Shown here in pieces: positions 1-64,000 of a DNA stretch of 64,000 nucleotides. A program made the position numbers and the translations under genes. The notes under the pieces are model-generated. The model ran no database searches. It saw only the letters and a list, made by a program, of their open reading frames with translations, and was not told where the DNA came from. Each line of letters opens with the position of its first letter. Position 1 is the stretch's first letter. Location of the stretch: positions 3,697,503 through 3,761,502 of the forward strand of contig NZ_CP076024.1 in the NCBI RefSeq assembly GCF_022788635.1, in the 5' to 3' direction. The stretch comes from Methylobacter sp. S3L5C (GTDB lineage: Bacteria > Pseudomonadota > Gammaproteobacteria > Methylococcales > Methylomonadaceae).

Positions 1-1
1 T

Positions 2-1231
2 ATTGAAGCCATGCTGTCGATGACGGGACGAGTAACCATGCTGAGTTTGTCGCGTTGGACTGAAAAAGGTGGCAGCTATCGAACGGTACAACGTTTTTTA
101 AAGAAAAAATAGCGTGGTCAGCGTTACGTTGGCAACTCATAAAGCAACATACACAGGAAACTAAAGGTATATGGTTGCTGATTGGGGATGAGGTCATGGT
201 GACCAAATCAGGGAAAGAAACGCATGGCTTAGGGGTTTTTTTTCTTCGATTTATAACAAGCCATTGCCTGGGCTGTGTTTTTTAAACCTGTCCTTGTTAT
301 CTGTCGAAACGCGGACGGCTTATCCTTTAATCACCGAATAGCTGGTACGTGGCGATGTTCAAACCAGTGCGCCCAAGGCCGTTAAACCAAAAACTCGAAA
401 CCTGGCAGGCCTAAGGGCAGTGTTAACAAAAACCGGAAAGTTGTTAAACTATGGTCTTTTCAACGACAGTTGCAAGCCTGTATTAATGCGGCATTAACGC
501 TGATAGGGTTGAATTTGGGAATCGTCTACTTTGTTTACGATGGCCCACTGGGCAACAATGCTGGCCTACAAGCCGTTATACAAACGGGGCTACACTTTAT
601 TTGCAAGCTACGCCATGATTCAACGCTTTACTTGCCCTACTCGGGCAAGTATTCAGGAAAAGGTAAGCCGCGTAAATACGGTGAAAAACTAACACTGGAA
701 ACATTAACAGACGCGCATCGGAAATCGGAGGTCGTGGAAAAAGGCATTCAAACGTGTATCTATCAGGTGCACGTTTAGCACAAAAACTTTCCTGAATTGC
801 TCAATGTCGCCATCATTGTAAAGACCAACCTAAAAACAGGACGGATCGCAAAGGTGCTGTTGTTTAGTGATGACCTGACACTGGCCAGTGAAAAATTGCT
901 CAGCTACTACGCTTTGCGGTTTCAAATCGAGTTTAACTTCCGCGATGCCAAGCAATATTGAGGGTTGGAAGATTTTATGAATGTCAAAGAAACGCAAGTC
1001 AATAATGCGGCTAACTTCTCCTTGTTCATGGTCACTTTTTCACCGCTTTTATCGGCAAAAATAGAGGGAACCAACAAGGGCAGTATGCTGGATTTAAAAA
1101 CCATCTTCAGAGCCCGAAAATACACGCAGCGGATTATTAATTCGTTGGACAAAAATGATGACACATTTTTAATCGACGACCGTATCTTCCAAGCCGCAGA
1201 AATTGGCAGGATTCATGCAAGAGCGGCTTAA
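2..1231 (+). pseudogene. decayed IS4-like DDE transposase
   Basis: Transposase remnant running in from the window edge. The piece at 470-778 and the piece at 965-1231 are in the same frame and would be continuous but for two in-frame stops, TAG at 776-778 and TGA at 959-961. The upstream part needs two frame changes, one at the A-run 101-109 (TAG at 110-112) and one at the T-run around 236-243. Recognisable pieces are GDEV (first Asp), YDGPLGN (second Asp) and a C-terminal FRDAKQY/GLEDF segment typical of DDE transposases of the IS4/IS701 kind. With at least two frameshifts and two stops it cannot make a working enzyme. Family assignment is by motif recognition only. Confidence 0.75.
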
Positions 1232-1364
1232 ATTTTGGCGAAGGTATTGCATAAGGGATTCTTTTAAAATTAGCTATAAGGATTATGTTCATGTAGCAAG
1301 CTATTTTTTTATATTGGATGTGGATCCCGTCCTATTGCTTTTGTTTCATGATTCAAATTAAGCT

Positions 1365-2261
1365 TTACATCTGAAATCCCGAGACAAGCCTCTCTTCTAA
1401 TAAAGTATGCCGAATTTGCGAGGATAAGTTATCGATAAGGTTAGCCAGAAAATCCCAAAAGGCTTGCTGATCTGCAGTTTGAGTGACCAATTCGGAAGGT
1501 AAAAAACGTCGCATCTCTTTTCTAAACTCTAACGCTACCTTGGGATCTGTTTTGAGTAATGCACAACGCTTATCAAACAGATCCAAAAACTGCTGAGGAT
1601 CACTTTTATGGTCTGCTAGCTTTACTGGAATTAAGTCCATTTGTGGTTTTACACCTTGTTGATATAACCAGGTTATATCCCATAAATCGCGATTCTTAAT
1701 TCGATTGGGTCGAAGTGCAAAGGCACAAAGCTTGTCAGTAAAAATTTCTTCCCGGCTTTCAACTTGCAGAATTAAACCACTGGTACCCATCTCAACGCCA
1801 TGGGGGTTTAATAAAAGCATAGGGCGTGGTTGATAACTTGGAATAGCACACACATCAATATTGATTCTCTGAGCCGGTAGATCTTTACGCCCCGGTCGCA
1901 TTTGCACCTTCAACTTCCAGGTATCGACGTTGCCTACATCTCGAGTTGGTTCACTCACTGTAATTTCAAGACCGTATTTAGCCATCATTTTCGTTACCAA
2001 TACGTCTGCCATAGCTGTCAAACTATCCCGATCAAAGTTGACACCTCCCGTGAAATCAAGATCTTCACTGAGTCGATTAGAGCCATAACATGCACGTAAA
2101 CAAGTACCACCGATAAAGGTGAGTTGAGCCAACATGCCTGATTGACTTAACACCCGCAAAATATCGTGATGTAGCAGTTCTTTCTCGACCACCATACGCA
2201 GTGACGCTAACTCTTGCTGATTCTTTAATGCCTCATCGACCAATTGATCAAATAAGTTCAC
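1365..2261 (-). CDS. abiEii: AbiEii-type nucleotidyltransferase toxin (type IV TA)
   Basis: About 298 residues from the GTG at 2261. The sequence just upstream (CAGGGG) resembles a Shine-Dalgarno but lies too close, so the start is uncertain. The open frame continues to 2384, but those codons come from the adjacent insertion element. The N-terminal half has the AbiEii nucleotidyltransferase motif: GGTCLR followed by a LSEDLDFTGG metal-binding Asp pair. AbiEii proteins are toxins that in studied members modify tRNA or other targets with NTPs, and are countered by AbiEi without direct binding. Here the partner abiEi lies about 1.6 kb upstream, on the far side of an IS3-type element, so normal co-transcription is broken. 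The coding frame itself appears intact. Confidence 0.85.
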   Translation of the reverse strand: MNLFDQLVDEALKNQQELASLRMVVEKELLHHDILRVLSQSGMLAQLTFIGGTCLRACYGSNRLSEDLDFTGGVNFDRDSLTAMADVLVTKMMAKYGLEITVSEPTRDVGNVDTWKLKVQMRPGRKDLPAQRINIDVCAIPSYQPRPMLLLNPHGVEMGTSGLILQVESREEIFTDKLCAFALRPNRIKNRDLWDITWLYQQGVKPQMDLIPVKLADHKSDPQQFLDLFDKRCALLKTDPKVALEFRKEMRRFLPSELVTQTADQQAFWDFLANLIDNLSSQIRHTLLEERLVSGFQM

Positions 2262-2322
2262 CCCCTGCGTCAGAATAGTTGTCGCCTCAAATTTTAAGAA
2301 AAAATAAAATTTGAGATTCAAA

Positions 2323-2823
2323 ATGAAAAAATATAAAAGGTATTCAGTAGGCTTCAGAGAGCAGGCCCTGGTAAAAGTATACAATCGTGGTAATGACCAA
2401 TCAGTTCAGTCCGTCGCAAACGAATTGAATATCCATTTAACAACCTTGAAGGCTTGGATGAAACAGAAGGAACAGAACGTCAAACCTGCACCCCGGAAAT
2501 CAAAGCGTCCCGAGGATTGGAGTTCTGAAGAACGTTTTACCGCTTTACAAAAAACCTATAATTTGATCGGTGAAGACTTAAATGCCTGGTGTCGTGAACG
2601 CGGCGTTTTTATTCATCAACTGGAGCAGTGGAAAACAGATTTTTGTAGCCAGGGTGACTCAGTAGGCAAACGTGAAGAAGCGCGGATTTTACGTACATTG
2701 AAAGAAGAAAACCAAACTCTTGAGCGCGAATTATTACGTAAAGACAAGGCCTTGGCAGAGGCCGCAGCGCTGTTGGTGCTGCAAAAAAAGTTCCGTGCGC
2801 TCTTGGGGGGAGAGGTCGAATGA
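2323..2823 (+). CDS. IS3-type transposase OrfA (DNA-binding subunit)
   Basis: 166 residues from ATG 2323; an in-frame TTG at 2311 is also possible. The N-terminus (about residues 1-55) is a helix-turn-helix with the YSVGFREQALVKVY opening and an LNIHLTTLKAWMK recognition helix, as in IS3 OrfA proteins. The C-terminus (about residues 125-160) is a heptad-like coiled coil (ILRTLKEENQTLEREL) suited to multimerisation with OrfB. It is longer than the usual OrfA of about 100 residues, with a second helix-turn-helix-like stretch near residues 75-105. The stop overlaps the orfB start by 4 bp (ATGA), implying translational coupling rather than the -1 frameshift common in IS3 elements. Confidence 0.85.
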   Translation: MKKYKRYSVGFREQALVKVYNRGNDQSVQSVANELNIHLTTLKAWMKQKEQNVKPAPRKSKRPEDWSSEERFTALQKTYNLIGEDLNAWCRERGVFIHQLEQWKTDFCSQGDSVGKREEARILRTLKEENQTLERELLRKDKALAEAAALLVLQKKFRALLGGEVE

Positions 2824-3848
2824 CTCCCCACGAAGAGCGCAAGCAAGTGATTGTTTTACTGAATGAATCGGTAACAGCGGGGGCTCGCAAAGCTAAAGCC
2901 TGTGAGGTGCTGGGCCTGAGCGAACGGACCTTGCAACGCTGGCAGACCGGTGAGACGATTCACTGCGATCAACGCCCTTTGCGTGACTATCAACCGCCAC
3001 ACAAACTAACAGCAATCGAGCGCACCGAGGTGCTGACACTCGCCAATTCAGATGAATTTGGTCATCTGCCACCGAGTCAGATCGTGCCACGACTGGCCGA
3101 CCAAGGCAGCTATCTGGCGTCTGAGTCGACCTTCTATCGCATCCTGCGCGAGGAAAAACAGCTTACCCATCGGCGTAGCGAACGGCCAGTTCAAATACGC
3201 ACCAAGCCGCGCGCGGTCTGTGCTACAGCACCTAATCAACTGTACAGTTGGGACATTACTTATCTGCCATCACTGATCCGTGGACAGTTTTTCTATCTGT
3301 ATCTATTTGTTGATATTTTCAGCCGAAAGATCGTCGGTTGGCAGGTATATGAAGAAGAAAACAGCGCCTTGGCTGGCGAATTGTTACGTGATCTTTGTCA
3401 TCGTGAAGGTATACAGGCAGAACAGCTTATCCTGCATTCTGACAACGGCAGCCCAATGAAGGGATCGACTATGCTGGCGACCTTGCAACAGCTTGGTGTC
3501 ATGCCTTCGTTTAGTCGGCCATCGGTTAGCAACGATAATCCGTACTCAGAATCGCTGTTTAAGACCTTGAAATATCGTCCTAACTATCCGCTAAAGCCGT
3601 TCGCCGATGTTACGGAAGCGCGTCAGTGGGTCACAAGCTTAGTGGAATGGTACAACCATGAGCATCGTCACAGCGCTATCCGCTTTGTTACACCAGCACA
3701 ACGTCATGAAGGCTTGGACGACAAGCTTCTGGATAACCGTAAAGCCGTCTACAAAGCAGCACGTGCTAAACATCCGCAACGCTGGACTGGAAGCTCCCGT
3801 AATTGGGGAAAAATCCAGACAGTCCACCTTAACCCAGACAAGGCCTAA
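2820..3848 (+). CDS. IS3-type transposase OrfB (DDE integrase)
   Basis: 342 residues. The N-terminus is a helix-turn-helix of the HTH_21 kind (ACEVLGLSERTLQRWQ). The central rve integrase core supplies the catalytic triad: Asp in SWDITYL, Asp in LHSDNGSP, and Glu in PYSESLFKTLKY, with the expected 35-residue D-E spacing region. The C-terminal WYNHEHRHSAI motif is typical of IS3-group enzymes. The frame is intact, so the element may be autonomously active. It starts inside the orfA stop (ATGA overlap). Confidence 0.9.
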   Translation: MTPHEERKQVIVLLNESVTAGARKAKACEVLGLSERTLQRWQTGETIHCDQRPLRDYQPPHKLTAIERTEVLTLANSDEFGHLPPSQIVPRLADQGSYLASESTFYRILREEKQLTHRRSERPVQIRTKPRAVCATAPNQLYSWDITYLPSLIRGQFFYLYLFVDIFSRKIVGWQVYEEENSALAGELLRDLCHREGIQAEQLILHSDNGSPMKGSTMLATLQQLGVMPSFSRPSVSNDNPYSESLFKTLKYRPNYPLKPFADVTEARQWVTSLVEWYNHEHRHSAIRFVTPAQRHEGLDDKLLDNRKAVYKAARAKHPQRWTGSSRNWGKIQTVHLNPDKA

Positions 3849-3874
3849 ACAAAAAAATGCTATCAAGGAAGTGA

Positions 3875-4480
3875 TTATTCAGAAAACAAACCAGAGTAAG
3901 ATTTAACCGTCGATGCGACAACTACATTGACAATTACCGGTTCATTGGCAACACTCCAATCTATCAAGTCTGTACTACGATGGGTTGCCCGCATATCACG
4001 CAAGGCTTGGGGTACCTTAGCACGCCAAAGCTTGCAGCGGGTGTCATAATATATTTGATCAACGAGTTCCTGAGGCTTTTGACAGGTATGAACAAACTCA
4101 ATCGAGCCCCACCGACCACAAGAAATTACACTACTCCGTCCTGATGACATAACGGTAATTCGATTGATCGGTATTTGAGAAATAACGCCCGAATCACTAA
4201 GTACAGTTTCCAGACTAATATAATTTAAATAATCTGCACGTAATCTTGCTGCAGCATGAAACAATAAAAGTCCGCTAATGGGTGCGACTTTATCAAAAAG
4301 ATAGAGCCCTCGGCATAATCTAATCAAGTGACATTGCTTGGCGGCACGGCTTAAAAGCGTATTAAAAGCCGATTCCGTCAGATCAGGCAAAATAGCCCTC
4401 AAGTCATCAGGAGTAAAAAGATAATGCTCTGGACCGGCTAACTGAGCCAAGCTTTGCATTAAACGCCGTATAGGTTGCAT
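3875..4480 (-). CDS. abiEi: AbiEi-type antitoxin, 3' end replaced by IS sequence
   Basis: The 201-residue open frame starts at ATG 4480. The N-terminal winged-helix domain (about residues 15-75: LFTPDDLRAILPDLTESAFN through LCRGLYLF) is the AbiEi DNA-binding region used for negative autoregulation. The following domain (residues about 80-180, ending STDLIDWSVANEP) is the AbiEi C-terminal antitoxin region. About the last 16 residues are encoded by the terminal bases of the insertion element, so the native C-terminus is lost or altered. A perfect inverted repeat lies 10-48 bp upstream of the start. Whether the shortened antitoxin still works cannot be told from sequence. Confidence 0.8.
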   Translation of the reverse strand: MQPIRRLMQSLAQLAGPEHYLFTPDDLRAILPDLTESAFNTLLSRAAKQCHLIRLCRGLYLFDKVAPISGLLLFHAAARLRADYLNYISLETVLSDSGVISQIPINRITVMSSGRSSVISCGRWGSIEFVHTCQKPQELVDQIYYDTRCKLWRAKVPQALRDMRATHRSTDLIDWSVANEPVIVNVVVASTVKSYSGLFSE

Positions 4481-4489
4481 TGATTTCTA

Positions 4490-4528
4490 CTCATCACTAA
4501 ATGTCACTTAGTGTAATTTAGTGATGAG
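4490..4528 (-). promoter_or_regulatory. inverted-repeat operator upstream of abiEi
   Basis: Perfect 13-bp arms CTCATCACTAAAT (4490-4502) and ATTTAGTGATGAG (4516-4528) around a 13-bp centre that itself contains a smaller CACTTAGTG near-palindrome. It begins 10 bp upstream of the abiEi start codon. AbiEi antitoxins are known to bind inverted repeats in their own promoter, so this is the expected autoregulatory site; that function is inferred. Confidence 0.7.
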
Positions 4529-4811
4529 TTATTTTCAATGTTTTTGATTTCCATCACCTTGGTACTAACGCTATTCATGTGATATTAAAAGGTGTATGTG
4601 ACTCATGAGACGAATTGTGTGACGCTACATAAAATTCTCAAAAATTCCATAGTAAATTTTTTAATGTTGTTCGTTCATTTATGGATAGTCACATATTGTT
4701 TAAAAGAAACCTTGTTTACAACACGGGAAAGAGACAAGGAGGTTATGCGAGAATAAAAAAGCAGCATTCTGCCTTGTCTATCAACTACCATTGCATGAGC
4801 CAATACATATT

Positions 4812-4946
4812 TCAAATAATTAAGGTATGTTTAATAAAGTGCTTTACTCGCTGTACCAAGTGCTCTACCGGCTTTTTTTTGTAATGTCTCATAATATCGT
4901 CAACTTTATTAAAGACCTGATCGTGCATGTGAATTCTTTGTGGCAT
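4812..4946 (-). CDS. small basic protein gene directly downstream of lexA
   Basis: 44 codons, ATG at 4946, TGA at 4814-4812, on the lexA strand and starting 28 bp after the lexA stop. It has a very good ribosome binding site, GAGGAG, 7 bases before the ATG. The predicted protein begins MPQRIHMHDQVFNKVDDIM and is rich in His, Lys and Arg, with no membrane segment. I do not recognise the family. Its position makes it a candidate LexA-controlled gene co-transcribed with lexA, comparable in position to small SOS genes such as sulA next to lexA in Pseudomonas, but there is no sequence likeness to SulA that I can see. Coding status rests on the RBS and context. Confidence 0.5.
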   Translation of the reverse strand: MPQRIHMHDQVFNKVDDIMRHYKKKPVEHLVQRVKHFIKHTLII

Positions 4947-4974
4947 GGTTGTTCTCCTCGTTATAAGAATGTAA

Positions 4975-5601
4975 TTAATGTGATCGGTAACTGCGCATTT
5001 GCCCGACTAACACGCCCTGAATGGTAACTTGTTCGGGACGATAAGACAGCGCTGACATGTGGGCATTGCCGGGCAGCAGCAGCACTTGCTCGGCGGTCTG
5101 CTCAATGTATTTCAGGGTGGCCTCAAAGTTGTCGATCAAGGCGACTACTATCTCCCCGTTAATTGCATAGTCACGTTGCTCGATAACCACCCAGTCACCA
5201 TCAAAAATACCGGCCTCAATCATGGAGTCGCCTTTAATCTGCAACACATAGCAGGATTTATCGGTTTTCAGTGCATCCGGGACAGTCATGTAACTGATGG
5301 TTGCCAGTGCTTCAATCGGCTTACCGGCGGCGATTGATCCGACAAAAGGCAAGCCTTGCTCAGAACCGGAATCATCACCCTGCGCCTGAGCAGTCAAGCG
5401 AACACCGCCTTGTTTATTGCCGGTAAAAGGCTCTACCAGACCCGCTTTAATCAACGCCATGATGTGCTTGTACAAAGAGCCTCGCGAGGCCATGCCCAGT
5501 GCCGTACAAAGTTCATCCAGGCTGGGCGGGCGAGAAAAACTGTCGGTGTTGTCACGAAGAAAATTGAATATCTCTCGTTGTCGCCGGGTTAATACACTCA
5601 T
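4975..5601 (-). CDS. lexA: LexA SOS repressor
   Basis: 208 residues, usual LexA length. The N-terminal winged helix (residues about 1-70) has the recognition region SLDELCTALGMASRGSLYKH. The autocleavage site is Ala92-Gly93 within SIAAGKP, and the catalytic pair is Ser126 (GDSM) and Lys164 (TLKY). It represses SOS genes until RecA-stimulated self-cleavage. It is divergent from umuD across about 130 bp, so one shared regulatory region probably serves both. I could not find an E. coli-type CTG-N10-CAG box there; the recognition helix also differs from the E. coli sequence, so the operator may be of another class. Confidence 0.95.
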   Translation of the reverse strand: MSVLTRRQREIFNFLRDNTDSFSRPPSLDELCTALGMASRGSLYKHIMALIKAGLVEPFTGNKQGGVRLTAQAQGDDSGSEQGLPFVGSIAAGKPIEALATISYMTVPDALKTDKSCYVLQIKGDSMIEAGIFDGDWVVIEQRDYAINGEIVVALIDNFEATLKYIEQTAEQVLLLPGNAHMSALSYRPEQVTIQGVLVGQMRSYRSH

Positions 5602-5732
5602 AAGTGGTGGTCTCTCGATCTGCTTTAAGTTTTTGTCATTTTAGCAAAAATAAACTAGAATGCAATAAAAAGAGAACAAAAAGAAAACATAAAGATATCC
5701 TTTGCCCTTACCCCCCCCCCTACCAAGTACCT
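5602..5732. promoter_or_regulatory. divergent lexA-umuD regulatory region with C10 tract
   Basis: AT-rich 131-bp divergent spacer. It contains a small inverted repeat TTTTG-N9-CAAAA near 5633-5651 and an uninterrupted run of ten C at 5711-5720, about 12 bases before the umuD start. No consensus SOS box is evident. The C-run occupies the place where a ribosome binding site for umuD would be expected. Confidence 0.4.
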
Positions 5733-6167
5733 ATGATCATGACTTCTTTTACTGTGCTATTGCCGACGCCACGGCCTTGTGTGATGCCCTTACCCTTATT
5801 CAGCGGTAAAGTCGCCGCAGGTTTTCCCTCACCTGCCGATGATTACGTCGAGAAAAATCTGGATTTGAACGAACTGTTGGTACAAAAACCTGCGGCAACC
5901 TTCTTTGTTCGTGCGCAAGGCGAATCCATGCTCGGTGCCGGCATCCATCCCAATGATATCTTAGTCGTTGATCGTTCCCTTGAAGCCGTGCCGGGTAAAA
6001 TCGTGATTTGTGCCTTAAATGGCGAATTAACCGTTAAACGCTTGGCGCAGGATAAGGGGCAATGGCAATTGAAAGCAGAAAATCCGGCTTATGCCAATAT
6101 CGTCATTTACGATGAGCTAGACATGGTGATCTGGGGCGTAGTGACTAACGTAATTCATGCCGTATAA
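5733..6167 (+). CDS. umuD: UmuD-type SOS mutagenesis protein (Pol V accessory)
   Basis: About 144 residues from ATG 5733 (a second in-frame ATG is at 5739). It is a peptidase S24 protein: cleavage site Ala-Gly in KVAAGFPSPA, catalytic Ser in AQGESMLGAG and Lys in ELTVKRLAQ. Family members self-cleave on RecA filaments to UmuD', which joins UmuC to form the translesion polymerase Pol V. The open frame extends upstream to 5604, but the extension is low-complexity and lies in the regulatory spacer. Neither start has a clear Shine-Dalgarno; the preceding bases are a C-run. The frame is intact although umuC behind it is broken. Confidence 0.9.
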   Translation: MIMTSFTVLLPTPRPCVMPLPLFSGKVAAGFPSPADDYVEKNLDLNELLVQKPAATFFVRAQGESMLGAGIHPNDILVVDRSLEAVPGKIVICALNGELTVKRLAQDKGQWQLKAENPAYANIVIYDELDMVIWGVVTNVIHAV

Positions 6168-6175
6168 TTCAGCCA

Positions 6176-7430
6176 CTGATTGCCTTAGCTGATTGCAACA
6201 ATTATTACGTATCTTGTGAGCGTGTCTTCCAGCCTGATTTAATCGGCAAGCCGGTGGCTGTGCTCAGTAATAATGATGGTTGCGTGGTTTCCCGTAGCAA
6301 GGAAGTGAAAGACTTGGGGATAAAAATGGGGGTTCCGCTGTTCCAGATTCAGCAACTAATTAATCAACATCAGATTCAGCTGTTTTCATCACACTATTCG
6401 TTGTACGCGGACATGTCAGCGAGGGTAATGTCAATTTTAGAAGAATTTGCTCCCAGCCTGGAAGTCTATTCCATCGACGAGGCGTTTTTGGATTTAACTG
6501 GCGTTTGCCACCAAGACTCGATTGCTTACGGCCACCGAATCAAAAAAGCTGTCGTCCGTACAACCGGCATTCCCATCTGTGTTGGCATGGGGCCAATAAA
6601 AACACTGGCCAAACTGGCAAATTTCGCAGCTAAAAACCGGTGGCGTGTTGGATTTGTCAGACCCTGTGCGCCGCGAAAAACTGATGCGCATCGTGCCGGT
6701 CGGCGAAGTGTCGGGCATCGGTTCACGAACTACGGCAAAATTGAATCAACTTGGCATTTATAGTACTTGGGACTTGGCGACACAATCCAGTAAACGCATT
6801 CAAAGTCAGTTTACTATTGTGGTTGCCAGAACCGTATTGGAATTGAACGGCATTCCCTGTTTGGAACTACAAGAGATTGCCGCCAACAAACAGCAGATTG
6901 TCTGTTCTCGCAGTTTTGGTCGTCGACTGACCGAGTACAAAGAACTGTCCGCAGCCTTAGCCGAGTTTTGCAGTCGGGCCGCAGAAAAGCTTAGAAGACA
7001 ACATTCGGTGACCCGTTGCATCACGGTTTTTATCAGAACCAGTCCGTTCAATACCCAAGAACCGCAATATCAGCGTTCGGCCACTGTCAAGCTCGATACC
7101 GCCACCCAAGACACCCGCACACTGATCGCCACAGCCAACCGTTTGCTAACGGCAATTTTCAAAACCGGTTACGGCTACCAGAAATGTGGTGTTCATCTTA
7201 GTCAACTTCATTCACAATCAGCGTCTCAGCTTGAATTATTCGATTTTGTAGATAGCAACTTGCCTACGGAAAACCGTTTATTAATGGCAGCCATGGATAG
7301 TATCAACCAACGCTTTCCTAAGGCTATTTCAGTAGCTGCCACTGGCTTTGATAAATCCTGGAAGCCCAAAGCAGAGCGGGTGTCACCCCGCTATACAACC
7401 AATTGGCAAGAGTTGGTTCGCGTCAAATAG
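6176..7430 (+). pseudogene. umuC: frameshifted umuC (Y-family polymerase, Pol V catalytic subunit)
   Basis: Homology to UmuC begins with IALADCNNYYVSCERVF at about 6179, in a frame that has no ATG, GTG or TTG start after its last stop; the nearest candidate start is CTG 6176. The palm motif YSIDEAFLDL is present. At about 6630-6640 the frame changes: the first frame reads FAAKNRWRVGF, while the expected continuation VLDLSDPVRREKL lies in another frame, running to 7430. The shift sits at a short A-run. The C-terminal DUF4113-like tail (LLMAAMDSINQRFPKAISVA) is intact. Either the gene is inactivated or the sequence has an indel error. Confidence 0.8.
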
Positions 7431-7773
7431 AAAAAGACAATTTCCAAAGAATGGTTCTTAATATTTAAACGCTTACCACATATATAAGTAGCTTATAAAA
7501 CCATTGCATCCAAACGAATGGCCTGGTTTAGGCCATAAACACTGACAAATTTTAGAAAGAATATACCGGTCAACAGTGACTAAAATTATGTCATTGCAAC
7601 CGATTGGGCTTTACTGGTAATCTGGCCGCTCTGGTTAATCTGGTTGGGCATTGAGAGCCATAGCCAAGTTGATAAATGAACCTTGGCATTCTCGGTTGAC
7701 TAGCTTTTTTAACTATCTATATGTATAGCTAAACATCGCACAGTTTTATTAAAAACACTATGGGAGACAAAAA
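7431..7773. other. 343-bp gap with one hairpin
   Basis: No gene seen. A perfect 7-bp hairpin, ATGGCCT (7518-7524) and AGGCCAT (7530-7536), lies about 90 bp after umuC. It lacks a following T-run, so it is at best a weak terminator. Confidence 0.4.
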
Positions 7774-8310
7774 ATGAACAAGATAATTACAAAAATTTTG
7801 GGGTTGTTCGTGCTGGTTTTTTTAACCGCGTGTGTTACGACAACAAGCAGTTATAACGCCTTGCAACAGCAATACGATCAATTGGAAGAGGCTTTTAGTG
7901 CTGATCAGGCAAAGATTGTTCTGCTTGAGGGCGAGCTAAAAGTTACACTATTGGATAATCTTCTGTTTCCGGAAGGAGGATATAAACTAAGTACCTTTGC
8001 CCAGTCAGTTCTTGTCAAATTGGTACCCACCTTGTCGGGTTTGCATCAAACCAAGGTTGTGATTGCCGGATATACCGACAATATTCCAATCGGAGGACAC
8101 CTTAAGCGTCAGGGTATCGTCTCGAATCTCGATTTGTCATCCAAACGCGCGGATGAAGTGGTTGATTTTTTGCTCAAGAAGGGAGTCGATCCCACTATTA
8201 TCTCGGCACAAGGCTTTGGTGAAAATAATCCTGTTGCCAGCAATGACACGGCTGATGGCAGAGCGCAGAATCGCCGTATTGAGGTCACTTTAGTGGGGCC
8301 AGGTAATTAA
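7774..8310 (+). CDS. OmpA/MotB-domain lipoprotein
   Basis: 178 residues. A lipoprotein signal ends in LTAC with lipidated Cys20, so it is probably anchored in the outer membrane. A short coiled coil (about residues 27-55, YNALQQQYDQLEEAF) leads into an OmpA C-terminal peptidoglycan-binding domain (about 60-175). The domain has the conserved sequence SSKRADEVVDFLLKKGVD followed by GFGENNP and GRAQNRRIEV, where the Asp/Arg residues bind diaminopimelate. A good context is GGGAGAC upstream of the ATG. It resembles Pal/YiaD-type stalk proteins that tie outer membrane to cell wall; it stands alone here. Confidence 0.88.
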   Translation: MNKIITKILGLFVLVFLTACVTTTSSYNALQQQYDQLEEAFSADQAKIVLLEGELKVTLLDNLLFPEGGYKLSTFAQSVLVKLVPTLSGLHQTKVVIAGYTDNIPIGGHLKRQGIVSNLDLSSKRADEVVDFLLKKGVDPTIISAQGFGENNPVASNDTADGRAQNRRIEVTLVGPGN

Positions 8311-8493
8311 TGACTGCCCCTCAGGTATGAAGTAAAGCCACTGCAAGGTGGCTTTGCAATGCCTCGTATCATTTTAATTATGAGTATCGACAATCAGCAG
8401 ATAACCCTTAACAAAAGTATCCATACATTACGTAGTCAGTGATTGGTATGCTATATTTCCGGCCAGAATCTTTAGAATCCACGCAGCGAATGA

Positions 8494-8982
8494 ATGATGC
8501 CAAAATTTGACAAGAAGAAATTAGTCTCCATGATGGAATGGATTCGGCCTTTAGGAATAAGCCTCATTATATTTTTTGCTTACTTTTTTGGTAACGATCC
8601 AATTTCACGATTCCACATCATGGGTCCATTCATTGTTTTGTTAATGTCAGGAACAGTAGCTTTGGAGGGTTTGTTATGTGGAGACGCCGCCTCGGAAAAG
8701 ATTGGCTATATACCGAACAAAGCCTATCAAATTCAATCGCGACTAAATAATGCCGCTACTGCTCTTACGGCCGTTCTAGTCTATGTATTGAATTGGGGTA
8801 GATACGCTGATTCAACGATAGTGACTGTTATGTTGATGTTCTTCACTTTCTCTGCCACAAACCATGCAGTTAGTGCGCTTAAAGATCACAATATGAAAAT
8901 AGTCAATTTACTTCGCCCTGTAATGTCCTTGCTCTTAATTACAATTTTAGTGCCTCACATGATTCAAGCACTAAATCAGTAG
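8494..8982 (+). CDS. uncharacterised four-helix membrane protein
   Basis: 162 residues, family not recognised. Hydrophobic segments lie at about residues 20-38, 42-60, 88-105 and 112-160 (possibly two), separated by short charged loops, so an inner-membrane protein with about four or five helices. A short conserved-looking soluble loop with GDAASEKIGYIP follows the second helix. It ends 22 bp before the next membrane protein gene on the same strand, suggesting joint transcription. No function can be assigned. Confidence 0.6.
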   Translation: MMPKFDKKKLVSMMEWIRPLGISLIIFFAYFFGNDPISRFHIMGPFIVLLMSGTVALEGLLCGDAASEKIGYIPNKAYQIQSRLNNAATALTAVLVYVLNWGRYADSTIVTVMLMFFTFSATNHAVSALKDHNMKIVNLLRPVMSLLLITILVPHMIQALNQ

Positions 8983-9004
8983 CGTTATTAACTCATCAAT
9001 CCCT

Positions 9005-10192
9005 ATGTCACAAAATACCTCAACGACCAAAAAATCAAATTTTCAGCGCAAAAACCCTGCCGGTTTTTTAGAAGACAGGGACGTTAAGTATTATCAATAT
9101 CTGGCTAAAAAATCCGGCATTACCAACGTAGAGGCATTGGTGGCAATTGATGATTTACCCTCGGATGATAACTTAAGTTCAGCGGCCAATAATATTACCC
9201 ATTTTGCGGCTTTCATTGCTTTTGGTATTGGCGCTTTAACGACGGTAGTTAGTGTGTGGTTTGAATGGAAATATGCGGGACGCCTGGATGATTTTCTTTA
9301 CTACAGTGGTTATCTGCTCGTGATCAGCACCATGTTGGCGCTTGAAATGACGGTATTATTTTGGTTGGGACTGAGAACCGTACACCAGCTTGCCTGCTTG
9401 ACTGGACATCATGATTTACATGATGACCCGCTTTTAAACGACGCTTATACCGTGCCTAATATGTTGGCCAGAGCTGCTTTGGAAGTCCCTGATCCTGTTA
9501 TTCACTATCTTGGCATTGATCCGCTTAAACATGTACCAAAATCCGGATTATTGTTTATAGGCCTGTTATACAAAGCAAAAGTGCTGTTAAGTAGCTTGTT
9601 CATTAAATTTGTTTGCGTACGTGTTTTTGGTAAAGGCAGTTCACGTTTAGGTTTTGCCTGGGTTGCGATCCCTGTCACCGGTATTTGGGATGCTGTCGTC
9701 ATGTATAAAGTCGCCAGAGAAGCCCGGTTACGACTATTTGGTAATCGTTTGGCGCGGCATATTACCGATGAAATCATGCAGCCCGAATTTATTTCCCAGT
9801 TATCGGCTAAAGCCAAAGAAGGCGCTATTCGCGCTGTCGCCACCATGATGATCTTATCACAAAATCATCATCCTAATATGCTGGTTTTATTAATTGAGCT
9901 GTGCAAAAACTTCGAAACAGACGAACGTTGTGAGTATGATAACTGGGCAGATTTTTTAACCCTACTCAATGAAGTCAGCCTGCGGGAACGTTATTTTATT
10001 CTTGATTTACTCAGTGTATCTGCAGCTTTTGATGGTCATTTATCGCGACTGGAACGTCATCACTTGCCCCAAGCCTTTGGTGAACATACTGAGGTTTATA
10101 TGCTGCGTATTGAAGCCCTTAAAGAGGCGTTGTTAAGCGGACGATTACATAAAGCCAAACAACTGTGCTTGCTTGATTTTGAGCCTGGCTAA
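9005..10192 (+). CDS. large uncharacterised membrane-anchored protein (possibly LBF_2804-like)
   Basis: 395 residues. The soluble N-terminus (1-60) is followed by two clear membrane helices (about residues 65-87 and 103-122, ending FWLGLRTVHQL). A further hydrophobic pair lies at about 180-235 (LLFIGLLYKAKVLLSSLF and WVAIPVTGIWDAVVMYKV). The C-terminal half (about 245-395) is helical and soluble, rich in Leu/Glu/Arg, with a HLSRLERHHLP segment. It resembles proteins named LBF_2804 family by memory only; function unknown. It follows the 162-residue membrane protein closely. Confidence 0.6.
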   Translation: MSQNTSTTKKSNFQRKNPAGFLEDRDVKYYQYLAKKSGITNVEALVAIDDLPSDDNLSSAANNITHFAAFIAFGIGALTTVVSVWFEWKYAGRLDDFLYYSGYLLVISTMLALEMTVLFWLGLRTVHQLACLTGHHDLHDDPLLNDAYTVPNMLARAALEVPDPVIHYLGIDPLKHVPKSGLLFIGLLYKAKVLLSSLFIKFVCVRVFGKGSSRLGFAWVAIPVTGIWDAVVMYKVAREARLRLFGNRLARHITDEIMQPEFISQLSAKAKEGAIRAVATMMILSQNHHPNMLVLLIELCKNFETDERCEYDNWADFLTLLNEVSLRERYFILDLLSVSAAFDGHLSRLERHHLPQAFGEHTEVYMLRIEALKEALLSGRLHKAKQLCLLDFEPG

Positions 10193-10214
10193 AAAATTTA
10201 CCCTAAAATAAACA

Positions 10215-10234
10215 CGGGGTCAGAGTGCTATTTG
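10215..10234. repeat. GGGGTCAGAGT-type repeat remnant
   Basis: The sequence CGGGGTCAGAGTGCTATTTG resembles a short motif found scattered in many proteobacterial genomes, often near REP-associated transposase genes. No transposase gene is next to it here. This is recognition from memory and weak. Confidence 0.25.
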
Positions 10235-10239
10235 TCTGT

Positions 10240-10506
10240 TTACACATCGTAAAGTGAAGGACTGATACCAGCCTGCACCAGATATTCTCGCAGATGCTTA
10301 ATGTCTTGCTTATTGCAAACACTGCCGTGATGCGGATGATGCAAAATACCTTCAACCTCATTCAGAATTACACGAAAACGGGCTCCATGACTGGGTTCAA
10401 TTCGGGCCCCCAAGTGATGAAGCAAAGATTCGACTTCACGCCAATGGATATTACCGCTGATCGGGTCTTGAAATATGACCCGTAATAACTTTATAGGGTG
10501 GCTCAT
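10240..10506 (-). CDS. hicA: HicA-family mRNA interferase toxin, no adjacent antitoxin
   Basis: 88 residues with a good RBS (GAGGATAC before ATG 10506). The NIHWREVESLLHHLGARI segment followed by a His-containing turn (EPSHGARFRVIL) and the C-terminal HLREYLVQAGISP helix match HicA toxins, which use a dsRNA-binding-like fold with a catalytic His to cleave mRNA. A hicB antitoxin would be expected immediately next to it. The 47 bp downstream run into the convergent membrane-protein gene, and no plausible hicB lies upstream before the acr3 end. It therefore looks orphaned or chromosomally domesticated. Confidence 0.75.
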   Translation of the reverse strand: MSHPIKLLRVIFQDPISGNIHWREVESLLHHLGARIEPSHGARFRVILNEVEGILHHPHHGSVCNKQDIKHLREYLVQAGISPSLYDV

Positions 10507-10701
10507 GACTGTATCCTCACTATCTGGTTACTCTCAGAATACACGTTAACATGCTTTCCGTTCAAGACTTAATGCCAAAAAAGATCTGTGTTTTGGCCAT
10601 TTTTAGGCACTGGTGCCTAAAATATCTATATCTACTGACTTGGTCATGATTACTCTGCCGTTGAACTAGATTATAAAGAACTGATCAAGGTTGGCTGATT
10701 T

Positions 10702-11760
10702 TTACCTTACAGCATAAAATCGTTTCCTGAAAAAAAATGCTACATTTACTAAGGCAATCATAACCGGCACCTCAATCAGCGGTCCGATCACCGCAGCAAA
10801 AGCGGCACCGCTGTTGATGCCAAACACCGCAACTGCCACAGCAATCGCCAGTTCAAAGTTGTTACTGGCAGCGGTAAAGGCCAGCGTGGTACTTTTCTCA
10901 TAGTCCGCGCCGATGGCTTTTCCCATAGCAAAACTGACTAAAAACATCACCACAAAGTAAATTAACAGCGGGATGGCAATCCGCACTACGTCCATAGGCA
11001 GTTGTATAATTAAGTCGCCCTTCAGTGAAAACATCACGACAATGGTAAACAATAAGGCAATGAGTGTTAGCGGACTGATTTTAGGTATGAAATGCTGCTG
11101 ATACCAATCCTTGCCCTTGGCACGAATTAGCAGGAACCGTGTCAGAAATCCGGCAATAAAAGGTACACCTAAATAAATAAAGACGCTTTTGGCAATCTCA
11201 CCGATGGTAATAGTCACCAAGCTACCTTGCATGCCAAATAAGGGCGGTAATACAGTAATGAACAACCAGGCATAAACACTATAAAATAATACCTGGAAGA
11301 TACTGTTAAATGCGACCAAACCGGCTGCATATTGGTTGTCGCCTCTGGCCAGTTCATTCCAGACGATGACCATGGCGATACAACGAGCCAGACCAATCAA
11401 GATCAAGCCGGTCATGTATTCCGGATAATCGCGTAAAAACAGGATCGCCAAGACAAACATTAATAGCGGACCGATGATCCAATTTTGGACTAACGATACC
11501 GTTAATATTCGCCAATTACGAAACACATCGCCCAGCTCCTCGTAATGAACTTTTGCCAGCGGCGGGTACATCATCAGAATTAATCCGATGGCAATTGGGA
11601 TATTGGTTGTACCGACAGAAACCGCACTATTGAAGCCATTAACCTCAACCGGAAAAGCAAAGCCGATACCAACGCCAATCGCCATAGCGGTAAAAATCCA
11701 TAGGGTCAGATAGCGATCAAGAAAGGATAAGCGGGGATTAGGGCAGTTAGGTAAAGTCAT
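10702..11760 (-). CDS. acr3: Acr3-type arsenite efflux permease
   Basis: 352 residues from ATG 11760, about ten membrane helices, usual Acr3 length. The motif [18 protein letters not shown] contains the conserved Cys needed for arsenite transport in Acr3 proteins, and the C-terminal helix region has [17 protein letters not shown] with the conserved Glu. It exports As(III) across the inner membrane, and with ArsA nearby it may be energised by ATP as well as proton motive force. It is the last gene of the seven-gene ars operon on this strand. Confidence 0.93.
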
Positions 11761-11810
11761 CAAGGTTTCCAGTAAATGTTCTCGGCAAGCAACTTAAGAA
11801 ATAATCGTTT

Positions 11811-12254
11811 TTAACAGGTTATATCGTCTTTCGACGGCTTGCAGCAGGTCGAGGCAGGTTCAAGCTGAATGACCTCATCTTCACCAAACATCGGAATGGC
11901 ATTCAATGAATGAAAAGCTTCCCAGGCGATACCTTGCGGATCGACCGTCCAGTATTTGTCAGATTGTACATAACAGCAGGCGGCCTGTTTTTGCGCCACG
12001 ATGGGTAACGCCGCAGCGGTCAATCCCTGTTGAACGGATTCAAGTTCTGCCGTGGATTCGACCTGGAGTCCCAAGTGATCCAATCCCGGTTTACGCCCCC
12101 GATTGGAAATGGCAAAGTTGATGCGCGGATCATCCAGTATCCATTTTGCATAATCGGCTTCGCGAAGCGTCGGCTCGCTTTGAAATAACGCACTATAAAA
12201 TTGAATATTCTGCTCAAGATCTTCAACAGCAATGTGAATATGAAAACGTTTCAT
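11811..12254 (-). CDS. arsI: ArsI-type glyoxalase-fold organoarsenical C-As lyase
   Basis: 147 residues from ATG 12254, which has a GGAG RBS 7 bases upstream; the longer open frame to 12299 is not needed. It is a vicinal oxygen chelate protein with likely iron ligands His5, His60 and Glu112 and a vicinal Cys93-Cys94 pair. That is the combination used by ArsI to bind and cleave trivalent methylarsenicals. The C-terminus has a further CC and a final Cys. Glyoxalase-like CadI proteins are close relatives, but placement between arsA and acr3 favours ArsI. It would widen resistance from inorganic arsenic to methylarsenite. Confidence 0.82.
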   Translation of the reverse strand: MKRFHIHIAVEDLEQNIQFYSALFQSEPTLREADYAKWILDDPRINFAISNRGRKPGLDHLGLQVESTAELESVQQGLTAAALPIVAQKQAACCYVQSDKYWTVDPQGIAWEAFHSLNAIPMFGEDEVIQLEPASTCCKPSKDDITC

Positions 12255-12376
12255 GGCGATTACTCCAGTAGCAGGAAATTTTTTATGGTTCTTCTGCACA
12301 AGACCAAGATCGTCTGCACAGTTTACAAGTGTCGTTATTGAAGCATTTCACTAATCGGTAGGTGTTTCCTAATCTT

Positions 12377-14161
12377 TCAACATTCGGAATTGATCTTGTT
12401 ATCACCTGTTAATTCAAGCAAACGACTGACGCCAATCGGTTCTTCCTTAAGCATAGGTACCACCGCATAACGTTGGGCATGCAATTTGGCAACGGCATTG
12501 ATTTCGCGCAGTTCGTTGATAGCGCGTTGGCGCAGCAAGGGTGACGTGGAGACCGCTGCAGCAACACTGGCATTGATGATCCAGGCCCAAGGCTCTATTC
12601 CTGCTCGTTGCAAATCGGCTTGCAGGCTTGCAGCTTCCAGCACAGGGGTAGTTTCTGCCAATGTAACAATCAGTACCTTGGTCTGTTTAATGTCCTGCAA
12701 TTGCATCATCGGCGTGGTGTAGTGCTGGCCAGAATCGCCCATCTGGCGGGTAATTTCACGGTGATAAGCGCCGGTTGCATCCAACAACAGCAAGGTGTGA
12801 CCGGTAGGTGCAGTATCCATTACCACGAACTTTTTGCCGGCTTCCCGGATAATGCGGGAAAATGCCTGGAATACAGCGATTTCCTCAGTACAGGGCGAGC
12901 GCAGATCTTCTTCCAGCAGCGCACGACCTTGTGCATCAAGCTTTGCACCTTTGGTCTTCAAAACATGTTCACGGTAATGCTCGATTTCAGCTACCGGGTC
13001 AATGCGGCTTACAGTCAGATTGTCGAGTGCGCCATTGAGCGTTTCGGTCAAGTGCGCAGCAGGATCAGATGTAGTCAGATGCACAGGCAGTCCACGCTGT
13101 GCCAGTGCGACAGCGACGGCTGCCGCCAGCGTCGTTTTACCAACGCCGCCTTTGCCCATCAACATCACCAAGCCATGCCCGTCTTTGGCAAGAGTATCTA
13201 TCAGTTCAAAAAGACGGGGTTCGTCCAGCTCAATGGGCAAATCTACCCTGAGGTGCTCTTGCATAGCAGTATCAACCAGCAATTGGCGCAAGGCATCCAA
13301 GCCAACCAGATTGAAGGACTTCAGCATGACCTCGTCACAAGGCAAGGTTTTCAAAACTTCAGGGATGGCAGCCAGTGCTGCCTGTTCACGTTTATGAATA
13401 GCAGCGACCAAGGGATCATTATCTTCCTCAGTGCGAGGCAGGATACCATTGATGATCAGATATTGATGTTGAAAGCCAACCGCAGCCAGCTCTTCATGGG
13501 TACGGGCGACTTCGCGTAAAGTCGCTTGCTGGGCACGGGCCACCAGAATCAACCGGGTACTCGTTGCATTGGCCAGTGCATCTACTGCTGCCTTGTATTG
13601 CTCCCGCTGTTTTTCCAGACCGGCCAACGGGCCAAGACAAGACGCATCACCTTTACCTTCTTCAAGAAAGCCGCTCCAGGCACCGGGTAGTTGTAACAAA
13701 CGTATGGTATGGCCTGTGGGTGCCGTATCGAAAACGATGTGATCGTAGCCGGCAGTCAACGCCGAATCGGTCAACAGCGAGGTGAATTCATCAAAGGCCG
13801 CAATCTCGGTGGTACAAGCACCGGACAGTTGCTCTTCGATGCCGTTCACCACTGCTTCGGGCAGAATTCCGCGTACCGGACCGACGATGCGATCGCGATA
13901 GGCTTGGGCGGCGGCTTGCGGATCAATCTCTAATGCAGCCAAACCCGGCACGGGCAGAATATCGGTAATCTGGTTGCCGATGTCAATGCCGAACACTTGA
14001 CCGACATTGGAAGCCGGATCAGTACTAACCAACAGAACCTGTCGTCCGGCATCGGCCAAATGTATCGCCGTGGCGCAAGCGATTGAGGTCTTGCCTACGC
14101 CACCCTTGCCGGTAAAAAACAGGAATCGTGGTGGCTGATCGAGAAATTTCATATCCGTCAT
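12377..14161 (-). CDS. arsA: ArsA arsenite-stimulated ATPase
   Basis: 594 residues, close to the 583 of plasmid R773 ArsA. There are two homologous nucleotide-binding halves, each with a deviant Walker A GKGGVGKT (about residues 18-25 and 337-344) and the signal motif DTAPTGHT (about 144-151 and 450-457). Candidate metalloid-site cysteines are in GACTTEIAAF, DASCLGPL and SPCTEEIAVF. It drives arsenite through the membrane permease in the inner membrane. It lies just after arsD, its metallochaperone, in the usual DA order, and precedes arsI and acr3 instead of arsB. Confidence 0.95.
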   Translation of the reverse strand: MTDMKFLDQPPRFLFFTGKGGVGKTSIACATAIHLADAGRQVLLVSTDPASNVGQVFGIDIGNQITDILPVPGLAALEIDPQAAAQAYRDRIVGPVRGILPEAVVNGIEEQLSGACTTEIAAFDEFTSLLTDSALTAGYDHIVFDTAPTGHTIRLLQLPGAWSGFLEEGKGDASCLGPLAGLEKQREQYKAAVDALANATSTRLILVARAQQATLREVARTHEELAAVGFQHQYLIINGILPRTEEDNDPLVAAIHKREQAALAAIPEVLKTLPCDEVMLKSFNLVGLDALRQLLVDTAMQEHLRVDLPIELDEPRLFELIDTLAKDGHGLVMLMGKGGVGKTTLAAAVAVALAQRGLPVHLTTSDPAAHLTETLNGALDNLTVSRIDPVAEIEHYREHVLKTKGAKLDAQGRALLEEDLRSPCTEEIAVFQAFSRIIREAGKKFVVMDTAPTGHTLLLLDATGAYHREITRQMGDSGQHYTTPMMQLQDIKQTKVLIVTLAETTPVLEAASLQADLQRAGIEPWAWIINASVAAAVSTSPLLRQRAINELREINAVAKLHAQRYAVVPMLKEEPIGVSRLLELTGDNKINSEC

Positions 14162-14183
14162 GACGACATCTCCATCGGTTTTT

Positions 14184-14537
14184 TTAACAACGACTGCCTT
14201 TACAGCAATCGGACTGTGACTTTTCTTCCGTTTGGATAAGTCCAGTCCAACGTGCCAGTTCGGCTCTATTCGGGTAGCGCCCGGCCAACGCTACTTCACC
14301 ATCGATCAGAATCAAAGGTAACGCTTCAGCACCGGAGCGTTCAAGAAAACCTTTTACAATAGAGTTTTCCGCAAACACCATTGGTTGCTGAGCCAAGTTA
14401 AAACGCTCAATCTGAGCGCCGTTTTGCTTTGCCCAATCGACATCGGCAGAAAATCCGACTAATTGTTCATCAACGTCTACGCCGCAAACACCGGTACTGC
14501 AACATAAGGCAGGGTCAAAAACTTGAATTATTGTCAT
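14184..14537 (-). CDS. arsD: ArsD arsenic metallochaperone
   Basis: 117 residues. Conserved Cys12-Cys13 and Cys18 (LCCSTGVC) form the As(III) transfer site, and the C-terminal tail has DCC and a final Cys as in longer ArsD proteins. It passes arsenite to ArsA and raises efflux efficiency at low arsenic. It lies 22 bp before arsA on the same strand. The thioredoxin-like fold is supported by the VFDPALCC start. Confidence 0.93.
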   Translation of the reverse strand: MTIIQVFDPALCCSTGVCGVDVDEQLVGFSADVDWAKQNGAQIERFNLAQQPMVFAENSIVKGFLERSGAEALPLILIDGEVALAGRYPNRAELARWTGLIQTEEKSQSDCCKGSRC

Positions 14538-14555
14538 GATAAAATTCCTTGGTAA

Positions 14556-15035
14556 TTAGGGTAGCAGGGTGCCAATACGGTCCAGTTCGGCTTTCAAACG
14601 TACGTTATCGAGCTTTAATTCAGCCAGTGGCAATGCCAGAAATTGTTCAATGCGATGGCGCAAAATGCGATAAGCGACTATAAATGCTGCTTTGATTTCT
14701 TCTTCAGTACCCTCAGCATGTGCAGGGTCTTCGACACCCCAATGACTGCGTAAAACGGAACCCAAATAGGCGGGACAAGTTTCGTTGGCGGCATTGCCGC
14801 AAACACTAATAACAATATCCGGAATCAAGGGTAGATCATTCCAGGATTTACTGTAATATCCCTCAGTAGAAATACCTTCCTGCTCAAGTAAAGCCACTGC
14901 CCGACTGTTTAATTTACCTAAAGGCTTGCTGCCTGCACTGAGTGCATGCCAACCTTTTGGCGCAAGATGATTGAAAGTGGCTTCGCCAATCAGCGATCGA
15001 CAAGAATTACCGGTGCAGAGAAATAAAACGTTCAT
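14556..15035 (-). CDS. arsC: ArsC arsenate reductase, thioredoxin-coupled type
   Basis: 159 residues with the low-molecular-weight phosphatase fold: CX5R loop CTGNSCR at residues 7-13, and a C-terminal redox pair in VCGNAANETC. It reduces As(V) to As(III) through a cysteine relay resolved by thioredoxin. The second of two arsC-like genes in the operon, it is nearest arsD. It also carries an extra Cys inside the phosphate loop (NSC), absent in its neighbour. Confidence 0.9.
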   Translation of the reverse strand: MNVLFLCTGNSCRSLIGEATFNHLAPKGWHALSAGSKPLGKLNSRAVALLEQEGISTEGYYSKSWNDLPLIPDIVISVCGNAANETCPAYLGSVLRSHWGVEDPAHAEGTEEEIKAAFIVAYRILRHRIEQFLALPLAELKLDNVRLKAELDRIGTLLP

Positions 15036-15099
15036 GAAAGATAGTAAATTTTAAATGTATAAAAAATATCGGATGCATTAAGGAAGAAGTAAAACTCTT

Positions 15100-15582
15100 T
15101 TAAGCTTCACCCATGTTGCCAATATCGCGAACTTGTCGTTCTAGTGCCATTCGTTCAAGACTAGCTATAGGTAAGCTAGTGAACAATATGATACGGCGCT
15201 CAAGGATGGCAAACGCTTTAGCGAAAGCAATACGCTTTTCTTTTTCTTCGGCTACTGCTGGATCAACCACTCCCCAATGAGCATTAATGGGTTGTCCAGG
15301 CCAAACGGGACAAATTTCATTGGCGGCATTATCACAAACCGTGATTACAAAATCGAGGGCTACGGCATCAGGTTTCGCAAACTCATCCCAGCTTTTGCTA
15401 CGTGCATCAGGCAATGAAATACCTTCCAGCTCCAAACGCTCAAGGGCAAATGGGTTAACGTAACCAGAAGGAAAACTACCGGCGCTAAAAGCCTGAAACC
15501 GGCCATTACCATATTTATTCAGCAAGCCTTCAGCCATAATACTTCGCGCTGAATTGCCGGTGCAGAGAAACAGAACATTCAT
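15100..15582 (-). CDS. arsC: second ArsC-type arsenate reductase / low-MW phosphatase
   Basis: 160 residues from ATG 15582. It has the same fold as the neighbouring ArsC: loop CTGNSARS at residues 7-14 and redox pair VCDNAANEIC, then the ARSKSWDEF region. It shares the N-terminal MNVLFLCTGNS with its neighbour but the rest is clearly diverged, so this is an old duplication or separate acquisition. It lies directly after arsR and is the first enzyme of the operon. Such pairs may differ in arsenate affinity; that is inference. Confidence 0.88.
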   Translation of the reverse strand: MNVLFLCTGNSARSIMAEGLLNKYGNGRFQAFSAGSFPSGYVNPFALERLELEGISLPDARSKSWDEFAKPDAVALDFVITVCDNAANEICPVWPGQPINAHWGVVDPAVAEEKEKRIAFAKAFAILERRIILFTSLPIASLERMALERQVRDIGNMGEA

Positions 15583-15612
15583 AATCAATAGCTTCCAAAG
15601 TTAAAGAAAAAA

Positions 15613-15951
15613 TTAGTTGGTATCGCAGCAGGAGGTTGCCTTATCGATATCAAAACAGTGCTCGGGGTTGCCCGTACAGCATTCGGCAGTCAGATAATCT
15701 ATCAACGACTGCATCACTGAAAGATTCGCCCGATAGCGTTGGTAGCGCCCCTCTTGAGTCACGTTAACCAAACTGGCATGAGTCATGGCTTTGAGATGAA
15801 ACGACAGGTTGGTTGAAGGCAAACCTAATATTGAGGCTATTTCACCTGCAACCAACCCCGTAGGTGCCTGTTTAACAAGCAGTCGAAAAATATCCAGTCG
15901 TATACCGGATGCCAGTGATTCAAAAAGTGTTGTTGCAAGTTGCTTATCCAT
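15613..15951 (-). CDS. arsR: ArsR-family As(III)-responsive repressor
   Basis: 112 residues from ATG 15951 (the open frame reaches a TTG at 15966). The winged-helix ArsR fold has the recognition region ASILGLPSTNLSFHLKAM. Metalloid-binding cysteines are C-terminal (AECCTGNPEHC, then SCC near the end) instead of the CVC of the R773 type, matching the C-terminal-cysteine ArsR class. It is the promoter-proximal gene and presumably represses the whole operon until As(III) binds. Confidence 0.9.
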   Translation of the reverse strand: MDKQLATTLFESLASGIRLDIFRLLVKQAPTGLVAGEIASILGLPSTNLSFHLKAMTHASLVNVTQEGRYQRYRANLSVMQSLIDYLTAECCTGNPEHCFDIDKATSCCDTN

Positions 15952-15963
15952 TGTTTGACTATA

Positions 15964-15975
15964 CAATAACTATTG
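15964..15975 (-). promoter_or_regulatory. possible ArsR operator
   Basis: Short interrupted palindrome CAATA-AC-TATTG, located 13-24 bp upstream of the arsR start, where a repressor site would block ribosome access or transcription. It is short and AT-rich, so may be chance. Confidence 0.3.
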
Positions 15976-16311
15976 AAATATAACAACAGTAGTAACAAAC
16001 TGAACTTTTCCAAAGTAAAGTTTAAGGTCCAAGTTGATTCGGTTAAATATGGACATGACAGTGAGTATTTTCGAGAATTGATACGTCGCGACCAAGATAG
16101 ATCAGCAATGCTCATGCTGTAGACGGCTTTATGGCGATGAATATGGCAGATAAAGGTCGGCAATATGCCATAAAGATATCATTAGTGCTTCCACTAATAT
16201 TATTTACCAAGCTAAAAGAGGGTTAGCTTCCTGTTTTTCATGCACCTTACCGTCTTTATTTTGGCAACAATTCATTAAGACTACCAGCTTTCCCAAGCCT
16301 TCAACCACTTA
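15976..16311. other. spacer upstream of the ars operon
   Basis: AT-rich spacer between the stressosome operon end and arsR; both neighbours are on the minus strand. It should contain the ars promoter on the minus strand and the end of the upstream-facing operon transcript. A 108-codon minus-strand open frame covers part of it and overlaps arsR; I judge it non-coding. Confidence 0.4.
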
Positions 16312-18843
16312 TTAACTTCGGTTTAATTGCTGCTCAAATACGTCTAGCGGCACCGGCTTACCAAATAAATAACCCTGAACAATAGAACACCCGTGACGCT
16401 CTAAGAAAGCACGTTGTTCTTCTGTTTCTACGCCCTCGGCAACCACCTCCATACCTAAATTGGCAGCCATGGCAATAATGGTCTGTACGATCAGGGCATC
16501 GGTAACTTTAACATCAATATTATGTACAAAAGATTGGTCAATTTTTAGCTGGTTAAGCGGCAATTGCGTTAAATAAGCCAGTGATGAGTAACCGGTCCCG
16601 AAATCATCCACAGAAAATTGCACCCCGATTTGTTTAAGCTCATTCATCTTGATGATAGCCTCATCAATATTAACAAGCAGCAAGCTTTCGGTAATTTCAA
16701 GGTTAAGTCGGTCAAACCGGACGTTATATTTTTCCACTAATGCGCCAATCTGCTCAACAAAACCATCTTGATGAAACTGCTGGGCACTGACATTAACGGA
16801 AAGCTGTAAATGTTGCGTTGAAGATCTTTTTGCCCATGATTCCAACTGGGCGCACGCTGTCTCCAGTACCCATTGACCAATCGGCAATATCAACCCGGTC
16901 TCTTCGGCCAACGGGATAAAATTTAGCGGCGAAACCAGGCCTCGCTCTGGATGCTCCCAATGTAGCAGGACCTCGGCACCAATAATCCGGCCGGTATGAT
17001 AAACCTGCATCTGAAAATATAGCTTTAACTGATTTTGTGCCAACGCACAGCGTAAGTCTTTCTCAAGACCGGCGTTGGCAGTTACCACCTCCTGCATGGT
17101 CTTGTCAAAGAAACGCACCGTATTACGACCGGCTGTTTTGGCTTTATACATAGCCATGTCAGCGTGCCCAAGCAGTTCATCAACCGTCTCCAAATTTCGG
17201 TACATGGCGATGCCAATACTGGCAGAACAATGAAATTTGTAGTCATTACCATTGATATTATAGGGTTCGGCAAGTATCTCACGCACCTTTTCACCAACCT
17301 GTCTGGCATAAGTCGCGGCCATATCAGCTTCTGTATTGAGATTTTCCAGTAACACGACAAACTCATCGCCGCCCAAGCGCGCCAAGGTATCCACTTCTCG
17401 AATGGCTTTTCGAAGACGCTGCGCCACTTCAATCAGTAACTGGTCACCGGCATCGTGACCGTGGGTATCATTTAATGTTTTAAATTTATCAATATCCAAA
17501 AACAAAATTGCCCCGTACAACCGACTGCGGCCTGCCGCAATAAGCGCTTGACTCAATCGGTCATGCAACAAGCGACGATTGGGAAGTTTGGTCAGTGGAT
17601 CATAATAAGCCAAGCGATGAATCTCCTCCATCGCTTCCTGATTCTCGATAATACTGGAATAATTACCGACGTAATGCGTCACTCTACCCTCTGGCGTAAT
17701 AACCGCTGAGATGGCCAGCCATTTAGAGTAAACATTACCGTTCTTGTAACGGTTCCAAATCACGCCTTGCCAGTAACCATAATGTTTTAGAGTATCCCAC
17801 ATTGAGTCAAAAAACGCTTTGTCGTGCTGACCGGAATGGAACAGACGAGGATTCTGTCCCAATACCTCTTCTTCGCTATAACCGGTCAGCGTGGTAAACG
17901 CCTTGTTAATACGTAAAATTGTGCCGTCGACATCTGTTACCAGCATCCCCATCTGGGAATCAAAGGCAAGAGCTGCAATTTTCAGCTCCTCTTCAACCTG
18001 CTTGCGTGCAGCCAACTCAGTTAATAATTGCCCGTTTAATTGATTGAGCCGATCATGAATGATGGCATTGTCGATGCGATAGGGTAATTGTTCAAGATAG
18101 TCAGCGCGCTTGACAATATAATCTGCGGCGCCCAACTTAATGGCAGTAACAGCTTCACTATCATTGCCTTGGCCAGTAACCATAATAAACGGAGGTAACG
18201 TAAGGTTTCGGCTTCGTGCCTCTCGCACAAAGTTTAAACCACTCTGATCGGGCATGCGCAGGTCAATTAAAATCAGGTTATAATTATGTGGTTGGGCCAG
18301 ACATTCCAAGGCATCCGCACAATTTTGGACAACATCAATAACAAAATACGGCAACGTTCCTGCAAAATGTGACAGCGTCAGATCAATGTCCATCGACTGA
18401 TGCTCAATATAAAGAATCCGTCGAATATCACTGTCGGCCAGCAAACCCACAGGCTGTTTAAGTTTGTATTCCTTAAGTGCAAGATGCAATATCTCAGGCA
18501 GCATTTTTAAATAATGGTTGTTTTTAGGCAGGTAGTTGATTGCCCCCAACTTTAACGCTTTTACCACCACTTCCTCGTCATGAGCGCCCGTTACCAGTAC
18601 TACTGGCATTTTGATACCCGCGTGAATTAGCCACGTTAACAGCTGTATACCGTCCATATCGGGCAGTCGATAATCCAGTAACAACAAGTCAAAGGTAGCC
18701 TCTTGTAGGCGCTGCTGACACTGCTGCCCGGTGTTGACAATCTCGATTTTAAACTCCGGCGCATACTCCGCCAAACAGGCTTGGGTCAGATCCGCATCCT
18801 GGGGATTGTCTTCGACATAAAGAAGACGGAAGGTGGCTGTCAT
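16312..18843 (-). CDS. REC-REC-PAS-GGDEF-EAL cyclic-di-GMP enzyme
   Basis: 843 residues from ATG 18843, which overlaps the previous stop by 4 bp (ATGA). Order: receiver 1 (about 5-125, phospho-Asp in LLLLDYRLPD), receiver 2 (about 145-265, Asp in LILIDLRMPD but an E-H instead of the usual acidic pair), coiled linker, PAS (about 290-415), GGDEF (about 430-590) and EAL (about 600-840). The cyclase site GGDEF is exact, and an inhibitory RxxD (REVD) sits five residues before it. The phosphodiesterase domain has EVL in place of EAL but keeps NLEITES, DDFGTGYSSL and EGVET. It could both make and degrade c-di-GMP. It is the final gene and so the probable output of the operon. Confidence 0.93.
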   Translation of the reverse strand: MTATFRLLYVEDNPQDADLTQACLAEYAPEFKIEIVNTGQQCQQRLQEATFDLLLLDYRLPDMDGIQLLTWLIHAGIKMPVVLVTGAHDEEVVVKALKLGAINYLPKNNHYLKMLPEILHLALKEYKLKQPVGLLADSDIRRILYIEHQSMDIDLTLSHFAGTLPYFVIDVVQNCADALECLAQPHNYNLILIDLRMPDQSGLNFVREARSRNLTLPPFIMVTGQGNDSEAVTAIKLGAADYIVKRADYLEQLPYRIDNAIIHDRLNQLNGQLLTELAARKQVEEELKIAALAFDSQMGMLVTDVDGTILRINKAFTTLTGYSEEEVLGQNPRLFHSGQHDKAFFDSMWDTLKHYGYWQGVIWNRYKNGNVYSKWLAISAVITPEGRVTHYVGNYSSIIENQEAMEEIHRLAYYDPLTKLPNRRLLHDRLSQALIAAGRSRLYGAILFLDIDKFKTLNDTHGHDAGDQLLIEVAQRLRKAIREVDTLARLGGDEFVVLLENLNTEADMAATYARQVGEKVREILAEPYNINGNDYKFHCSASIGIAMYRNLETVDELLGHADMAMYKAKTAGRNTVRFFDKTMQEVVTANAGLEKDLRCALAQNQLKLYFQMQVYHTGRIIGAEVLLHWEHPERGLVSPLNFIPLAEETGLILPIGQWVLETACAQLESWAKRSSTQHLQLSVNVSAQQFHQDGFVEQIGALVEKYNVRFDRLNLEITESLLLVNIDEAIIKMNELKQIGVQFSVDDFGTGYSSLAYLTQLPLNQLKIDQSFVHNIDVKVTDALIVQTIIAMAANLGMEVVAEGVETEEQRAFLERHGCSIVQGYLFGKPVPLDVFEQQLNRS

Positions 18844-19322
18844 GATTGATTCCTGGCCGGTTCGGGAAAAGGTGGTTGATTTACCTGTAGCCAATAGGCC
18901 TTGATATACTGCATCATTTCGGCAAAGTCCGCGAAGTTTAGCGGCTTGATAATATAGGAATTGGCACCCAACTGATAAGCTCTGGAAATATCAGTGATTT
19001 CGTGTGAGACAGTCAGTACGACAACAGGTATTTGTTTCCAGATGACATCTTGTCTAATCTGGTGCAAGACCTCGAAACCGTCTATTTTTGGCAAGTGCAG
19101 ATCCAGCAACACCAGCGCAGGTAGTTGTAAATCATCCGGAGTCGTGTGGGCATTAATAAATGTCAACGCTTCTTCACCATCCCGACAAATCACTACCGGA
19201 TTATTAATCTGATTTCCCGTAAATGCCTGAAGGGCAAAATCAATGTCCATCGGGTTATCCTCCAATAGCAAAATCGGACGACTCTGAGTGCCAACTAAAC
19301 CACTTTTTGATTGAAAAGTCAT
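18840..19322 (-). CDS. single-domain response regulator (Rcp1-like)
   Basis: 160 residues, a stand-alone receiver domain with acidic pocket LLLEDN, phospho-Asp in ALVLLDLHLPKIDG and switch residues VLTVSHE. Insertions typical of the cyanobacterial phytochrome partner Rcp1 are present (INAHTTPDDLQLP). It has no output domain, so it must act through protein contacts, presumably relaying phosphate between the adjacent kinase and the two-receiver GGDEF-EAL protein. The start codon overlaps the kinase stop by one base (TAATG), and its own stop overlaps the next start (ATGA). Confidence 0.92.
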   Translation of the reverse strand: MTFQSKSGLVGTQSRPILLLEDNPMDIDFALQAFTGNQINNPVVICRDGEEALTFINAHTTPDDLQLPALVLLDLHLPKIDGFEVLHQIRQDVIWKQIPVVVLTVSHEITDISRAYQLGANSYIIKPLNFADFAEMMQYIKAYWLQVNQPPFPEPARNQS

Positions 19323-20701
19323 TACGCAGGACCTTGTTTCGGGTTTCGGGTTTCGGGTTTCGGTAACTCGACATAAAAGGTCGCCCCTAGTCCAGGTTTT
19401 GAATCTGCCCGAATGCTGCCTCCTATTTTATCAAGTATTTTCTTGACAATAGCTAGGCCGGCACCAGTACCTTCAAATTCCTCAGTGCGTACCAGCCGGT
19501 TAAATAAACCATAAATGCGCTCGCTATATTTCATATCAAAGCCGATACCATTGTCACTGACAATAATTCGATAACAGTCTTCCAGCTCCTCTGCCCGAAT
19601 ACTAATGCGCGGAGGATCAGCTTTACCGCTGAATTTTATGGCATTATCGATCAGGTTAGCAAGTACCTGTGTCAAACCACATTCCCACGTGAATAATGTT
19701 ATAAACGGAATGTTTATTGTCACTTCTTCATGCAGCTCGGTAATCATCAAGCTGCGGTCTTTTAATAACTCTTTAACCAGGCTACCCAGATCAACCTCAA
19801 CAAATATCGGGGCAGTTTCAGTATCCATACGCACAAAATTGAGCAGGTCTTCAATTAAATGATCCAGATTACGATTGGCAGAGATAATCTGACTTAGGCA
19901 GAACAAAGCCCGTTCACTCAGTCCTGCTTTGTGCTTGATTGTCAGCTCTTGTGCGTAACCTGTGATACCCCGTAAAGGTGCTTTAAGATCGTGCGCGACT
20001 GTGTAAGCAAAACCTTTCAGCTCTTCATTATGCTTCAAGAGCATTTGCTCTGTTTTTTGCAGTCGTTGGGTTTTATCATCCAACTCGTTATAAAGGGCGA
20101 CGATGCCGATATTGGTTTCAATCAGTTCTTGATTGATGCGTTTCAGCTCTTCATCACGCTGGCGGATCACTTCAAGAGCGGCCAGCAATTCGTGATTTTG
20201 GCTGCGAATTGCTTCCAATGGTGATTCACCGCGCTGCTTAGCCAACGCTTTTTCGATACGTTCCAACGTAGCGTCCATAACCGGTGAGACAGCAGCTGGA
20301 AGCCATTTTCCGAGCGTAACCGTAGTGCCCTGACCCAGCTTACTGTCAATATAAAAATGCTCAGGTAGCAGTCGTTTGCTACCAATGATACCTTGCCCCA
20401 TACCGGTACTTGACGTATAAAAGCCTTCCATAATGGTATCCAGACCTTCAATACCGGGGCCATGATCACGCACGACAATGGCTAACCATTGTGACGGGGC
20501 AATACCTTCAATAGAAAATTCAGCTTCGCCACCCTGCCCATATTGGAGAGCATTACGGGCGATTTCCGAGACAGCTGTTGCGATACGAGCCTGATCCTGC
20601 CGATCAAAACCCAGTATTCCGGCAATAAGCCTCGCTTGCTGTCGCGTTGCAACGACATCCTGATCAAATTTAATATCGGCACGGGCAATGCAAGTACTCA
20701 T
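19322..20701 (-). CDS. histidine kinase with N-terminal RsbT-like ATPase domain
   Basis: 459 residues from ATG 20701. The N-terminal domain (about 1-135) is an RsbT/RsbW-class ATPase fold with EIARNALQYGQGG and DHGPGIEG. A coiled coil follows (about 165-235), then HisKA with phospho-His in FAYTVAHDLKAPLRGI and a C-terminal HATPase with NLIDNAIKFS, DNGIGFD and GTGAGLAIVKK. Two ATP-binding domains in one kinase are unusual and suggest that the first docks on the stressosome or is controlled like RsbT, while the second performs autophosphorylation. No membrane segment. The last codons are made of a 7-bp tandem repeat that could alter the C-terminus. Confidence 0.92.
   Translation of the reverse strand: MSTCIARADIKFDQDVVATRQQARLIAGILGFDRQDQARIATAVSEIARNALQYGQGGEAEFSIEGIAPSQWLAIVVRDHGPGIEGLDTIMEGFYTSSTGMGQGIIGSKRLLPEHFYIDSKLGQGTTVTLGKWLPAAVSPVMDATLERIEKALAKQRGESPLEAIRSQNHELLAALEVIRQRDEELKRINQELIETNIGIVALYNELDDKTQRLQKTEQMLLKHNEELKGFAYTVAHDLKAPLRGITGYAQELTIKHKAGLSERALFCLSQIISANRNLDHLIEDLLNFVRMDTETAPIFVEVDLGSLVKELLKDRSLMITELHEEVTINIPFITLFTWECGLTQVLANLIDNAIKFSGKADPPRISIRAEELEDCYRIIVSDNGIGFDMKYSERIYGLFNRLVRTEEFEGTGAGLAIVKKILDKIGGSIRADSKPGLGATFYVELPKPETRNPKQGPA
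19336..19363. repeat. four exact 7-bp tandem repeats at kinase 3' end
   Basis: Unit GTTTCGG on the plus strand (CCGAAAC in the coding sense), four perfect copies, 28 bp, encoding the PKPETRNPK tail of the kinase. Since 7 is not a multiple of 3, a change in copy number shifts frame just before the TAATG junction. Read directly: with five copies the frame runs ...GTA ATG ACT TTT, in phase with the response regulator. Confidence 0.95.
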
Positions 20702-21732
20702 AATAACACCCTGCATGAGTCAGCCTTGGCGACCACGATGGTACTGTCATCACGCAAGCGCTGATGATCACGAAACAATACCCCGGCAATAAGGCTTGGG
20801 TGTTTCAACGCCAAACCCGGATAATCGGCCAGTGACCAATGGGTCGCAATACCGTCAGAATGCAAAATAAGTAAGGCATTGTTAGTCCAGGGATAGGTAA
20901 AAACATGGATAGTCCTTGCTTCAACCCCTGCAGTGCCATTATTGGAGACCATCTGCCGGGAAGTGTCGCCGGTAATAATAAGCCCGGAGAGGTTACCGAC
21001 GCCTGCATAGCGAACAAGCTGCTCTTTGAGAGCTACCTCGACTACCGACACAGCGGCACCCCGGGTACTTTGCAAATCTGTGTGAATCAGCGACAACATT
21101 ACCTCCGGGCTACGCGGGGCGTATTTTTCAAAAATTGCCACCGCCAGATTAGCGGCAGTTGCCGCATCCGGCCCATGCCCCAAACCATCGGCGAGCATGA
21201 ATAAAATTCTGTCACAACCGGCTTTCATCGCCCATGCATCACCACAGGCTTGTTCCCCTAAAACGGGCAGACACACCGCACCAATAGCCAACAAGAGCAC
21301 CGGCGGCAAGGAAGTTTTATTAGGTAAATCTTTCCAAAGCCGACTCAACACAGCGGTACCTTGGCCGGGAACCGAGAAAATATCGAACACCGAGGATAAC
21401 CGGCGAATGGCACCCAAACCGCCACCCAAACTGCCAGTCGTAGAATGACCATCACGCAAACTTTCACTAATATTGGTAATACCGGGGCCTTTATCAAGCG
21501 AGAGAATATCAATACCGGTAGTACCACCCTCTGTCAACGGACAAAAGATAAGGTCACCGCCAGCACCAGCAGTATGCTTAACCAGATTAGTCGCCAGCTC
21601 AGTCACCAACAATGCAGCTTCACCAGTGCGTACTTCATTAAAATCCAGTTCATGGCAGAGCGAAGTTACCAAGCGCCTCGCCATACCTGTGTCACTGACA
21701 TCTTGGACATGCAACTGTTGAGAGAATATCAT
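20698..21732 (-). CDS. anti-sigma-type ATPase fused to PP2C phosphatase (RsbX-like)
   Basis: 344 residues from ATG 21732 (a GTG at 21735 is adjacent). The N-terminal domain (about 1-135) is an RsbW/RsbT-class HATPase (LLVTELATNLVKHTAGAG and LDKGPGITN). The C-terminal domain (about 145-340) is a SpoIIE/RsbX-type PP2C phosphatase with metal Asp residues in ACGDAW, LADGLGHG, HSDGIATHW and RDDSTIVV. In known stressosomes RsbX dephosphorylates RsbR and RsbS and resets the complex; the fusion would place a kinase-like fold on the same chain. It is coupled to the downstream kinase gene by an ATGA overlap. Confidence 0.9.
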   Translation of the reverse strand: MIFSQQLHVQDVSDTGMARRLVTSLCHELDFNEVRTGEAALLVTELATNLVKHTAGAGGDLIFCPLTEGGTTGIDILSLDKGPGITNISESLRDGHSTTGSLGGGLGAIRRLSSVFDIFSVPGQGTAVLSRLWKDLPNKTSLPPVLLLAIGAVCLPVLGEQACGDAWAMKAGCDRILFMLADGLGHGPDAATAANLAVAIFEKYAPRSPEVMLSLIHTDLQSTRGAAVSVVEVALKEQLVRYAGVGNLSGLIITGDTSRQMVSNNGTAGVEARTIHVFTYPWTNNALLILHSDGIATHWSLADYPGLALKHPSLIAGVLFRDHQRLRDDSTIVVAKADSCRVLL

Positions 21733-21736
21733 CACT

Positions 21737-22141
21737 TTATTTCCACATGGTAATGGTCACGCGCGTACCATAGCCTGGCTCCGACCAAATCTCGAAATCA
21801 TTCACCAGACGCTTGGCACCACCCAAACCCAAGCCCAAGCCTTTACCTGTGGTAAACCCGTCCGTCAACGCTTGATTGATATCGGCTATACCCGGCCCCT
21901 GATCCTCAAATATTACCCGAAAACCTAGCCGGTAAAAATCGTCCAGACATTCCAACCGCGCAAAACCACCACCGCCGTATACCACTATGTTACGACCCAG
22001 TTCACTGGCAGCCGTCACCATTTTAGTCTGCGCTACCAAACCAAAAGCCTGTTCAATCATCCACGCGCGCACGGCTTGACGCACTTTTACCAAGTCATCA
22101 TCAGTATGTAATGGCAGTACTTCACTTTTGATGAGTCTCAT
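21737..22141 (-). CDS. rsbT: RsbT stressosome switch kinase
   Basis: 134 residues, full RsbT length. ATP-binding motifs are ASELGRNIVVYGGGG (N box), EDQGPGI (G1) and TTGKGLGLGLGGAKRL (G2). RsbT phosphorylates RsbS and RsbR in the stressosome and then leaves to bind a downstream partner. No rsbU or sigma-B gene is present here, so its target must differ; the ATPase-bearing proteins encoded next are candidates. The start overlaps the end of rsbS by 20 bp. Confidence 0.92.
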   Translation of the reverse strand: MRLIKSEVLPLHTDDDLVKVRQAVRAWMIEQAFGLVAQTKMVTAASELGRNIVVYGGGGFARLECLDDFYRLGFRVIFEDQGPGIADINQALTDGFTTGKGLGLGLGGAKRLVNDFEIWSEPGYGTRVTITMWK

Positions 22142-22520
22142 GACGGCTACCTTTGTCTCCGGTTAAGTTAACCAGGACTCGGAGCAAGTCTATGCCTTTA
22201 TCTACGTTTAAGGCAGTACGAACATTACTCAACGATAATCCCAGCTCGACAATGGTAATAGCCACCGCTGGTCGCATACCAACGACAACGGTTTCAGCCC
22301 CCAACACGTTCATCATTGATGCAATATTGCCAATCATCCGACCAATAAACGAATCAACAATTTCAAGCGAAGAGATATCAATAAGAACACCTTGAGCACG
22401 AGTTTTGATCAAGTGGATGGTGAGATCATCCTGTAATCTCATCGCCAGTCGATCATGCATATCCACCTGAATACTTACCAGCAGAAATTCACCGACTTTA
22501 ATGATAGGTATATGATCCAT
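22122..22520 (-). CDS. rsbS: RsbS STAS-domain stressosome scaffold protein
   Basis: 132 residues from ATG 22520, preceded by GGAAG. It is a single STAS domain with the RsbS phosphorylation loop DISSLEIVDSFIGRMI, retaining the Ser that RsbT phosphorylates in Bacillus. Together with RsbR it forms the icosahedral core that holds RsbT. The gene is between rsbR (20-bp gap) and rsbT (20-bp overlap), giving the canonical R-S-T order. The longer frame to 22565 overlaps rsbR and is unlikely to be used. Confidence 0.93.
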   Translation of the reverse strand: MDHIPIIKVGEFLLVSIQVDMHDRLAMRLQDDLTIHLIKTRAQGVLIDISSLEIVDSFIGRMIGNIASMMNVLGAETVVVGMRPAVAITIVELGLSLSNVRTALNVDKGIDLLRVLVNLTGDKGSRHETHQK

Positions 22521-22540
22521 AGTAACTTCCCGAGTTTTTA

Positions 22541-23398
22541 CTACGCTGGCTTGTTGATAGTACAACCCATTTGACGAAGCGCATAAGCCAAAGCATCGGC
22601 CAGTGTAGCCTTGGTGACCACATCACTGAACTCCAGGCCAAGATGCACCATCGACTGCGCAATCTGCGGACGAATACCGCTAATAACGCAATTGGCACCC
22701 ATTAACTTCGCAGCAGAAACTGTCTTAAGCAAATGCTGGGCAACCATCGTATCGACCGTGGGGACGCCAGTAATATCAACAATGGCAAAACTGCTACCGG
22801 TATCGACAATACTTTGTAACAAATTTTCCATCACAACCTGAGTACGGACACTATCAAGTGTACCAATAAGCGGCACCGCAAGAATACCCTCCCAAAGCTT
22901 TACCACTGGCGTGGACAACTCAAGCATTTCTGCCTGCTGATGCCTGATAATCTCTTCACGACTCTTTTGATAGACCTCAGTGGTGTAAAGCCCCAACTTA
23001 TCAATAAGTACCGTCGTATTCCATAGCTCATTAGCCAACAATTCGGCATCAGCACCCACCTCCTGCCGAAGACGGGCAAACAGCGGTTGCTTAAGCGAAA
23101 AAACAAAGGTGGCGGTTTCTGAAGGCGAAAAGCCCTGGATAGCGCGACTACGAGAGACGCTAACCAGAAAGTCCAGAACCGGCCTCCACTCAGGCTTGGT
23201 AATGTCAGTAAGGTTACCTATAGAACAGGCGGAGGTAAAAAGCGTGAGAAATTCGATTGATTGCCGACGTAAATCAAGTTCGGAAATTAAATCCTGACGT
23301 GCAGAGAGAGCGGCAAACTGCTCATGCAACCACTCGTCAATGATTTCTTCTTGGTGGTCGAAAATTCTTGTAATGGTGCCTTGTTTATTGGTGGTCAT
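22541..23398 (-). CDS. rsbR: RsbR-type stressosome sensor (RsbRD N-domain + STAS)
   Basis: 285 residues with a good RBS (GGAG 8 bases before ATG). The N-terminal domain (about 1-150) is an all-helical RsbRD-type sensor with IIDEWLHEQ and SRSRAIQGFSPSETATFVFSL. It contains no obvious haem His or flavin motif. The C-terminal STAS domain (about 165-280) keeps the phospho-Thr in VPTVDTMVAQH, while the second Bacillus site (Thr205) is a Ser here (IAQSMVHLGL). It is the first gene of the operon and the presumed stress sensor. The signal is unknown. Confidence 0.92.
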   Translation of the reverse strand: MTTNKQGTITRIFDHQEEIIDEWLHEQFAALSARQDLISELDLRRQSIEFLTLFTSACSIGNLTDITKPEWRPVLDFLVSVSRSRAIQGFSPSETATFVFSLKQPLFARLRQEVGADAELLANELWNTTVLIDKLGLYTTEVYQKSREEIIRHQQAEMLELSTPVVKLWEGILAVPLIGTLDSVRTQVVMENLLQSIVDTGSSFAIVDITGVPTVDTMVAQHLLKTVSAAKLMGANCVISGIRPQIAQSMVHLGLEFSDVVTKATLADALAYALRQMGCTINKPA

Positions 23399-24398
23399 TG
23401 TTTCATCTCCGGTGGTATTGGTTTGAGATGCGTGGTGTTATTAATTGATGGTATCGTTGTAAGCTGATGATTGATTTTATTTTTATGACTGCAATAAAAC
23501 ATGACAGAAATTATTCGCGCATTAAAGCACAATAAAATAGGAAAATAAATACGTACAAATACTTAAATAGAGCAGATATTGATCGACAAGGCTTATTCAA
23601 AAATAAGCTAATGGCTTCTCCAAAATACGCCAATACCTGCAAAAGTTACAACACCAGCAGGACGCCATGTCTAGTGTAACTTCCACTAATATTTTCAGCT
23701 CGGCAGGTAAGGTATGGGGAAAATAGGGAAGTTGCATAGTCAACCACCGTTATTTTTTAATCTATATTTTGGCTCTAGCTGATTTTCGTCAGTAACATTA
23801 TCCAAGCCCTTGGTTAATGCCATGAGATGCAGACAGGAATAGACCACCCAAGCCTGTCCTGGGCTTGTCAAAGGGCTTAGCGTGGTGGCGTTTAGGGCAC
23901 ACAAGTACAGTCTGTGCCGGAAACGCTTGTTCTCGCTTACGCTTGAAAAGCTTTATTCCAACCTACATTTATTAGTCGTTGTATTGCAGGTTATCCAGGA
24001 TCTATAAAGCCAAAACAAGAGAACTTAATGATCGAGTGTGAAGGGAATTTCCCCGGCAGTAATTGCGGTCATTACCGGAAAATTTTGCAAATAAAAATGC
24101 GAATTTGGCAATGTTTAAACATTGATTCCTGTGTTGTTTTTATACAAAAAAACCTGCCGGGCAAGCACTATTTATACGTTGTTTTAACAAGTTGATATTC
24201 TCATGATGAGCTTATCTCTAACCTGAAAACAGGTCGTCAAAAAGGTTGTTGCAAATAAACAACGGGCCAAGCTAACACCGAAAAAAGCACCTAAAGCGCT
24301 AACTAATCTTTATTTAATGAATGCTTAAATTACTTGTTTTGCCTATTTAACGAGAGGATTATCAGCATCGAAATCAAACAAACATTCGGTGATGTCGT
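23399..24398. other. 1-kb spacer upstream of the stressosome operon
   Basis: Contains the likely rsbR promoter on the minus strand. At about 23848-23880 lies CAAGCC-tgtcctg-GGCTTG followed by TCAAAGGGCTT. This is a degenerate form of the GTCCTGAGCTTGTCGAAGG-type REP palindrome common in proteobacteria, enclosed by CCACC and GGTGG arms. Otherwise no open frame with a credible start and RBS is seen, and no tRNA fold. Confidence 0.4.
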
Positions 24399-24527
24399 AT
24401 GAAAATTATAAACATGATGATCTTAACAGCCTCTCTTTTTGCAATAGCGAGTGCGGCTTTTTTCCAACTTTTTCTTCTGGTAATCAATAGACTATTTGGT
24501 CAGCAAAGCTATAGTCGTGGTGCTTAA
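24399..24527 (+). CDS. possible 42-residue single-helix peptide
   Basis: ATG 24399 to TAA 24525-24527. It starts MKIINMMILTASLFAIASA, which looks like a signal peptide or membrane anchor, followed by a second hydrophobic run (FFQLFLLVI) and a basic tail. There is no strong ribosome binding site. It is convergent with ihfB. A genuine gene is possible but unproven. Confidence 0.3.
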   Translation: MKIINMMILTASLFAIASAAFFQLFLLVINRLFGQQSYSRGA

Positions 24528-24547
24528 AGACACGGTTAATGAAGCCT

Positions 24548-24853
24548 TTATTCGGTAATGCCAAATTTATCACTGGCAGCATTAACCCGATCTCGCATTT
24601 CTTTACCGGGTTTAAAGTGAATAGTGACTTTTGCCGGCAAATTAACGGCTTCACCTGATTTAGGATTTCGCGCAACCCGCGCTGGACGCTGACGACAATT
24701 AAAACTACCAAAACCTCTAATTTCAATGCGTTCGCCACTGACCAATGCATTTTCCAACTGCCCTAAAATGACATTAAGTGCTAATTCCACTTCTTTTTTT
24801 TGAAGCTCCGGCAATTTATCATTTAGCACATTTACAAGTTCTGATTTAATCAT
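24548..24853 (-). CDS. ihfB: integration host factor beta subunit
   Basis: 101 residues. DNABII fold with start MIKSELVNVLNDKL, the ERIEIRGFGSF core and the DNA-intercalating arm RPARVARNPKSGEAVNL, which contains the RNP turn. The C-terminal HFKPGKEMRDRVN is typical of IHF-beta rather than HU. It bends DNA as a dimer with IHF-alpha and assists sigma-54 promoters, recombination and replication. It is a monocistronic minus-strand gene. Confidence 0.92.
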   Translation of the reverse strand: MIKSELVNVLNDKLPELQKKEVELALNVILGQLENALVSGERIEIRGFGSFNCRQRPARVARNPKSGEAVNLPAKVTIHFKPGKEMRDRVNAASDKFGITE

Positions 24854-25003
24854 AATTTACCTCACTTATTCATTGGAGGGGTATTCTAGCAGATTAAAGC
24901 AATAGTCATTAACACCTCTTATAAAACAATCTGTTATTTCTTTAACTTGCTTACAACTGATAATCAACTATTAGGCAATATCCAATAATGTTTAGCCGAT
25001 GTC

Positions 25004-25186
25004 TTAGTTTTGAATCGGGGTATTAGAAAAACCATTAGCTCTTTCTATAGACTGGGGGGACTGTTTTTTAGCTAATTCTTTTTGTTCGTTTGATAAAAAA
25101 GTTCCGCCAAGAATCACTGCCATAATTATAAGATAAGTAACTGACGCCACGCGCCGCGCTTTTTTGCTATTTTCGTAATGGTTCAT
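25004..25186 (-). CDS. 60-residue small membrane protein
   Basis: ATG 25186 with AGGA 8 bases upstream; the longer open frame to 25225 is unnecessary. The chain has a basic N-terminus (NHYENSKKARR), one membrane helix (about 13-31, VASVTYLIIMAVILGGTF) and a polar C-terminal tail. The family is not recognised. It lies between ihfB and uvrB on the same strand with separate spacing. Confidence 0.55.
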   Translation of the reverse strand: MNHYENSKKARRVASVTYLIIMAVILGGTFLSNEQKELAKKQSPQSIERANGFSNTPIQN

Positions 25187-25287
25187 TATTAAATCCTGCG
25201 TTGTTGTTGATTTAGAGTAATACAAAAGCCGCTATCAGGTCTATTAATTTAAGCATTCATGACTTGGTAAACTATCCACAAGCCTGG

Positions 25288-27294
25288 CTAAATCAACAAA
25301 TACTCTTGCAATACCTTAATTTCATCCCTGATTCTGGCGGCTTGCTCAAATTCAAGATTTTTCGCATAGCCATACATGGCATCTTCCAGTTGCTTGAGCT
25401 TTTTACCCAATTGCCTGGGTGTCATCGTTTTATAGTCTGCAGCGTATTCTGCCACCTTACCCAGTGATTTATTGGATGGCGGTCCGGAACCGGGAATAGC
25501 AACCTGCATAATATCAGTGATTGATTTAAGAATGGTTGCGGGCTCAATACCATGGGCAAGATTAAACAGATGCTGCTTTTCCCTGCGACGATCGGTTTCT
25601 TCTATCGCCTGTTGCATGGAACGAGTAATCCGGTCACCATATAAAATAGCTTTACCATTAATATTTCTCGCCGCTCGTCCAATCGTCTGAACCAACGACA
25701 CGACTGAACGCAGAAAACCTTCTTTATCGGCATCCAGAATAGCCACCAAAGACACTTCGGGTATATCAAGACCTTCACGTAACAGGTTGATGCCGACCAG
25801 CACATCAAACTGCCCCAAGCGCAAATCCCGGATAATCTCAACTCTTTCTACAGTATCAATGTCAGAATGCAAATAACGCACACGTACGCCATGCTCGGCT
25901 AAGTATTCCGTTAAGTCTTCAGACATTCTTTTGGTCAAGGTGGTGACCAGTACGCGCTCTTTTACGCTGACACGCAGATTAATTTCTGATAATAAATCAT
26001 CAACCTGAGACGTTGCCGGTCGCACTTCCACAACCGGATCAAGCAAGCCGGTTGGCCTGACAACCTGTTCGGCAAATACGCCTGAATGCTCTCTTTCATA
26101 AGGACCTGGAGTTGCTGATACATAAATTCGTTGCGGTGATTTGGCTTCAAACTCGGCAAACATTAAGGGCCTATTATCCAGAGCCGACGGCAATCTAAAG
26201 CCGTATTCAACCAGAGTTTCCTTGCGTGACCGGTCGCCTTTATACATGGCGCCAATTTGCGGTATGGTAACGTGGCTTTCATCAATAATAACCAGTGCAT
26301 CATCCGGTAAATAATCAAACATGGTAGGTGGTGATTCTCCAGCCATCCTGCCTGACAAATAACGGGAATAATTTTCAATGCCGGAGCAATAACCTACCTC
26401 CAATATCATTTCAATATCAAATAAGGTACGTTGTTCCAATCGCTGCGCTTCAACCAGTTTGTTTAATGACCGCAACTGCTGCAGACGTTCAATAAGCTCA
26501 ATTTTTATGGCTTCAACCGCTGACAGCAAATTCTCACGGGGGGTCACATAATGGCTTTTTGGATAAATGGTATAACGTGCCAGTCTCCGGACTATTTCTC
26601 CGGTTAATGGATCGAATAAGGACAACCGCTCCACTTCATCATCAAATAATTCGATTCTTAAAGCTTCCTGCTCCGATTCAGCAGGAAAAACATCAATAAC
26701 CTCACCACGCACACGGTAAGTGGCGCGGCGCAATTCCAGATCATTACGCGTATATTGCATTTCTGCAAGGCGGCGCAGAATATCGCGTTGATTAATGATG
26801 TCACCCTTGACCAGATGCAAGACCATTTTAAAATAGGATTCCGGCTCACCCAAACCATAAATCGCCGAAACCGTTGCGACGATAATGGTGTCGCCTCTTT
26901 CAATTAATGCCTTGGTCGCGGATAAGCGCATCTGTTCAATATGCTCATTAATTGCCGCATCTTTATCAATAAACGTGTCTGATGCCGGCACGTAAGCTTC
27001 CGGCTGATAATAGTCATAATAAGAAACAAAATACTCGACACTGTTTTCCGGAAAAAATTCTTTCATCTCACCGTATAACTGCGCAGCCAGCGTTTTATTG
27101 GGCGCCATAATCATCGCGGGACGCTGCACCTCATTAATAACATTGGCGATGGTAAAGGTTTTTCCCGAACCGGTTACCCCCAGCAGGGTTTGATGAACCT
27201 CACCATCACTTAAGCCTTCAATCAATGCTTTTATGGCAGTAGGTTGATCGCCTGCCGGTTGAAATTGACTATGAATTTTAAATTTTTTTCGCAC
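25288..27294 (-). CDS. uvrB: UvrB excinuclease subunit
   Basis: About 668 residues from GTG 27294; E. coli UvrB is 673, and the frame upstream of this has no ATG. Walker A is LGVTGSGKT. The beta-hairpin used for damage probing follows in the [10 protein letters not shown] segment, then helicase motif [12 protein letters not shown], and the C-terminal UVR domain ([25 protein letters not shown]) that contacts UvrC. It verifies damage in nucleotide excision repair after UvrA loading. It is divergent from the downstream-facing aminotransferase gene, sharing a 205-bp spacer. Confidence 0.96.
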
Positions 27295-27499
27295 TAAACT
27301 TGTTTCTCGGTAATGAAATGCTCTTCTTTTTAAGGGAGAAAAAAAGATACGGCATGAACAGTAAACCCAACACACTCCAGCTCTCTTCTTTTGCAGAGGG
27401 AGACTTTTGCTGCCACTTTTTAATACTCTACTATTAGCAAGCCATTATACATAGCGTATAATTGCTGTCATTTCTTACATTACTATTACGCGACGAAAT

Positions 27500-28681
27500 A
27501 TGAGCATCACACTTTCCAACAGAGTTAAAGCAGTTAAACCTTCACCCACGTTGGCAATTACTGCCAGAGCCGCTCAAATGCGTGCCGCAGGCAAAGACAT
27601 TATCGGCCTTGGCGCAGGCGAACCCGATTTTGATACGCCTGATCATATTAAAGCAGCGGCTGTTAAGGCCATGAATAGCGGTTTTACCAAATACACTGCC
27701 GTAGATGGAACTGCCAGCCTGAAAAAAGCCATTATCACTAAATTTAAAAATGATAACGGCCTTGATTACCAACCTAAACAAATTCTGGTTTCTTGCGGCG
27801 GTAAACAAAGCTCTTACAACCTGACTCAGGCCATGATTAACCCTGGCGATGAAGTGATTATTCCTGCGCCATACTGGGTTTCTTATCCTGATATGGTATT
27901 ACTGGCTGATGGTGTGCCGGTTATTATTGAAACCACACAAGCACAACATTTTAAAATTTCACCCGAGCAATTACGCGCAGCGATTACCGAAAAAACCCGG
28001 TTGATCTTTATTAACAGCCCTTCCAATCCATCAGGTGTTGCCTATAGCCTGGAAGATCTGAAAGCGCTGGGTGACGTGCTGGCTGATTTCCCCAACATTA
28101 TTATCGCCACTGATGACATGTATGAGCACATTCTTTGGAATCAAGGCTCGTTCGTTAATATTTTAAATGCACATCCCGAATTTTATGACCGCACAGTGGT
28201 TATGAATGGTGTATCGAAAGCTTATTCAATGACCGGATGGCGTATCGGTTATGCCGCAGGTCCGGCTGATTTGATTGAAGCCATGTGTACTATTCAGTCA
28301 CAAAGCACCTCCAATCCAACGTCTATTTCACAATATGCTGCCGAAGAAGCCTTAACCGGTGACCAAAGCTTTATCAGCAATATGTGCATTGAATTTAAAA
28401 AACGTCATGATTATGTCGTAGCAGAACTTAATAGTATTGACGGTGTTGAGTGTCTGGAAACTGATGGCACTTTTTACGTGTTTCCCAATATAGAAAAACT
28501 GATTGCCCGCTTGGATGGCATTAACAACGATTTGGAGTTTTCGGATTATTTAATCGAAAAAGCCGGTGTTGCTTTGGTTCCGGGTTCTGCATTTGGCTCC
28601 GAAGGCCATATCCGCATTTCGATTGCCACCAGCATGGCTAATCTACAAAATGCTTTGGAACGAATCAAAAACGCCATTTAA
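27500..28681 (+). CDS. class I aspartate aminotransferase
   Basis: 393 residues, PLP fold-type I, AspC/AatA Igamma subgroup. The N-terminal signature is GLGAGEPDFDTP; the substrate site has SPSNPSG; the PLP lysine is in NGVSKAYSMTGWRIGY; and the C-terminal Arg for the substrate carboxylate is in EGHIRISIA. It interconverts aspartate and oxaloacetate with glutamate/2-oxoglutarate. It is a single gene with a strong hairpin terminator 15 bp after the stop. Confidence 0.93.
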   Translation: MSITLSNRVKAVKPSPTLAITARAAQMRAAGKDIIGLGAGEPDFDTPDHIKAAAVKAMNSGFTKYTAVDGTASLKKAIITKFKNDNGLDYQPKQILVSCGGKQSSYNLTQAMINPGDEVIIPAPYWVSYPDMVLLADGVPVIIETTQAQHFKISPEQLRAAITEKTRLIFINSPSNPSGVAYSLEDLKALGDVLADFPNIIIATDDMYEHILWNQGSFVNILNAHPEFYDRTVVMNGVSKAYSMTGWRIGYAAGPADLIEAMCTIQSQSTSNPTSISQYAAEEALTGDQSFISNMCIEFKKRHDYVVAELNSIDGVECLETDGTFYVFPNIEKLIARLDGINNDLEFSDYLIEKAGVALVPGSAFGSEGHIRISIATSMANLQNALERIKNAI

Positions 28682-28695
28682 AAACCGCTGACTAA

Positions 28696-28727
28696 AATGG
28701 GTAGAGGCTCAATTGCCTCTACCCATT
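28696..28727. terminator. bidirectional hairpin terminator
   Basis: Perfect 13-bp stem AATGGGTAGAGGC (28696-28708) and its complement (28715-28727) with a 6-base loop, between two convergent genes. The following bases on the plus strand are CTAATTAATG, so the T-run is weak. The stem is strong enough to act on both strands. Confidence 0.8.
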
Positions 28728-28731
28728 CTAA

Positions 28732-29397
28732 TTAATGGCCGATAGTACAGGTTCCATTATAAAAGGCTTTAGTAGAACAACTTGAACCATCCTTAAAGGT
28801 GCAAACTGATTGTGGCTCTGCCACTGTTTTACCGCCAAGCCATATACAATATTTCTGATCGATACGATCAAATCCGGCGATTTTAACGCCTCCCTGCGGA
28901 CAATCACCACGCAGCAATGCCCATTCCTCACACGCTTTGTTGTCTTGAAAAGCACACACACCGTATTCTCCGCCATCGCCACGTTTTTCAATAACCAAAT
29001 CACCGCCTGATTTTGAACAATTAACCGATGCAGGATTGGCTAGTTGAGCAGGTGCCTTATTATTTACTGCCGTTATACAGTCTTTAAATGTGTTTTTATT
29101 ACCTTCGTCTATAAAAGCGGTATTACCTTTATTCCAAAATATCAATGATTCGTCGGTGTTTGTATAACGGGCACCGGAAGCTGAAATAGCCTGAAGCAAC
29201 AGCAAATGCCTGCCATCACTCAAAGTAAGCTCGGCTTTATCTTTAAAAAAAAGTGCTTGAATGGTTTTTTTGTCTGCACAACTAAAAGTTGCCGCATTCA
29301 CAACCCTATTTTCTGGTGAATTTTTTTCATTTGAAAAACAGACACTTATGTTTATAAACAGGATAATAATGACAGTAAAAAATGCTGTTTTTTTCAT
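28732..29397 (-). CDS. secreted MliC-like lysozyme inhibitor fused to DUF333 repeats
   Basis: 221 residues. Signal peptide (residues 1-22, FFTVIIILFINISVCFS). An MliC-like beta-barrel follows (about 33-105: TFSCADKK, KAELTLSDGRHLLLLQAIS, ARYTNTDESLIFWNKG), then a DUF333 module (about 118-165: NPASVNCSKSGGDL through DNKACEEWALLRGDC) and a second partial DUF333-like unit (about 175-220: YCIWLGGK through CSTKAFYNGTC). Cys pairs suggest disulfides, so it is probably periplasmic. Fusion of an MliC domain with DUF333 suggests cell-wall or host-lysozyme defence; the role is inferred. Confidence 0.75.
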   Translation of the reverse strand: MKKTAFFTVIIILFINISVCFSNEKNSPENRVVNAATFSCADKKTIQALFFKDKAELTLSDGRHLLLLQAISASGARYTNTDESLIFWNKGNTAFIDEGNKNTFKDCITAVNNKAPAQLANPASVNCSKSGGDLVIEKRGDGGEYGVCAFQDNKACEEWALLRGDCPQGGVKIAGFDRIDQKYCIWLGGKTVAEPQSVCTFKDGSSCSTKAFYNGTCTIGH

Positions 29398-29678
29398 AAA
29401 AAAATCAATTTTATAAAGTTAAGAATCCAACCGATATTGACCGGCGTTTTGACCAAGTCGCCCCATGTAAAATTAAAAACATTGACTCTAATCAAGCCTG
29501 TAATGATCTTGCTTTATCCAGCTTGGCTAAAGTTGTTCTTTCAAGTGCATAAGAGTATGCTTAAGCCCGATGTATTTAGGAGTTAAATATCGTCACCTTA
29601 ATCTTCAAAACACAGCAATGCTTATGTTATTTTTATTCGTTATAAGAAAACCACCATCAACTATTTGGAGCCATTACC

Positions 29679-29783
29679 ATGAGCAAAGAACAAAAAAGCA
29701 ATAAAGAAGACAAGAAAAAACCGGCCATGAATCCAAAAGAAAAAAAAGCCGCCAAAAAATCTAAAAAAGATTCCAAGAACTAA
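29679..29783 (+). CDS. 34-residue lysine-rich protein
   Basis: ATG 29679 with a GGAG RBS upstream, TAA 29781-29783. It contains almost only Lys, Ala, Pro, Asn, Ser and Glu (for example NPKEKKAAKKSKKDSKN). No structure is evident. Similar Lys/Ala-rich tiny proteins occur in other proteobacteria, from memory. Possibly a nucleic-acid-binding or ribosome-associated peptide; function unknown. Confidence 0.6.
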   Translation: MSKEQKSNKEDKKKPAMNPKEKKAAKKSKKDSKN

Positions 29784-29905
29784 AAGCCAATATTATTCAG
29801 GATGGTTGGCGTGTCGACATTTTTTGTCTATCAGCCAATAAAAGCATCGGCTTTTCAATGTGCAGGATAGAAAAACACGACCACCCTCCGGGGCTTTGGC
29901 TTATC

Positions 29906-29930
29906 AAAAAGGGCGGCTAATCAGTCGCCC
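29906..29930 (-). terminator. Rho-independent terminator of gloA
   Basis: On the minus strand: stem GGGCGACT-GATT-AGCCGCCC (one G-T pair) immediately followed by TTTTT, 9 bp after the gloA stop. Confidence 0.85.
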
Positions 29931-29939
29931 GTCGTAGCC

Positions 29940-30380
29940 TTACCAAGTCCCTCTATTTTCCATGGAAAGCCATGGCTCTGCAGGAGCCAACGACTCACCT
30001 TTCTGTAACAGTTCAATAGAAATTTTGTCTGGTGAGCGCACAAATGCCATGTGGCCATCACGTGGTGGACGGTTGATTAATACGCCCGCCGTCATCAATT
30101 TTTGACAGGTCTCATAAATATTGTCAACTTCAAAAGCAAGGTGACCAAAGTTACGCCCTCCCTCATAGACTTCAGTATCCCAATTATAAGTCAGCTCTAT
30201 TAATGGCGCTTCCACCTTCAAGGCCTGATCCACATCAAGCGGCGTATACAAATAAACCAGGGTATAACGGCCCGATTCACTATCAAACCGGTGACTTTGC
30301 AACAATCCCAATTTATTACAAAAAAAATCCAGAGATTCATTCAAATCATGAACCCGAATCATGGTGTGTAGATAACGCAT
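29940..30380 (-). CDS. gloA: glyoxalase I (lactoylglutathione lyase)
   Basis: 146 residues. Metal ligands are predicted at His5, Glu62, His80 ([10 protein letters not shown]) and Glu123 (SIELLQK), matching bacterial Ni(II)-type GloA. It converts the hemithioacetal of methylglyoxal and glutathione to S-lactoylglutathione. It is about 9 residues longer at the C-terminus than E. coli GloA. It is followed by a clear terminator and preceded by the ion-channel gene on the same strand. Confidence 0.92.
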
Positions 30381-30463
30381 AGTGATTTACTCCTTATCAA
30401 TTGATTTATTGTGACAAACTAACTTTAACCAGCATCCGGATAGCATCAACCTCACCTGTCATG

Positions 30464-31333
30464 CTATTTTGTATCATCCAATTGATGACCACAATATTTA
30501 CAGTAGTCGGCATCAACATCATGCCCTGTTTTACCACAATCAGGACAGGCATCATTTCTGATTGTTCCGGCATTATACGTTTTATAAAGCTCGGCACTAT
30601 AAATGCCCGTAGGCACAGCAATAATGCCATAACCCATTATCATCAGCGTAGCAGCAATCATTTGGCCTAATACCGTTTGCGGTGCAATATCACCATAACC
30701 AACGGTAGTAATGGTCACAATCGCCCAATAAACGGATTTTGGAATACTGGTAAAACCGGCTTCGTTATTTTCAACGGCATACATCAGCGACCCAAAAATA
30801 ATAACCAGCGTTAATACCGCATAAAGAAACACAATGATCTTTCGGGAACTGTTACCTAATGCCGTCATCAGAACGCTCGCTTCCTGCATATACTCTGATA
30901 GTTTCAGGATACGAAAAACGCGTAATAACCTGATAATCCTAATAACGAGCATATATTCTGCCCCTGGAGTCAGAAGCATCAAATAAGCGGGTAATATCGA
31001 CAGTAAATCCACCACGCCAAAGAAACTCTTAAAATATAGCCAAGGCCTCCGAACGCTAATTAAACGCAAACCGTATTCAAGCGTGAATAAGGCAGTAAAT
31101 ACCCATTCAAAAACAGCCAGACTATAAGAAAACTGTTGCTGAAAGCTATCAACACTGCTCATCATGACAACCACTACACTCAGCAAAATAGCGATACTCA
31201 ATGCAATATCAAAGGCTTTACCCTTGGCCGTTTCAGAACCAAAAATGATGTCATTCAGTGATTCTCGCCACGCTGAGAGCCTCGCACCGTCATTGTAAGA
31301 AAGCTTTATTTTTGACGATTTTTTAATAGCCAT
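30464..31333 (-). CDS. voltage-gated K+-channel-like protein with zinc ribbon tail
   Basis: 289 residues. It is a six-helix ion transporter: S1-S4 at about 40-155, with S4 rich in Arg (VIRIIRLLRVFRILKLSEY), then pore loop and selectivity filter TTVGYGD and S6 (LIMGYGIIAVPTGIYSAEL). The C-terminal tail has two CxxC pairs (CPDCGKTGHDVDADYCKYCG), a zinc-ribbon. K+ selectivity is inferred from the filter. The ribbon could couple gating to metal or redox state. It starts next to the convergent-facing tag gene spacer. Confidence 0.88.
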   Translation of the reverse strand: MAIKKSSKIKLSYNDGARLSAWRESLNDIIFGSETAKGKAFDIALSIAILLSVVVVMMSSVDSFQQQFSYSLAVFEWVFTALFTLEYGLRLISVRRPWLYFKSFFGVVDLLSILPAYLMLLTPGAEYMLVIRIIRLLRVFRILKLSEYMQEASVLMTALGNSSRKIIVFLYAVLTLVIIFGSLMYAVENNEAGFTSIPKSVYWAIVTITTVGYGDIAPQTVLGQMIAATLMIMGYGIIAVPTGIYSAELYKTYNAGTIRNDACPDCGKTGHDVDADYCKYCGHQLDDTK

Positions 31334-31386
31334 CCCTTTAAAATCCTGTCTTGATCAGCTTCAAAATTACCTTCATTACTTGTAAA

Positions 31387-31974
31387 TCATGTGCTGTATG
31401 TTCTTTTAATGTCATTATATCTAAAGCAATCGACCGTATGATCATTCACCATACCGGTTGCCTGCATAAAGGCATAACAAATAGTGCTGCCAACAAACTT
31501 AAATCCGCGTTTTTTCAGGTCTTTGCTCATTAAGTCAGATAGACAAGTCGAAACCGGAAGATCAGCAGCACTCTTAAAGCGGTTACACAAAGGCCTGCCA
31601 TCGACAAATAACCAAATATACTCATCAAAACTGCCAAAACTTTCTTGAACCGCCAAAAAAGCCTTGGCGTTACCTACGGCAGAATTAATTTTTAGCTTGT
31701 TTCTGACAATACCTGGATTAGCCAACAGTAAATTGATTTTGTTATCGTCATAGGATGCAATGCAACGCACGTCAAAATTATCAAAAGCTTTTCTGTATTC
31801 TTCACGTTTTTTTAAAATAGTCACCCAACTTAAACCCGCCTGAGCACCCTCAAGTATCAAAAATTCAAATAACAGCAAGTCATCATGGACAGGAACACCC
31901 CATTCCAGATCGTGATAGTGTTCTGAGACAGAACTGGTCAGTGCCCACGCACATTTTTTTATGGATGTTGCCAA
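31387..31974 (-). CDS. tag: DNA-3-methyladenine glycosylase I
   Basis: 195 residues, TTG start (31974). The N-terminal zinc site Cys/His is in KKCAWALTSSVSEHYHDLEWGVP, followed by the helix-hairpin-helix scaffold FEFLILEGAQAGLSWVTILKKR. The C-terminal GSTICYAFMQATGMVNDHTVDC supplies the remaining zinc ligands. It removes 3-methyladenine from DNA, a plausible need in a cell making reactive C1 compounds. There is no strong RBS, so the start is uncertain by a few codons. Confidence 0.9.
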   Translation of the reverse strand: MATSIKKCAWALTSSVSEHYHDLEWGVPVHDDLLLFEFLILEGAQAGLSWVTILKKREEYRKAFDNFDVRCIASYDDNKINLLLANPGIVRNKLKINSAVGNAKAFLAVQESFGSFDEYIWLFVDGRPLCNRFKSAADLPVSTCLSDLMSKDLKKRGFKFVGSTICYAFMQATGMVNDHTVDCFRYNDIKRTYST

Positions 31975-32153
31975 AATTAAATCCTTAAAATAAAGTAGTG
32001 ACAGTCAATTGTTGATGTGTAAGAATCTGGTTAGCCTTGGGAGATATGAATAAACTTCACTGATGGTAATTTATCGGTGATTAATTTTTACTAAAAAGGC
32101 TAACTGAATTACCGATACAGTAGTCCACACCAATAACTGACGAGGATCTTTAA

Positions 32154-32228
32154 ATGATTTCTGCGGGTATTTATATCTTAACCATTGTCTTTGCAGCCTA
32201 TGTAATTTACAGGGTGCTTGCCAAGTAA
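32154..32228 (+). CDS. 24-residue membrane microprotein
   Basis: ATG 32154, RBS GAGGA 7 bases upstream, TAA 32226-32228. The chain, MISAGIYILTIVFAAYVIYR and then VLAK, is a single hydrophobic helix with a basic end. That resembles subunits such as KdpF or CydX in size, but no partner gene is nearby. Coding status rests on the good RBS and helix-like composition. Confidence 0.45.
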   Translation: MISAGIYILTIVFAAYVIYRVLAK

Positions 32229-32344
32229 ACCAACAGCTCTAACGTCTATTTAGAATGTTGATTATGTCTACATAAACTTAACAATAAAAACCAATCTGTC
32301 AGTAACTCAATGAAAAAATTAACCAACTTTGGATCAACTTGAAT

Positions 32345-32699
32345 GATCTTGCATTGGATTATCGCATATTCGTTAAACCCATAGATAGCACTCCAGCGGT
32401 GATAGTCATCGGCAAGACTATTTTTTCATGCTGTTGATCCCGTAATCAAGAGGAGAGGCGAAAAACGCTTACCTTTCAGTATTTTTCCCTGTTGTTCTCG
32501 ACATGGAAATTACTCACACCCAACAATGAAAGTTAAGAAGACCTGAAAATAACCTTAGCTTTAAATTGCACAATGGCAACACTTCTAAAAAAATCATCAT
32601 TTCGGTAATCCTTTCATCATTGTACAAAAGCATAAGATAAGATTCAGCCGCAGAGTAGTTATGCTCTTCCAGATCGGTAAGCCACTCAATCTCTTTCAC
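32345..32699 (-). pseudogene. decayed gene of a conserved small protein family
   Basis: From about 32699 the frame reads EIEWLTDLEEHNYSAAESYL. At a T7 run near 32587-32593 homology moves to another frame (VQFKAKVIFRSS), then a TAA replaces a codon, then LSLLGVSNFHVENN and RFSPLLLITGS follow. After a TGA, it continues SLADDYHRWSAIYGFNEYAI. These pieces match, in order, a small conserved proteobacterial family with FKAKDIFRAS and IADGYHR motifs that I know from memory. One frameshift and two stops make it non-functional. Confidence 0.65.
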
Positions 32700-32918
32700 T
32701 TTTTATTCAACTCATTAAAATTTTTCATAATCTTGTCTCTGGTAATCGAGATTGATATGCCAAGTTTTAATTATCAAGCAGATTTGTCGGCTAAGCAATT
32801 AATGAATGTCTTCGATAAATTAGGGTGATAAGCCATAAAACCAAGCAAATACAAAACTCCACAAAAACCGATTTCAGAGTTATCTATTTTAAAGAATCTA
32901 TTTGCTATTGACTCAAGA

Positions 32919-33060
32919 AGTCTGTCCGAGAATAGGAACCGTAGCGAGGGAAAGCTATTTTGGTCATTTGAGACAAATAGCTGTTCTATTAAACGAAAAT
33001 AAACGGAAAATATGGCCAAAATAGCTTTTCCGCAGTAGGTTTTCTATTTTCGGACAGCCT
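32919..33060. mobile_element. MITE-like palindromic element
   Basis: About 140 bp with long imperfect terminal inverted repeats of about 40 bp. The outer arms are CTGTCCGAGAATAGGAACC (32922-32940) and, reversed on the right, CTGTCCGAAAATAGAAAACC (to 33058). The inner arms GGAAAGCTATTTTGG and CCAAAATAGCTTTTCC are nearly perfect. No transposase is present. It fits a non-autonomous insertion element; the 81-codon minus frame overlapping it is not credible. Confidence 0.65.
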
Positions 33061-33277
33061 CCTACTGCACCAGAAAAATTGGAATTGGGGGATTTCAACC
33101 AAAAGCTTTGGTTGATTTAAACACTACCCCGACCAGAATTCTCTACTTTTAGCTAATCCAAACACATCTAGTAATAACAAGAAACCATTCCTTAACAAGT
33201 AAATTACTATTATTTATCATCGAGTTATTAATTAGTTAAATAAAACCATCAGGCCTGTTGGTAAACCATTTATTGCT

Positions 33278-33293
33278 TGGCATGTTTGGTGCT
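33278..33293 (+). promoter_or_regulatory. candidate sigma-54 promoter for dabAB
   Basis: TGGCATGTTTGGTGCT has the GG-N10-GC spacing of a -24/-12 element, with TGGCA exact and GTGC in place of TTGC. It lies 83 bp before the preferred dabA start and 29 bp before the alternate start. No enhancer site was identified. Confidence 0.35.
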
Positions 33294-33375
33294 TATTAAT
33301 GTGTAATACAGTCTTTATCAGATGTTAATACGGTATCGCACCTTTACCAACAATGCCGAGGTTAAAAATAACAAC

Positions 33376-35985
33376 ATGGCTTATCGTGAAATCACCCAAC
33401 CGCTTTTGGAAAACTCCACGGCAACATCAAAAAAAATCGAGTTTAATCTGGATGCGTCGATAGAACATATCGCTCACTGGCTTCCTGCTCAAGGGCCGAT
33501 AAAAGATTTTATTCATCACAATACCTTACACGCTTTTCAGCAGCATCCTTTTCATAAAGGTATCGCTATCGCCGCAAAAACTTTCGGTGCTCGTAGTTAT
33601 TTGCCTTTGGAAGATTATCAAGCGATGTACCAACAAGGCCGGATCAACAAAGCTGCGATTGAATGGGCTATCGAACATTCCGGTTGCACAAAACCAATGC
33701 AAGAAACACTTAGAGAATCTTTGTTCGAGGCCGATGCTACGAGTCATTATCCACCCATTTCGCTGGCTAACCATGGCATTCGCAACGCCTGGTTGACTCA
33801 GCTAGAAGTTAATCTCAATGCTCTGGTGCATCCGGTATTATTTCGGTTGTTGGGCAACTTTCTGGATCAGGGAATTAGTCGCTGGAGCTTACCAAAAAAT
33901 GGCGAACATTTCTGGGACTGCGTATTACGCTTGGCAAAAAACAGTTTATTACCGCTATATCCATTAGATGAACCCGTTGTCCATGAATTATTATCGGCAA
34001 GCCCTGATGATGTCATTAACGTTTGCCTGAAAAAAATAGTCGGTAATGAAGAACTTTACGAACAATACCTTTTAGAAATGCTCTTGGCTCATCCTGGCTG
34101 GGCCGGTATGGTACACGTCATTGAACAAAATCCGAAGTCCCTGCTTGCCCGCCGCGAAATTTCACTTAAAGAAATGATTGCTGTAGAACTGGCTCTTGAA
34201 CTGGCTTTTCTGCATAAGAAAAAAGGCACCCAATTTTCAGGTATTGCCGCCCTGCCCTACACCCAGGGCACTCCGTTACTTAAAGATGGCGGTTTTAAAC
34301 CAATCATTCCATTACGTCTGAGAGTCTGGCACGAAGCAATGGAATGGTCACTGCATAGCGAATTACTAAAGGCTCTAAAACCCAAAGATACGCAAATCAT
34401 TTCCCCTACCCAAAAAAAACTGCCTGAAGCCCAAGCACTATTTTGTATCGATGACCGCGAATGTTCATTAAGGCGTCATCTTGAAGCAAGCAACCCGGCC
34501 ATTGAAACATTAGGAGCCGCCGGATTTTTTGGCATTGATTTTTTTTACCAAGGCCTGAATGATGCTTACCCGGTTGCCCAATGCCCCAACATTATTACCC
34601 CCAAACATCTGATCAAGGAAGCCAGCAGGAAACAACAAAACGATAAAACCAAGAGCAAATCAGGTAACCTGACCAATATGCATTTTACGGCGCATTCAAT
34701 CTTCCGGGGCTGGCTCTTTACTCAAACACTGGGAATTGGTTACGCCATTCGAATGGCCTGGAATGTATTTCGTCCAGGTTCCAAATTGCCCAGTATAAGA
34801 ACCTTAAGCGAAGTCGAAACACATACCCATCTACATTTACTTCGAGAATCAGAAGATCTCACGGAAGATGGTTATTTACTGGGCTTTTCCTTCCCCGAAA
34901 TGGCAGATCGTGTGGGTGGGTTACTGCGTAATATCGGCTTGACACAACATTTCTCACCGCTGGTGGTCATCGTTGCGCACGGCTCCAGCAGCGTCAACAA
35001 TCCGCATTTTGCCGCTTACGATTGCGGCGCGTGTTCAGGAAAGCCTGGCGCACCCAATGCCCGTGCCTTTGCCTGGATGGCTAATCATGATACAGTGCGG
35101 GCGATCCTGTTTGAAAGCGGCATAGAAATCCCCGTCAACACCCGATTTGTAGCAGCACTACACAATACCAGTCGTGATGAAATCACCTATTTCGACAAAC
35201 AGTTGTTGAAACAACATCCCGCTCCCGGTTTACCTGCTTTTCAGAAAGCCATGAAACAGGCTTTAGAAAACAATGCCGGAGAACGCTGCCGTTGGTTTGA
35301 ACTGGGCCCACAATCGCAAACCAATAAAAAAGCACACCAGCATGTTATCGAACGATCGTCTTCGATATTTGAACCGCGCCCCGAATACAATCATTCTAAT
35401 AATCTTTATGCTATCGTCGGTCGAAGAGCGTTAACCAAAAATTTGTTTATGGATCGACGTGCATTTTTGCATTCCTATGACCCTCAGACAGATACGCAAG
35501 GCGATATTATGGCCCGAATTTTGTCCGCAGTTATTCCGGTCTGCGGCGGCATCAATCTGGAATACCTGTTTTCACGCATCGACAATTCGGTTTATGGGGC
35601 TGGCACCAAGCTACCCCATAATGTTATCGGCTTGCTTGGCGTTGCCAATGGTGTCGAAGGCGATCTGCGCACTGGTCTACCCTCGCAAATGATCGAAGTG
35701 CATCAACCTGCCCGGTTACTGATCGTAGTCGAGCAAATGCCCGCAATTCTGGATAAAACCATCGCCAAATTAGGGGGGCTTAAAGAATGGTTGGATAACG
35801 AATGGGTTAGATTTGTTGCTTGCCATCCTGAAAACCGTCAACTTTTCCTGTATTCCGTTAATGGCTGGGAAACAGTTGAGTTTGCGGATGACAGCGAGAC
35901 TCCCCAAGCTACCATTTCAGAGGAAATACTTTTGGGCCAAACAGAAACCATACCGGTGCATCAATTTATTCGGAGACACGCATGA
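33376..35985 (+). CDS. dabA: DabA inorganic-carbon transporter subunit (DUF2309)
   Basis: About 869 residues from ATG 33376; an in-frame ATG at 33322 would add 18 residues. It is a DUF2309 protein with beta-carbonic-anhydrase-like zinc ligands: Cys and Asp in ALFCIDDREC, His in VIVAHGSSSVNNP and Cys in DCGACSG. With DabB it forms a membrane complex that hydrates or captures CO2 as bicarbonate, driven by a cation gradient. The stop overlaps the dabB start by 4 bp (ATGA). Here dabA comes first, the reverse of the order in some chemolithotrophs. Carbon supply for carboxylation in a methanotroph is a plausible use. Confidence 0.93.
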   Translation: MAYREITQPLLENSTATSKKIEFNLDASIEHIAHWLPAQGPIKDFIHHNTLHAFQQHPFHKGIAIAAKTFGARSYLPLEDYQAMYQQGRINKAAIEWAIEHSGCTKPMQETLRESLFEADATSHYPPISLANHGIRNAWLTQLEVNLNALVHPVLFRLLGNFLDQGISRWSLPKNGEHFWDCVLRLAKNSLLPLYPLDEPVVHELLSASPDDVINVCLKKIVGNEELYEQYLLEMLLAHPGWAGMVHVIEQNPKSLLARREISLKEMIAVELALELAFLHKKKGTQFSGIAALPYTQGTPLLKDGGFKPIIPLRLRVWHEAMEWSLHSELLKALKPKDTQIISPTQKKLPEAQALFCIDDRECSLRRHLEASNPAIETLGAAGFFGIDFFYQGLNDAYPVAQCPNIITPKHLIKEASRKQQNDKTKSKSGNLTNMHFTAHSIFRGWLFTQTLGIGYAIRMAWNVFRPGSKLPSIRTLSEVETHTHLHLLRESEDLTEDGYLLGFSFPEMADRVGGLLRNIGLTQHFSPLVVIVAHGSSSVNNPHFAAYDCGACSGKPGAPNARAFAWMANHDTVRAILFESGIEIPVNTRFVAALHNTSRDEITYFDKQLLKQHPAPGLPAFQKAMKQALENNAGERCRWFELGPQSQTNKKAHQHVIERSSSIFEPRPEYNHSNNLYAIVGRRALTKNLFMDRRAFLHSYDPQTDTQGDIMARILSAVIPVCGGINLEYLFSRIDNSVYGAGTKLPHNVIGLLGVANGVEGDLRTGLPSQMIEVHQPARLLIVVEQMPAILDKTIAKLGGLKEWLDNEWVRFVACHPENRQLFLYSVNGWETVEFADDSETPQATISEEILLGQTETIPVHQFIRRHA

Positions 35986-37913
35986 ATGGCTTACTTTTAA
36001 CCAGTCTGGCGCTCCCTTTATTGGGCTTTTTATTAATTTTCCTGACTGACAGGAACGAGAAAAAAATTGCGACCATCAGTTTTTGGTGCAGTCACGTCAT
36101 GGGGCTCAGTATTATTGCCTTACTGAGTGTGTGGGCGCTTGCCGGTTTTCCGAACCATGAATATGAGTGGTTTACACTCTATGAAACCGACGAATACCGC
36201 TTCCCTATCTTGTTTTATCTGGATCGAATCGGCGCTGTTTATCTTTTTTGCGTATGGGCGATTTTCTCCATTATCGTCAAATATTGCCGCGTCTATTTAC
36301 ATCGAGAAACCGGTTATAAGCGTTTTTTTCTGACTATTTTTGGTTTCGTGTTCGGACTAAATCTGGTCATCTTGTCAGGTTCTATTGATATACTGTTTGC
36401 CGGTTGGGAAATTGTCGGCATCGCCTCATTTTTGTTAATCGCCTTTTATAGACACCGTGTACAACCAGTACGTAACGCCTTAAGGGCATATACGATTTAC
36501 CGATTTTGCGACATCGGCTTATTGTTGGGTGCCTGGATGAGCCATTTATTATTTCATGAAAGTCAGCATTTTAGTCAACTGGCCGACTTGTTCAATAACC
36601 CGGCGATGCCGCCGGCAGGATACGCCTCTTTGCTATTGGCATCGACCTTAATCCTGATTGCAGCCTCCGGCAAATCGGCACAGTTCCCCTTCTGCTTTTG
36701 GCTACCCAGGGCTATGGAAGGGCCAACTCCTTCGAGCGCTATTTTTTATGGTGCCTTATCGGTGCATCTGGGGGTGTTTTTATTACTGAGAACCACGCCA
36801 ATATGGTCTTATTATTATTCAACCCGCTTTAGCGTATTTATAATTGGCTTGCTGACCGTCATTGTGGCCAGTATTTCTGAAAAAACACAGTCCAATATCA
36901 AAGGCCAAATTGCTTATGCCTCGATTACCCAAGTAGGCTTTATGTTCATGGAACTGGCTTTGGGTCTTGAATCGCTGGTGCTGGTTCACTTTTTAGGTAA
37001 TGCTTTTCTGCGTTGCTATCAATTATTGGTTTCGCCTTCAATCGTAGCCCATTTGTTAAGAGTGGAAGGTTCTGCTGATAGCGATTTCTACATCAGAAAT
37101 CATTCAAGATTCGAGTTTCTGCCAGCATCACTACGTAATACCTTGCCGGAAGTCTTGCAAAATACACTTTATGTATTTTCGCTACAAGAAGGTAATTTGG
37201 AGCTTTTGGTGCGCTCTGTACTTTGGAACCCCTTAAAGCGTATCGGTACCACCATCAACGCGCTGAACCTTTGGATGAAGCTCCTGTATGCTTTAGGCGG
37301 TTTCACTTTGGTTGGGTTGATCATCGTAGCCGCTGGCATTAATAGCGAATATCTATCGATACCGATATCCGTATTGATGGTATTGGCATCATTAAGCGCC
37401 TTCAGTCAAAAGCACAACCCATTCAAGGTTTGGAATGCGATCGGCTTAAGCGCAATTTTGGCAGGCGTGGCGGTTTGGTTTTTAAATCCAGCTGCCTGGT
37501 TCGATGTGGCGATATTTGCCAGTGGCATTATCCCCGCCTGGATATTGGGGATAGTTGTCTTGGCAAAACTGCTTAAAAATGACAACTTTTCCGAATCACC
37601 CTTTGCCTATCGGGCGATGGCAGAAACCCAGCCGAAACTTTCCCTACTATTGTTTTTGAGTTTCTTGGGGCTGGTCGGCTTTCCGATTTCACCGGCTTTT
37701 CTCGGCGAAGATTTATTGCTTTCTCATGCCAGTAATCATGCACCCTGGTTTGCACTACCTATCACTGTTGCTTTCGTTATTAATGGTATCGCTGCCGCAC
37801 GCGTCTTCCAAAGACTGTGTATGGGCAACCCGACTGAACTTAATATAATGACAGAAGAACTTGATACAAAAGCAGCACTACCTATGAAAATACCAAAGCA
37901 CCATACGGCTTGA
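35982..37913 (+). CDS. dabB: DabB proton/cation-channel subunit (NuoL-like)
   Basis: 643 residues with at least 14 membrane helices. It belongs to the NADH dehydrogenase subunit 5 / MrpA family: WEIVGIASFLLIAFY with the key Glu, and the helix-7 segment KSAQFPFCFWLPRAMEGPTPSSA carrying the conserved Lys and Pro. In Dab complexes this subunit lets H+ or Na+ flow to energise DabA. The pairing with dabA excludes a stray complex I gene. It ends about 70 bp before convergent mtfA. Confidence 0.92.
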   Translation: MNGLLLTSLALPLLGFLLIFLTDRNEKKIATISFWCSHVMGLSIIALLSVWALAGFPNHEYEWFTLYETDEYRFPILFYLDRIGAVYLFCVWAIFSIIVKYCRVYLHRETGYKRFFLTIFGFVFGLNLVILSGSIDILFAGWEIVGIASFLLIAFYRHRVQPVRNALRAYTIYRFCDIGLLLGAWMSHLLFHESQHFSQLADLFNNPAMPPAGYASLLLASTLILIAASGKSAQFPFCFWLPRAMEGPTPSSAIFYGALSVHLGVFLLLRTTPIWSYYYSTRFSVFIIGLLTVIVASISEKTQSNIKGQIAYASITQVGFMFMELALGLESLVLVHFLGNAFLRCYQLLVSPSIVAHLLRVEGSADSDFYIRNHSRFEFLPASLRNTLPEVLQNTLYVFSLQEGNLELLVRSVLWNPLKRIGTTINALNLWMKLLYALGGFTLVGLIIVAAGINSEYLSIPISVLMVLASLSAFSQKHNPFKVWNAIGLSAILAGVAVWFLNPAAWFDVAIFASGIIPAWILGIVVLAKLLKNDNFSESPFAYRAMAETQPKLSLLLFLSFLGLVGFPISPAFLGEDLLLSHASNHAPWFALPITVAFVINGIAAARVFQRLCMGNPTELNIMTEELDTKAALPMKIPKHHTA

Positions 37914-37981
37914 TTAACTGCCTAAACATGAATGGCAGTGCATAATTGCCTCAGGAACTTCCCGATACTGGTAAGGAATTT

Positions 37982-38761
37982 TCAGCAAACAGGATGTTGC
38001 CGCAGTAACGGATCTTGCCGGTAATAAAGTTGTAGTTGTTGATAAACTTCAGCAAAATGCGACTGCAAAATTTCCGGCGCGCAGAAAAAATATTCACTGA
38101 TTACCGCAAAAAATTCGGCCGGACTGGTTGCTGCATAAGAGTCAATAACGGGGTGATGGTGATGCTCGACTCGTTGAACCAGACTTTCATAAGCAACACT
38201 GAGTGAAGTTGACCACGCAACCACAGCCATCCCGTGATGCAACGGAGGAAAGCCGTCAGCCGAACCATTAAGCATATCCAGCTTATGAGCAATTTCATGA
38301 ATAACCACATTGCGGCCGGATTGATTATCCGGCATATCCCGTTCAACATCATCCCATGACAATATCAATGGCCCCCGCAACCATGATTCACCGATTAAGG
38401 CATTGTCGTTATAGTGAACAACACCCGCCGCATCCTTTTCGTCCCGGCTAATCCTGAATGCAGACGGGTAAACAATAATCTCTGTCCATCCCGATAAACA
38501 GCCAATTCCCAGCCAAAGCGCAGGCACACAGGCTTGGATCGCGATAATCAGACACATGGTATCGGTAAGTTGAAATTCTTGTGCACCGGAAAATTTTTTT
38601 TCATTGAGAAACAAGGTTGTTAGTTCCCGTAAATGCGCCTTCTCAACCGCCGTCATGCCCTCTAAAGAAGCCAGTTTTTCAGTCACCTCAAGCCATAAAA
38701 CATGCTCAATAGCATGATGCTGTAAAACGTAACGGGTATGTAGGCGATTAAAAAAATTCAT
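37982..38761 (-). CDS. mtfA: MtfA-type zinc peptidase (M90)
   Basis: 259 residues from ATG 38761. The metallopeptidase motif is HEIAHKLDMLNG with downstream Glu residues in SPAEFFAVISEYFF, as in the MtfA/YeeI family. In E. coli MtfA inactivates the Mlc repressor and affects glucose PTS regulation; no Mlc is visible here, so only a related peptidase activity is supported. Conserved features include LFLNEKKFSGAQEFQLT and the YPSAF loop. Cytoplasmic, no signal. Confidence 0.85.
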   Translation of the reverse strand: MNFFNRLHTRYVLQHHAIEHVLWLEVTEKLASLEGMTAVEKAHLRELTTLFLNEKKFSGAQEFQLTDTMCLIIAIQACVPALWLGIGCLSGWTEIIVYPSAFRISRDEKDAAGVVHYNDNALIGESWLRGPLILSWDDVERDMPDNQSGRNVVIHEIAHKLDMLNGSADGFPPLHHGMAVVAWSTSLSVAYESLVQRVEHHHHPVIDSYAATSPAEFFAVISEYFFCAPEILQSHFAEVYQQLQLYYRQDPLLRQHPVC

Positions 38762-38856
38762 AACCAATTAAATCCTGATTTCTATAAAGCTGGGATGACA
38801 ATACGGGCACTAATAATCATAAACAGTCGATTGATAACGATTAACAGAAAAATATG

Positions 38857-39162
38857 TTAAATAATTTCAAAAGAGAAAATCACCGTAATTAATGTCATTG
38901 ATACTAATCCCAGCAAGAAGATCATTTCTGCCCAACGCTCTAATCGTTCATTGGCTTGCTTTGAACGAATCGATGAAAATGAAAGTAATGCACTGATCAT
39001 AAATAATAAACTATCAATCGCCAAGGCTTTATCAATCAGGTAATTTGTAAGTCCTGTATCCATCGTTTTGACGATACTGATAACCATAATACAAACACCC
39101 ACCATCGTCGCAGAATTCGGCAAAATATGGTGAGATAGATCATTTGAACTGTTATTTTTCAT
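38857..39162 (-). CDS. small three-helix membrane protein
   Basis: 101 residues with three hydrophobic segments (about 18-35, 44-62 and 79-99). A short loop SIRSKQANERLERWAE is cytoplasm-like. Family not recognised with certainty. It is followed 43 bp downstream, on the other side of a short spacer, by the HEAT-repeat gene in the opposite order of transcription along the minus strand (HEAT gene upstream is separate). Function unknown. Confidence 0.55.
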   Translation of the reverse strand: MKNNSSNDLSHHILPNSATMVGVCIMVISIVKTMDTGLTNYLIDKALAIDSLLFMISALLSFSSIRSKQANERLERWAEMIFLLGLVSMTLITVIFSFEII

Positions 39163-39204
39163 CAGCTATTTCCTTATAAACAAGACAGAAAAAATCAAAC
39201 TTCT

Positions 39205-41127
39205 CTAAAAATTTATTGATTTATCTGAGCGTTTGAACACATTTGCCAAGACATACCAAATTAATTTCAAAAACATGGCGACCGCAAAAACAAATAATAT
39301 AGCTATCAGGTATATTCCTCCCCACCTACCATCCTCTTTAAACTGCGGATAATAAGGAGAAATATCAGCCAAAAAACGAAACAAGTATATTGAACTACCA
39401 AAGACAGCAATGCTGACAAAAAACTTTTTACCTCTTAGAAATAATGGCAAAAACGCCAAGACAGGACATATTACGATTAACAGATTAAACGTATTATTAA
39501 TTAACGCAGTTAATAAGGGATTTTGTATTTGTGACAGCCTTTCCTGCGTTGCATTGCTTACCTCAATGACTTCATCGTTTAAAAGAGGAGCGATAATATA
39601 AACAGCCTCTTTTCCTTGTAATTCTATCAGTGCATTCATTGCACCAATACGTATCTTGGGCTGATTATCTTTTAAAAAAAAGGCCAGCGTGGGGATTGCT
39701 TCTTTTGCCTGTAATTTTGCTACGGCCTCTGTCGCGGCAAGGCGGACATCATCATCACTATCTTGCAAAAGATCAATAATACCGGGAATCGCTTCTTTTG
39801 CCTGTAACTCTTTTAATGTAGTAACTGCCGTATAACGTATGCTTTTATTGTTATCTTGTAAAAAAGGCACAACAGTAGAAATTACTTCTTTTTCAGAAAC
39901 TAAGACATTTTTTTCTTGTAATTGCTGCACTAATTCCATTGCCCGAATGCGTATCTCGTCGTCATTATCGTGTAACAGAGGAACAAGACGAGGAACAAGT
40001 TCTTTTTCTTGCAATTGCACTATTGAATTAAGCGCCTGAAGGCGCACACGACCAACGCTATCTTTTAACAATGGAAGAATACCGGAAACCGCATTTTCTC
40101 CCTGTAATTCTTCTAATGCAACTATTGCATTTCTACGCACATCAGGATTGCTATCTTTCAAAAGAACGGTAATTTTTGCAATGGCTTCTTTTGCCTTTAC
40201 TTTGCGTAACAGGCTTAGTGCACTGGAACGAAGCTCTGCATTGCTGTCTTGCAAAAGCAGAATAATGCCAGGCACCGCTTCTTTTGCGTCTAAATCCTGC
40301 AATGCTTTTATCGCGCTTAAGCGTACGTTGTCGTCTTTATCTTGTAAAAGAGAAATAATTCCAGGAAGCGCCTCTTTTCCTTGTAACAAGCCGAGTGCTT
40401 CCATGGCCCGGATACGTATATTGCTATCTTTATCTTTCAAAAGCCCGGTAATACTGGAGGTCGCCTCTTTAGCCTGCAATTGCAATAAGACGTTTATAGC
40501 AGCCATGCGTACCGTGTTTTCGCTATCGTTTAATAGCAGAATAATCGTTGGAATCGCTTCTTTAGCTTGCAATTGCAATAAGGCATCCAGTGCACTAATA
40601 CGTACATTGGCATCTTTTTCTTGAAAAAGAGAAATAATGCTTGGAATTGCTGCCTTTGCGCGAAATTGCACTAATACTTCTATGGCTTTATTCCGAACGG
40701 AGCTGTCCGCATCTTGTAAAAGAGGAATAATACGGGGAATCGTTTCTTTCGCGTCTAATTGTCCTAACACTTCTATTGCGGCAGCGCGTACATAAGGTTC
40801 GCTATCTTTCAAAAACGGCGTAATACTGGAAATTGCCCGCTGCTCTGCCAAGCTTTGCAATAGTTGCAACACGTATGATTTACTATTACTTAAATTGTTT
40901 TTCGGGTTTTTTAAAGCAGGAGTACTAGTCGGGATCGTGTCTTTTTTTTGTGACTGCGTTAATATTTTTTTTGCGCTTTTACTGGCTTTATCTGCCTTCT
41001 TTCCTGTCAAACATTCCTTTTCAGACCCGGAAGAGTGATTAGTACAATTCTGGATTTTTTCTGCCAGAACAGTATGATTTGCTAAAACCATGATCATGGA
41101 AAAAATAAAATAGAGTCTTATTTTCAT
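39205..41127 (-). CDS. HEAT-repeat protein with C-terminal membrane helices
   Basis: 640 residues. A signal peptide (1-23) and a Lys/Ser-rich linker (about 40-75) precede about 14 HEAT-type repeats of 31 residues (about 80-520), each close to the pattern DS-x-VR-x-AAI-x-AL-x-QLQAKEAIP. At least two membrane helices (about 545-565 and 570-590), and possibly a third near 615, follow. Such solenoids form binding surfaces, here probably facing the periplasm. The repeat count is approximate. The strong conservation of KEAIP between units suggests recent internal duplication or selection on repeat structure. Binding partner unknown. Confidence 0.85.
   Translation of the reverse strand: MKIRLYFIFSMIMVLANHTVLAEKIQNCTNHSSGSEKECLTGKKADKASKSAKKILTQSQKKDTIPTSTPALKNPKNNLSNSKSYVLQLLQSLAEQRAISSITPFLKDSEPYVRAAAIEVLGQLDAKETIPRIIPLLQDADSSVRNKAIEVLVQFRAKAAIPSIISLFQEKDANVRISALDALLQLQAKEAIPTIILLLNDSENTVRMAAINVLLQLQAKEATSSITGLLKDKDSNIRIRAMEALGLLQGKEALPGIISLLQDKDDNVRLSAIKALQDLDAKEAVPGIILLLQDSNAELRSSALSLLRKVKAKEAIAKITVLLKDSNPDVRRNAIVALEELQGENAVSGILPLLKDSVGRVRLQALNSIVQLQEKELVPRLVPLLHDNDDEIRIRAMELVQQLQEKNVLVSEKEVISTVVPFLQDNNKSIRYTAVTTLKELQAKEAIPGIIDLLQDSDDDVRLAATEAVAKLQAKEAIPTLAFFLKDNQPKIRIGAMNALIELQGKEAVYIIAPLLNDEVIEVSNATQERLSQIQNPLLTALINNTFNLLIVICPVLAFLPLFLRGKKFFVSIAVFGSSIYLFRFLADISPYYPQFKEDGRWGGIYLIAILFVFAVAMFLKLIWYVLANVFKRSDKSINF
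39590..40880. repeat. 93-bp periodic repeat array within the HEAT gene
   Basis: The HEAT units repeat at the DNA level with a 93-bp period (31 codons), most alike around the KEAIP codons. It lies wholly inside the HEAT-repeat gene. It is a possible site of copy-number change. Confidence 0.7.
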
Positions 41128-41549
41128 AAATAATGAACTGTTTTGATAGATAGCTTAAGTTTGAAATAACACACTTGATGGGTGTCTAAAAATTACTTTT
41201 AGCAAATTGGGCATGAGGTTATTTTAATGACTTATTAAAAAAACACCAATATCCAAAAACTTTAGTGGTTCCCATAAATGAATATATGATTTCCGTATTT
41301 TATTGATGAATTACCAATTTTCATCTAAAAACCCCTCTCTTTCCCTTGCTATCTTAGATGGCTATCAGCCTAACAGGAAAGCAGTATATATGGTTTCTTT
41401 ATTTGTTGCACAATAGACAGATCTTGGCTAAATATTCATTGGACCGAAAGAAACCAACTTACTATAGTGACGTTAAATCGTTTTTGGTAACTTGGTTTCA
41501 AGCTGTTTTTGGTGTGCGTTTTTATCATTACTGTCAGACGGTATTTTTA
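41128..41549. other. 422-bp spacer
   Basis: AT-rich; holds the HEAT-gene promoter (minus) and the 3' side of the hydrolase gene. A 74-codon plus-strand frame at 41358 has no RBS and I do not accept it. Confidence 0.4.
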
Positions 41550-42317
41550 TTACTCTTTCAAAGCCCAGTTTTTCAGCTGTAATGCTACCCACACTGGATC
41601 GTCAAGCGTTAAATCATGACCTCCCCATGAATGACTGTGCAATTCTAAATGCCATTTTTTTTGTATTGCTTCCGAGCAGTTTGGTGACACTAGTCTGTCG
41701 CCTTTGCTGTTTAGTAACAAAATGGGCTGTCTTGGCTTTCTGTCGCCGGGACAATAGCTTGCCGCTGCTATAATTTGTCGAAAGCTGTTTTTAAGACTAA
41801 TCGGGCGCTCATGCTGTATTTTCTCCCAAGCAAGACTTATCGGTTCATCCTGATCGCGGCGATTGCTTATTAATTGCAATATGGCTTTTTCCCGGCTGCA
41901 ACCCTTTCGCTTCGACATCAATAGCGCAAATTTACCGTAACTTTGCCAGCGTAATCGATGATAAAAAGGACTTAAATCGGCAAAACTGGTATTAATCAAA
42001 CTTGCCCCACAAATATCCTCAGGGTAACTTCGCATCCACTCCCAGGCTACCATGGCTCCCAATGAAACAGCCAGAAAGGTAACAGGTTGTTGCAGGTAAC
42101 CCTGAGCAAGCGCTTGACCACGAACTTTGTCGGTAATGGCCTTGATGGTAGCCGGACTGACTGCTTTGTAAAAACAACCGGTACCAGGTAAATCCAGCAT
42201 GGTGATGTTGGCATCAGGAAAAGTTGTTTTCAGGACGCCAATAAAATTGCCCCAGTGCGCTGATTCACGTGACAAGCCTCTAAGTAGAAGCCAGTTTTGA
42301 CCGGGTTTATTATTCAT
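41550..42317 (-). CDS. alpha/beta hydrolase
   Basis: 255 residues from ATG 42317; the longer frame to 42416 overlaps the neighbour and is not favoured. The nucleophile elbow is FLAVSLGAMVAWEW with the catalytic Ser, and HDLTLDDP has the likely catalytic His with an Asp in SKGDRLV. The oxyanion region LRGLSRESAHW is near the start. Substrate unknown; an esterase/lipase-like enzyme. The start overlaps the stop of the M14 peptidase gene by 8 bp, so they are coupled. Confidence 0.8.
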   Translation of the reverse strand: MNNKPGQNWLLLRGLSRESAHWGNFIGVLKTTFPDANITMLDLPGTGCFYKAVSPATIKAITDKVRGQALAQGYLQQPVTFLAVSLGAMVAWEWMRSYPEDICGASLINTSFADLSPFYHRLRWQSYGKFALLMSKRKGCSREKAILQLISNRRDQDEPISLAWEKIQHERPISLKNSFRQIIAAASYCPGDRKPRQPILLLNSKGDRLVSPNCSEAIQKKWHLELHSHSWGGHDLTLDDPVWVALQLKNWALKE

Positions 42318-43326
42318 ACCAAATATCCTGTGCTTTTTTTGTATATTTGGCTTTTTGTTGCTGCGCCAAGTGGGCCCAACTTCCTGGATATAAAAGACTT
42401 CTGTGTAAAAAATCAAAAAGCAAAAAATGTCGACGTAAAACCCGATGCTGCCGATGCGGCAAGAGCGGGTGAAACAAGCCGTGGCGGGAAAAAAGATGTG
42501 ATGGATTCTTGCGTAACCATAGCCATGAGCCCATTTCCAGAGTCAAAGGCAAAAATAAACGATCAGAGCCAAATTTTTGTATGAATTCATCTAGCAGATA
42601 ATCCCATAAATCACCACTAATGACATATTCCAGACACATGGGCTCTATTTTATAAATATGATGTGGATAGCATCGATCAAACAATTCTTTTAAAACCAAG
42701 GTTTCAGCGATAAAAGGAAAGGGAATTTTACGTGAAGCATAAGGAAACCATAAGCGGTCTTTAATTCCAAAACCGGAATGTAAATCCAGGGCAATCGACA
42801 ATGGTGAGTTAAATAGTTGTTGATCAACTACACGACATAAAGCCAACGATTCTTTTTCCATATTCAAGACATCGCCGCGATACCAAGGCAAACGAGACGT
42901 CAGGTTTTGACCGCTGTAGAGCTTGGTTGCACCGACACCTTCTACGGGTGAATTTCGCATAAGATCAACCCCATTACCATTACAACGAGTCCCCAGATAA
43001 ATACCTACCGGATTAACCAGAGGCACAAAAACCAATCGGGATTTTTCCAGACGGGCAAGAAGTTCTTCATCCCAATTAAGTAATTGACTGATAGTTTCCA
43101 TATAAGACAAAATCACTTCCGAACCTATTTTTTCCAGTCCATGGACACCGCCAAAAAAAGCCAATACCGGCGCACTGGGTTCAGTTGATCCCAAGGTCAC
43201 GCAATGGATAGGAAATTCATGGCCTTTATGATGAATTCTCTCTATAACTTGGGTGCGGGCTTTGTCGCCAAATTGTTCAATAATACGCTCAAGCTGCTCA
43301 AGTTCAGGAAATTTAAAACCAGTCAT
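42310..43326 (-). CDS. M14-type zinc carboxypeptidase-like protein
   Basis: 338 residues. Zn ligands are expected from FFGGVHGLEKIGSE (H-x-x-E) and ALDLHSGFG (His), and the general-base Glu from LTLEMGSWLW. The GTRCNGNGVDLMRN segment is the substrate Arg region of M14/DUF2817-type enzymes. No signal peptide is seen, so it is probably cytoplasmic. Function may be peptide trimming or succinylglutamate/aspartoacylase-like deacylation. It is coupled to the downstream hydrolase. Confidence 0.78.
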   Translation of the reverse strand: MTGFKFPELEQLERIIEQFGDKARTQVIERIHHKGHEFPIHCVTLGSTEPSAPVLAFFGGVHGLEKIGSEVILSYMETISQLLNWDEELLARLEKSRLVFVPLVNPVGIYLGTRCNGNGVDLMRNSPVEGVGATKLYSGQNLTSRLPWYRGDVLNMEKESLALCRVVDQQLFNSPLSIALDLHSGFGIKDRLWFPYASRKIPFPFIAETLVLKELFDRCYPHHIYKIEPMCLEYVISGDLWDYLLDEFIQKFGSDRLFLPLTLEMGSWLWLRKNPSHLFSRHGLFHPLLPHRQHRVLRRHFLLFDFLHRSLLYPGSWAHLAQQQKAKYTKKAQDIWYE

Positions 43327-43566
43327 ATGTATAAATCAGAAGTTATAAGCTATGAAAAACAACTTTATTGTTTTATGCATGAGCATCACACAGTGTAATT
43401 GTTATGCTTTGTTAAAAAAATCAGAAGATAACTCTTAAACAAACGGTTATCCTATTACACTCGCATGACAAAAAGATGAATTGTAGGCGACTACTTACGG
43501 CACCGATTTTCATATTTTTTTACTCGATTAAACATCAACATTGAATAATCTGATACCAAAACAATA

Positions 43567-44313
43567 ATGTCCCGACTAAAACTCTTTCTGCTGGCTCTTG
43601 GCTTTTATACCCGTATACCTTGTTCACAACTATTGGATTATAAACAGCTGCCTAAAGCAACTGTTTATTTGCCGCTGGTCGGCTGGCTGGTTGGTGGCAT
43701 TACGGCGTTCAGCTTTTATCTGGCTGATTGTTTGTGGCCGCAAACAACAGCAGTCATATTGGCTTTAATTACCGGTATTTTTTTGACGGGTGCCTTTCAC
43801 GAAGATGGTTTTGCCGATGTCTGTGACGGTTTTGGCGGAGGCTGGAACAAACAACGTATTCTGGAAATCATGAAAGATTCCTCTATCGGCGTTTATGGCG
43901 TTGTCGGGTTGTTGCTACTTTTTTTATTGAAGTTCAGTTTACTGGATGGTTTATTAGCCACAGCCGTTCCTGTTGTCTTATTGGCGGGGCACAGTATTAG
44001 CAGGTTGTCGCCACTGCTGCTCATGCAGCGATATGATTATGCGCGTAATAATGACAGCAAGGCGGCTGTTGCTGTTTATAAAAGCAATAGGCAACAATTG
44101 TTTGTCGCTGGCGTGTCAGGTTTGTTACCTTTGCTGCTGCTGCCAGCTGTGTGTACACTGGCAATTATTCCTGTGTTTGCTGTTAATTGGTATTTGGGAC
44201 GTTATTTTTATCGCCATATTGGTGGTTACACGGGAGATTGCCTCGGTGCAAGCCAACAAATTTCAGAAACTGTTTTTTATTTAAGCATTAGTGCCTTATG
44301 GATATTTATTTAA
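43567..44313 (+). CDS. cobS: adenosylcobinamide-GDP ribazoletransferase
   Basis: 248 residues, polytopic membrane enzyme. The active-site motif is GAFHEDGFADVCDGFGGG, with the Asp pair for Mg2+. It joins alpha-ribazole (phosphate) to adenosylcobinamide-GDP in the last step of cobalamin assembly. First gene of the cluster. It overlaps the next gene by 16 bp. No cobalamin riboswitch was visible in the upstream 240 bp. Confidence 0.93.
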   Translation: MSRLKLFLLALGFYTRIPCSQLLDYKQLPKATVYLPLVGWLVGGITAFSFYLADCLWPQTTAVILALITGIFLTGAFHEDGFADVCDGFGGGWNKQRILEIMKDSSIGVYGVVGLLLLFLLKFSLLDGLLATAVPVVLLAGHSISRLSPLLLMQRYDYARNNDSKAAVAVYKSNRQQLFVAGVSGLLPLLLLPAVCTLAIIPVFAVNWYLGRYFYRHIGGYTGDCLGASQQISETVFYLSISALWIFI

Positions 44314-44870
44314 TTCGCCATACGAAAACTGACACCTTTAAAGGACTTTGTTATGGGCAAAGTGATGTTGGACTGGCGAAAAGTTTCCTTGAAGAAGCGC
44401 ATCAACTGCAACAGAAATTACCTGAACTTAATGACAATAGCCTGCTTTTTAGTAGTCCGTTAACGCGCTGTGTAAAATTGGCTGAACGGTTTTCCACGTT
44501 TGTGACGACTGATGCCAGACTGATGGAACTTGATTTTGGTGATTGGGAAAACAGGTACTTTGATGATATAGATACGGCTATTTTACAGCAGTGGACCGAT
44601 GACTTTGTCCACGCTGCACCACCAAACGGCGAAAGTTTTATCGATTTATGCCAGCGTGTCGGAAATTTTTGGCAAGAGTTAGTGCAGGGAATACCCCAGA
44701 CAACAAAACAAGTTTTAATAATAACCCATGCCGGTGTTATTCGCGCATTGTTGGCACATATTTTAAAACTACCGCCCGCTAATGCTTTTCAGTTTCGGGT
44801 TGACTTGGGTTCTGTGCATAAACTTCAGCACCTCGATAATTACACTTACATAAACTACATCAACTTATAA
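44298..44870 (+). CDS. cobC: alpha-ribazole phosphatase
   Basis: 190 residues, histidine phosphatase fold. The catalytic motif is LIRHTKTD near the N-terminus (phospho-His9 region), and the second His is in IITHAGVIRALLAH. It removes phosphate from alpha-ribazole 5'-phosphate. It is fused by overlap to cobS, and its stop directly abuts the next start. Confidence 0.9.
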   Translation: MDIYLIRHTKTDTFKGLCYGQSDVGLAKSFLEEAHQLQQKLPELNDNSLLFSSPLTRCVKLAERFSTFVTTDARLMELDFGDWENRYFDDIDTAILQQWTDDFVHAAPPNGESFIDLCQRVGNFWQELVQGIPQTTKQVLIITHAGVIRALLAHILKLPPANAFQFRVDLGSVHKLQHLDNYTYINYINL

Positions 44871-45905
44871 ATGAAACACGGCGGTAATATTTATCAGTTT
44901 GCCCACCATCTTGGCTGCCTGCCTGAACAGATACTGGATTTTTCAGCCAATATTAATCCACAACAAGCCGTTGATTTGAGCTATTTGCAAGCGGTTTCAC
45001 TGGGTCCTTATGCCGACCCGGATTATAAATCGTTAAAACAGGCGATTAGCGCACGCTATAACTATCCGGCTAATGCCGATATTGAAGTATTTAATGGTGC
45101 CAGTGCAGCTATTTTTGCTTTATTACGTTGGATACAACCGCAAGATTTGGTTTTATACACGCCTTTGTATGGCGAATATGCGCATATTGCCGGAGAACTG
45201 GGTTGTAAGCTATATAATATCAATCGGTTGAATTCGTTAATGATGGATATTCCAAAAAATAGCACAGTGATTTTTGTTAATCCCTCCACGCCGGATGGAC
45301 AGCTTTATGACATGCAAGAACGATTGGCAGCGTGGCAAGCGGCAGACTGCAATATTATCGTCGATGAGTCATTTTTGGATTTTTGCATGGCCGATTCAGT
45401 AGCAAAATACATAGCCCGTTACGATAAACTTTATATTATTAAATCCTTAAGTAAATTTTATGGTTGTGCCGGCATTCGTATCGGCTTTATTATCGCAGCT
45501 GAACAAGCAATAAAGGAACTAAAACGTTACGAACCAGCGTGGAAATTATCCAGCTTTGATATGATGTACATCCAACAGGCGTTGGCAAATACTGATTTTG
45601 TTGAACAAACCCGGCAGCAAACAGCGCATCGACGCAATTTACTACAATGTGCCCTCCAATCTTCCGGTTTGTTTGAACGGATTTATTCAGGACAGGCTAA
45701 TTTTCTGCTGGCAAAATTAGCCGATCAGCTTGATGGTTCCCATTTGCAAAGGCTTTTGGAACCATCACGTATTTTAATTCGGGTTTGCGATAATTTTGAA
45801 GGAATGGATAATCGCTATGTCCGTTTTGCTGTAAAAGATACACTGTCTATTAGTTTACTTGCGGACAGCTTAAAAATGCTGTCGCAAAATATTGGTAGTC
45901 GATAA
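44871..45905 (+). CDS. cobD: L-threonine-O-3-phosphate decarboxylase
   Basis: 344 residues, PLP aminotransferase fold resembling histidinol-phosphate aminotransferase. The sequence begins MKHGGNIYQFA and has ILDFSANINP; the PLP Lys is in KSLSKFYGCAGIRIG, preceded by IIVDESFLDF. It makes (R)-1-amino-2-propanol phosphate for the nucleotide-loop linker. It is named cobD in enterobacteria and cobC in some aerobic nomenclature; context decides it. Confidence 0.9.
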   Translation: MKHGGNIYQFAHHLGCLPEQILDFSANINPQQAVDLSYLQAVSLGPYADPDYKSLKQAISARYNYPANADIEVFNGASAAIFALLRWIQPQDLVLYTPLYGEYAHIAGELGCKLYNINRLNSLMMDIPKNSTVIFVNPSTPDGQLYDMQERLAAWQAADCNIIVDESFLDFCMADSVAKYIARYDKLYIIKSLSKFYGCAGIRIGFIIAAEQAIKELKRYEPAWKLSSFDMMYIQQALANTDFVEQTRQQTAHRRNLLQCALQSSGLFERIYSGQANFLLAKLADQLDGSHLQRLLEPSRILIRVCDNFEGMDNRYVRFAVKDTLSISLLADSLKMLSQNIGSR

Positions 45906-46013
45906 ACATCCGTTAATTTACCGGGTGGTAAGTCAGACTAAAACGGCAATAAAATTGCCATTGCCATGAGACGTTGGAATACAACGCTTTTATTTATGGA
46001 TTAAAAGGGATAT

Positions 46014-47414
46014 ATGAAACCATTAGCTGTTTTTGGTACCGGTTCAGATGCAGGTAAAACCAGTTTGGTCATGGCTTTGTGCCGAATTTTTGCCGATCAA
46101 GACATAAAAGTTGCGCCTTTTAAGGCGCAAAATGTGTCCAATAATTCTGCGGTTACCCAGGATGGTCGTGAAATTTCCAGGGCTCAGTGTTTACAAGCAG
46201 AAGCGGCACGTGTAGAACCCAATTACTTGTTTAATCCGGTACTGCTTAAATCCCATGGTAACAGTTCTGTACAGGTTATAGTCAATGGCTTGGTTCATAA
46301 AAAACAAACCATAACCGCTTATTATGATGAAATTGATGAGTTAAAATTACAAGTACAACTGGCTTTTTCGCGCTTACAGCAAGATTATGAATTGGTCATT
46401 GCTGAAGGAGCAGGATCACCTGTTGAATTAAATTTGTTGGACAAAGACTTATCAAATACCTTCATCGCCAATACTTTCAACACCAAAAATATTTTGGTAG
46501 CCGATATAGAAAGGGGCGGAGTATTTGCTTCAATCTACGGCACCATGGCATTAATGGATCCGGTTATGCGCAGCAATCTGGTTGGGGTAGTCATCAATAA
46601 GTTTCGCGGCGACCGGCGTTTTTTTGATGAGGGTGAAAAAATTATCAAGGATCGGTTTGGTATTCCTGTTTTGGGTGTACTACCTTTTCAGCCGTTGAAT
46701 ATTGATATGGAAGATTCCCAGTCTCTGGGAAATTATCAACAACGTCTGGATGATGTAAAAATCCGTGTTGGCGTTATCGTTTATCCAGGTTTAAGTAACT
46801 ATAACGATCTTGATGTTTTAATGGCAGATCCTGAAATTTATGTCGAGTTAATCCATGCTTATCGTTCGCTGAGTGATTTTGATATGGTTTTACTACCCGG
46901 TAGCAAAACCGTAATCCGTGATTTGCAATGGCTAAAACAACAGGGTTTATTTAAAGAACTTCAACAATTCAATAAACCTGTTTTTGGGCTTTGTGGCGGT
47001 TATCAAATGCTTTGTGAAAGTCTGCATGATCCTGATGCCTTGGAACATGATGAACCCATCATTGAAGCCGGTTTAAGTTTTATTGATGATGTAGTCATCT
47101 ATCAAAGTCCTAAAATACTTCAGCGCGCCTATTATCAATTATCTTCATACACGGCAATAAAAGGCTATGAAATCCATAGCGGACGCATGGGCAAATATCC
47201 TTTATTTTATCAAGGCGGACGCTTTACGGGTACGCATGTGCATGGTATTTTTGATAATGATGCGTTCCGGAGAGATTATTTTAAGGTCATTAATCCTCGC
47301 TATCAAGGTTTTGACTATGCAAACTATCGTGAAGCACAAATACAGGGCTTTACTGATATGGTTGCAAAAAATCTGGATACGACTACTATCTTGCAAGCGC
47401 TTCAGCCCGATTAA
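46014..47414 (+). CDS. cobQ: cobyric acid synthase
   Basis: 466 residues (CbiP type; enteric CobQ about 500). The N-terminal dethiobiotin synthase-like half has P-loop GTGSDAGKTSL and FKAQNVSNNS. The C-terminal glutamine amidotransferase has the nucleophile Cys in FGLCGGYQML and a distal His-Glu pair in THVHGIFDN. It amidates four side chains of adenosylcobyrinic a,c-diamide. A 108-bp gap separates it from the previous gene. Confidence 0.95.
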   Translation: MKPLAVFGTGSDAGKTSLVMALCRIFADQDIKVAPFKAQNVSNNSAVTQDGREISRAQCLQAEAARVEPNYLFNPVLLKSHGNSSVQVIVNGLVHKKQTITAYYDEIDELKLQVQLAFSRLQQDYELVIAEGAGSPVELNLLDKDLSNTFIANTFNTKNILVADIERGGVFASIYGTMALMDPVMRSNLVGVVINKFRGDRRFFDEGEKIIKDRFGIPVLGVLPFQPLNIDMEDSQSLGNYQQRLDDVKIRVGVIVYPGLSNYNDLDVLMADPEIYVELIHAYRSLSDFDMVLLPGSKTVIRDLQWLKQQGLFKELQQFNKPVFGLCGGYQMLCESLHDPDALEHDEPIIEAGLSFIDDVVIYQSPKILQRAYYQLSSYTAIKGYEIHSGRMGKYPLFYQGGRFTGTHVHGIFDNDAFRRDYFKVINPRYQGFDYANYREAQIQGFTDMVAKNLDTTTILQALQPD

Positions 47415-47416
47415 TA

Positions 47417-48310
47417 GTGTTTGAATTAGCGGCTTTAGCCTATCTTATTGATATCATTTTTGGTGAATTTCGTTGTAAACATCCGGTAGTATGGATGGGT
47501 GAATTTATTTCGGGGTTTGAAAAACGTTTTTATCATGACCGGGTTTTACCCGGTGCGTTATTAGTAATCAGTTTGGTCGCTTTGACTCTCCTGATTAGCA
47601 GCGTTCTTGTTTATCTGTGTGGATGGTTACCGGAAGAGCTGTCTTTAATCGTATTGGCATTGTTTGCCTCCACCGGACTGGCCATGAACATGTTGCATGC
47701 CAGTGTCACTGAAATATTGACTACTGAACAACCTAAACAGGCATTACGTTTTCTGGTTAGTCGCGATACCGATACGATGACAGAAACTGACATCTACAAA
47801 GCAGCACTGGAAACTTGGGCTGAAAATCTCAGTGACGGTGTAATTGCACCCTTGTTTTATTTGATATTGTTTGGCTTGCCGGGGATTGCAGTTTATAAAG
47901 CCATCAATACGATGGACTCCATGATTGCCTATAAAACCGGGCGATATTTTTATTTTGGTAAAACAGCGGCTATTGTTGATGATATAGTCAATTTTTTACC
48001 GGCACGACTGACGGCGTTGTTGATTGTTTTATTGGCTAAAAATAAAAAACTTGCCTGGCAGTGCTTATGGCGTGATGGTAATAAACTGGAAAGCCCCAAT
48101 GCCGGCTTTCCGATTGCCGCAATGGCAGGTGCTTTAGGTATTGCCTTGGGTGGCGATGCCTCTTATCACGGACAACTAAAACATAAACCGCTATTAGGAC
48201 TACCTGTTAAGCCGGTCAATAAAGCCGTATTAGCGGAGGCCTTAGCGATGAAAACAGGGTTTAATTGGCTGATTTTAGGTTTATTAGTGACAGGCGTTGC
48301 AATGACATGA
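47417..48310 (+). CDS. cbiB: adenosylcobinamide-phosphate synthase (CbiB)
   Basis: 297 residues, GTG start just 2 bases after the cobQ stop. It is an integral membrane enzyme with about five helices. Typical segments are LIDIIFGEFRCKHPVVWMG, DGVIAPLFYLILFGLPG and ESPNAGFPIAAMAGALG. It attaches aminopropanol phosphate to adenosylcobyric acid. The stop overlaps the cobU start by 4 bp. Confidence 0.93.
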   Translation: MFELAALAYLIDIIFGEFRCKHPVVWMGEFISGFEKRFYHDRVLPGALLVISLVALTLLISSVLVYLCGWLPEELSLIVLALFASTGLAMNMLHASVTEILTTEQPKQALRFLVSRDTDTMTETDIYKAALETWAENLSDGVIAPLFYLILFGLPGIAVYKAINTMDSMIAYKTGRYFYFGKTAAIVDDIVNFLPARLTALLIVLLAKNKKLAWQCLWRDGNKLESPNAGFPIAAMAGALGIALGGDASYHGQLKHKPLLGLPVKPVNKAVLAEALAMKTGFNWLILGLLVTGVAMT

Positions 48311-48804
48311 AAACACTGTTTATAGGTGGTATAAAAAGTGGTAAATCCCGATTGGCAGAAGCGTATATTTTAGAAAAAAAATACCCAGATAAACCTTACT
48401 ATTTGGCAACAACTGAATTTTTTGATGATGAAATACAAGCGCGGGTGACTATTCATCAACAGCGCCGTAAAGATTTTTTTGTCACACTGGAAGAACCTGT
48501 AAAACTGTTTGACGCCCTTGAAAAATGCGAACGTCCGGTATTGATAGAGTGTGTATCGATGTGGCTAAACAATTTACTTTATTATCAAATTTCTGAAGCT
48601 GATATTTTGCAGGAACTGGAAGCCGTATTGCAATTACCCTGCCCTATGGTTCTGGTACACAATGAAGTTGGCCTGGGTGTCATTGCCGATAATCTATTGG
48701 CCCGTCAATTTGTTGATTTATCGGGTAAAGCCGCGCAGTTGATGGGGCAGTACTGTGATGAAGTGTTTTTTTGTAGCGCAGGATTAAAGCTGCGTATGAA
48801 GTAA
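48307..48804 (+). CDS. cobU: adenosylcobinamide kinase / GTP:cobinamide-phosphate guanylyltransferase
   Basis: 165 residues from ATG 48307. Walker A is GGIKSGKSR. The guanylylation His lies within VTIHQQRRK. The LIECVSMWLNNLL and NEVGLGVIADN regions are characteristic. It activates the corrin side chain for ribazole transfer by CobS, closing the loop pathway encoded here. Slightly shorter than the 180 residues of enteric CobU. Last gene of the cluster. Confidence 0.93.
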   Translation: MKTLFIGGIKSGKSRLAEAYILEKKYPDKPYYLATTEFFDDEIQARVTIHQQRRKDFFVTLEEPVKLFDALEKCERPVLIECVSMWLNNLLYYQISEADILQELEAVLQLPCPMVLVHNEVGLGVIADNLLARQFVDLSGKAAQLMGQYCDEVFFCSAGLKLRMK

Positions 48805-49086
48805 ATTGCTATTCACGAACGGCCCTCTGCTGACTTGGCCAACACGCTGATGTTAAAGATCTCTCTTGGAAAGTAGCAAAAATTTAGGCCTGGCACCATT
48901 TTCTATTTGATCTGTCTTTCGATAACGGTTAGATTTGATGTTCCCTGGCACACTAAGAACGCAACATAAGATTAACCATAATGAACGTTGCCACGTTGCC
49001 ACATAGCCTTTGCAGGCATCGCCCAATTTTACAAACTTACAAATGAGACTTTTTTGTGGGTTGTCTGACTGCCTGAAATAAACCTG
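48805..49086. other. spacer after cobU
   Basis: No gene and no clear terminator. TGGCACCATTTT at about 48895 and TGGCACACTAAG at about 48944 form a loose direct repeat of TGGCAC, unexplained. Confidence 0.35.
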
Positions 49087-49359
49087 TTATCTGATTTCAA
49101 AAGAAGTAAAAGCCTCATCCATTTCCAGCTCAATCATGTCAACCTGATCGACTCGGGCCGTGATCGGGCCTTTTTGACACCATTGTATTAATTTCTCAAT
49201 GCTGACATGATCAGCTTCGGCAATAATTTCGACCCGACCATCGGGCAGATTTCTGACCAAGCCTTTTATATCAAGCTGTTTGGCTTTTTTCTGGGTAAAC
49301 ATCCGAAAATAAACGCCTTGCACACGTCCGGAAACCTGAAGCCTTATTCTACGTATCAC
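49087..49359 (-). CDS. acyP: acylphosphatase
   Basis: 90 residues from GTG 49359, which overlaps the rlmL stop as GTGA; E. coli YccX is 92. Catalytic Arg/Asn are in VSGRVQGVYFR and VRNLPDGRVEI. It hydrolyses acyl phosphates such as carbamoyl phosphate or 1,3-bisphosphoglycerate. Coupling to rlmL is by overlap only. Confidence 0.9.
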   Translation of the reverse strand: MIRRIRLQVSGRVQGVYFRMFTQKKAKQLDIKGLVRNLPDGRVEIIAEADHVSIEKLIQWCQKGPITARVDQVDMIELEMDEAFTSFEIR

Positions 49360-51674
49360 TTGGTAATTTTCCAGCAATAATGAATTCTTGGATTGCGGGA
49401 AAAATCTTCAGGAATAGTGGCTGTGCTAATGTCTTCTACCGTTAAATCAGACAAGCCCGGCTTATCAATTTTAAAACGTCTGAAATTGGTAGAAAAATAT
49501 AAAATACCTTCAGGTGCCAAGAGTGTCACGGCATTTTTTATTAGCTGAACATGATCATTTTGTATGTCGAACACATCATCCATTCGCTTTGAATTGGAAA
49601 AGGTTGGTGGATCAAGAAAGATAAGATCGTATTGCCGGGTATCTGTTTGTTTGGCTTCATTTGCCAGCCATTCCAAACAATCTGCCTGAATAAACTCATG
49701 CTCTCCGGTATTTTTATTCGGAGCCATATTGTTTTTGGCCCAATTAATATAAGTATTGGACATATCCACCGTAGTGGTTGACGTTGCCCCTCCCATAGCG
49801 GCATGAACGGTGGCACTGCCCGTATAAGCAAACAAATTTAAAAAGCGTTTATCTTTAGCCTGTTGCTGAATCAGTAGTCGGATAGGTCGGTGATCCAAAA
49901 ATAAACCGGTATCCAGATAATCTTCAAAATTAACCAATAACTTGCAACCACCTTCTTCAACGGTATGGAAGCGTCCCAGCTCACCGTGTTTTTCGTATTG
50001 GTCAGTACTTCTTTGTTTACGACGTATTTTTAAGAAAACCTGCTCACTGTTAACGCCCAATACCTGAGGTATTTCGGAGAGTAAACCGGCTAATCTCTGA
50101 TCTGCTTTGTGTTGGTCGATCGTTTTAGGGGGTTCATATTCCTGAACATTAATCCAGGTTTGCTCACCCTCGCCTTGATAAATATCAACTGCTGCTGCAT
50201 ATTCCGGTAAATCGGCATCATAAACACGATAGCAGGTAATCCCGTTTTGCTTTGCCCATTTGGATAATTTTTTAAAATTCTTTTTCAGTCGATTGGCGAA
50301 TTCTACCGCTCCAACCTTGCTTTCAATGCTATTGACTACGGATTCATCTCCAAGCTCAAACTTTTTGTCGGCCACAATTTCTGTTTGCTGTTCACGACCT
50401 TTCTCTACACTGACAAGCCTTTCGGCATTGACAACAGGTTGCTCGGTTTTACTAATCGCAATGACTTGAGCAATGCGTTCTTCCTGTGTTTTAGCTTTTG
50501 GAATAAAAAAATTATTTGCTTCGATGTTAAGACGTAATAATTTACACTCAAGCGCACCGTTAAACAGGGTAATCGGTTTTTGTGAACGTAACCCCAAACG
50601 AAAACCCAGCTCGGGATTACTGATAATCATCGCGGCTTTCCAGCCAACAAAATGCGTTTTTAGTGCCGTACCAAATTTTTTGTACAGCTCTGCGGTTTCT
50701 TGTTCATCGCCTAAACGTTCACCGTAAGGCGGGTTACAGATTAACAACCCCGGTTTCCAGCTTTCAGCAGGCTCTGCATCTTCAATATCACGACGCTCAA
50801 CATGAATTTTATTTTGTAGTCCGGCATTGGCTATATGCGTTAAAGCCGCATTTACAGTGTGACGATTTTGATCAAAGCCAACGATAACGGGGAGTTTTTC
50901 CATGCCCACTTTTCTGCGTTGTAGCGCTTCAATGCGTAATTTCTTCCAGCACTCTGCATCATGTTTTTTCCAGCCAATAAAGCCGAAATATTCACGCAAC
51001 AGCCCGGGGGCGTAATCTGCAGCGATCATAGCACCTTCCAACAACAGCGTTCCTGATCCACACATTGGATCGATTAATGAGCCGTTTTGTTGGGCAATTT
51101 CTGGCCAACCACAACGCAATAACATCGCAGCCGCAAGATTTTCTTTCATCGGCGCTTGTATATTGACATCCCGATAACCGCGGCGATGCAAACTTTCACC
51201 GGAAAGATCCAAACTAAGTTGGGCAATTTCGCCATTCAAATACACATTAATACGAATATTTGGTTGCTCGGTATTAATGCTGGGGCGTTGCTGAAACTTT
51301 TCCCGCATCTGATCGACAATCGCATCTTTAACTTTTAATGCGCCAAAATGGGTATTATTAATAGCCTGCGAGTTTTTTGCACTGAACGAGACAGCAAAAG
51401 TATCATCAGCGTTAATATGTTCAAACCAGTTGATTTGTTGCACGCCATTGTAGAGATCTTCCTGGGTTTTTACCTCAAAAGAACTTAATACCAGTAAAAT
51501 CCGGTTGGCTGTGCGGGACCATAAACAGGCACGATAAGCAGTTTCCAGATCGCCCTCAAAAGCAACGCCTGCCATTGTAGCCTTAATATTATTGATGCCG
51601 AGAGTTTTAAGTTCTTCGGTAAGAATGGTTTCCATCGCCTTTGGCGTGGTGGCAAACAATTGGTAAGTGGGCAT
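49356..51674 (-). CDS. rlmL: bifunctional 23S rRNA (guanine-2445/2069) methyltransferase
   Basis: 772 residues (E. coli RlmKL 702). An N-terminal THUMP domain (about 1-160) is followed by the RlmL m2G2445 methylase with DPMCGSGTLLLEGA and the catalytic motif CNPPYGERLG. A variable charged linker (about 400-470) follows, then the RlmK m7G2069 methylase with NLFAYTGSATVHAAMGGA and LDPPTFSNS. The linker is longer than usual, accounting for the extra length. The transcript continues into acyP. Confidence 0.95.
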   Translation of the reverse strand: MPTYQLFATTPKAMETILTEELKTLGINNIKATMAGVAFEGDLETAYRACLWSRTANRILLVLSSFEVKTQEDLYNGVQQINWFEHINADDTFAVSFSAKNSQAINNTHFGALKVKDAIVDQMREKFQQRPSINTEQPNIRINVYLNGEIAQLSLDLSGESLHRRGYRDVNIQAPMKENLAAAMLLRCGWPEIAQQNGSLIDPMCGSGTLLLEGAMIAADYAPGLLREYFGFIGWKKHDAECWKKLRIEALQRRKVGMEKLPVIVGFDQNRHTVNAALTHIANAGLQNKIHVERRDIEDAEPAESWKPGLLICNPPYGERLGDEQETAELYKKFGTALKTHFVGWKAAMIISNPELGFRLGLRSQKPITLFNGALECKLLRLNIEANNFFIPKAKTQEERIAQVIAISKTEQPVVNAERLVSVEKGREQQTEIVADKKFELGDESVVNSIESKVGAVEFANRLKKNFKKLSKWAKQNGITCYRVYDADLPEYAAAVDIYQGEGEQTWINVQEYEPPKTIDQHKADQRLAGLLSEIPQVLGVNSEQVFLKIRRKQRSTDQYEKHGELGRFHTVEEGGCKLLVNFEDYLDTGLFLDHRPIRLLIQQQAKDKRFLNLFAYTGSATVHAAMGGATSTTTVDMSNTYINWAKNNMAPNKNTGEHEFIQADCLEWLANEAKQTDTRQYDLIFLDPPTFSNSKRMDDVFDIQNDHVQLIKNAVTLLAPEGILYFSTNFRRFKIDKPGLSDLTVEDISTATIPEDFSRNPRIHYCWKITK

Positions 51675-51708
51675 AAGAACAAGGAAAAAGGTAAAAGGCG
51701 AAAATAAA

Positions 51709-51755
51709 AAAAGGCGTAAGTGACAGACTTTTTTGCCTGCCGTTTTACGCCTTTT
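51709..51755 (-). terminator. terminator after the FKBP gene
   Basis: Perfect 11-bp arms AAAAGGCGTAA (51709-51719) and TTACGCCTTTT (51745-51755). On the minus strand the 3' side continues as CCTTTTTTTATTTT, a good T-run, just after the FKBP stop. Confidence 0.75.
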
Positions 51756-51765
51756 AGTTGTTTTT

Positions 51766-52248
51766 TTATTGAATTTTTAGCAGTTCAACATCAAATATCA
51801 AAGTTGAGTTGGGGCCGATTGATCCGCCTGCACCTTGCTCGCCATAAGCAAGTTCTGAAGGAATATAAAAGCGATATTTAGCGCCTTCGGTCATTAATTG
51901 TACGCCTTCAGTCCAACCTGGGATCACTCTGTTTAAAGGGAATGAAATAGGCTCGCCACGACTATAAGAACTGTCGAATTCTTTACCATCGATGGTTGTA
52001 CCCTTGTAATGAACTTTTACAGTTTCTGTCGCTGAAGGCGATACGGTACCTGTTCCAGGGGTTAAAATTTCGTATTGCAAACCGCTGGCTGTGGTTACAA
52101 TATTGGCTTTTTTAGCATTTTCTGCCAGAAAAGCGACACCAGCCGCTTTATTTTCTTCAGGTGTAGTGGCATTGGCCATTGAAAACATAGTAATCCCTAT
52201 AAGTAGAACAGTGATAATTGAAACAACTTGAATTTGAATTTTTCTCAC
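51766..52248 (-). CDS. FKBP-type peptidyl-prolyl isomerase, exported
   Basis: 160 residues, GTG start. The N-terminal signal (about 1-27, VVSIITVLLIGITMFSMANA) precedes a short FkpA/Mip-like segment (EENKAAGVAFLAENAKKANIV). The FKBP domain (about 57-158) has VKVHYKGTTIDGKEFDSSY, FPLNRVIPGWTEGVQLM, KYRFYIPSELAYGEQGAG and a final FDVELLKI. The dimerisation helices of Mip are shortened. It is probably a periplasmic folding helper. Confidence 0.9.
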   Translation of the reverse strand: MRKIQIQVVSIITVLLIGITMFSMANATTPEENKAAGVAFLAENAKKANIVTTASGLQYEILTPGTGTVSPSATETVKVHYKGTTIDGKEFDSSYSRGEPISFPLNRVIPGWTEGVQLMTEGAKYRFYIPSELAYGEQGAGGSIGPNSTLIFDVELLKIQ

Positions 52249-52307
52249 GATTTTGCCTTTTTGTTAACGTAAAAAGTGGTTAGTTTATCAAAAAATAACA
52301 CTATTTT

Positions 52308-52904
52308 TTAATTCATTTTGCAAGCACCCAATTGGCTTTGAAATAATCTGGCCCGGTAAGCGACTTTATTCGCTACTCGTTGTAACCAGGCTTTTTTTAA
52401 ATAACTTTTATGCTTATAGCCACTATGGCCTTCATGATAGGCCAGATATAAATTTTTTGCGTCTCCTTTTGAGATACCCAGTCTGGAATGACTTATGTTG
52501 CAATACCAACCGATGAAATCGGCAGCATCAGCAAAATCATCACGATCAGAAGTCCAGCCTCCCGCTGCATCAAGATAATCATCCCAAGTCTCATCTTTAA
52601 CTTGCGCATAACCATAAGCACTGCTGGGTCTAAACCAGGGAATAATACCTACCAGCCAGACTCGGGGCGGTTGCGCATCGGCAACAAAATGAGACTCTTG
52701 GTGCATAATTGCCATTTGCACAGAAATAGGCACTCCCCATTTCTTATAAGATTCTTGGGCGTCGGTATACCAATCATCTTTTTCTCTGAAGGTAGCACAG
52801 ATATTGTCACTATTTTTAGGTGGAAGCGCGGTACAAGCGGCTAAAGAAAATACTAAAAATAGTATTAATTGGCTTTTTATGATGTTGTGTAACGTATTAA
52901 TCAA
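52308..52904 (-). CDS. lipoprotein lytic transglycosylase-like protein
   Basis: 198 residues from a TTG start. The lipobox LAAC gives a lipidated Cys24. The SLT-like domain contains IMHQESHFVADAQPP with the catalytic Glu and SAYGYAQVKDETWDDYL, then LAYHEGHSGYKHK. It should cut peptidoglycan glycan strands from the periplasmic face of a membrane. Single gene; start codon choice is soft. Confidence 0.82.
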   Translation of the reverse strand: MINTLHNIIKSQLILFLVFSLAACTALPPKNSDNICATFREKDDWYTDAQESYKKWGVPISVQMAIMHQESHFVADAQPPRVWLVGIIPWFRPSSAYGYAQVKDETWDDYLDAAGGWTSDRDDFADAADFIGWYCNISHSRLGISKGDAKNLYLAYHEGHSGYKHKSYLKKAWLQRVANKVAYRARLFQSQLGACKMN

Positions 52905-53048
52905 AATAGGGCTGGTTAAAAATTAAATAGTTGATGTTGTAATAAAAACAAGTGTGTAAGCACAGCTTGAAAATATTACAATTGTACTTGATAAATTTAT
53001 GCACAGTAAGCTGAACACTATAAGCGAATAATCAATCAGGAGATAATA

Positions 53049-53678
53049 ATGTACGAAAACCTGGATAGGGCTCATCGCGCAAACTTGGTGTCACACGGTT
53101 TTATTTATATGGGAAAAGAAGAGCATAAAATCACGGTTAAAAATCTTTCTATCAGCGGTGTACTTGCCCAATTAAACACCAATAGAAAAGATATTGATAT
53201 TAAATATATTTTTAACCAATTATTGGTTTCAACCATTGTTGATTTGTATCTTCCTGAAATGCGCCTGATTGGTGAAGCTGAAGTAGTCAGAGCTGATATG
53301 GAAGAAGGTCTTATTTTACTGGCTCTGGAGTTTAAAAATATTGCCTTTGATGTCGATAAAGAGCTCAACAAAAGAAAAGCCTATAGAAAAAACATACCTG
53401 GCCCGGGAAGGATTTTATTAAACGGTGAATACCACTATTTGACTACAATAAATATTTCAGTAGGAGGTTTGATGATCTGTCTTTCAGAAACAATAGCTGT
53501 TAAGGAGGGCACTATAACGCAGTTTGAATTTAAACGTCTGGAATTGGAGGGGAAAGTAAAAATAATCTGGATTAAGCATATCTCCGATAACCAAACACTG
53601 ATTGGCTTGCAATATGTTGATATGAAAAAATATGCCCTTAAAGGAATCCCGTGCTTTGCCCTGCAGCAAAAAGTATAA
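53049..53678 (+). CDS. tandem PilZ-type c-di-GMP receptor candidate
   Basis: 209 residues, with an AGGAGAT RBS upstream. Two PilZ-like units: the first (about 5-105) has KNLSISGVLAQL but a weak N-terminal Arg motif. The second (about 107-209) has RKAYRK (RxxxR) followed by TINISVGGLMICL, the D/N-x-S-x-x-G sequence used for cyclic-di-GMP binding. It may receive signals from the GGDEF-EAL protein encoded at 16.3-18.8 kb, which is inference since they are not adjacent. Confidence 0.75.
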   Translation: MYENLDRAHRANLVSHGFIYMGKEEHKITVKNLSISGVLAQLNTNRKDIDIKYIFNQLLVSTIVDLYLPEMRLIGEAEVVRADMEEGLILLALEFKNIAFDVDKELNKRKAYRKNIPGPGRILLNGEYHYLTTINISVGGLMICLSETIAVKEGTITQFEFKRLELEGKVKIIWIKHISDNQTLIGLQYVDMKKYALKGIPCFALQQKV

Positions 53679-53773
53679 TTGCTATCCACCGCATTTGCTA
53701 CCACAGAATTTATACTGACTACTCCATACGAATTGTTCTGCAATTAACCCGGAATAAATACTGAAGACCGAAA

Positions 53774-54799
53774 TCAAAGGCCTGCATATTTTTGCTTATC
53801 CCTGTTTAGCCAGTAATCCGTCGCTAATTGATGTGCTTGTTGTTGTGTAACGGCTTTACCCAATAATTTAAGTGCAATCGCTGCAGTACCAATGATAGTG
53901 CTTTGTGCAAACTCATCCTGCACAGTACCATGCCAAATTGCAGCCAGTTGCCTTGGATCAAGTTCCTCGGGTTTAACATGGCGGCGGGCAAATAAAGCAG
54001 GCCAATTTTCGTCAAATAGCTGGCCGTTATGAACACTTTGCACCAGACATTCCATATCAGGATTGCGTTCAGTTTCACCGCCCTCACCTTTCAAAGCAGC
54101 CGCATGAGGCTGTTGCAATAAAGCTGACGCTTGCTGATGTACAGGACGATAACCGGGATGAAATATACCCTGGATACTGTATGCTGCATTAAAAGGATTT
54201 AACAATCGCACCAACGTATGAACGGGTGAACGTAAACCCAATAGCGGACGCAACTCTATGATCTCATGCAGTTTCGGGCAAAAATACTCCAATGATAAAT
54301 AACTGAAATGCTGCTGTTCCAGTTGTTGCCTGGTTTGTTCAATTGAGGTTGCATATTCCAGCCCCAGATATTTAAGTACATCACGGGTATAGACCCTGTC
54401 TGCACTATGACCACTCGCACCGTGCATAAAAACGGTGATGCCGTTTTCTGCCAATAACAGTGCCGACAATAAAAACCAGGGCAAATGGCGACGTTTACCG
54501 GCATAAGATGACCAATCCAGATCGACTATCGACTGCGCAGCGGCAAGATTACAGGATTCTCTGGCAGCCAAAACAAAACCGGCCAGTTCTTCCGGTGTTT
54601 CTTCCTTAACACGCATTAACATCAAAAATGCCCCCAACTGAACCGGAAGTACTTCGCCTGCCATGATCATTTTCATCGACTGATAGGCTTCCTCCTGCGT
54701 CAACGGTCTTGAGCCTTTTTTACCTTTACCCAATATGCGAATGTACTCTGCAAAAGGGTGTTCAGGGCGCGGGGTTTGCTCGTGATGCGTTAAGTTCAT
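53774..54799 (-). CDS. ybiB: TrpD2/YbiB-like glycosyltransferase-fold protein
   Basis: 341 residues, related to anthranilate phosphoribosyltransferase but of the TrpD2 (YbiB) subgroup, which binds nucleic acid and lacks TrpD activity. Typical start [21 protein letters not shown]; phosphoribosyl-like region [13 protein letters not shown]-terminal [11 protein letters not shown]. It overlaps cyoE by 4 bp and is therefore co-transcribed after it. YbiB in E. coli is LexA-linked; no SOS box was seen here. Confidence 0.85.
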
Positions 54800-55683
54800 A
54801 AAGTAAATCGTATATAATGATCGATTAATAAAGCGGCAAACAACAGCGTTATATAAACAATTGAATAAACAAACGTTTTCATCGCAGTTTTATTATCTTT
54901 ATTACGCATCATTAACACCGCGTAATAAATAAAACCAAGATCCAAAAGTACCGTAGACCCCAGATAAATTAGACCGCTCATGCCGGTTAAATAAGGTAGC
55001 AGCGTCACAATCAACAGCAAAATGGTATAAAGCAATATTTGCAGACGAGTAAATTCAACCCCGTGAGTAACGGGTAACATGGGGATATTTACTTTGGCAT
55101 ATTCTTCACGTCTGGCAATGGCCAATGCCCAGAAATGTGGGGGTGTCCAAACAAAAATGATTAATGCCAGAAGCAAGCCAAAAGGATGCACTTCACCGGT
55201 CATTGCACACCAACCCAACAGTGGTGGTGTAGCACCAAAAATACCGCCGATAACAATATTTTGCGGAGTCGCTCTTTTAAGATACAACGTATAAATAATA
55301 GCGTAACCAAATAACGAAAGAAAAGTCAGAACAGCGGTTAAGGTATTGACTAATAAAATCAAAATAAGCATGGAACTAACGCCCAAGACAACCGCGAAAG
55401 TAATTACATTGGTTGCATTTAATTCGCCTGTGGGTAAAGGACGCTTTTCGGTGCGGGCCATTTGCGCATCCGCTTTTCGATCAATAAAATGATTAATGGC
55501 TGCAGCAGAAGATGCCGCCAGAGCAATACCGACGGTAGCATAAATTAAAAGCCCCAATGGCGGCATGCCAGGTACGGCCAATAACATACCGACAACGGCG
55601 GTAAATAACATTTCCGCAACAACATTGGGTTTACATAGTGTAAGGTAGTTCTTCCATGAAAGCATAAAGGGTTTGCTAGGCAT
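54796..55683 (-). CDS. cyoE: protoheme IX farnesyltransferase
   Basis: 295 residues, UbiA-family prenyltransferase with about seven helices. The first Asp-rich motif is [34 protein letters not shown] and a second motif, [16 protein letters not shown], follow. It converts heme B to heme O for terminal oxidases. Upstream partner of the TrpD2-like gene. Divergent from the M16 peptidase gene. Confidence 0.94.
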
Positions 55684-55784
55684 TATTTAATTAAGTTCCA
55701 ACTTGTAGTTTATTGTATAGAATACAGTGAACTATTAATTATTGAAATAGTCCGTTGCGCTTACCATCATTTAAAGAGGGAGTT

Positions 55785-57137
55785 ATGAATAATCGATTAC
55801 TGTGTACAGTCTTAATGTGTCTGCCGGCGTTTGCCGGTAGCGCAGAAACAAAAGTATTTGAACACACACTGACCAATGGTCTAAAGGTTCTGGTAAAAGA
55901 AGATCATCGCTCACCGGTTGCCGTGTCTCAAGTATGGTACAAAGTGGGTTCCAGTTACGAACCTGGTGGTATTACCGGAATCTCGCACATGCTGGAACAC
56001 ATGATGTTTAAAGGCACAGACAAACACCCAGCAGGTGAATTTTCGCGCATTATTTCAGAAAACGGGGGTGATGAGAATGCCTTTACCGGCCAGGATTACA
56101 CGGCTTATTTTCAAACCATGGAAGCGTCAAGACTGGCAGTAAGTTTTGAACTGGAAGCCGATAGAATGCGTAATTTGCATCTGCTGCCCGAAGAATTAAA
56201 AAAAGAACTACAAGTAGTCACTGAAGAGCGCAGAATGCGGACGGACGACAATCCGCAAGCAAAAATGCAGGAACAGTTTATGACTATGGCTTATTCCAAT
56301 AGCCCGTATCAGCATCCTGTTATCGGTTGGCCGGCGGATATTGCCAATTACACCGTTGAAGACCTGCAAGCCTGGTATCAACTTTGGTATGCACCCAATA
56401 ATGCCACTTTAGTTGTCGTGGGTGATGTTCAGCCCCAAGCGGTTTTTGATTTGGCAGAAAAATATTTTAGCGCACTTAAACCCAGTGATATTAAACCGCT
56501 AAAGCCACAAACAGAAATCGAACAACTGGGTGTTCGTAAGATGACCGTTAAAGTTCCTGCAAAGCTGCCTTCTATCATAATGGCTTATAAAGTGCCGACA
56601 CTAAAAACGGCTACCAATGAATCGGAAGCCTATGCACTGGAAGTATTAGCCGGTGTACTTGATGGCGGTAGCAGTGCCCGCTTGACTTCAGCATTGGTGC
56701 GCGGCAAACAAATAGCCGTTGCGGCCGGTGCCGGCTATGGATTAACGTCAAGAATGTCCGATTTATTTGAACTGGAAGCGACACCCGCTGAAGGTAAAAC
56801 AGTGATTGAGTTGGAAGTTGCGTTAAAGGATGAAATTAAAAAACTTCAACAAAACCTGATTAGTACAGAAGAATTAGCGCGTATTAAAGCACAGGTTTTA
56901 GCCAGTGATATTTACCAGAAGGATTCCAATTTTTATCAGGCTATGGAAATAGGCACCCTGGAAACAGTTGGTTTAGGCTGGCAAAAAGCGGATGAGTATG
57001 TTTCTAAAATCAATCAGGTAACTGCAGAACAAGTGCGTGAGGTTGCGCGAAAATACTTAATTGAAGATCATCTCAGTATCGCTTATCTGGAACCACAAAC
57101 AATCAATTTAACGGCTGAAAAAAAGGGAGCTAAATAA
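55785..57137 (+). CDS. M16 family zinc peptidase, active subunit
   Basis: 450 residues from ATG 55785 with RBS AGAGGGAG. The N-terminal signal is cleaved near AGSA. The inverted zinc motif HxxEH is His68-x-x-Glu71-His72 (SHMLEHMMF), with the distal Glu in ELEADRMRNL. It forms a clam-shell with the next gene product, as in pitrilysin/mitochondrial processing peptidase-like PqqL/YhjJ pairs. Periplasmic. TAATG overlap with its partner. Confidence 0.92.
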   Translation: MNNRLLCTVLMCLPAFAGSAETKVFEHTLTNGLKVLVKEDHRSPVAVSQVWYKVGSSYEPGGITGISHMLEHMMFKGTDKHPAGEFSRIISENGGDENAFTGQDYTAYFQTMEASRLAVSFELEADRMRNLHLLPEELKKELQVVTEERRMRTDDNPQAKMQEQFMTMAYSNSPYQHPVIGWPADIANYTVEDLQAWYQLWYAPNNATLVVVGDVQPQAVFDLAEKYFSALKPSDIKPLKPQTEIEQLGVRKMTVKVPAKLPSIIMAYKVPTLKTATNESEAYALEVLAGVLDGGSSARLTSALVRGKQIAVAAGAGYGLTSRMSDLFELEATPAEGKTVIELEVALKDEIKKLQQNLISTEELARIKAQVLASDIYQKDSNFYQAMEIGTLETVGLGWQKADEYVSKINQVTAEQVREVARKYLIEDHLSIAYLEPQTINLTAEKKGAK

Positions 57138-58552
57138 TGCACTTACACCTCTTAAGCGACGTAAATCCGGTTAACGATAGCGTAACCCAACACCTCGAGC
57201 ATAAAAAAAACAGCATCCACAAAACCATAATCAGAGCTAAATTTCTTTGTTTTTTAAGTCTTGTCTTATTGTCATTTAGCCAATTAACCAGCGCTGCTGC
57301 AAAAATTGACCATTGGCAAACTCCGCAAGGTACGCGAGTTTATTATGTGCATACCGAAGGCCTGCCCATGGTCGATATACAGGTTGTTTTTGATGCCGGT
57401 AGTGCCAGAGACGCCCAGCAGTTTGGCTTGGCGGCTTTAACAGCAGGATTACTGGATACCGGCGCAGGAAAATGGAATGCCGATGACATTGCCCAACGCT
57501 TTGAAAGCGTTGGGGCCAAGTTTAGCGCCAGCAGTTCCATTGATACTGCCACCGTATCGTTACGCACTTTGACGGATAAACCTTTATTCGATAAAGCCTT
57601 GGAAACCATGCAAGTTATCTTGACCCAACCGGTTTTTAACGAGGCTGATTTTAAGCGAGAAAAAAACCGTACCCTGGCCGGTTTAAAACAACAGGAAGAA
57701 TCACCTGGAGCATTGGCCAGCATCGCTTTCTATGATGTCCTTTATGGCAAGCACCCTTACGCCCATCCTGAATCCGGTGTTATTAAGACAGTAACCAGCC
57801 TTAAAAACACTGATCTAAAGCATTTTTATCAAAAATTTTATGTTCCTGAAAATGCAATAGTTGTCATTGTCGGGGATTTATCCAAACTGCAAGCAGAACA
57901 AACCGCAGAAAAGTTGCTGGCCGGATTACCTGCCGGAAAAAAACCGGACGCTTTACCGGATGTTGCAATGCCACTGAAATCGACACAGCAACATATTGAG
58001 TTTCCATCAACACAAACCCATGTTTTGGTGGGACTGCCTGGTACCTATCGTAAAGATCCCGATTATTTTAATCTATATGTGGGCAACCACATATTGGGCG
58101 GCAGTGGCCTGGTTTCCAAACTCTTTAATGAAGTACGCGAAAAGCGCGGCTTGGCTTATAGCGCATCCAGTGCTTTTATCCCCATGTTGAAACCGGGGCC
58201 TTTTTTGGTTAGCTTACAAACCCGTAATGATCAAACCACCCAAGCTTTGCAAGTACTCAATCAAACCTTGGCCGATTTTATTACCAAAGGCCCGAGTGAA
58301 GCCGAGCTGATTGCCGCAAAGAAAAACATTACTGGTGGTTTTGCCATGCGTTTTGATACCAATAAAGAACTGGCCAGCTATGTTGCCATGATTGGTTTTT
58401 ATGAAATGCCCCTGGATTATTTGGATACCTTTCAACAAAAAACAGAAGCAGTAACTGTTGCCTCAATAACCGATGCCTTTAAACGTCGTGTTAATCTGCA
58501 ATTACTACAAACCATAACAGTCGGCAAGGCAGAAGAAAAAAGTGTCAAATAA
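57137..58552 (+). CDS. M16 family partner subunit, zinc motif missing
   Basis: 471 residues. Membrane or signal helix at about 30-55. It has the M16 fold (IDHWQTPQGTRVYYVHTEG, DIQVVFDAGSARD, VREKRGLAYSASSAF) but the HxxEH position reads FGLAALTAGLLDTGAG, so it is the non-catalytic, substrate-binding half. It begins at the previous stop (TAATG) and overlaps rsmD by 11 bp. Such inactive partners are normal in this family. Confidence 0.9.
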   Translation: MHLHLLSDVNPVNDSVTQHLEHKKNSIHKTIIRAKFLCFLSLVLLSFSQLTSAAAKIDHWQTPQGTRVYYVHTEGLPMVDIQVVFDAGSARDAQQFGLAALTAGLLDTGAGKWNADDIAQRFESVGAKFSASSSIDTATVSLRTLTDKPLFDKALETMQVILTQPVFNEADFKREKNRTLAGLKQQEESPGALASIAFYDVLYGKHPYAHPESGVIKTVTSLKNTDLKHFYQKFYVPENAIVVIVGDLSKLQAEQTAEKLLAGLPAGKKPDALPDVAMPLKSTQQHIEFPSTQTHVLVGLPGTYRKDPDYFNLYVGNHILGGSGLVSKLFNEVREKRGLAYSASSAFIPMLKPGPFLVSLQTRNDQTTQALQVLNQTLADFITKGPSEAELIAAKKNITGGFAMRFDTNKELASYVAMIGFYEMPLDYLDTFQQKTEAVTVASITDAFKRRVNLQLLQTITVGKAEEKSVK

Positions 58553-59096
58553 ACTCAGAATTATAGGTGGTGACTGGCGCAGTCGCTGTATCACTTTTAT
58601 CGATACGCCAGGATTAAGACCAACACCCGTAAGAGTTCGCGAAACCGTATTTAATTGGCTACGCAATGATATTATTGGTAGCCGCTGCCTGGATTTATAT
58701 GCCGGGAGCGGCGCCTTGGGCTTTGAAGCAGCTTCCAGAGGGGCCAAGTCAGTCATTCAGATTGAAAATAATGCCTTAGCCTGTAAGGCCTTAAAAGACA
58801 ACAGTATCCAACTTGCTGCCGAGCAGATAAAAGTCGTTCAATCCGATGTGTTACGTTATCTATCCGGCGAGACTGGCGTTTTTGATGTCGTCTTTATTGA
58901 CCCGCCTTTTGCTATGGAACTCGCCATCCAAACCTGTCAATGGTTGGAAGAAAAAGGCTGGTTAAGTCAGCATGCAAAAATTTATGTTGAAACGGAAAGT
59001 ACGCTAAAGCTTGAAGGACTACCCAAAAATTGGCAGCTACTGAAAAGTAAAGTGGCAGGAGAAGTGGGCTATCATTTGTTTGAAAGATTGGGATAA
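58542..59096 (+). CDS. rsmD: 16S rRNA m2G966 methyltransferase
   Basis: 184 residues, GTG start. SAM motif LDLYAGSGALGFEAASRGA, catalytic motif FIDPPFAMEL, and the N-terminal RIIGGDWRSR and RPTPVRVRETVFNWL typical of RsmD. It methylates G966 in 30S assembly. It overlaps the M16 partner gene by 11 bp, so is co-expressed. Confidence 0.94.
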   Translation: MSNKLRIIGGDWRSRCITFIDTPGLRPTPVRVRETVFNWLRNDIIGSRCLDLYAGSGALGFEAASRGAKSVIQIENNALACKALKDNSIQLAAEQIKVVQSDVLRYLSGETGVFDVVFIDPPFAMELAIQTCQWLEEKGWLSQHAKIYVETESTLKLEGLPKNWQLLKSKVAGEVGYHLFERLG

Positions 59097-59103
59097 ATAG
59101 TCT

Positions 59104-59150
59104 TGTCCATCAGCAATTCTATTCATAAGAGTTGCTGTATTTCCGGACAA
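59104..59150 (+). terminator. nested hairpin after rsmD
   Basis: Stem CAGCAATTCT (59111-59120) with AGAGTTGCTG (59128-59137, one G-T pair) inside outer arms TTGTCC and GGACAA. Strong secondary structure 8 bp after the stop, weak T-run, so termination is plausible but not certain. Confidence 0.55.
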
Positions 59151-59413
59151 TAATTATGGCTTATTTTCAGATAATCAAACAAGTAACGACAAAATAACTT
59201 CTTCTTGACGCTAAATTTTACATCCGCTTTTGATGATTACAACAGTGAATTATTACGGCATCAACTTTCAGCAAAAAACGTATCGTTTAAAATTAACCTG
59301 ACCATTATTGATTACTAAGTGTCAGGTTAAATTTACGCTATCAATTTTTATTCCGGATGACTTCTAAATTCGGCAAAATACCCTGAATGCTGTCGGCTAG
59401 TAAAATTTACCGA

Positions 59414-59704
59414 CTAAACACCATTGGGATATGCGTAACTGTAATGCTTACGCAATGGCTTGATTACTTCCCATTGACTATCCAATCCCGCGTGGAATGA
59501 TACCAAATCACCCGGTAGAATTCTTACCGGCTCGCCTCCAGCAGGTGTCACCAAAATTTCGCCTTCCAATATATAAGCGCATTCAGTTTCATCAAAATCG
59601 ATTGGAAAGGTTGAAATTTCTTTTTCCCATATTTCCCAGTTGGATACACCCAGTTCATTTAAACGCTCATCACTAGGATTATGTTCTATGGTAATTTTAC
59701 TCAT
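59414..59704 (-). CDS. small cupin (DUF861-like)
   Basis: 96 residues, RBS AGGAAGAAC before the ATG. Cupin motifs: ETECAYILEGEILVTP and a second strand with ILPGDLVSFHAGLDS. The usual His pair of motif 1 is replaced (ETECAYILEGE), so metal binding is uncertain. Similar proteins relate to ureidoglycolate/(S)-enol metabolism or stress, but no function can be given here. Confidence 0.8.
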   Translation of the reverse strand: MSKITIEHNPSDERLNELGVSNWEIWEKEISTFPIDFDETECAYILEGEILVTPAGGEPVRILPGDLVSFHAGLDSQWEVIKPLRKHYSYAYPNGV

Positions 59705-59736
59705 GTTCTTCCTAAAAAATTAATATTGTTAAAGTG

Positions 59737-59979
59737 TTAAGTTGATATCCGGAAATTAATAGTCCTAAATGCCACAGGTTTTTTGTTCATTTTTAACGAC
59801 TGCATAGATACATGAGCAACTGTCGGGTTATCAAAAATAGGCACATAACGGACTATGTAATTATTTTGACACCCCGGTAAATGAATAAAAACCCCAGCGA
59901 TGTGGATATATTCTTCACAGGAAATCGCCCAAGTTGGCAATTTTAGCATCCTATCCAACTTTGTACCATTGAGTATCAT
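59737..59979 (-). CDS. possible 80-residue hypothetical protein
   Basis: ATG 59979 with a good AGGTGG RBS 5 bases upstream (a GTG at 59988 is the longer alternative). No recognised motif; the composition is ordinary (for example PTVAHVSMQSLKMNKKPVAF). It ends 32 bp before the cupin gene start, so it could be the first gene of a pair. A competing overlapping frame at 59951-60160 has a poorer start. Confidence 0.35.
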   Translation of the reverse strand: MILNGTKLDRMLKLPTWAISCEEYIHIAGVFIHLPGCQNNYIVRYVPIFDNPTVAHVSMQSLKMNKKPVAFRTINFRIST

Positions 59980-60203
59980 GGCTGCCACCTACCGGGCACG
60001 ATAACTGTGATATCACCAAATTAAAAGCAGCACAATTTATAAAGCTAATACTACTAACAGAATGCCCAAGCGATTTATGGCTATTGTGCAATAACAAGTC
60101 TGAATCAACAGTCCCATAGAGTTTATGAAAAAAACCTACAATTATTGTAATAATGCTCAACTATAATTGGCTATAGTAATTTTAAGGAAAACGATATACC
60201 GCG
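59980..60203. other. spacer between divergent small genes
   Basis: No gene accepted. Contains the start regions of the cupin-side pair (minus) and the 80-residue membrane protein (plus). Confidence 0.4.
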
Positions 60204-60446
60204 ATGAATCCAAATACCATCAAAGAACTTTTGCTTTACAATCTCGCATTAAACTACACAACACTGATAATTTGGTTTAGCGTCTTCAGCCTTGCCCACG
60301 ACTGGTTGTATCGCCTCCATAGCCGCTGGTTTAACATCTCGACTGAAACCTTTGATGCGCTCCACTATGCCAGTATGGCCCTTTACAAAATTGGGATTAT
60401 CCTGCTGAATATAGCACCGCTTGTCGCACTCTGGTTGGTGTTTTAA
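60204..60446 (+). CDS. 80-residue small membrane protein (DUF6868-like)
   Basis: Two membrane helices (about 18-37 and 58-79) flank a conserved-looking loop, HDWLYRLHSRWFNISTETFDALHY. The pattern NYTTLIIWFSVFSLAHDWLY followed by a KIGIILLNIAPL helix matches what I recall as DUF6868. Function unknown. No strong RBS (AAGGA is 15 bases away). Confidence 0.65.
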   Translation: MNPNTIKELLLYNLALNYTTLIIWFSVFSLAHDWLYRLHSRWFNISTETFDALHYASMALYKIGIILLNIAPLVALWLVF

Positions 60447-60495
60447 AAAAACTCTCGCTCCAATTGTACAGAGCTCCAGACGGCTTCGCCGGTCA

Positions 60496-60537
60496 AGTCA
60501 ACCTAAACGAATCATTATAATTCCCTTTAGGCTGACT
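60496..60537 (-). terminator. hairpin downstream of the Fae-like gene
   Basis: 12-bp arms AGTCAACCTAAA (60496-60507) and TTTAGGCTGACT (60526-60537), one G-T pair, 18-base loop. It begins 12 bp past the stop of the minus-strand Fae-like gene. No T-run follows on that strand. Confidence 0.45.
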
Positions 60538-60549
60538 CCGTTTGAGTAT

Positions 60550-61098
60550 CTAAATTTTTCCATCCAGGCCCATCTGGAAATATTTATGGATAATTTTATC
60601 CTGATTTTCCAGCAACCAATCGATCCCCGGTTGATTGTTCATGGCCTTATGGATAGCGGTTGACATGGCTTTACGGTGAATATCGAAAAGGATTCTATGA
60701 TCCAGATTATCATCAGTCGCTACACTGGGATTTAGCCAGACCGAGACGATAATACCTAAATCGTTGGCCTTTTCTTTAGGAATATCTCCGGCACGGACGG
60801 CATCCAAAACACCATTGGCAATTGCAGCTTGTACCGTGCCCATTAAAATGTTCGTGTAGCGGCTATTTTTAACAGTGACTTTACTAACCATCAAGGTTAC
60901 CGGCCTGACCTGAATATCGGTATTTAAAATGGCAAATACCCGTGTATGACCACTAACTTGACCTGCCGTCATGGTGGCAATTGCTGTGCCCACAGGCCCG
61001 TCAAGCGCCCCAATAATAATTTCAGGTTCGGCTGCTGTTCCGGGTGGCCCACCAGCAACCAACGCTTCTCCTGTGCGCATAATAATTCTCTCGTTCAT
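60550..61098 (-). CDS. Fae-family protein (formaldehyde-activating enzyme homologue), catalytic His absent
   Basis: 182 residues with RBS AGAGGAAA. The Fae core (about 10-165) is recognisable: GEALVAGG, EIIIGALDGPVGTA, RPVTLMVSKVTVKN, DAVRAGDIPKEKANDLGIIVSVW. The catalytic His17 of Methylorubrum Fae aligns here with Glu24 (AAEPEIIIG against AHIDLIIG), so condensation of formaldehyde with tetrahydromethanopterin is doubtful. An extra C-terminal tail (about 145-182) is present. It is probably one of the Fae paralogues of unclear or regulatory role that accompany authentic Fae in methylotrophs. Strong clue to the organism's lifestyle. Confidence 0.85.
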   Translation of the reverse strand: MNERIIMRTGEALVAGGPPGTAAEPEIIIGALDGPVGTAIATMTAGQVSGHTRVFAILNTDIQVRPVTLMVSKVTVKNSRYTNILMGTVQAAIANGVLDAVRAGDIPKEKANDLGIIVSVWLNPSVATDDNLDHRILFDIHRKAMSTAIHKAMNNQPGIDWLLENQDKIIHKYFQMGLDGKI

Positions 61099-61448
61099 TA
61101 ATTTTTCCTCTTAAAGTAATAATGGTTTGACTCAAATATATAATGCCATCGTGTAAGATGACAATACTATATTACAACCTGATGCTCTGATGATTTTTCA
61201 CTGATGTTACACAGGCCTTAACTTTTGTTATTTAGTATAAGCTATCTGATTGGCTTTAATCACGGTGCGATTAAAATTTTTCGAACCGGGAAATAGTTTC
61301 TGCCTGCATACCACGACATCCTATCTTATCGATTTTATGCGCTGCATACAGGTAAATATATTGGAATGAGAGAATTTTATTTTTGATATTTTATTATCGA
61401 TTTAAAAACCAAAACACTGACTTTGGTAAAATCAAGATTTTCACCTGC
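61099..61448. other. 350-bp spacer
   Basis: AT-rich. Contains the promoter of the Fae-like gene on the minus strand and the 3' flank of the 114-residue gene. Nothing else seen. Confidence 0.35.
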
Positions 61449-61793
61449 TTACCAATTACCATGTCTGCCATGATCTTCAATAAATTTACTGGCTCCTGTT
61501 ACTTCGCTGGTTATTTCAAAGCAAAACATTGCATTATGATCATTGGTTGACTCAAATTGATCAACCTCAACTTCAAATTCAGTCGCTTCATTGATTAAAT
61601 CACCTGCCTCATCATATTCGGCATTAACCCCATAGCAATCACCATAAACACCCATAATAAGGTTGTCATATACAGTTAAATATCGATCATCCTCTGACAG
61701 ATAATCCTTATCAGGCGTCCATAAAGCAAATGGGGCCTCGTGCAGTTTCGCAAAGTTTTTGGCTATTACTATTTTTTGACTATCATTATTCAT
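61449..61793 (-). CDS. 114-residue acidic protein of unknown function
   Basis: No recognised domain. It is markedly acidic (Asp/Glu-rich, for example EFEVEVDQFESTNDHNAMFC), with a start MNNDSQKIVIAKNF and no signal or membrane segment. It lies between the Fae-like gene and a small membrane-protein gene on the same strand. Base composition matches neighbours. Confidence 0.5.
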   Translation of the reverse strand: MNNDSQKIVIAKNFAKLHEAPFALWTPDKDYLSEDDRYLTVYDNLIMGVYGDCYGVNAEYDEAGDLINEATEFEVEVDQFESTNDHNAMFCFEITSEVTGASKFIEDHGRHGNW

Positions 61794-61842
61794 TTTTTTT
61801 TTACCGTTAAATATTTATAAATGGACAAGTACCGTCAGGCTT

Positions 61843-62151
61843 TTATTTTGAGCCTGACTCTTTTAATTTTGTGATCACTGCTTGTGGTTCTTGACCAATC
61901 ATTGTCAGCAGTTGTGACAGATCTCCAGAAGCTTGTACTACCAATTGTGGCCCCTGTATTTTTTCTTGTGTCCAGTCTACTATTTCACCTGAACCCCAAG
62001 ACACTCCTGATGCGAGTATAAACACCAGTATGCTGGGTGTCATACCTTTGGCCAAACCACGCTTTTCCAGATAACCCTGTAGATATCTGGCTGCTATAAA
62101 GAACACAAGGGTAGAGATAATAAGGTTCCAAAAGGAGGGTAGCGTAAACAT
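61843..62151 (-). CDS. 102-residue membrane-anchored protein
   Basis: Two hydrophobic segments (about 5-22, FWNLIISTLVFFIAARYL, and 38-58, TPSILVFILASGVSWGSG) and a soluble C-terminal tail (GPQLVVQASGDLSQLLTMIG). Family not recognised. Same strand as the acidic protein gene 49 bp downstream, possibly an operon. Confidence 0.55.
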   Translation of the reverse strand: MFTLPSFWNLIISTLVFFIAARYLQGYLEKRGLAKGMTPSILVFILASGVSWGSGEIVDWTQEKIQGPQLVVQASGDLSQLLTMIGQEPQAVITKLKESGSK

Positions 62152-62481
62152 AAGCAGATTTTCTCTTGAGTTTAATTGAGAAGTTATTTTTCAATGGCCT
62201 TATTAAATACTGTATCAAGCATTAAGGCGATTTCCTGCGAAGAACATACCCAATTCGCTGGTCTTTTTATTTATTTTCTGCGTTGTCAAAATAGTTACGT
62301 AGCCAGCTACGCGACTATTTTTCCGCCTCGGTAACTGCTTCTGCGTTGCTCTAGCTCCTGCATCCTTGCAGTCGTTGAAAATAAACAAAAATCCTGCGCC
62401 ACTTGGGTATACTAATTTTTGGATATTGCCTAAAAATTGATCTTGCCAGTACTTAACAAATATGTGTGGTTGTTGATTGAG
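62152..62481. repeat. spacer with a structured intergenic repeat
   Basis: About 62262-62396 contains GTTACGTAGCCAGCTACGCGAC, an inner palindrome, then GCCTCGGTAACTGCTTCTGCG and TGCTCTAGCTCCTGCATCCTTGCAG, wording I associate with dispersed intergenic repeats in gammaproteobacteria. A second near-copy is not present in this window, so status as a repeat family is inferred. No gene seen. Confidence 0.4.
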
Positions 62482-63780
62482 TCAATTACTCCCCAAATAG
62501 TACCGACTTGCATCACAAGCCAAACCAAAACCCACGCTGGATAAACGGTTCCCATCGGAAATTTCGGCCATTGGAAATAATCGACGGGTGATTTGTTGAA
62601 TGATCGGAATGGCTGTACCACCGCCGGTAAGTATAACGAGAGCAACCTCATCTGTTTTAACACCCGCCATCACCACACATTCATTAATGATTTCCTGAAG
62701 ATTCTCGATGCTCGCACAGAGACTCTCTTCAAATTGTGTCCGATTACTATACACTTGCAAACCTGCTTCAATAAAAGCCAGATCAGCAATTGCTTGCTCG
62801 TTTGAGCTAAGCTGAATCTTGGTTTCTTCAATGAGAGACATCAATATGTGCCCCTGTTCTTCCTCAACAATTGATAACAGCCTGTTGGTAAGGGCTTTGT
62901 CGGTTGACTGGCTGATTAACGCGCTTAAATCCCTTTTATATTTTCGCGTATACATGTATTGAATTTTACTCAACTCTGACAAATCAAAAAAAGGTGTTAT
63001 TGGAAAAGTCAGACCTTTTGAACCCCATAAAGAACCCATGCCCAATAATGGCATAAAAGATTTCAGGCTCAATGCCCGATCAAAATCATTACCACCAATC
63101 CTTACTCCGGCATTAGCCAAAATATCCTCTTGGCGCTCAGGCTTTTTGATATAACGCCCGGATAAACGCATTATCGTAAAGTCCGAGGTACCCCCACCAA
63201 TATCCATAACAATAGCTAAGCGCTCTTTATCGCCCATCGTTAATTCATGAGCGAATGCAGCGGCAATTGGCTCATATTGAAAGCGAATATTTTTAAAACC
63301 GGCCGATGTAAATATGGCTTCAAGTTGACCTTCTGCCTCCTTATCCGCCTTATCATTGCCATTGACAAAATGAACGGGTCTTCCTGCAACAACGTTACTG
63401 ATTTCTCTGCCTGCAAATAACTCGGCTTTATTTTTTATATCCTCAATAAAATAGCCGATAATGGACTCAAATTTTGTTTTTCTTCCGCCGATGATAGTTC
63501 CTTCATTCATTAAAGAAGTTCCAAGCACCCGCTTAAAACTTCTCATGAAGCGGCCATCTTCTCTTGCGACATAGGCGTTGATTGCTTTGCGGCCAAAAAG
63601 AACACTGTTAGTTTCTGCCGGAAAAAAAATTGTCGACGGTATCGTTAAATGTTCTTCCTCTACTGGAACCAGTGTTATTGGATGATGACTACCAGTAGCA
63701 ATGGCAACTGTTGTGTTAGACGTTCCAAAATCGATTCCACAGGCAATTTCATTGTTGCCATGCATTTTTCGTGTAGTCAT
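62482..63780 (-). CDS. Hsp70-family YegD-type protein
   Basis: About 432 residues from ATG 63780 (other in-frame ATGs at 63807 and 63765). Only the actin-like ATPase domain is present: phosphate-1 GIDFGTSNTTVAIA, connect and phosphate-2 VMDIGGGTSDFTIM, adenosine LTGGGTAIP. It lacks the DnaK substrate-binding domain, as YegD does. It could be a chaperone-like ATPase or regulator. The EPIAAAF segment and KIQYMYTRKYK are consistent with YegD. Confidence 0.88.
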   Translation of the reverse strand: MTTRKMHGNNEIACGIDFGTSNTTVAIATGSHHPITLVPVEEEHLTIPSTIFFPAETNSVLFGRKAINAYVAREDGRFMRSFKRVLGTSLMNEGTIIGGRKTKFESIIGYFIEDIKNKAELFAGREISNVVAGRPVHFVNGNDKADKEAEGQLEAIFTSAGFKNIRFQYEPIAAAFAHELTMGDKERLAIVMDIGGGTSDFTIMRLSGRYIKKPERQEDILANAGVRIGGNDFDRALSLKSFMPLLGMGSLWGSKGLTFPITPFFDLSELSKIQYMYTRKYKRDLSALISQSTDKALTNRLLSIVEEEQGHILMSLIEETKIQLSSNEQAIADLAFIEAGLQVYSNRTQFEESLCASIENLQEIINECVVMAGVKTDEVALVILTGGGTAIPIIQQITRRLFPMAEISDGNRLSSVGFGLACDASRYYLGSN

Positions 63781-63931
63781 ACCAAGTTTTATTGTAAATA
63801 GAGCCACTGATATTTATGATCAGTAATCCGGGGTTGGGCTAAACCGGGAATTACCACGGCAATATATTTTCCCGTCTGATAACGGCCAGGATAATCCAAA
63901 GCTCAAAATGAGCAGAACACTAAGAAATTTT

Positions 63932-64000
63932 TTACAACGCCAATTTACTCGCCAACAAATCAAAATCAGCGCTTTCCAACCAAGGCAACATACCCAGCAA
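63932..64000 (-). CDS. 3' end of a partial gene
   Basis: Minus-strand frame entering from beyond the window edge: LLGMLPWLESADFDLLASKL then AL and stop TAA at 63934-63932. Too short to identify. The preceding spacer (63781-63931) holds no gene. Confidence 0.5.
   Translation of the reverse strand: MLGMLPWLESADFDLLASKLAL

Follow-up and report, generated by a model that had tools for sequence, protein, structure and literature searches.

A heptamer repeat, probably slippage-prone and tolerated, in the tail of a histidine kinase linked to a stressosome module in a methanotroph

Repeat tracts near the 3' end of coding regions are known from other bacterial systems that resemble the locus described here. 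In gonococcal C-terminal phase variation, one of the reading frames can fuse a gene to the next gene (PMC5320596). The candidate pair NGK_1211/NGK_1212 of Neisseria gonorrhoeae carries a non-triplet tract near the 3' end that leads to different C-termini in two frames and to a downstream fusion in the third (PMC5320596). The junction of a histidine kinase gene and a receiver gene analysed in this study shows the same layout, but with a 7-bp unit and in a cytoplasmic signalling pair, and its variation was seen between two species only, whereas the gonococcal candidate tract varies between strains of one species. Likewise, slippage at a gene's 3' end can join it to its neighbour, as in hsdS1/hsdS2 of NgoAV (PMC9577141); there, fusion by deletion within the poly-G tract was shown experimentally and changes the DNA specificity, whereas two alleles, neither of them fused, are available here. 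Slippage-driven fusion has also been reported for mycobacterial ORFs (PMC1501019).

In Helicobacter pylori, the histidine kinase gene arsS carries a simple repeat, a poly-C tract, in its 3' part, and a change in tract length, from C15 to C14 in an isolate after passage, alters the C-terminus; unlike the present array, this mononucleotide tract is located at nucleotide 1261 of 1347 and causes an early stop without fusion (PMC12838425). Tandem units of seven bases, as found here, occur in the hmw1A and hmw2A promoters (PMC2651432) and in the TAACTGA repeats cited in PMC4679880. Such heptanucleotide repeats are located mainly upstream of genes, whereas the present array is coding and lies at a gene-gene junction. 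Among 5-11-nt long repeats, heptamers are reported to be the commonest class in most of the genomes covered by the surveys that are cited in PMC4679880.

The array was detected in a 64-kb stretch of DNA from Methylobacter sp. S3L5C, hereafter termed the window. The organism is a methanotroph, as its genome contains pmoA, for which the nearest PDB entries are subunits of the particulate methane monooxygenase. The kinase gene belongs to a minus-strand cluster of seven genes (Table 1), in the order RsbR-, RsbS-, RsbT- and RsbX-like genes, histidine kinase, receiver and REC-REC-PAS-GGDEF-EAL protein. Since proteins with RsbR, RsbS, RsbT and RsbX domains are encoded adjacently and in the order of the RsbRSTX module, the cluster is a stressosome module by gene content, the assembly of the complex and RsbT-dependent phosphorylation being putative. 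The Vibrio vulnificus-type stressosome locus likewise comprises RsbR-RsbS-RsbT-RsbX followed by two-component genes, there designated D1 and D2, whereas the present cluster is distinguished by an RsbRD_N domain on RsbR, a stand-alone receiver and the REC-REC-PAS-GGDEF-EAL output; a repeat is present here but is not described in the accessible passages on the Vibrio locus (PMC9237108). Downstream of the cluster, at positions 14556-15966 of the window, three ORFs were recognized by eye from the translations, two of them similar to low-molecular-weight phosphatases of the ArsC type and one to a regulator of the ArsR type. With respect to the kinase gene, a start at ATG 20701 was favoured by alignment with the sister species. 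The HATPase_c match stops at residue 453 of 463, ahead of most of the array-coded tail, which is consequently located C-terminal to the catalytic domain.

Table 1. Features of the heptamer array and the surrounding gene cluster (window positions)
Feature	Positions	Strand	Basis
CCGAAAC tandem array, four perfect units, 28 bp	19336..19363	-	direct reading and Tandem Repeats Finder
TAATG, kinase stop TAA (19324-19322) sharing one base with receiver ATG (19322-19320)	19320..19324	-	
AAGG adjoining the array on its downstream side, likely receiver ribosome-binding site	19332..19335	-	direct reading; function presumed
ATG, out of frame, close to the upstream end of the array	19372..19374	-	use as start presumed
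Histidine kinase: HATPase_c_2, HisKA (VAHDLKAP), HATPase_c	19322..20716	-	ORF and domain matches
Stand-alone receiver (REC), 160 aa	18840..19322	-	ORF and domain match
REC-REC-PAS-GGDEF-EAL protein, probable cyclic-di-GMP output	16312..18843	-	ORF and domain matches
RsbX-like: HATPase_c_2 and SpoIIE phosphatase domain	20698..21735	-	ORF and domain matches
RsbT-like HATPase_c_2 kinase	21737..22141	-	ORF and domain match
RsbS-like STAS protein	22122..22520	-	ORF and domain match
RsbR-like: RsbRD_N and STAS	22541..23398	-	ORF and domain matches

The minus strand of the junction reads GAGTTA-(CCGAAAC)x4-AAGGTCCTGCGTAATGACTTTT. The four perfect CCGAAAC units that a first-pass annotation had described at the 3' end of the kinase gene were verified by direct reading from position 19363 to 19336, and the Tandem Repeats Finder program returned 19336-19363 with a period of 7, 4.0 copies and a match of 100%. 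The array lies inside the last 15 kinase codons, 14-41 nt ahead of the receiver ATG, where it codes for part of the C-terminal tail (PKPETRNPK); as in a C-terminal phase-variable gene, the repeat tract is placed by the coding 3' end. It represents the sole perfect array of at least three copies and at least 20 bp in the window. When the window was simulated 60 times with a first-order Markov model, heptamer arrays always stayed below three copies, and the longest run of 7-periodic matches comprised 10 bases, as against 21 at the array. The array length of 28 bp is far beyond chance.

The first-pass annotation had also noted that the kinase stop codon TAA overlaps the receiver ATG, which agrees with the kinase ORF ending at position 19322, the A of this ATG. 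Owing to the stop/start overlap, the translation of kinase and receiver is probably coupled. The junction was translated in silico with 0-12 heptamer copies. With n=1, 4, 7 or 10 (1 mod 3), the kinase is predicted to stop at TAATG and the proteins are separate, whereas n=2, 5, 8 or 11 (2 mod 3) would yield a single open kinase-receiver ORF of 620-641 aa without a stop in between, and with n=0, 3, 6, 9 or 12 (0 mod 3) the kinase would enter the third frame and terminate 65 nt past the receiver ATG. This translation reproduced the earlier statements that five copies bring the kinase in phase with the receiver and that three copies shift it into a third frame. Accordingly, the 7-bp unit shifts the frame among three predicted phases with alternative C-termini or fusion, as in a C-terminal phase-variable gene, and both the kinase core and the receiver are predicted to be complete in all of them.

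The AAGG motif, with a predicted anti-SD pairing of -3.3 kcal/mol, is kept in every repeat phase. Moreover, the ATG at 19374-19372 is preceded by AGGGG, and by AGGAG at the equivalent place in the sister species; in silico, it is in the receiver frame at copy numbers of 0 mod 3 and open into the receiver from at least three copies. Control of the receiver start by copy number via RNA structure was rejected, since the local folding energy of the start region barely changes (-8.9 at n=1 and -8.3 for n=2 to 12).

Of 311 genomes of the order that were searched, only two encode this kinase at high identity, that of the window and that of the sister species (85% identical). The sister junction contains 12 units, namely eleven CCGAAAT and then one CCGAAAC, followed by AAGGTCCTGCGTAATG as in the window. 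The tract length thus varies between two species, with one genome each, from 4 copies in the window to 12 in the sister; in line with the first-pass annotation, the copy number is not fixed and the variants change the frame. The C/T difference between window and sister is common to 11 of the 12 units, with the terminal unit unchanged, and one base change in eleven of twelve units is a mark of slippage and homogenisation. As read from the two alleles, the array has slipped and has been homogenised between the species; from these two alleles in two species we infer that it may be mutable within a species as well.

Since twelve copies correspond to 0 mod 3, the sister kinase is in the third frame; it ends ...NKVLRNDFSTKEWFC, with an overlap of 32 nt into the receiver gene, and the ATG that follows AGGAG then lies in the receiver frame. 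As the sister genome is a draft (~160 contigs), the exact count of 12, and hence the phase, could be an assembly error, the array itself not being in doubt. Comparison of window and sister yielded dN/dS values of 0.08-0.20 for all seven genes, each calculated pairwise and hence combining both lineages in one value, which indicates purifying selection although the phases differ, so that both arrangements are apparently functional alleles. Searches for the exact junction DNA and for relatives of the receiver in viral contigs provided no further allele.

The repeat unit was also traced beyond the junction. Two tandem CCGAAAY units occur nowhere else in the 4.8-Mb window genome, which rules out a genome-wide family of the CCGAAAC repeat. 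Four units were found in only one of 369 sampled gammaproteobacterial genomes, the window's own, and the repeat is consequently not widespread in Gammaproteobacteria. Inheritance from the wider kinase family was ruled out as well, since the homologues, except for the sister, are devoid of an array at the junction. Searches of the literature for the repeat as DNA or peptide string returned no paper on such a bacterial repeat, as judged by titles. Background repeats were counted on the window (64 kb) and on sixteen 20-kb segments (320 kb), in total 384 kb of the window genome, and revealed six perfect arrays of at least three copies and at least 20 bp, three of which are heptameric. The other two perfect heptamer arrays, from the 320-kb sample, have the units ATACTTG and GTGGAAG, the latter in an ORF that is transposase-like by eye (7.4 copies, L122:19648-19699). 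The same genome contains a CCTCAT array of 9.7 copies that codes for an acidic (DE)n C-terminal tail (L121:10931-10988).

Further repeats were noted in other genomes. In a genome of the same genus (G002), a four-copy array of the unit found at the junction, read there as GTTTCGG, is located between proA-like and hrcA-like genes, both named by eye (L116:3619-3647). Tandem CCGAAAY is present at many sites in some unrelated genomes (L134-L144; G470, G477, G490, G498 and G570), with ~20 or more sites in G477 and ~12 in G470 when counted by distinct positions in the match list; a reversed control pattern was rarer in those genomes, but present. Within 100 kb of G570 (L167-L171), a genome that belongs to the same phylum as an Acidobacteria genome, ~36 perfect heptamer arrays with 2.5 or more copies were found; several distinct units are represented, some arrays form facing pairs (AGGACTG ... 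CTCAGTC), and period 7 is strongly preferred over 6, 8 and 9.

The genetic organization of kinase and receiver was compared in 100 loci, comprising the window, the sister and 98 homologues from several phyla. A stand-alone receiver is located directly downstream of the kinase in 70 of the 100 loci, and in 50 of these 70 its start lies 2 nt or less downstream of the first base of the kinase stop; these counts are approximate, since a simple rule was used to select start codons and no receiver satisfied the survey criteria in 29 loci. The 50 close junctions are mostly one-base overlaps such as ATGA, with few starts further upstream. Where the receiver is separate, the homologous kinases extend no more than ~30 residues past the matched core. 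None of the 70 homologous pairs has the kinase fused to the downstream receiver, so that a fused form conserved in relatives was not found, and neither of the two readable alleles (window with 4 copies, sister with 12) is of the 2-mod-3 type. The alternation between separate and fused proteins proposed by the first-pass annotation is thus not borne out, the sister allele being in the third frame, and the five-copy or fused kinase-REC alleles that it suggested to look for in relatives did not turn up in the two alleles or the 70 loci; a fused allele was not encountered in nature. One locus of the same family (L005/L117) encodes a hybrid kinase of ~40% identity with two other receivers. In L117 (6857-9019), this hybrid kinase with two C-terminal receivers replaces the kinase and the stand-alone receiver in a related stressosome operon.

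These data suggest that the array is probably a slippage-generated heptamer repeat that is tolerated in a dispensable C-terminal tail of the stressosome-linked histidine kinase. As every phase would keep the kinase core and the receiver intact, indels would be only weakly selected against, and the copy number would drift by replication slippage as a consequence. The usual result of this drift would be a changed kinase tail or an altered coupling of receiver translation, and fusion would arise only as an occasional by-product; at 0 mod 3, the kinase tail would be lengthened into the receiver gene and an upstream start would be opened in the receiver frame. The array has been kept in both holders of the kinase, which selection could also explain. 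An alternative role would be that of a dosage device, in which the copy number sets the handover of translation from kinase to receiver, either by re-initiation at TAATG or by read-through plus the upstream in-frame start, and thereby tunes the receiver dose or adds an N-terminal extension. The overlapping or nearly overlapping junctions in 50 of 70 homologues, the sister kinase that ends inside the receiver gene and the ATG after AGGAG in the receiver frame are compatible with this role, but the receiver keeps its own AAGG and the local structure is nearly constant across copy numbers, and we regard it as unlikely.

By its anatomy, the array may be a candidate case of C-terminal phase variation, and the first-pass annotation had viewed it as a possible contingency-locus switch in which slippage toggles between separate kinase and receiver proteins and a hybrid, altering phosphotransfer. 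Repeat-driven fusion has precedents in the gonococcal hsdS1/hsdS2 genes of NgoAV (PMC9577141) and in NGK_1211/NGK_1212 (PMC5320596). Such a switch is also in agreement with the frames at n=2, 5, 8 and 11, which are open without an intervening stop, with the different copy numbers of the sister species and with the hybrid kinase carrying C-terminal receivers in the related operon L117 of the same family; however, this hybrid is only ~40% identical and has other receivers, and fusion was seen neither as a 2-mod-3 phase in the two alleles nor in the 70 homologous pairs. Moreover, four copies are short for a hypermutable tract. Since neither the two alleles nor the 70 loci provided a fused form, the switch is not favoured over tolerated drift, and we rate it as quite improbable. 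The more far-reaching view that natural populations alternate among all three phases, each cell carrying either separate proteins, a hybrid, or a kinase with a lengthened tail beside a receiver with an N-terminal extension, which would amount to a heritable three-state rewiring of stressosome-to-cyclic-di-GMP signalling in a methanotroph, is decidedly improbable. An assembly or sequencing artefact could in principle account for the copy numbers, as draft assemblies can collapse or expand short tandem repeats and the sister genome is such a draft, but the window genome is a single contig, the 28-bp array is shorter than one sequencing read and the sister array differs in unit sequence besides copy number, which makes this explanation highly improbable.

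Even if the array is only tolerated, the junction illustrates a possible route from adjacent kinase and receiver genes to hybrid kinases, as a single repeat unit is sufficient and neither domain is destroyed in any phase. If switching holds true, the locus would be a rare example in which slippage rewires a two-component pathway between a split and a hybrid form, and this in an environmental bacterium rather than in a pathogen.
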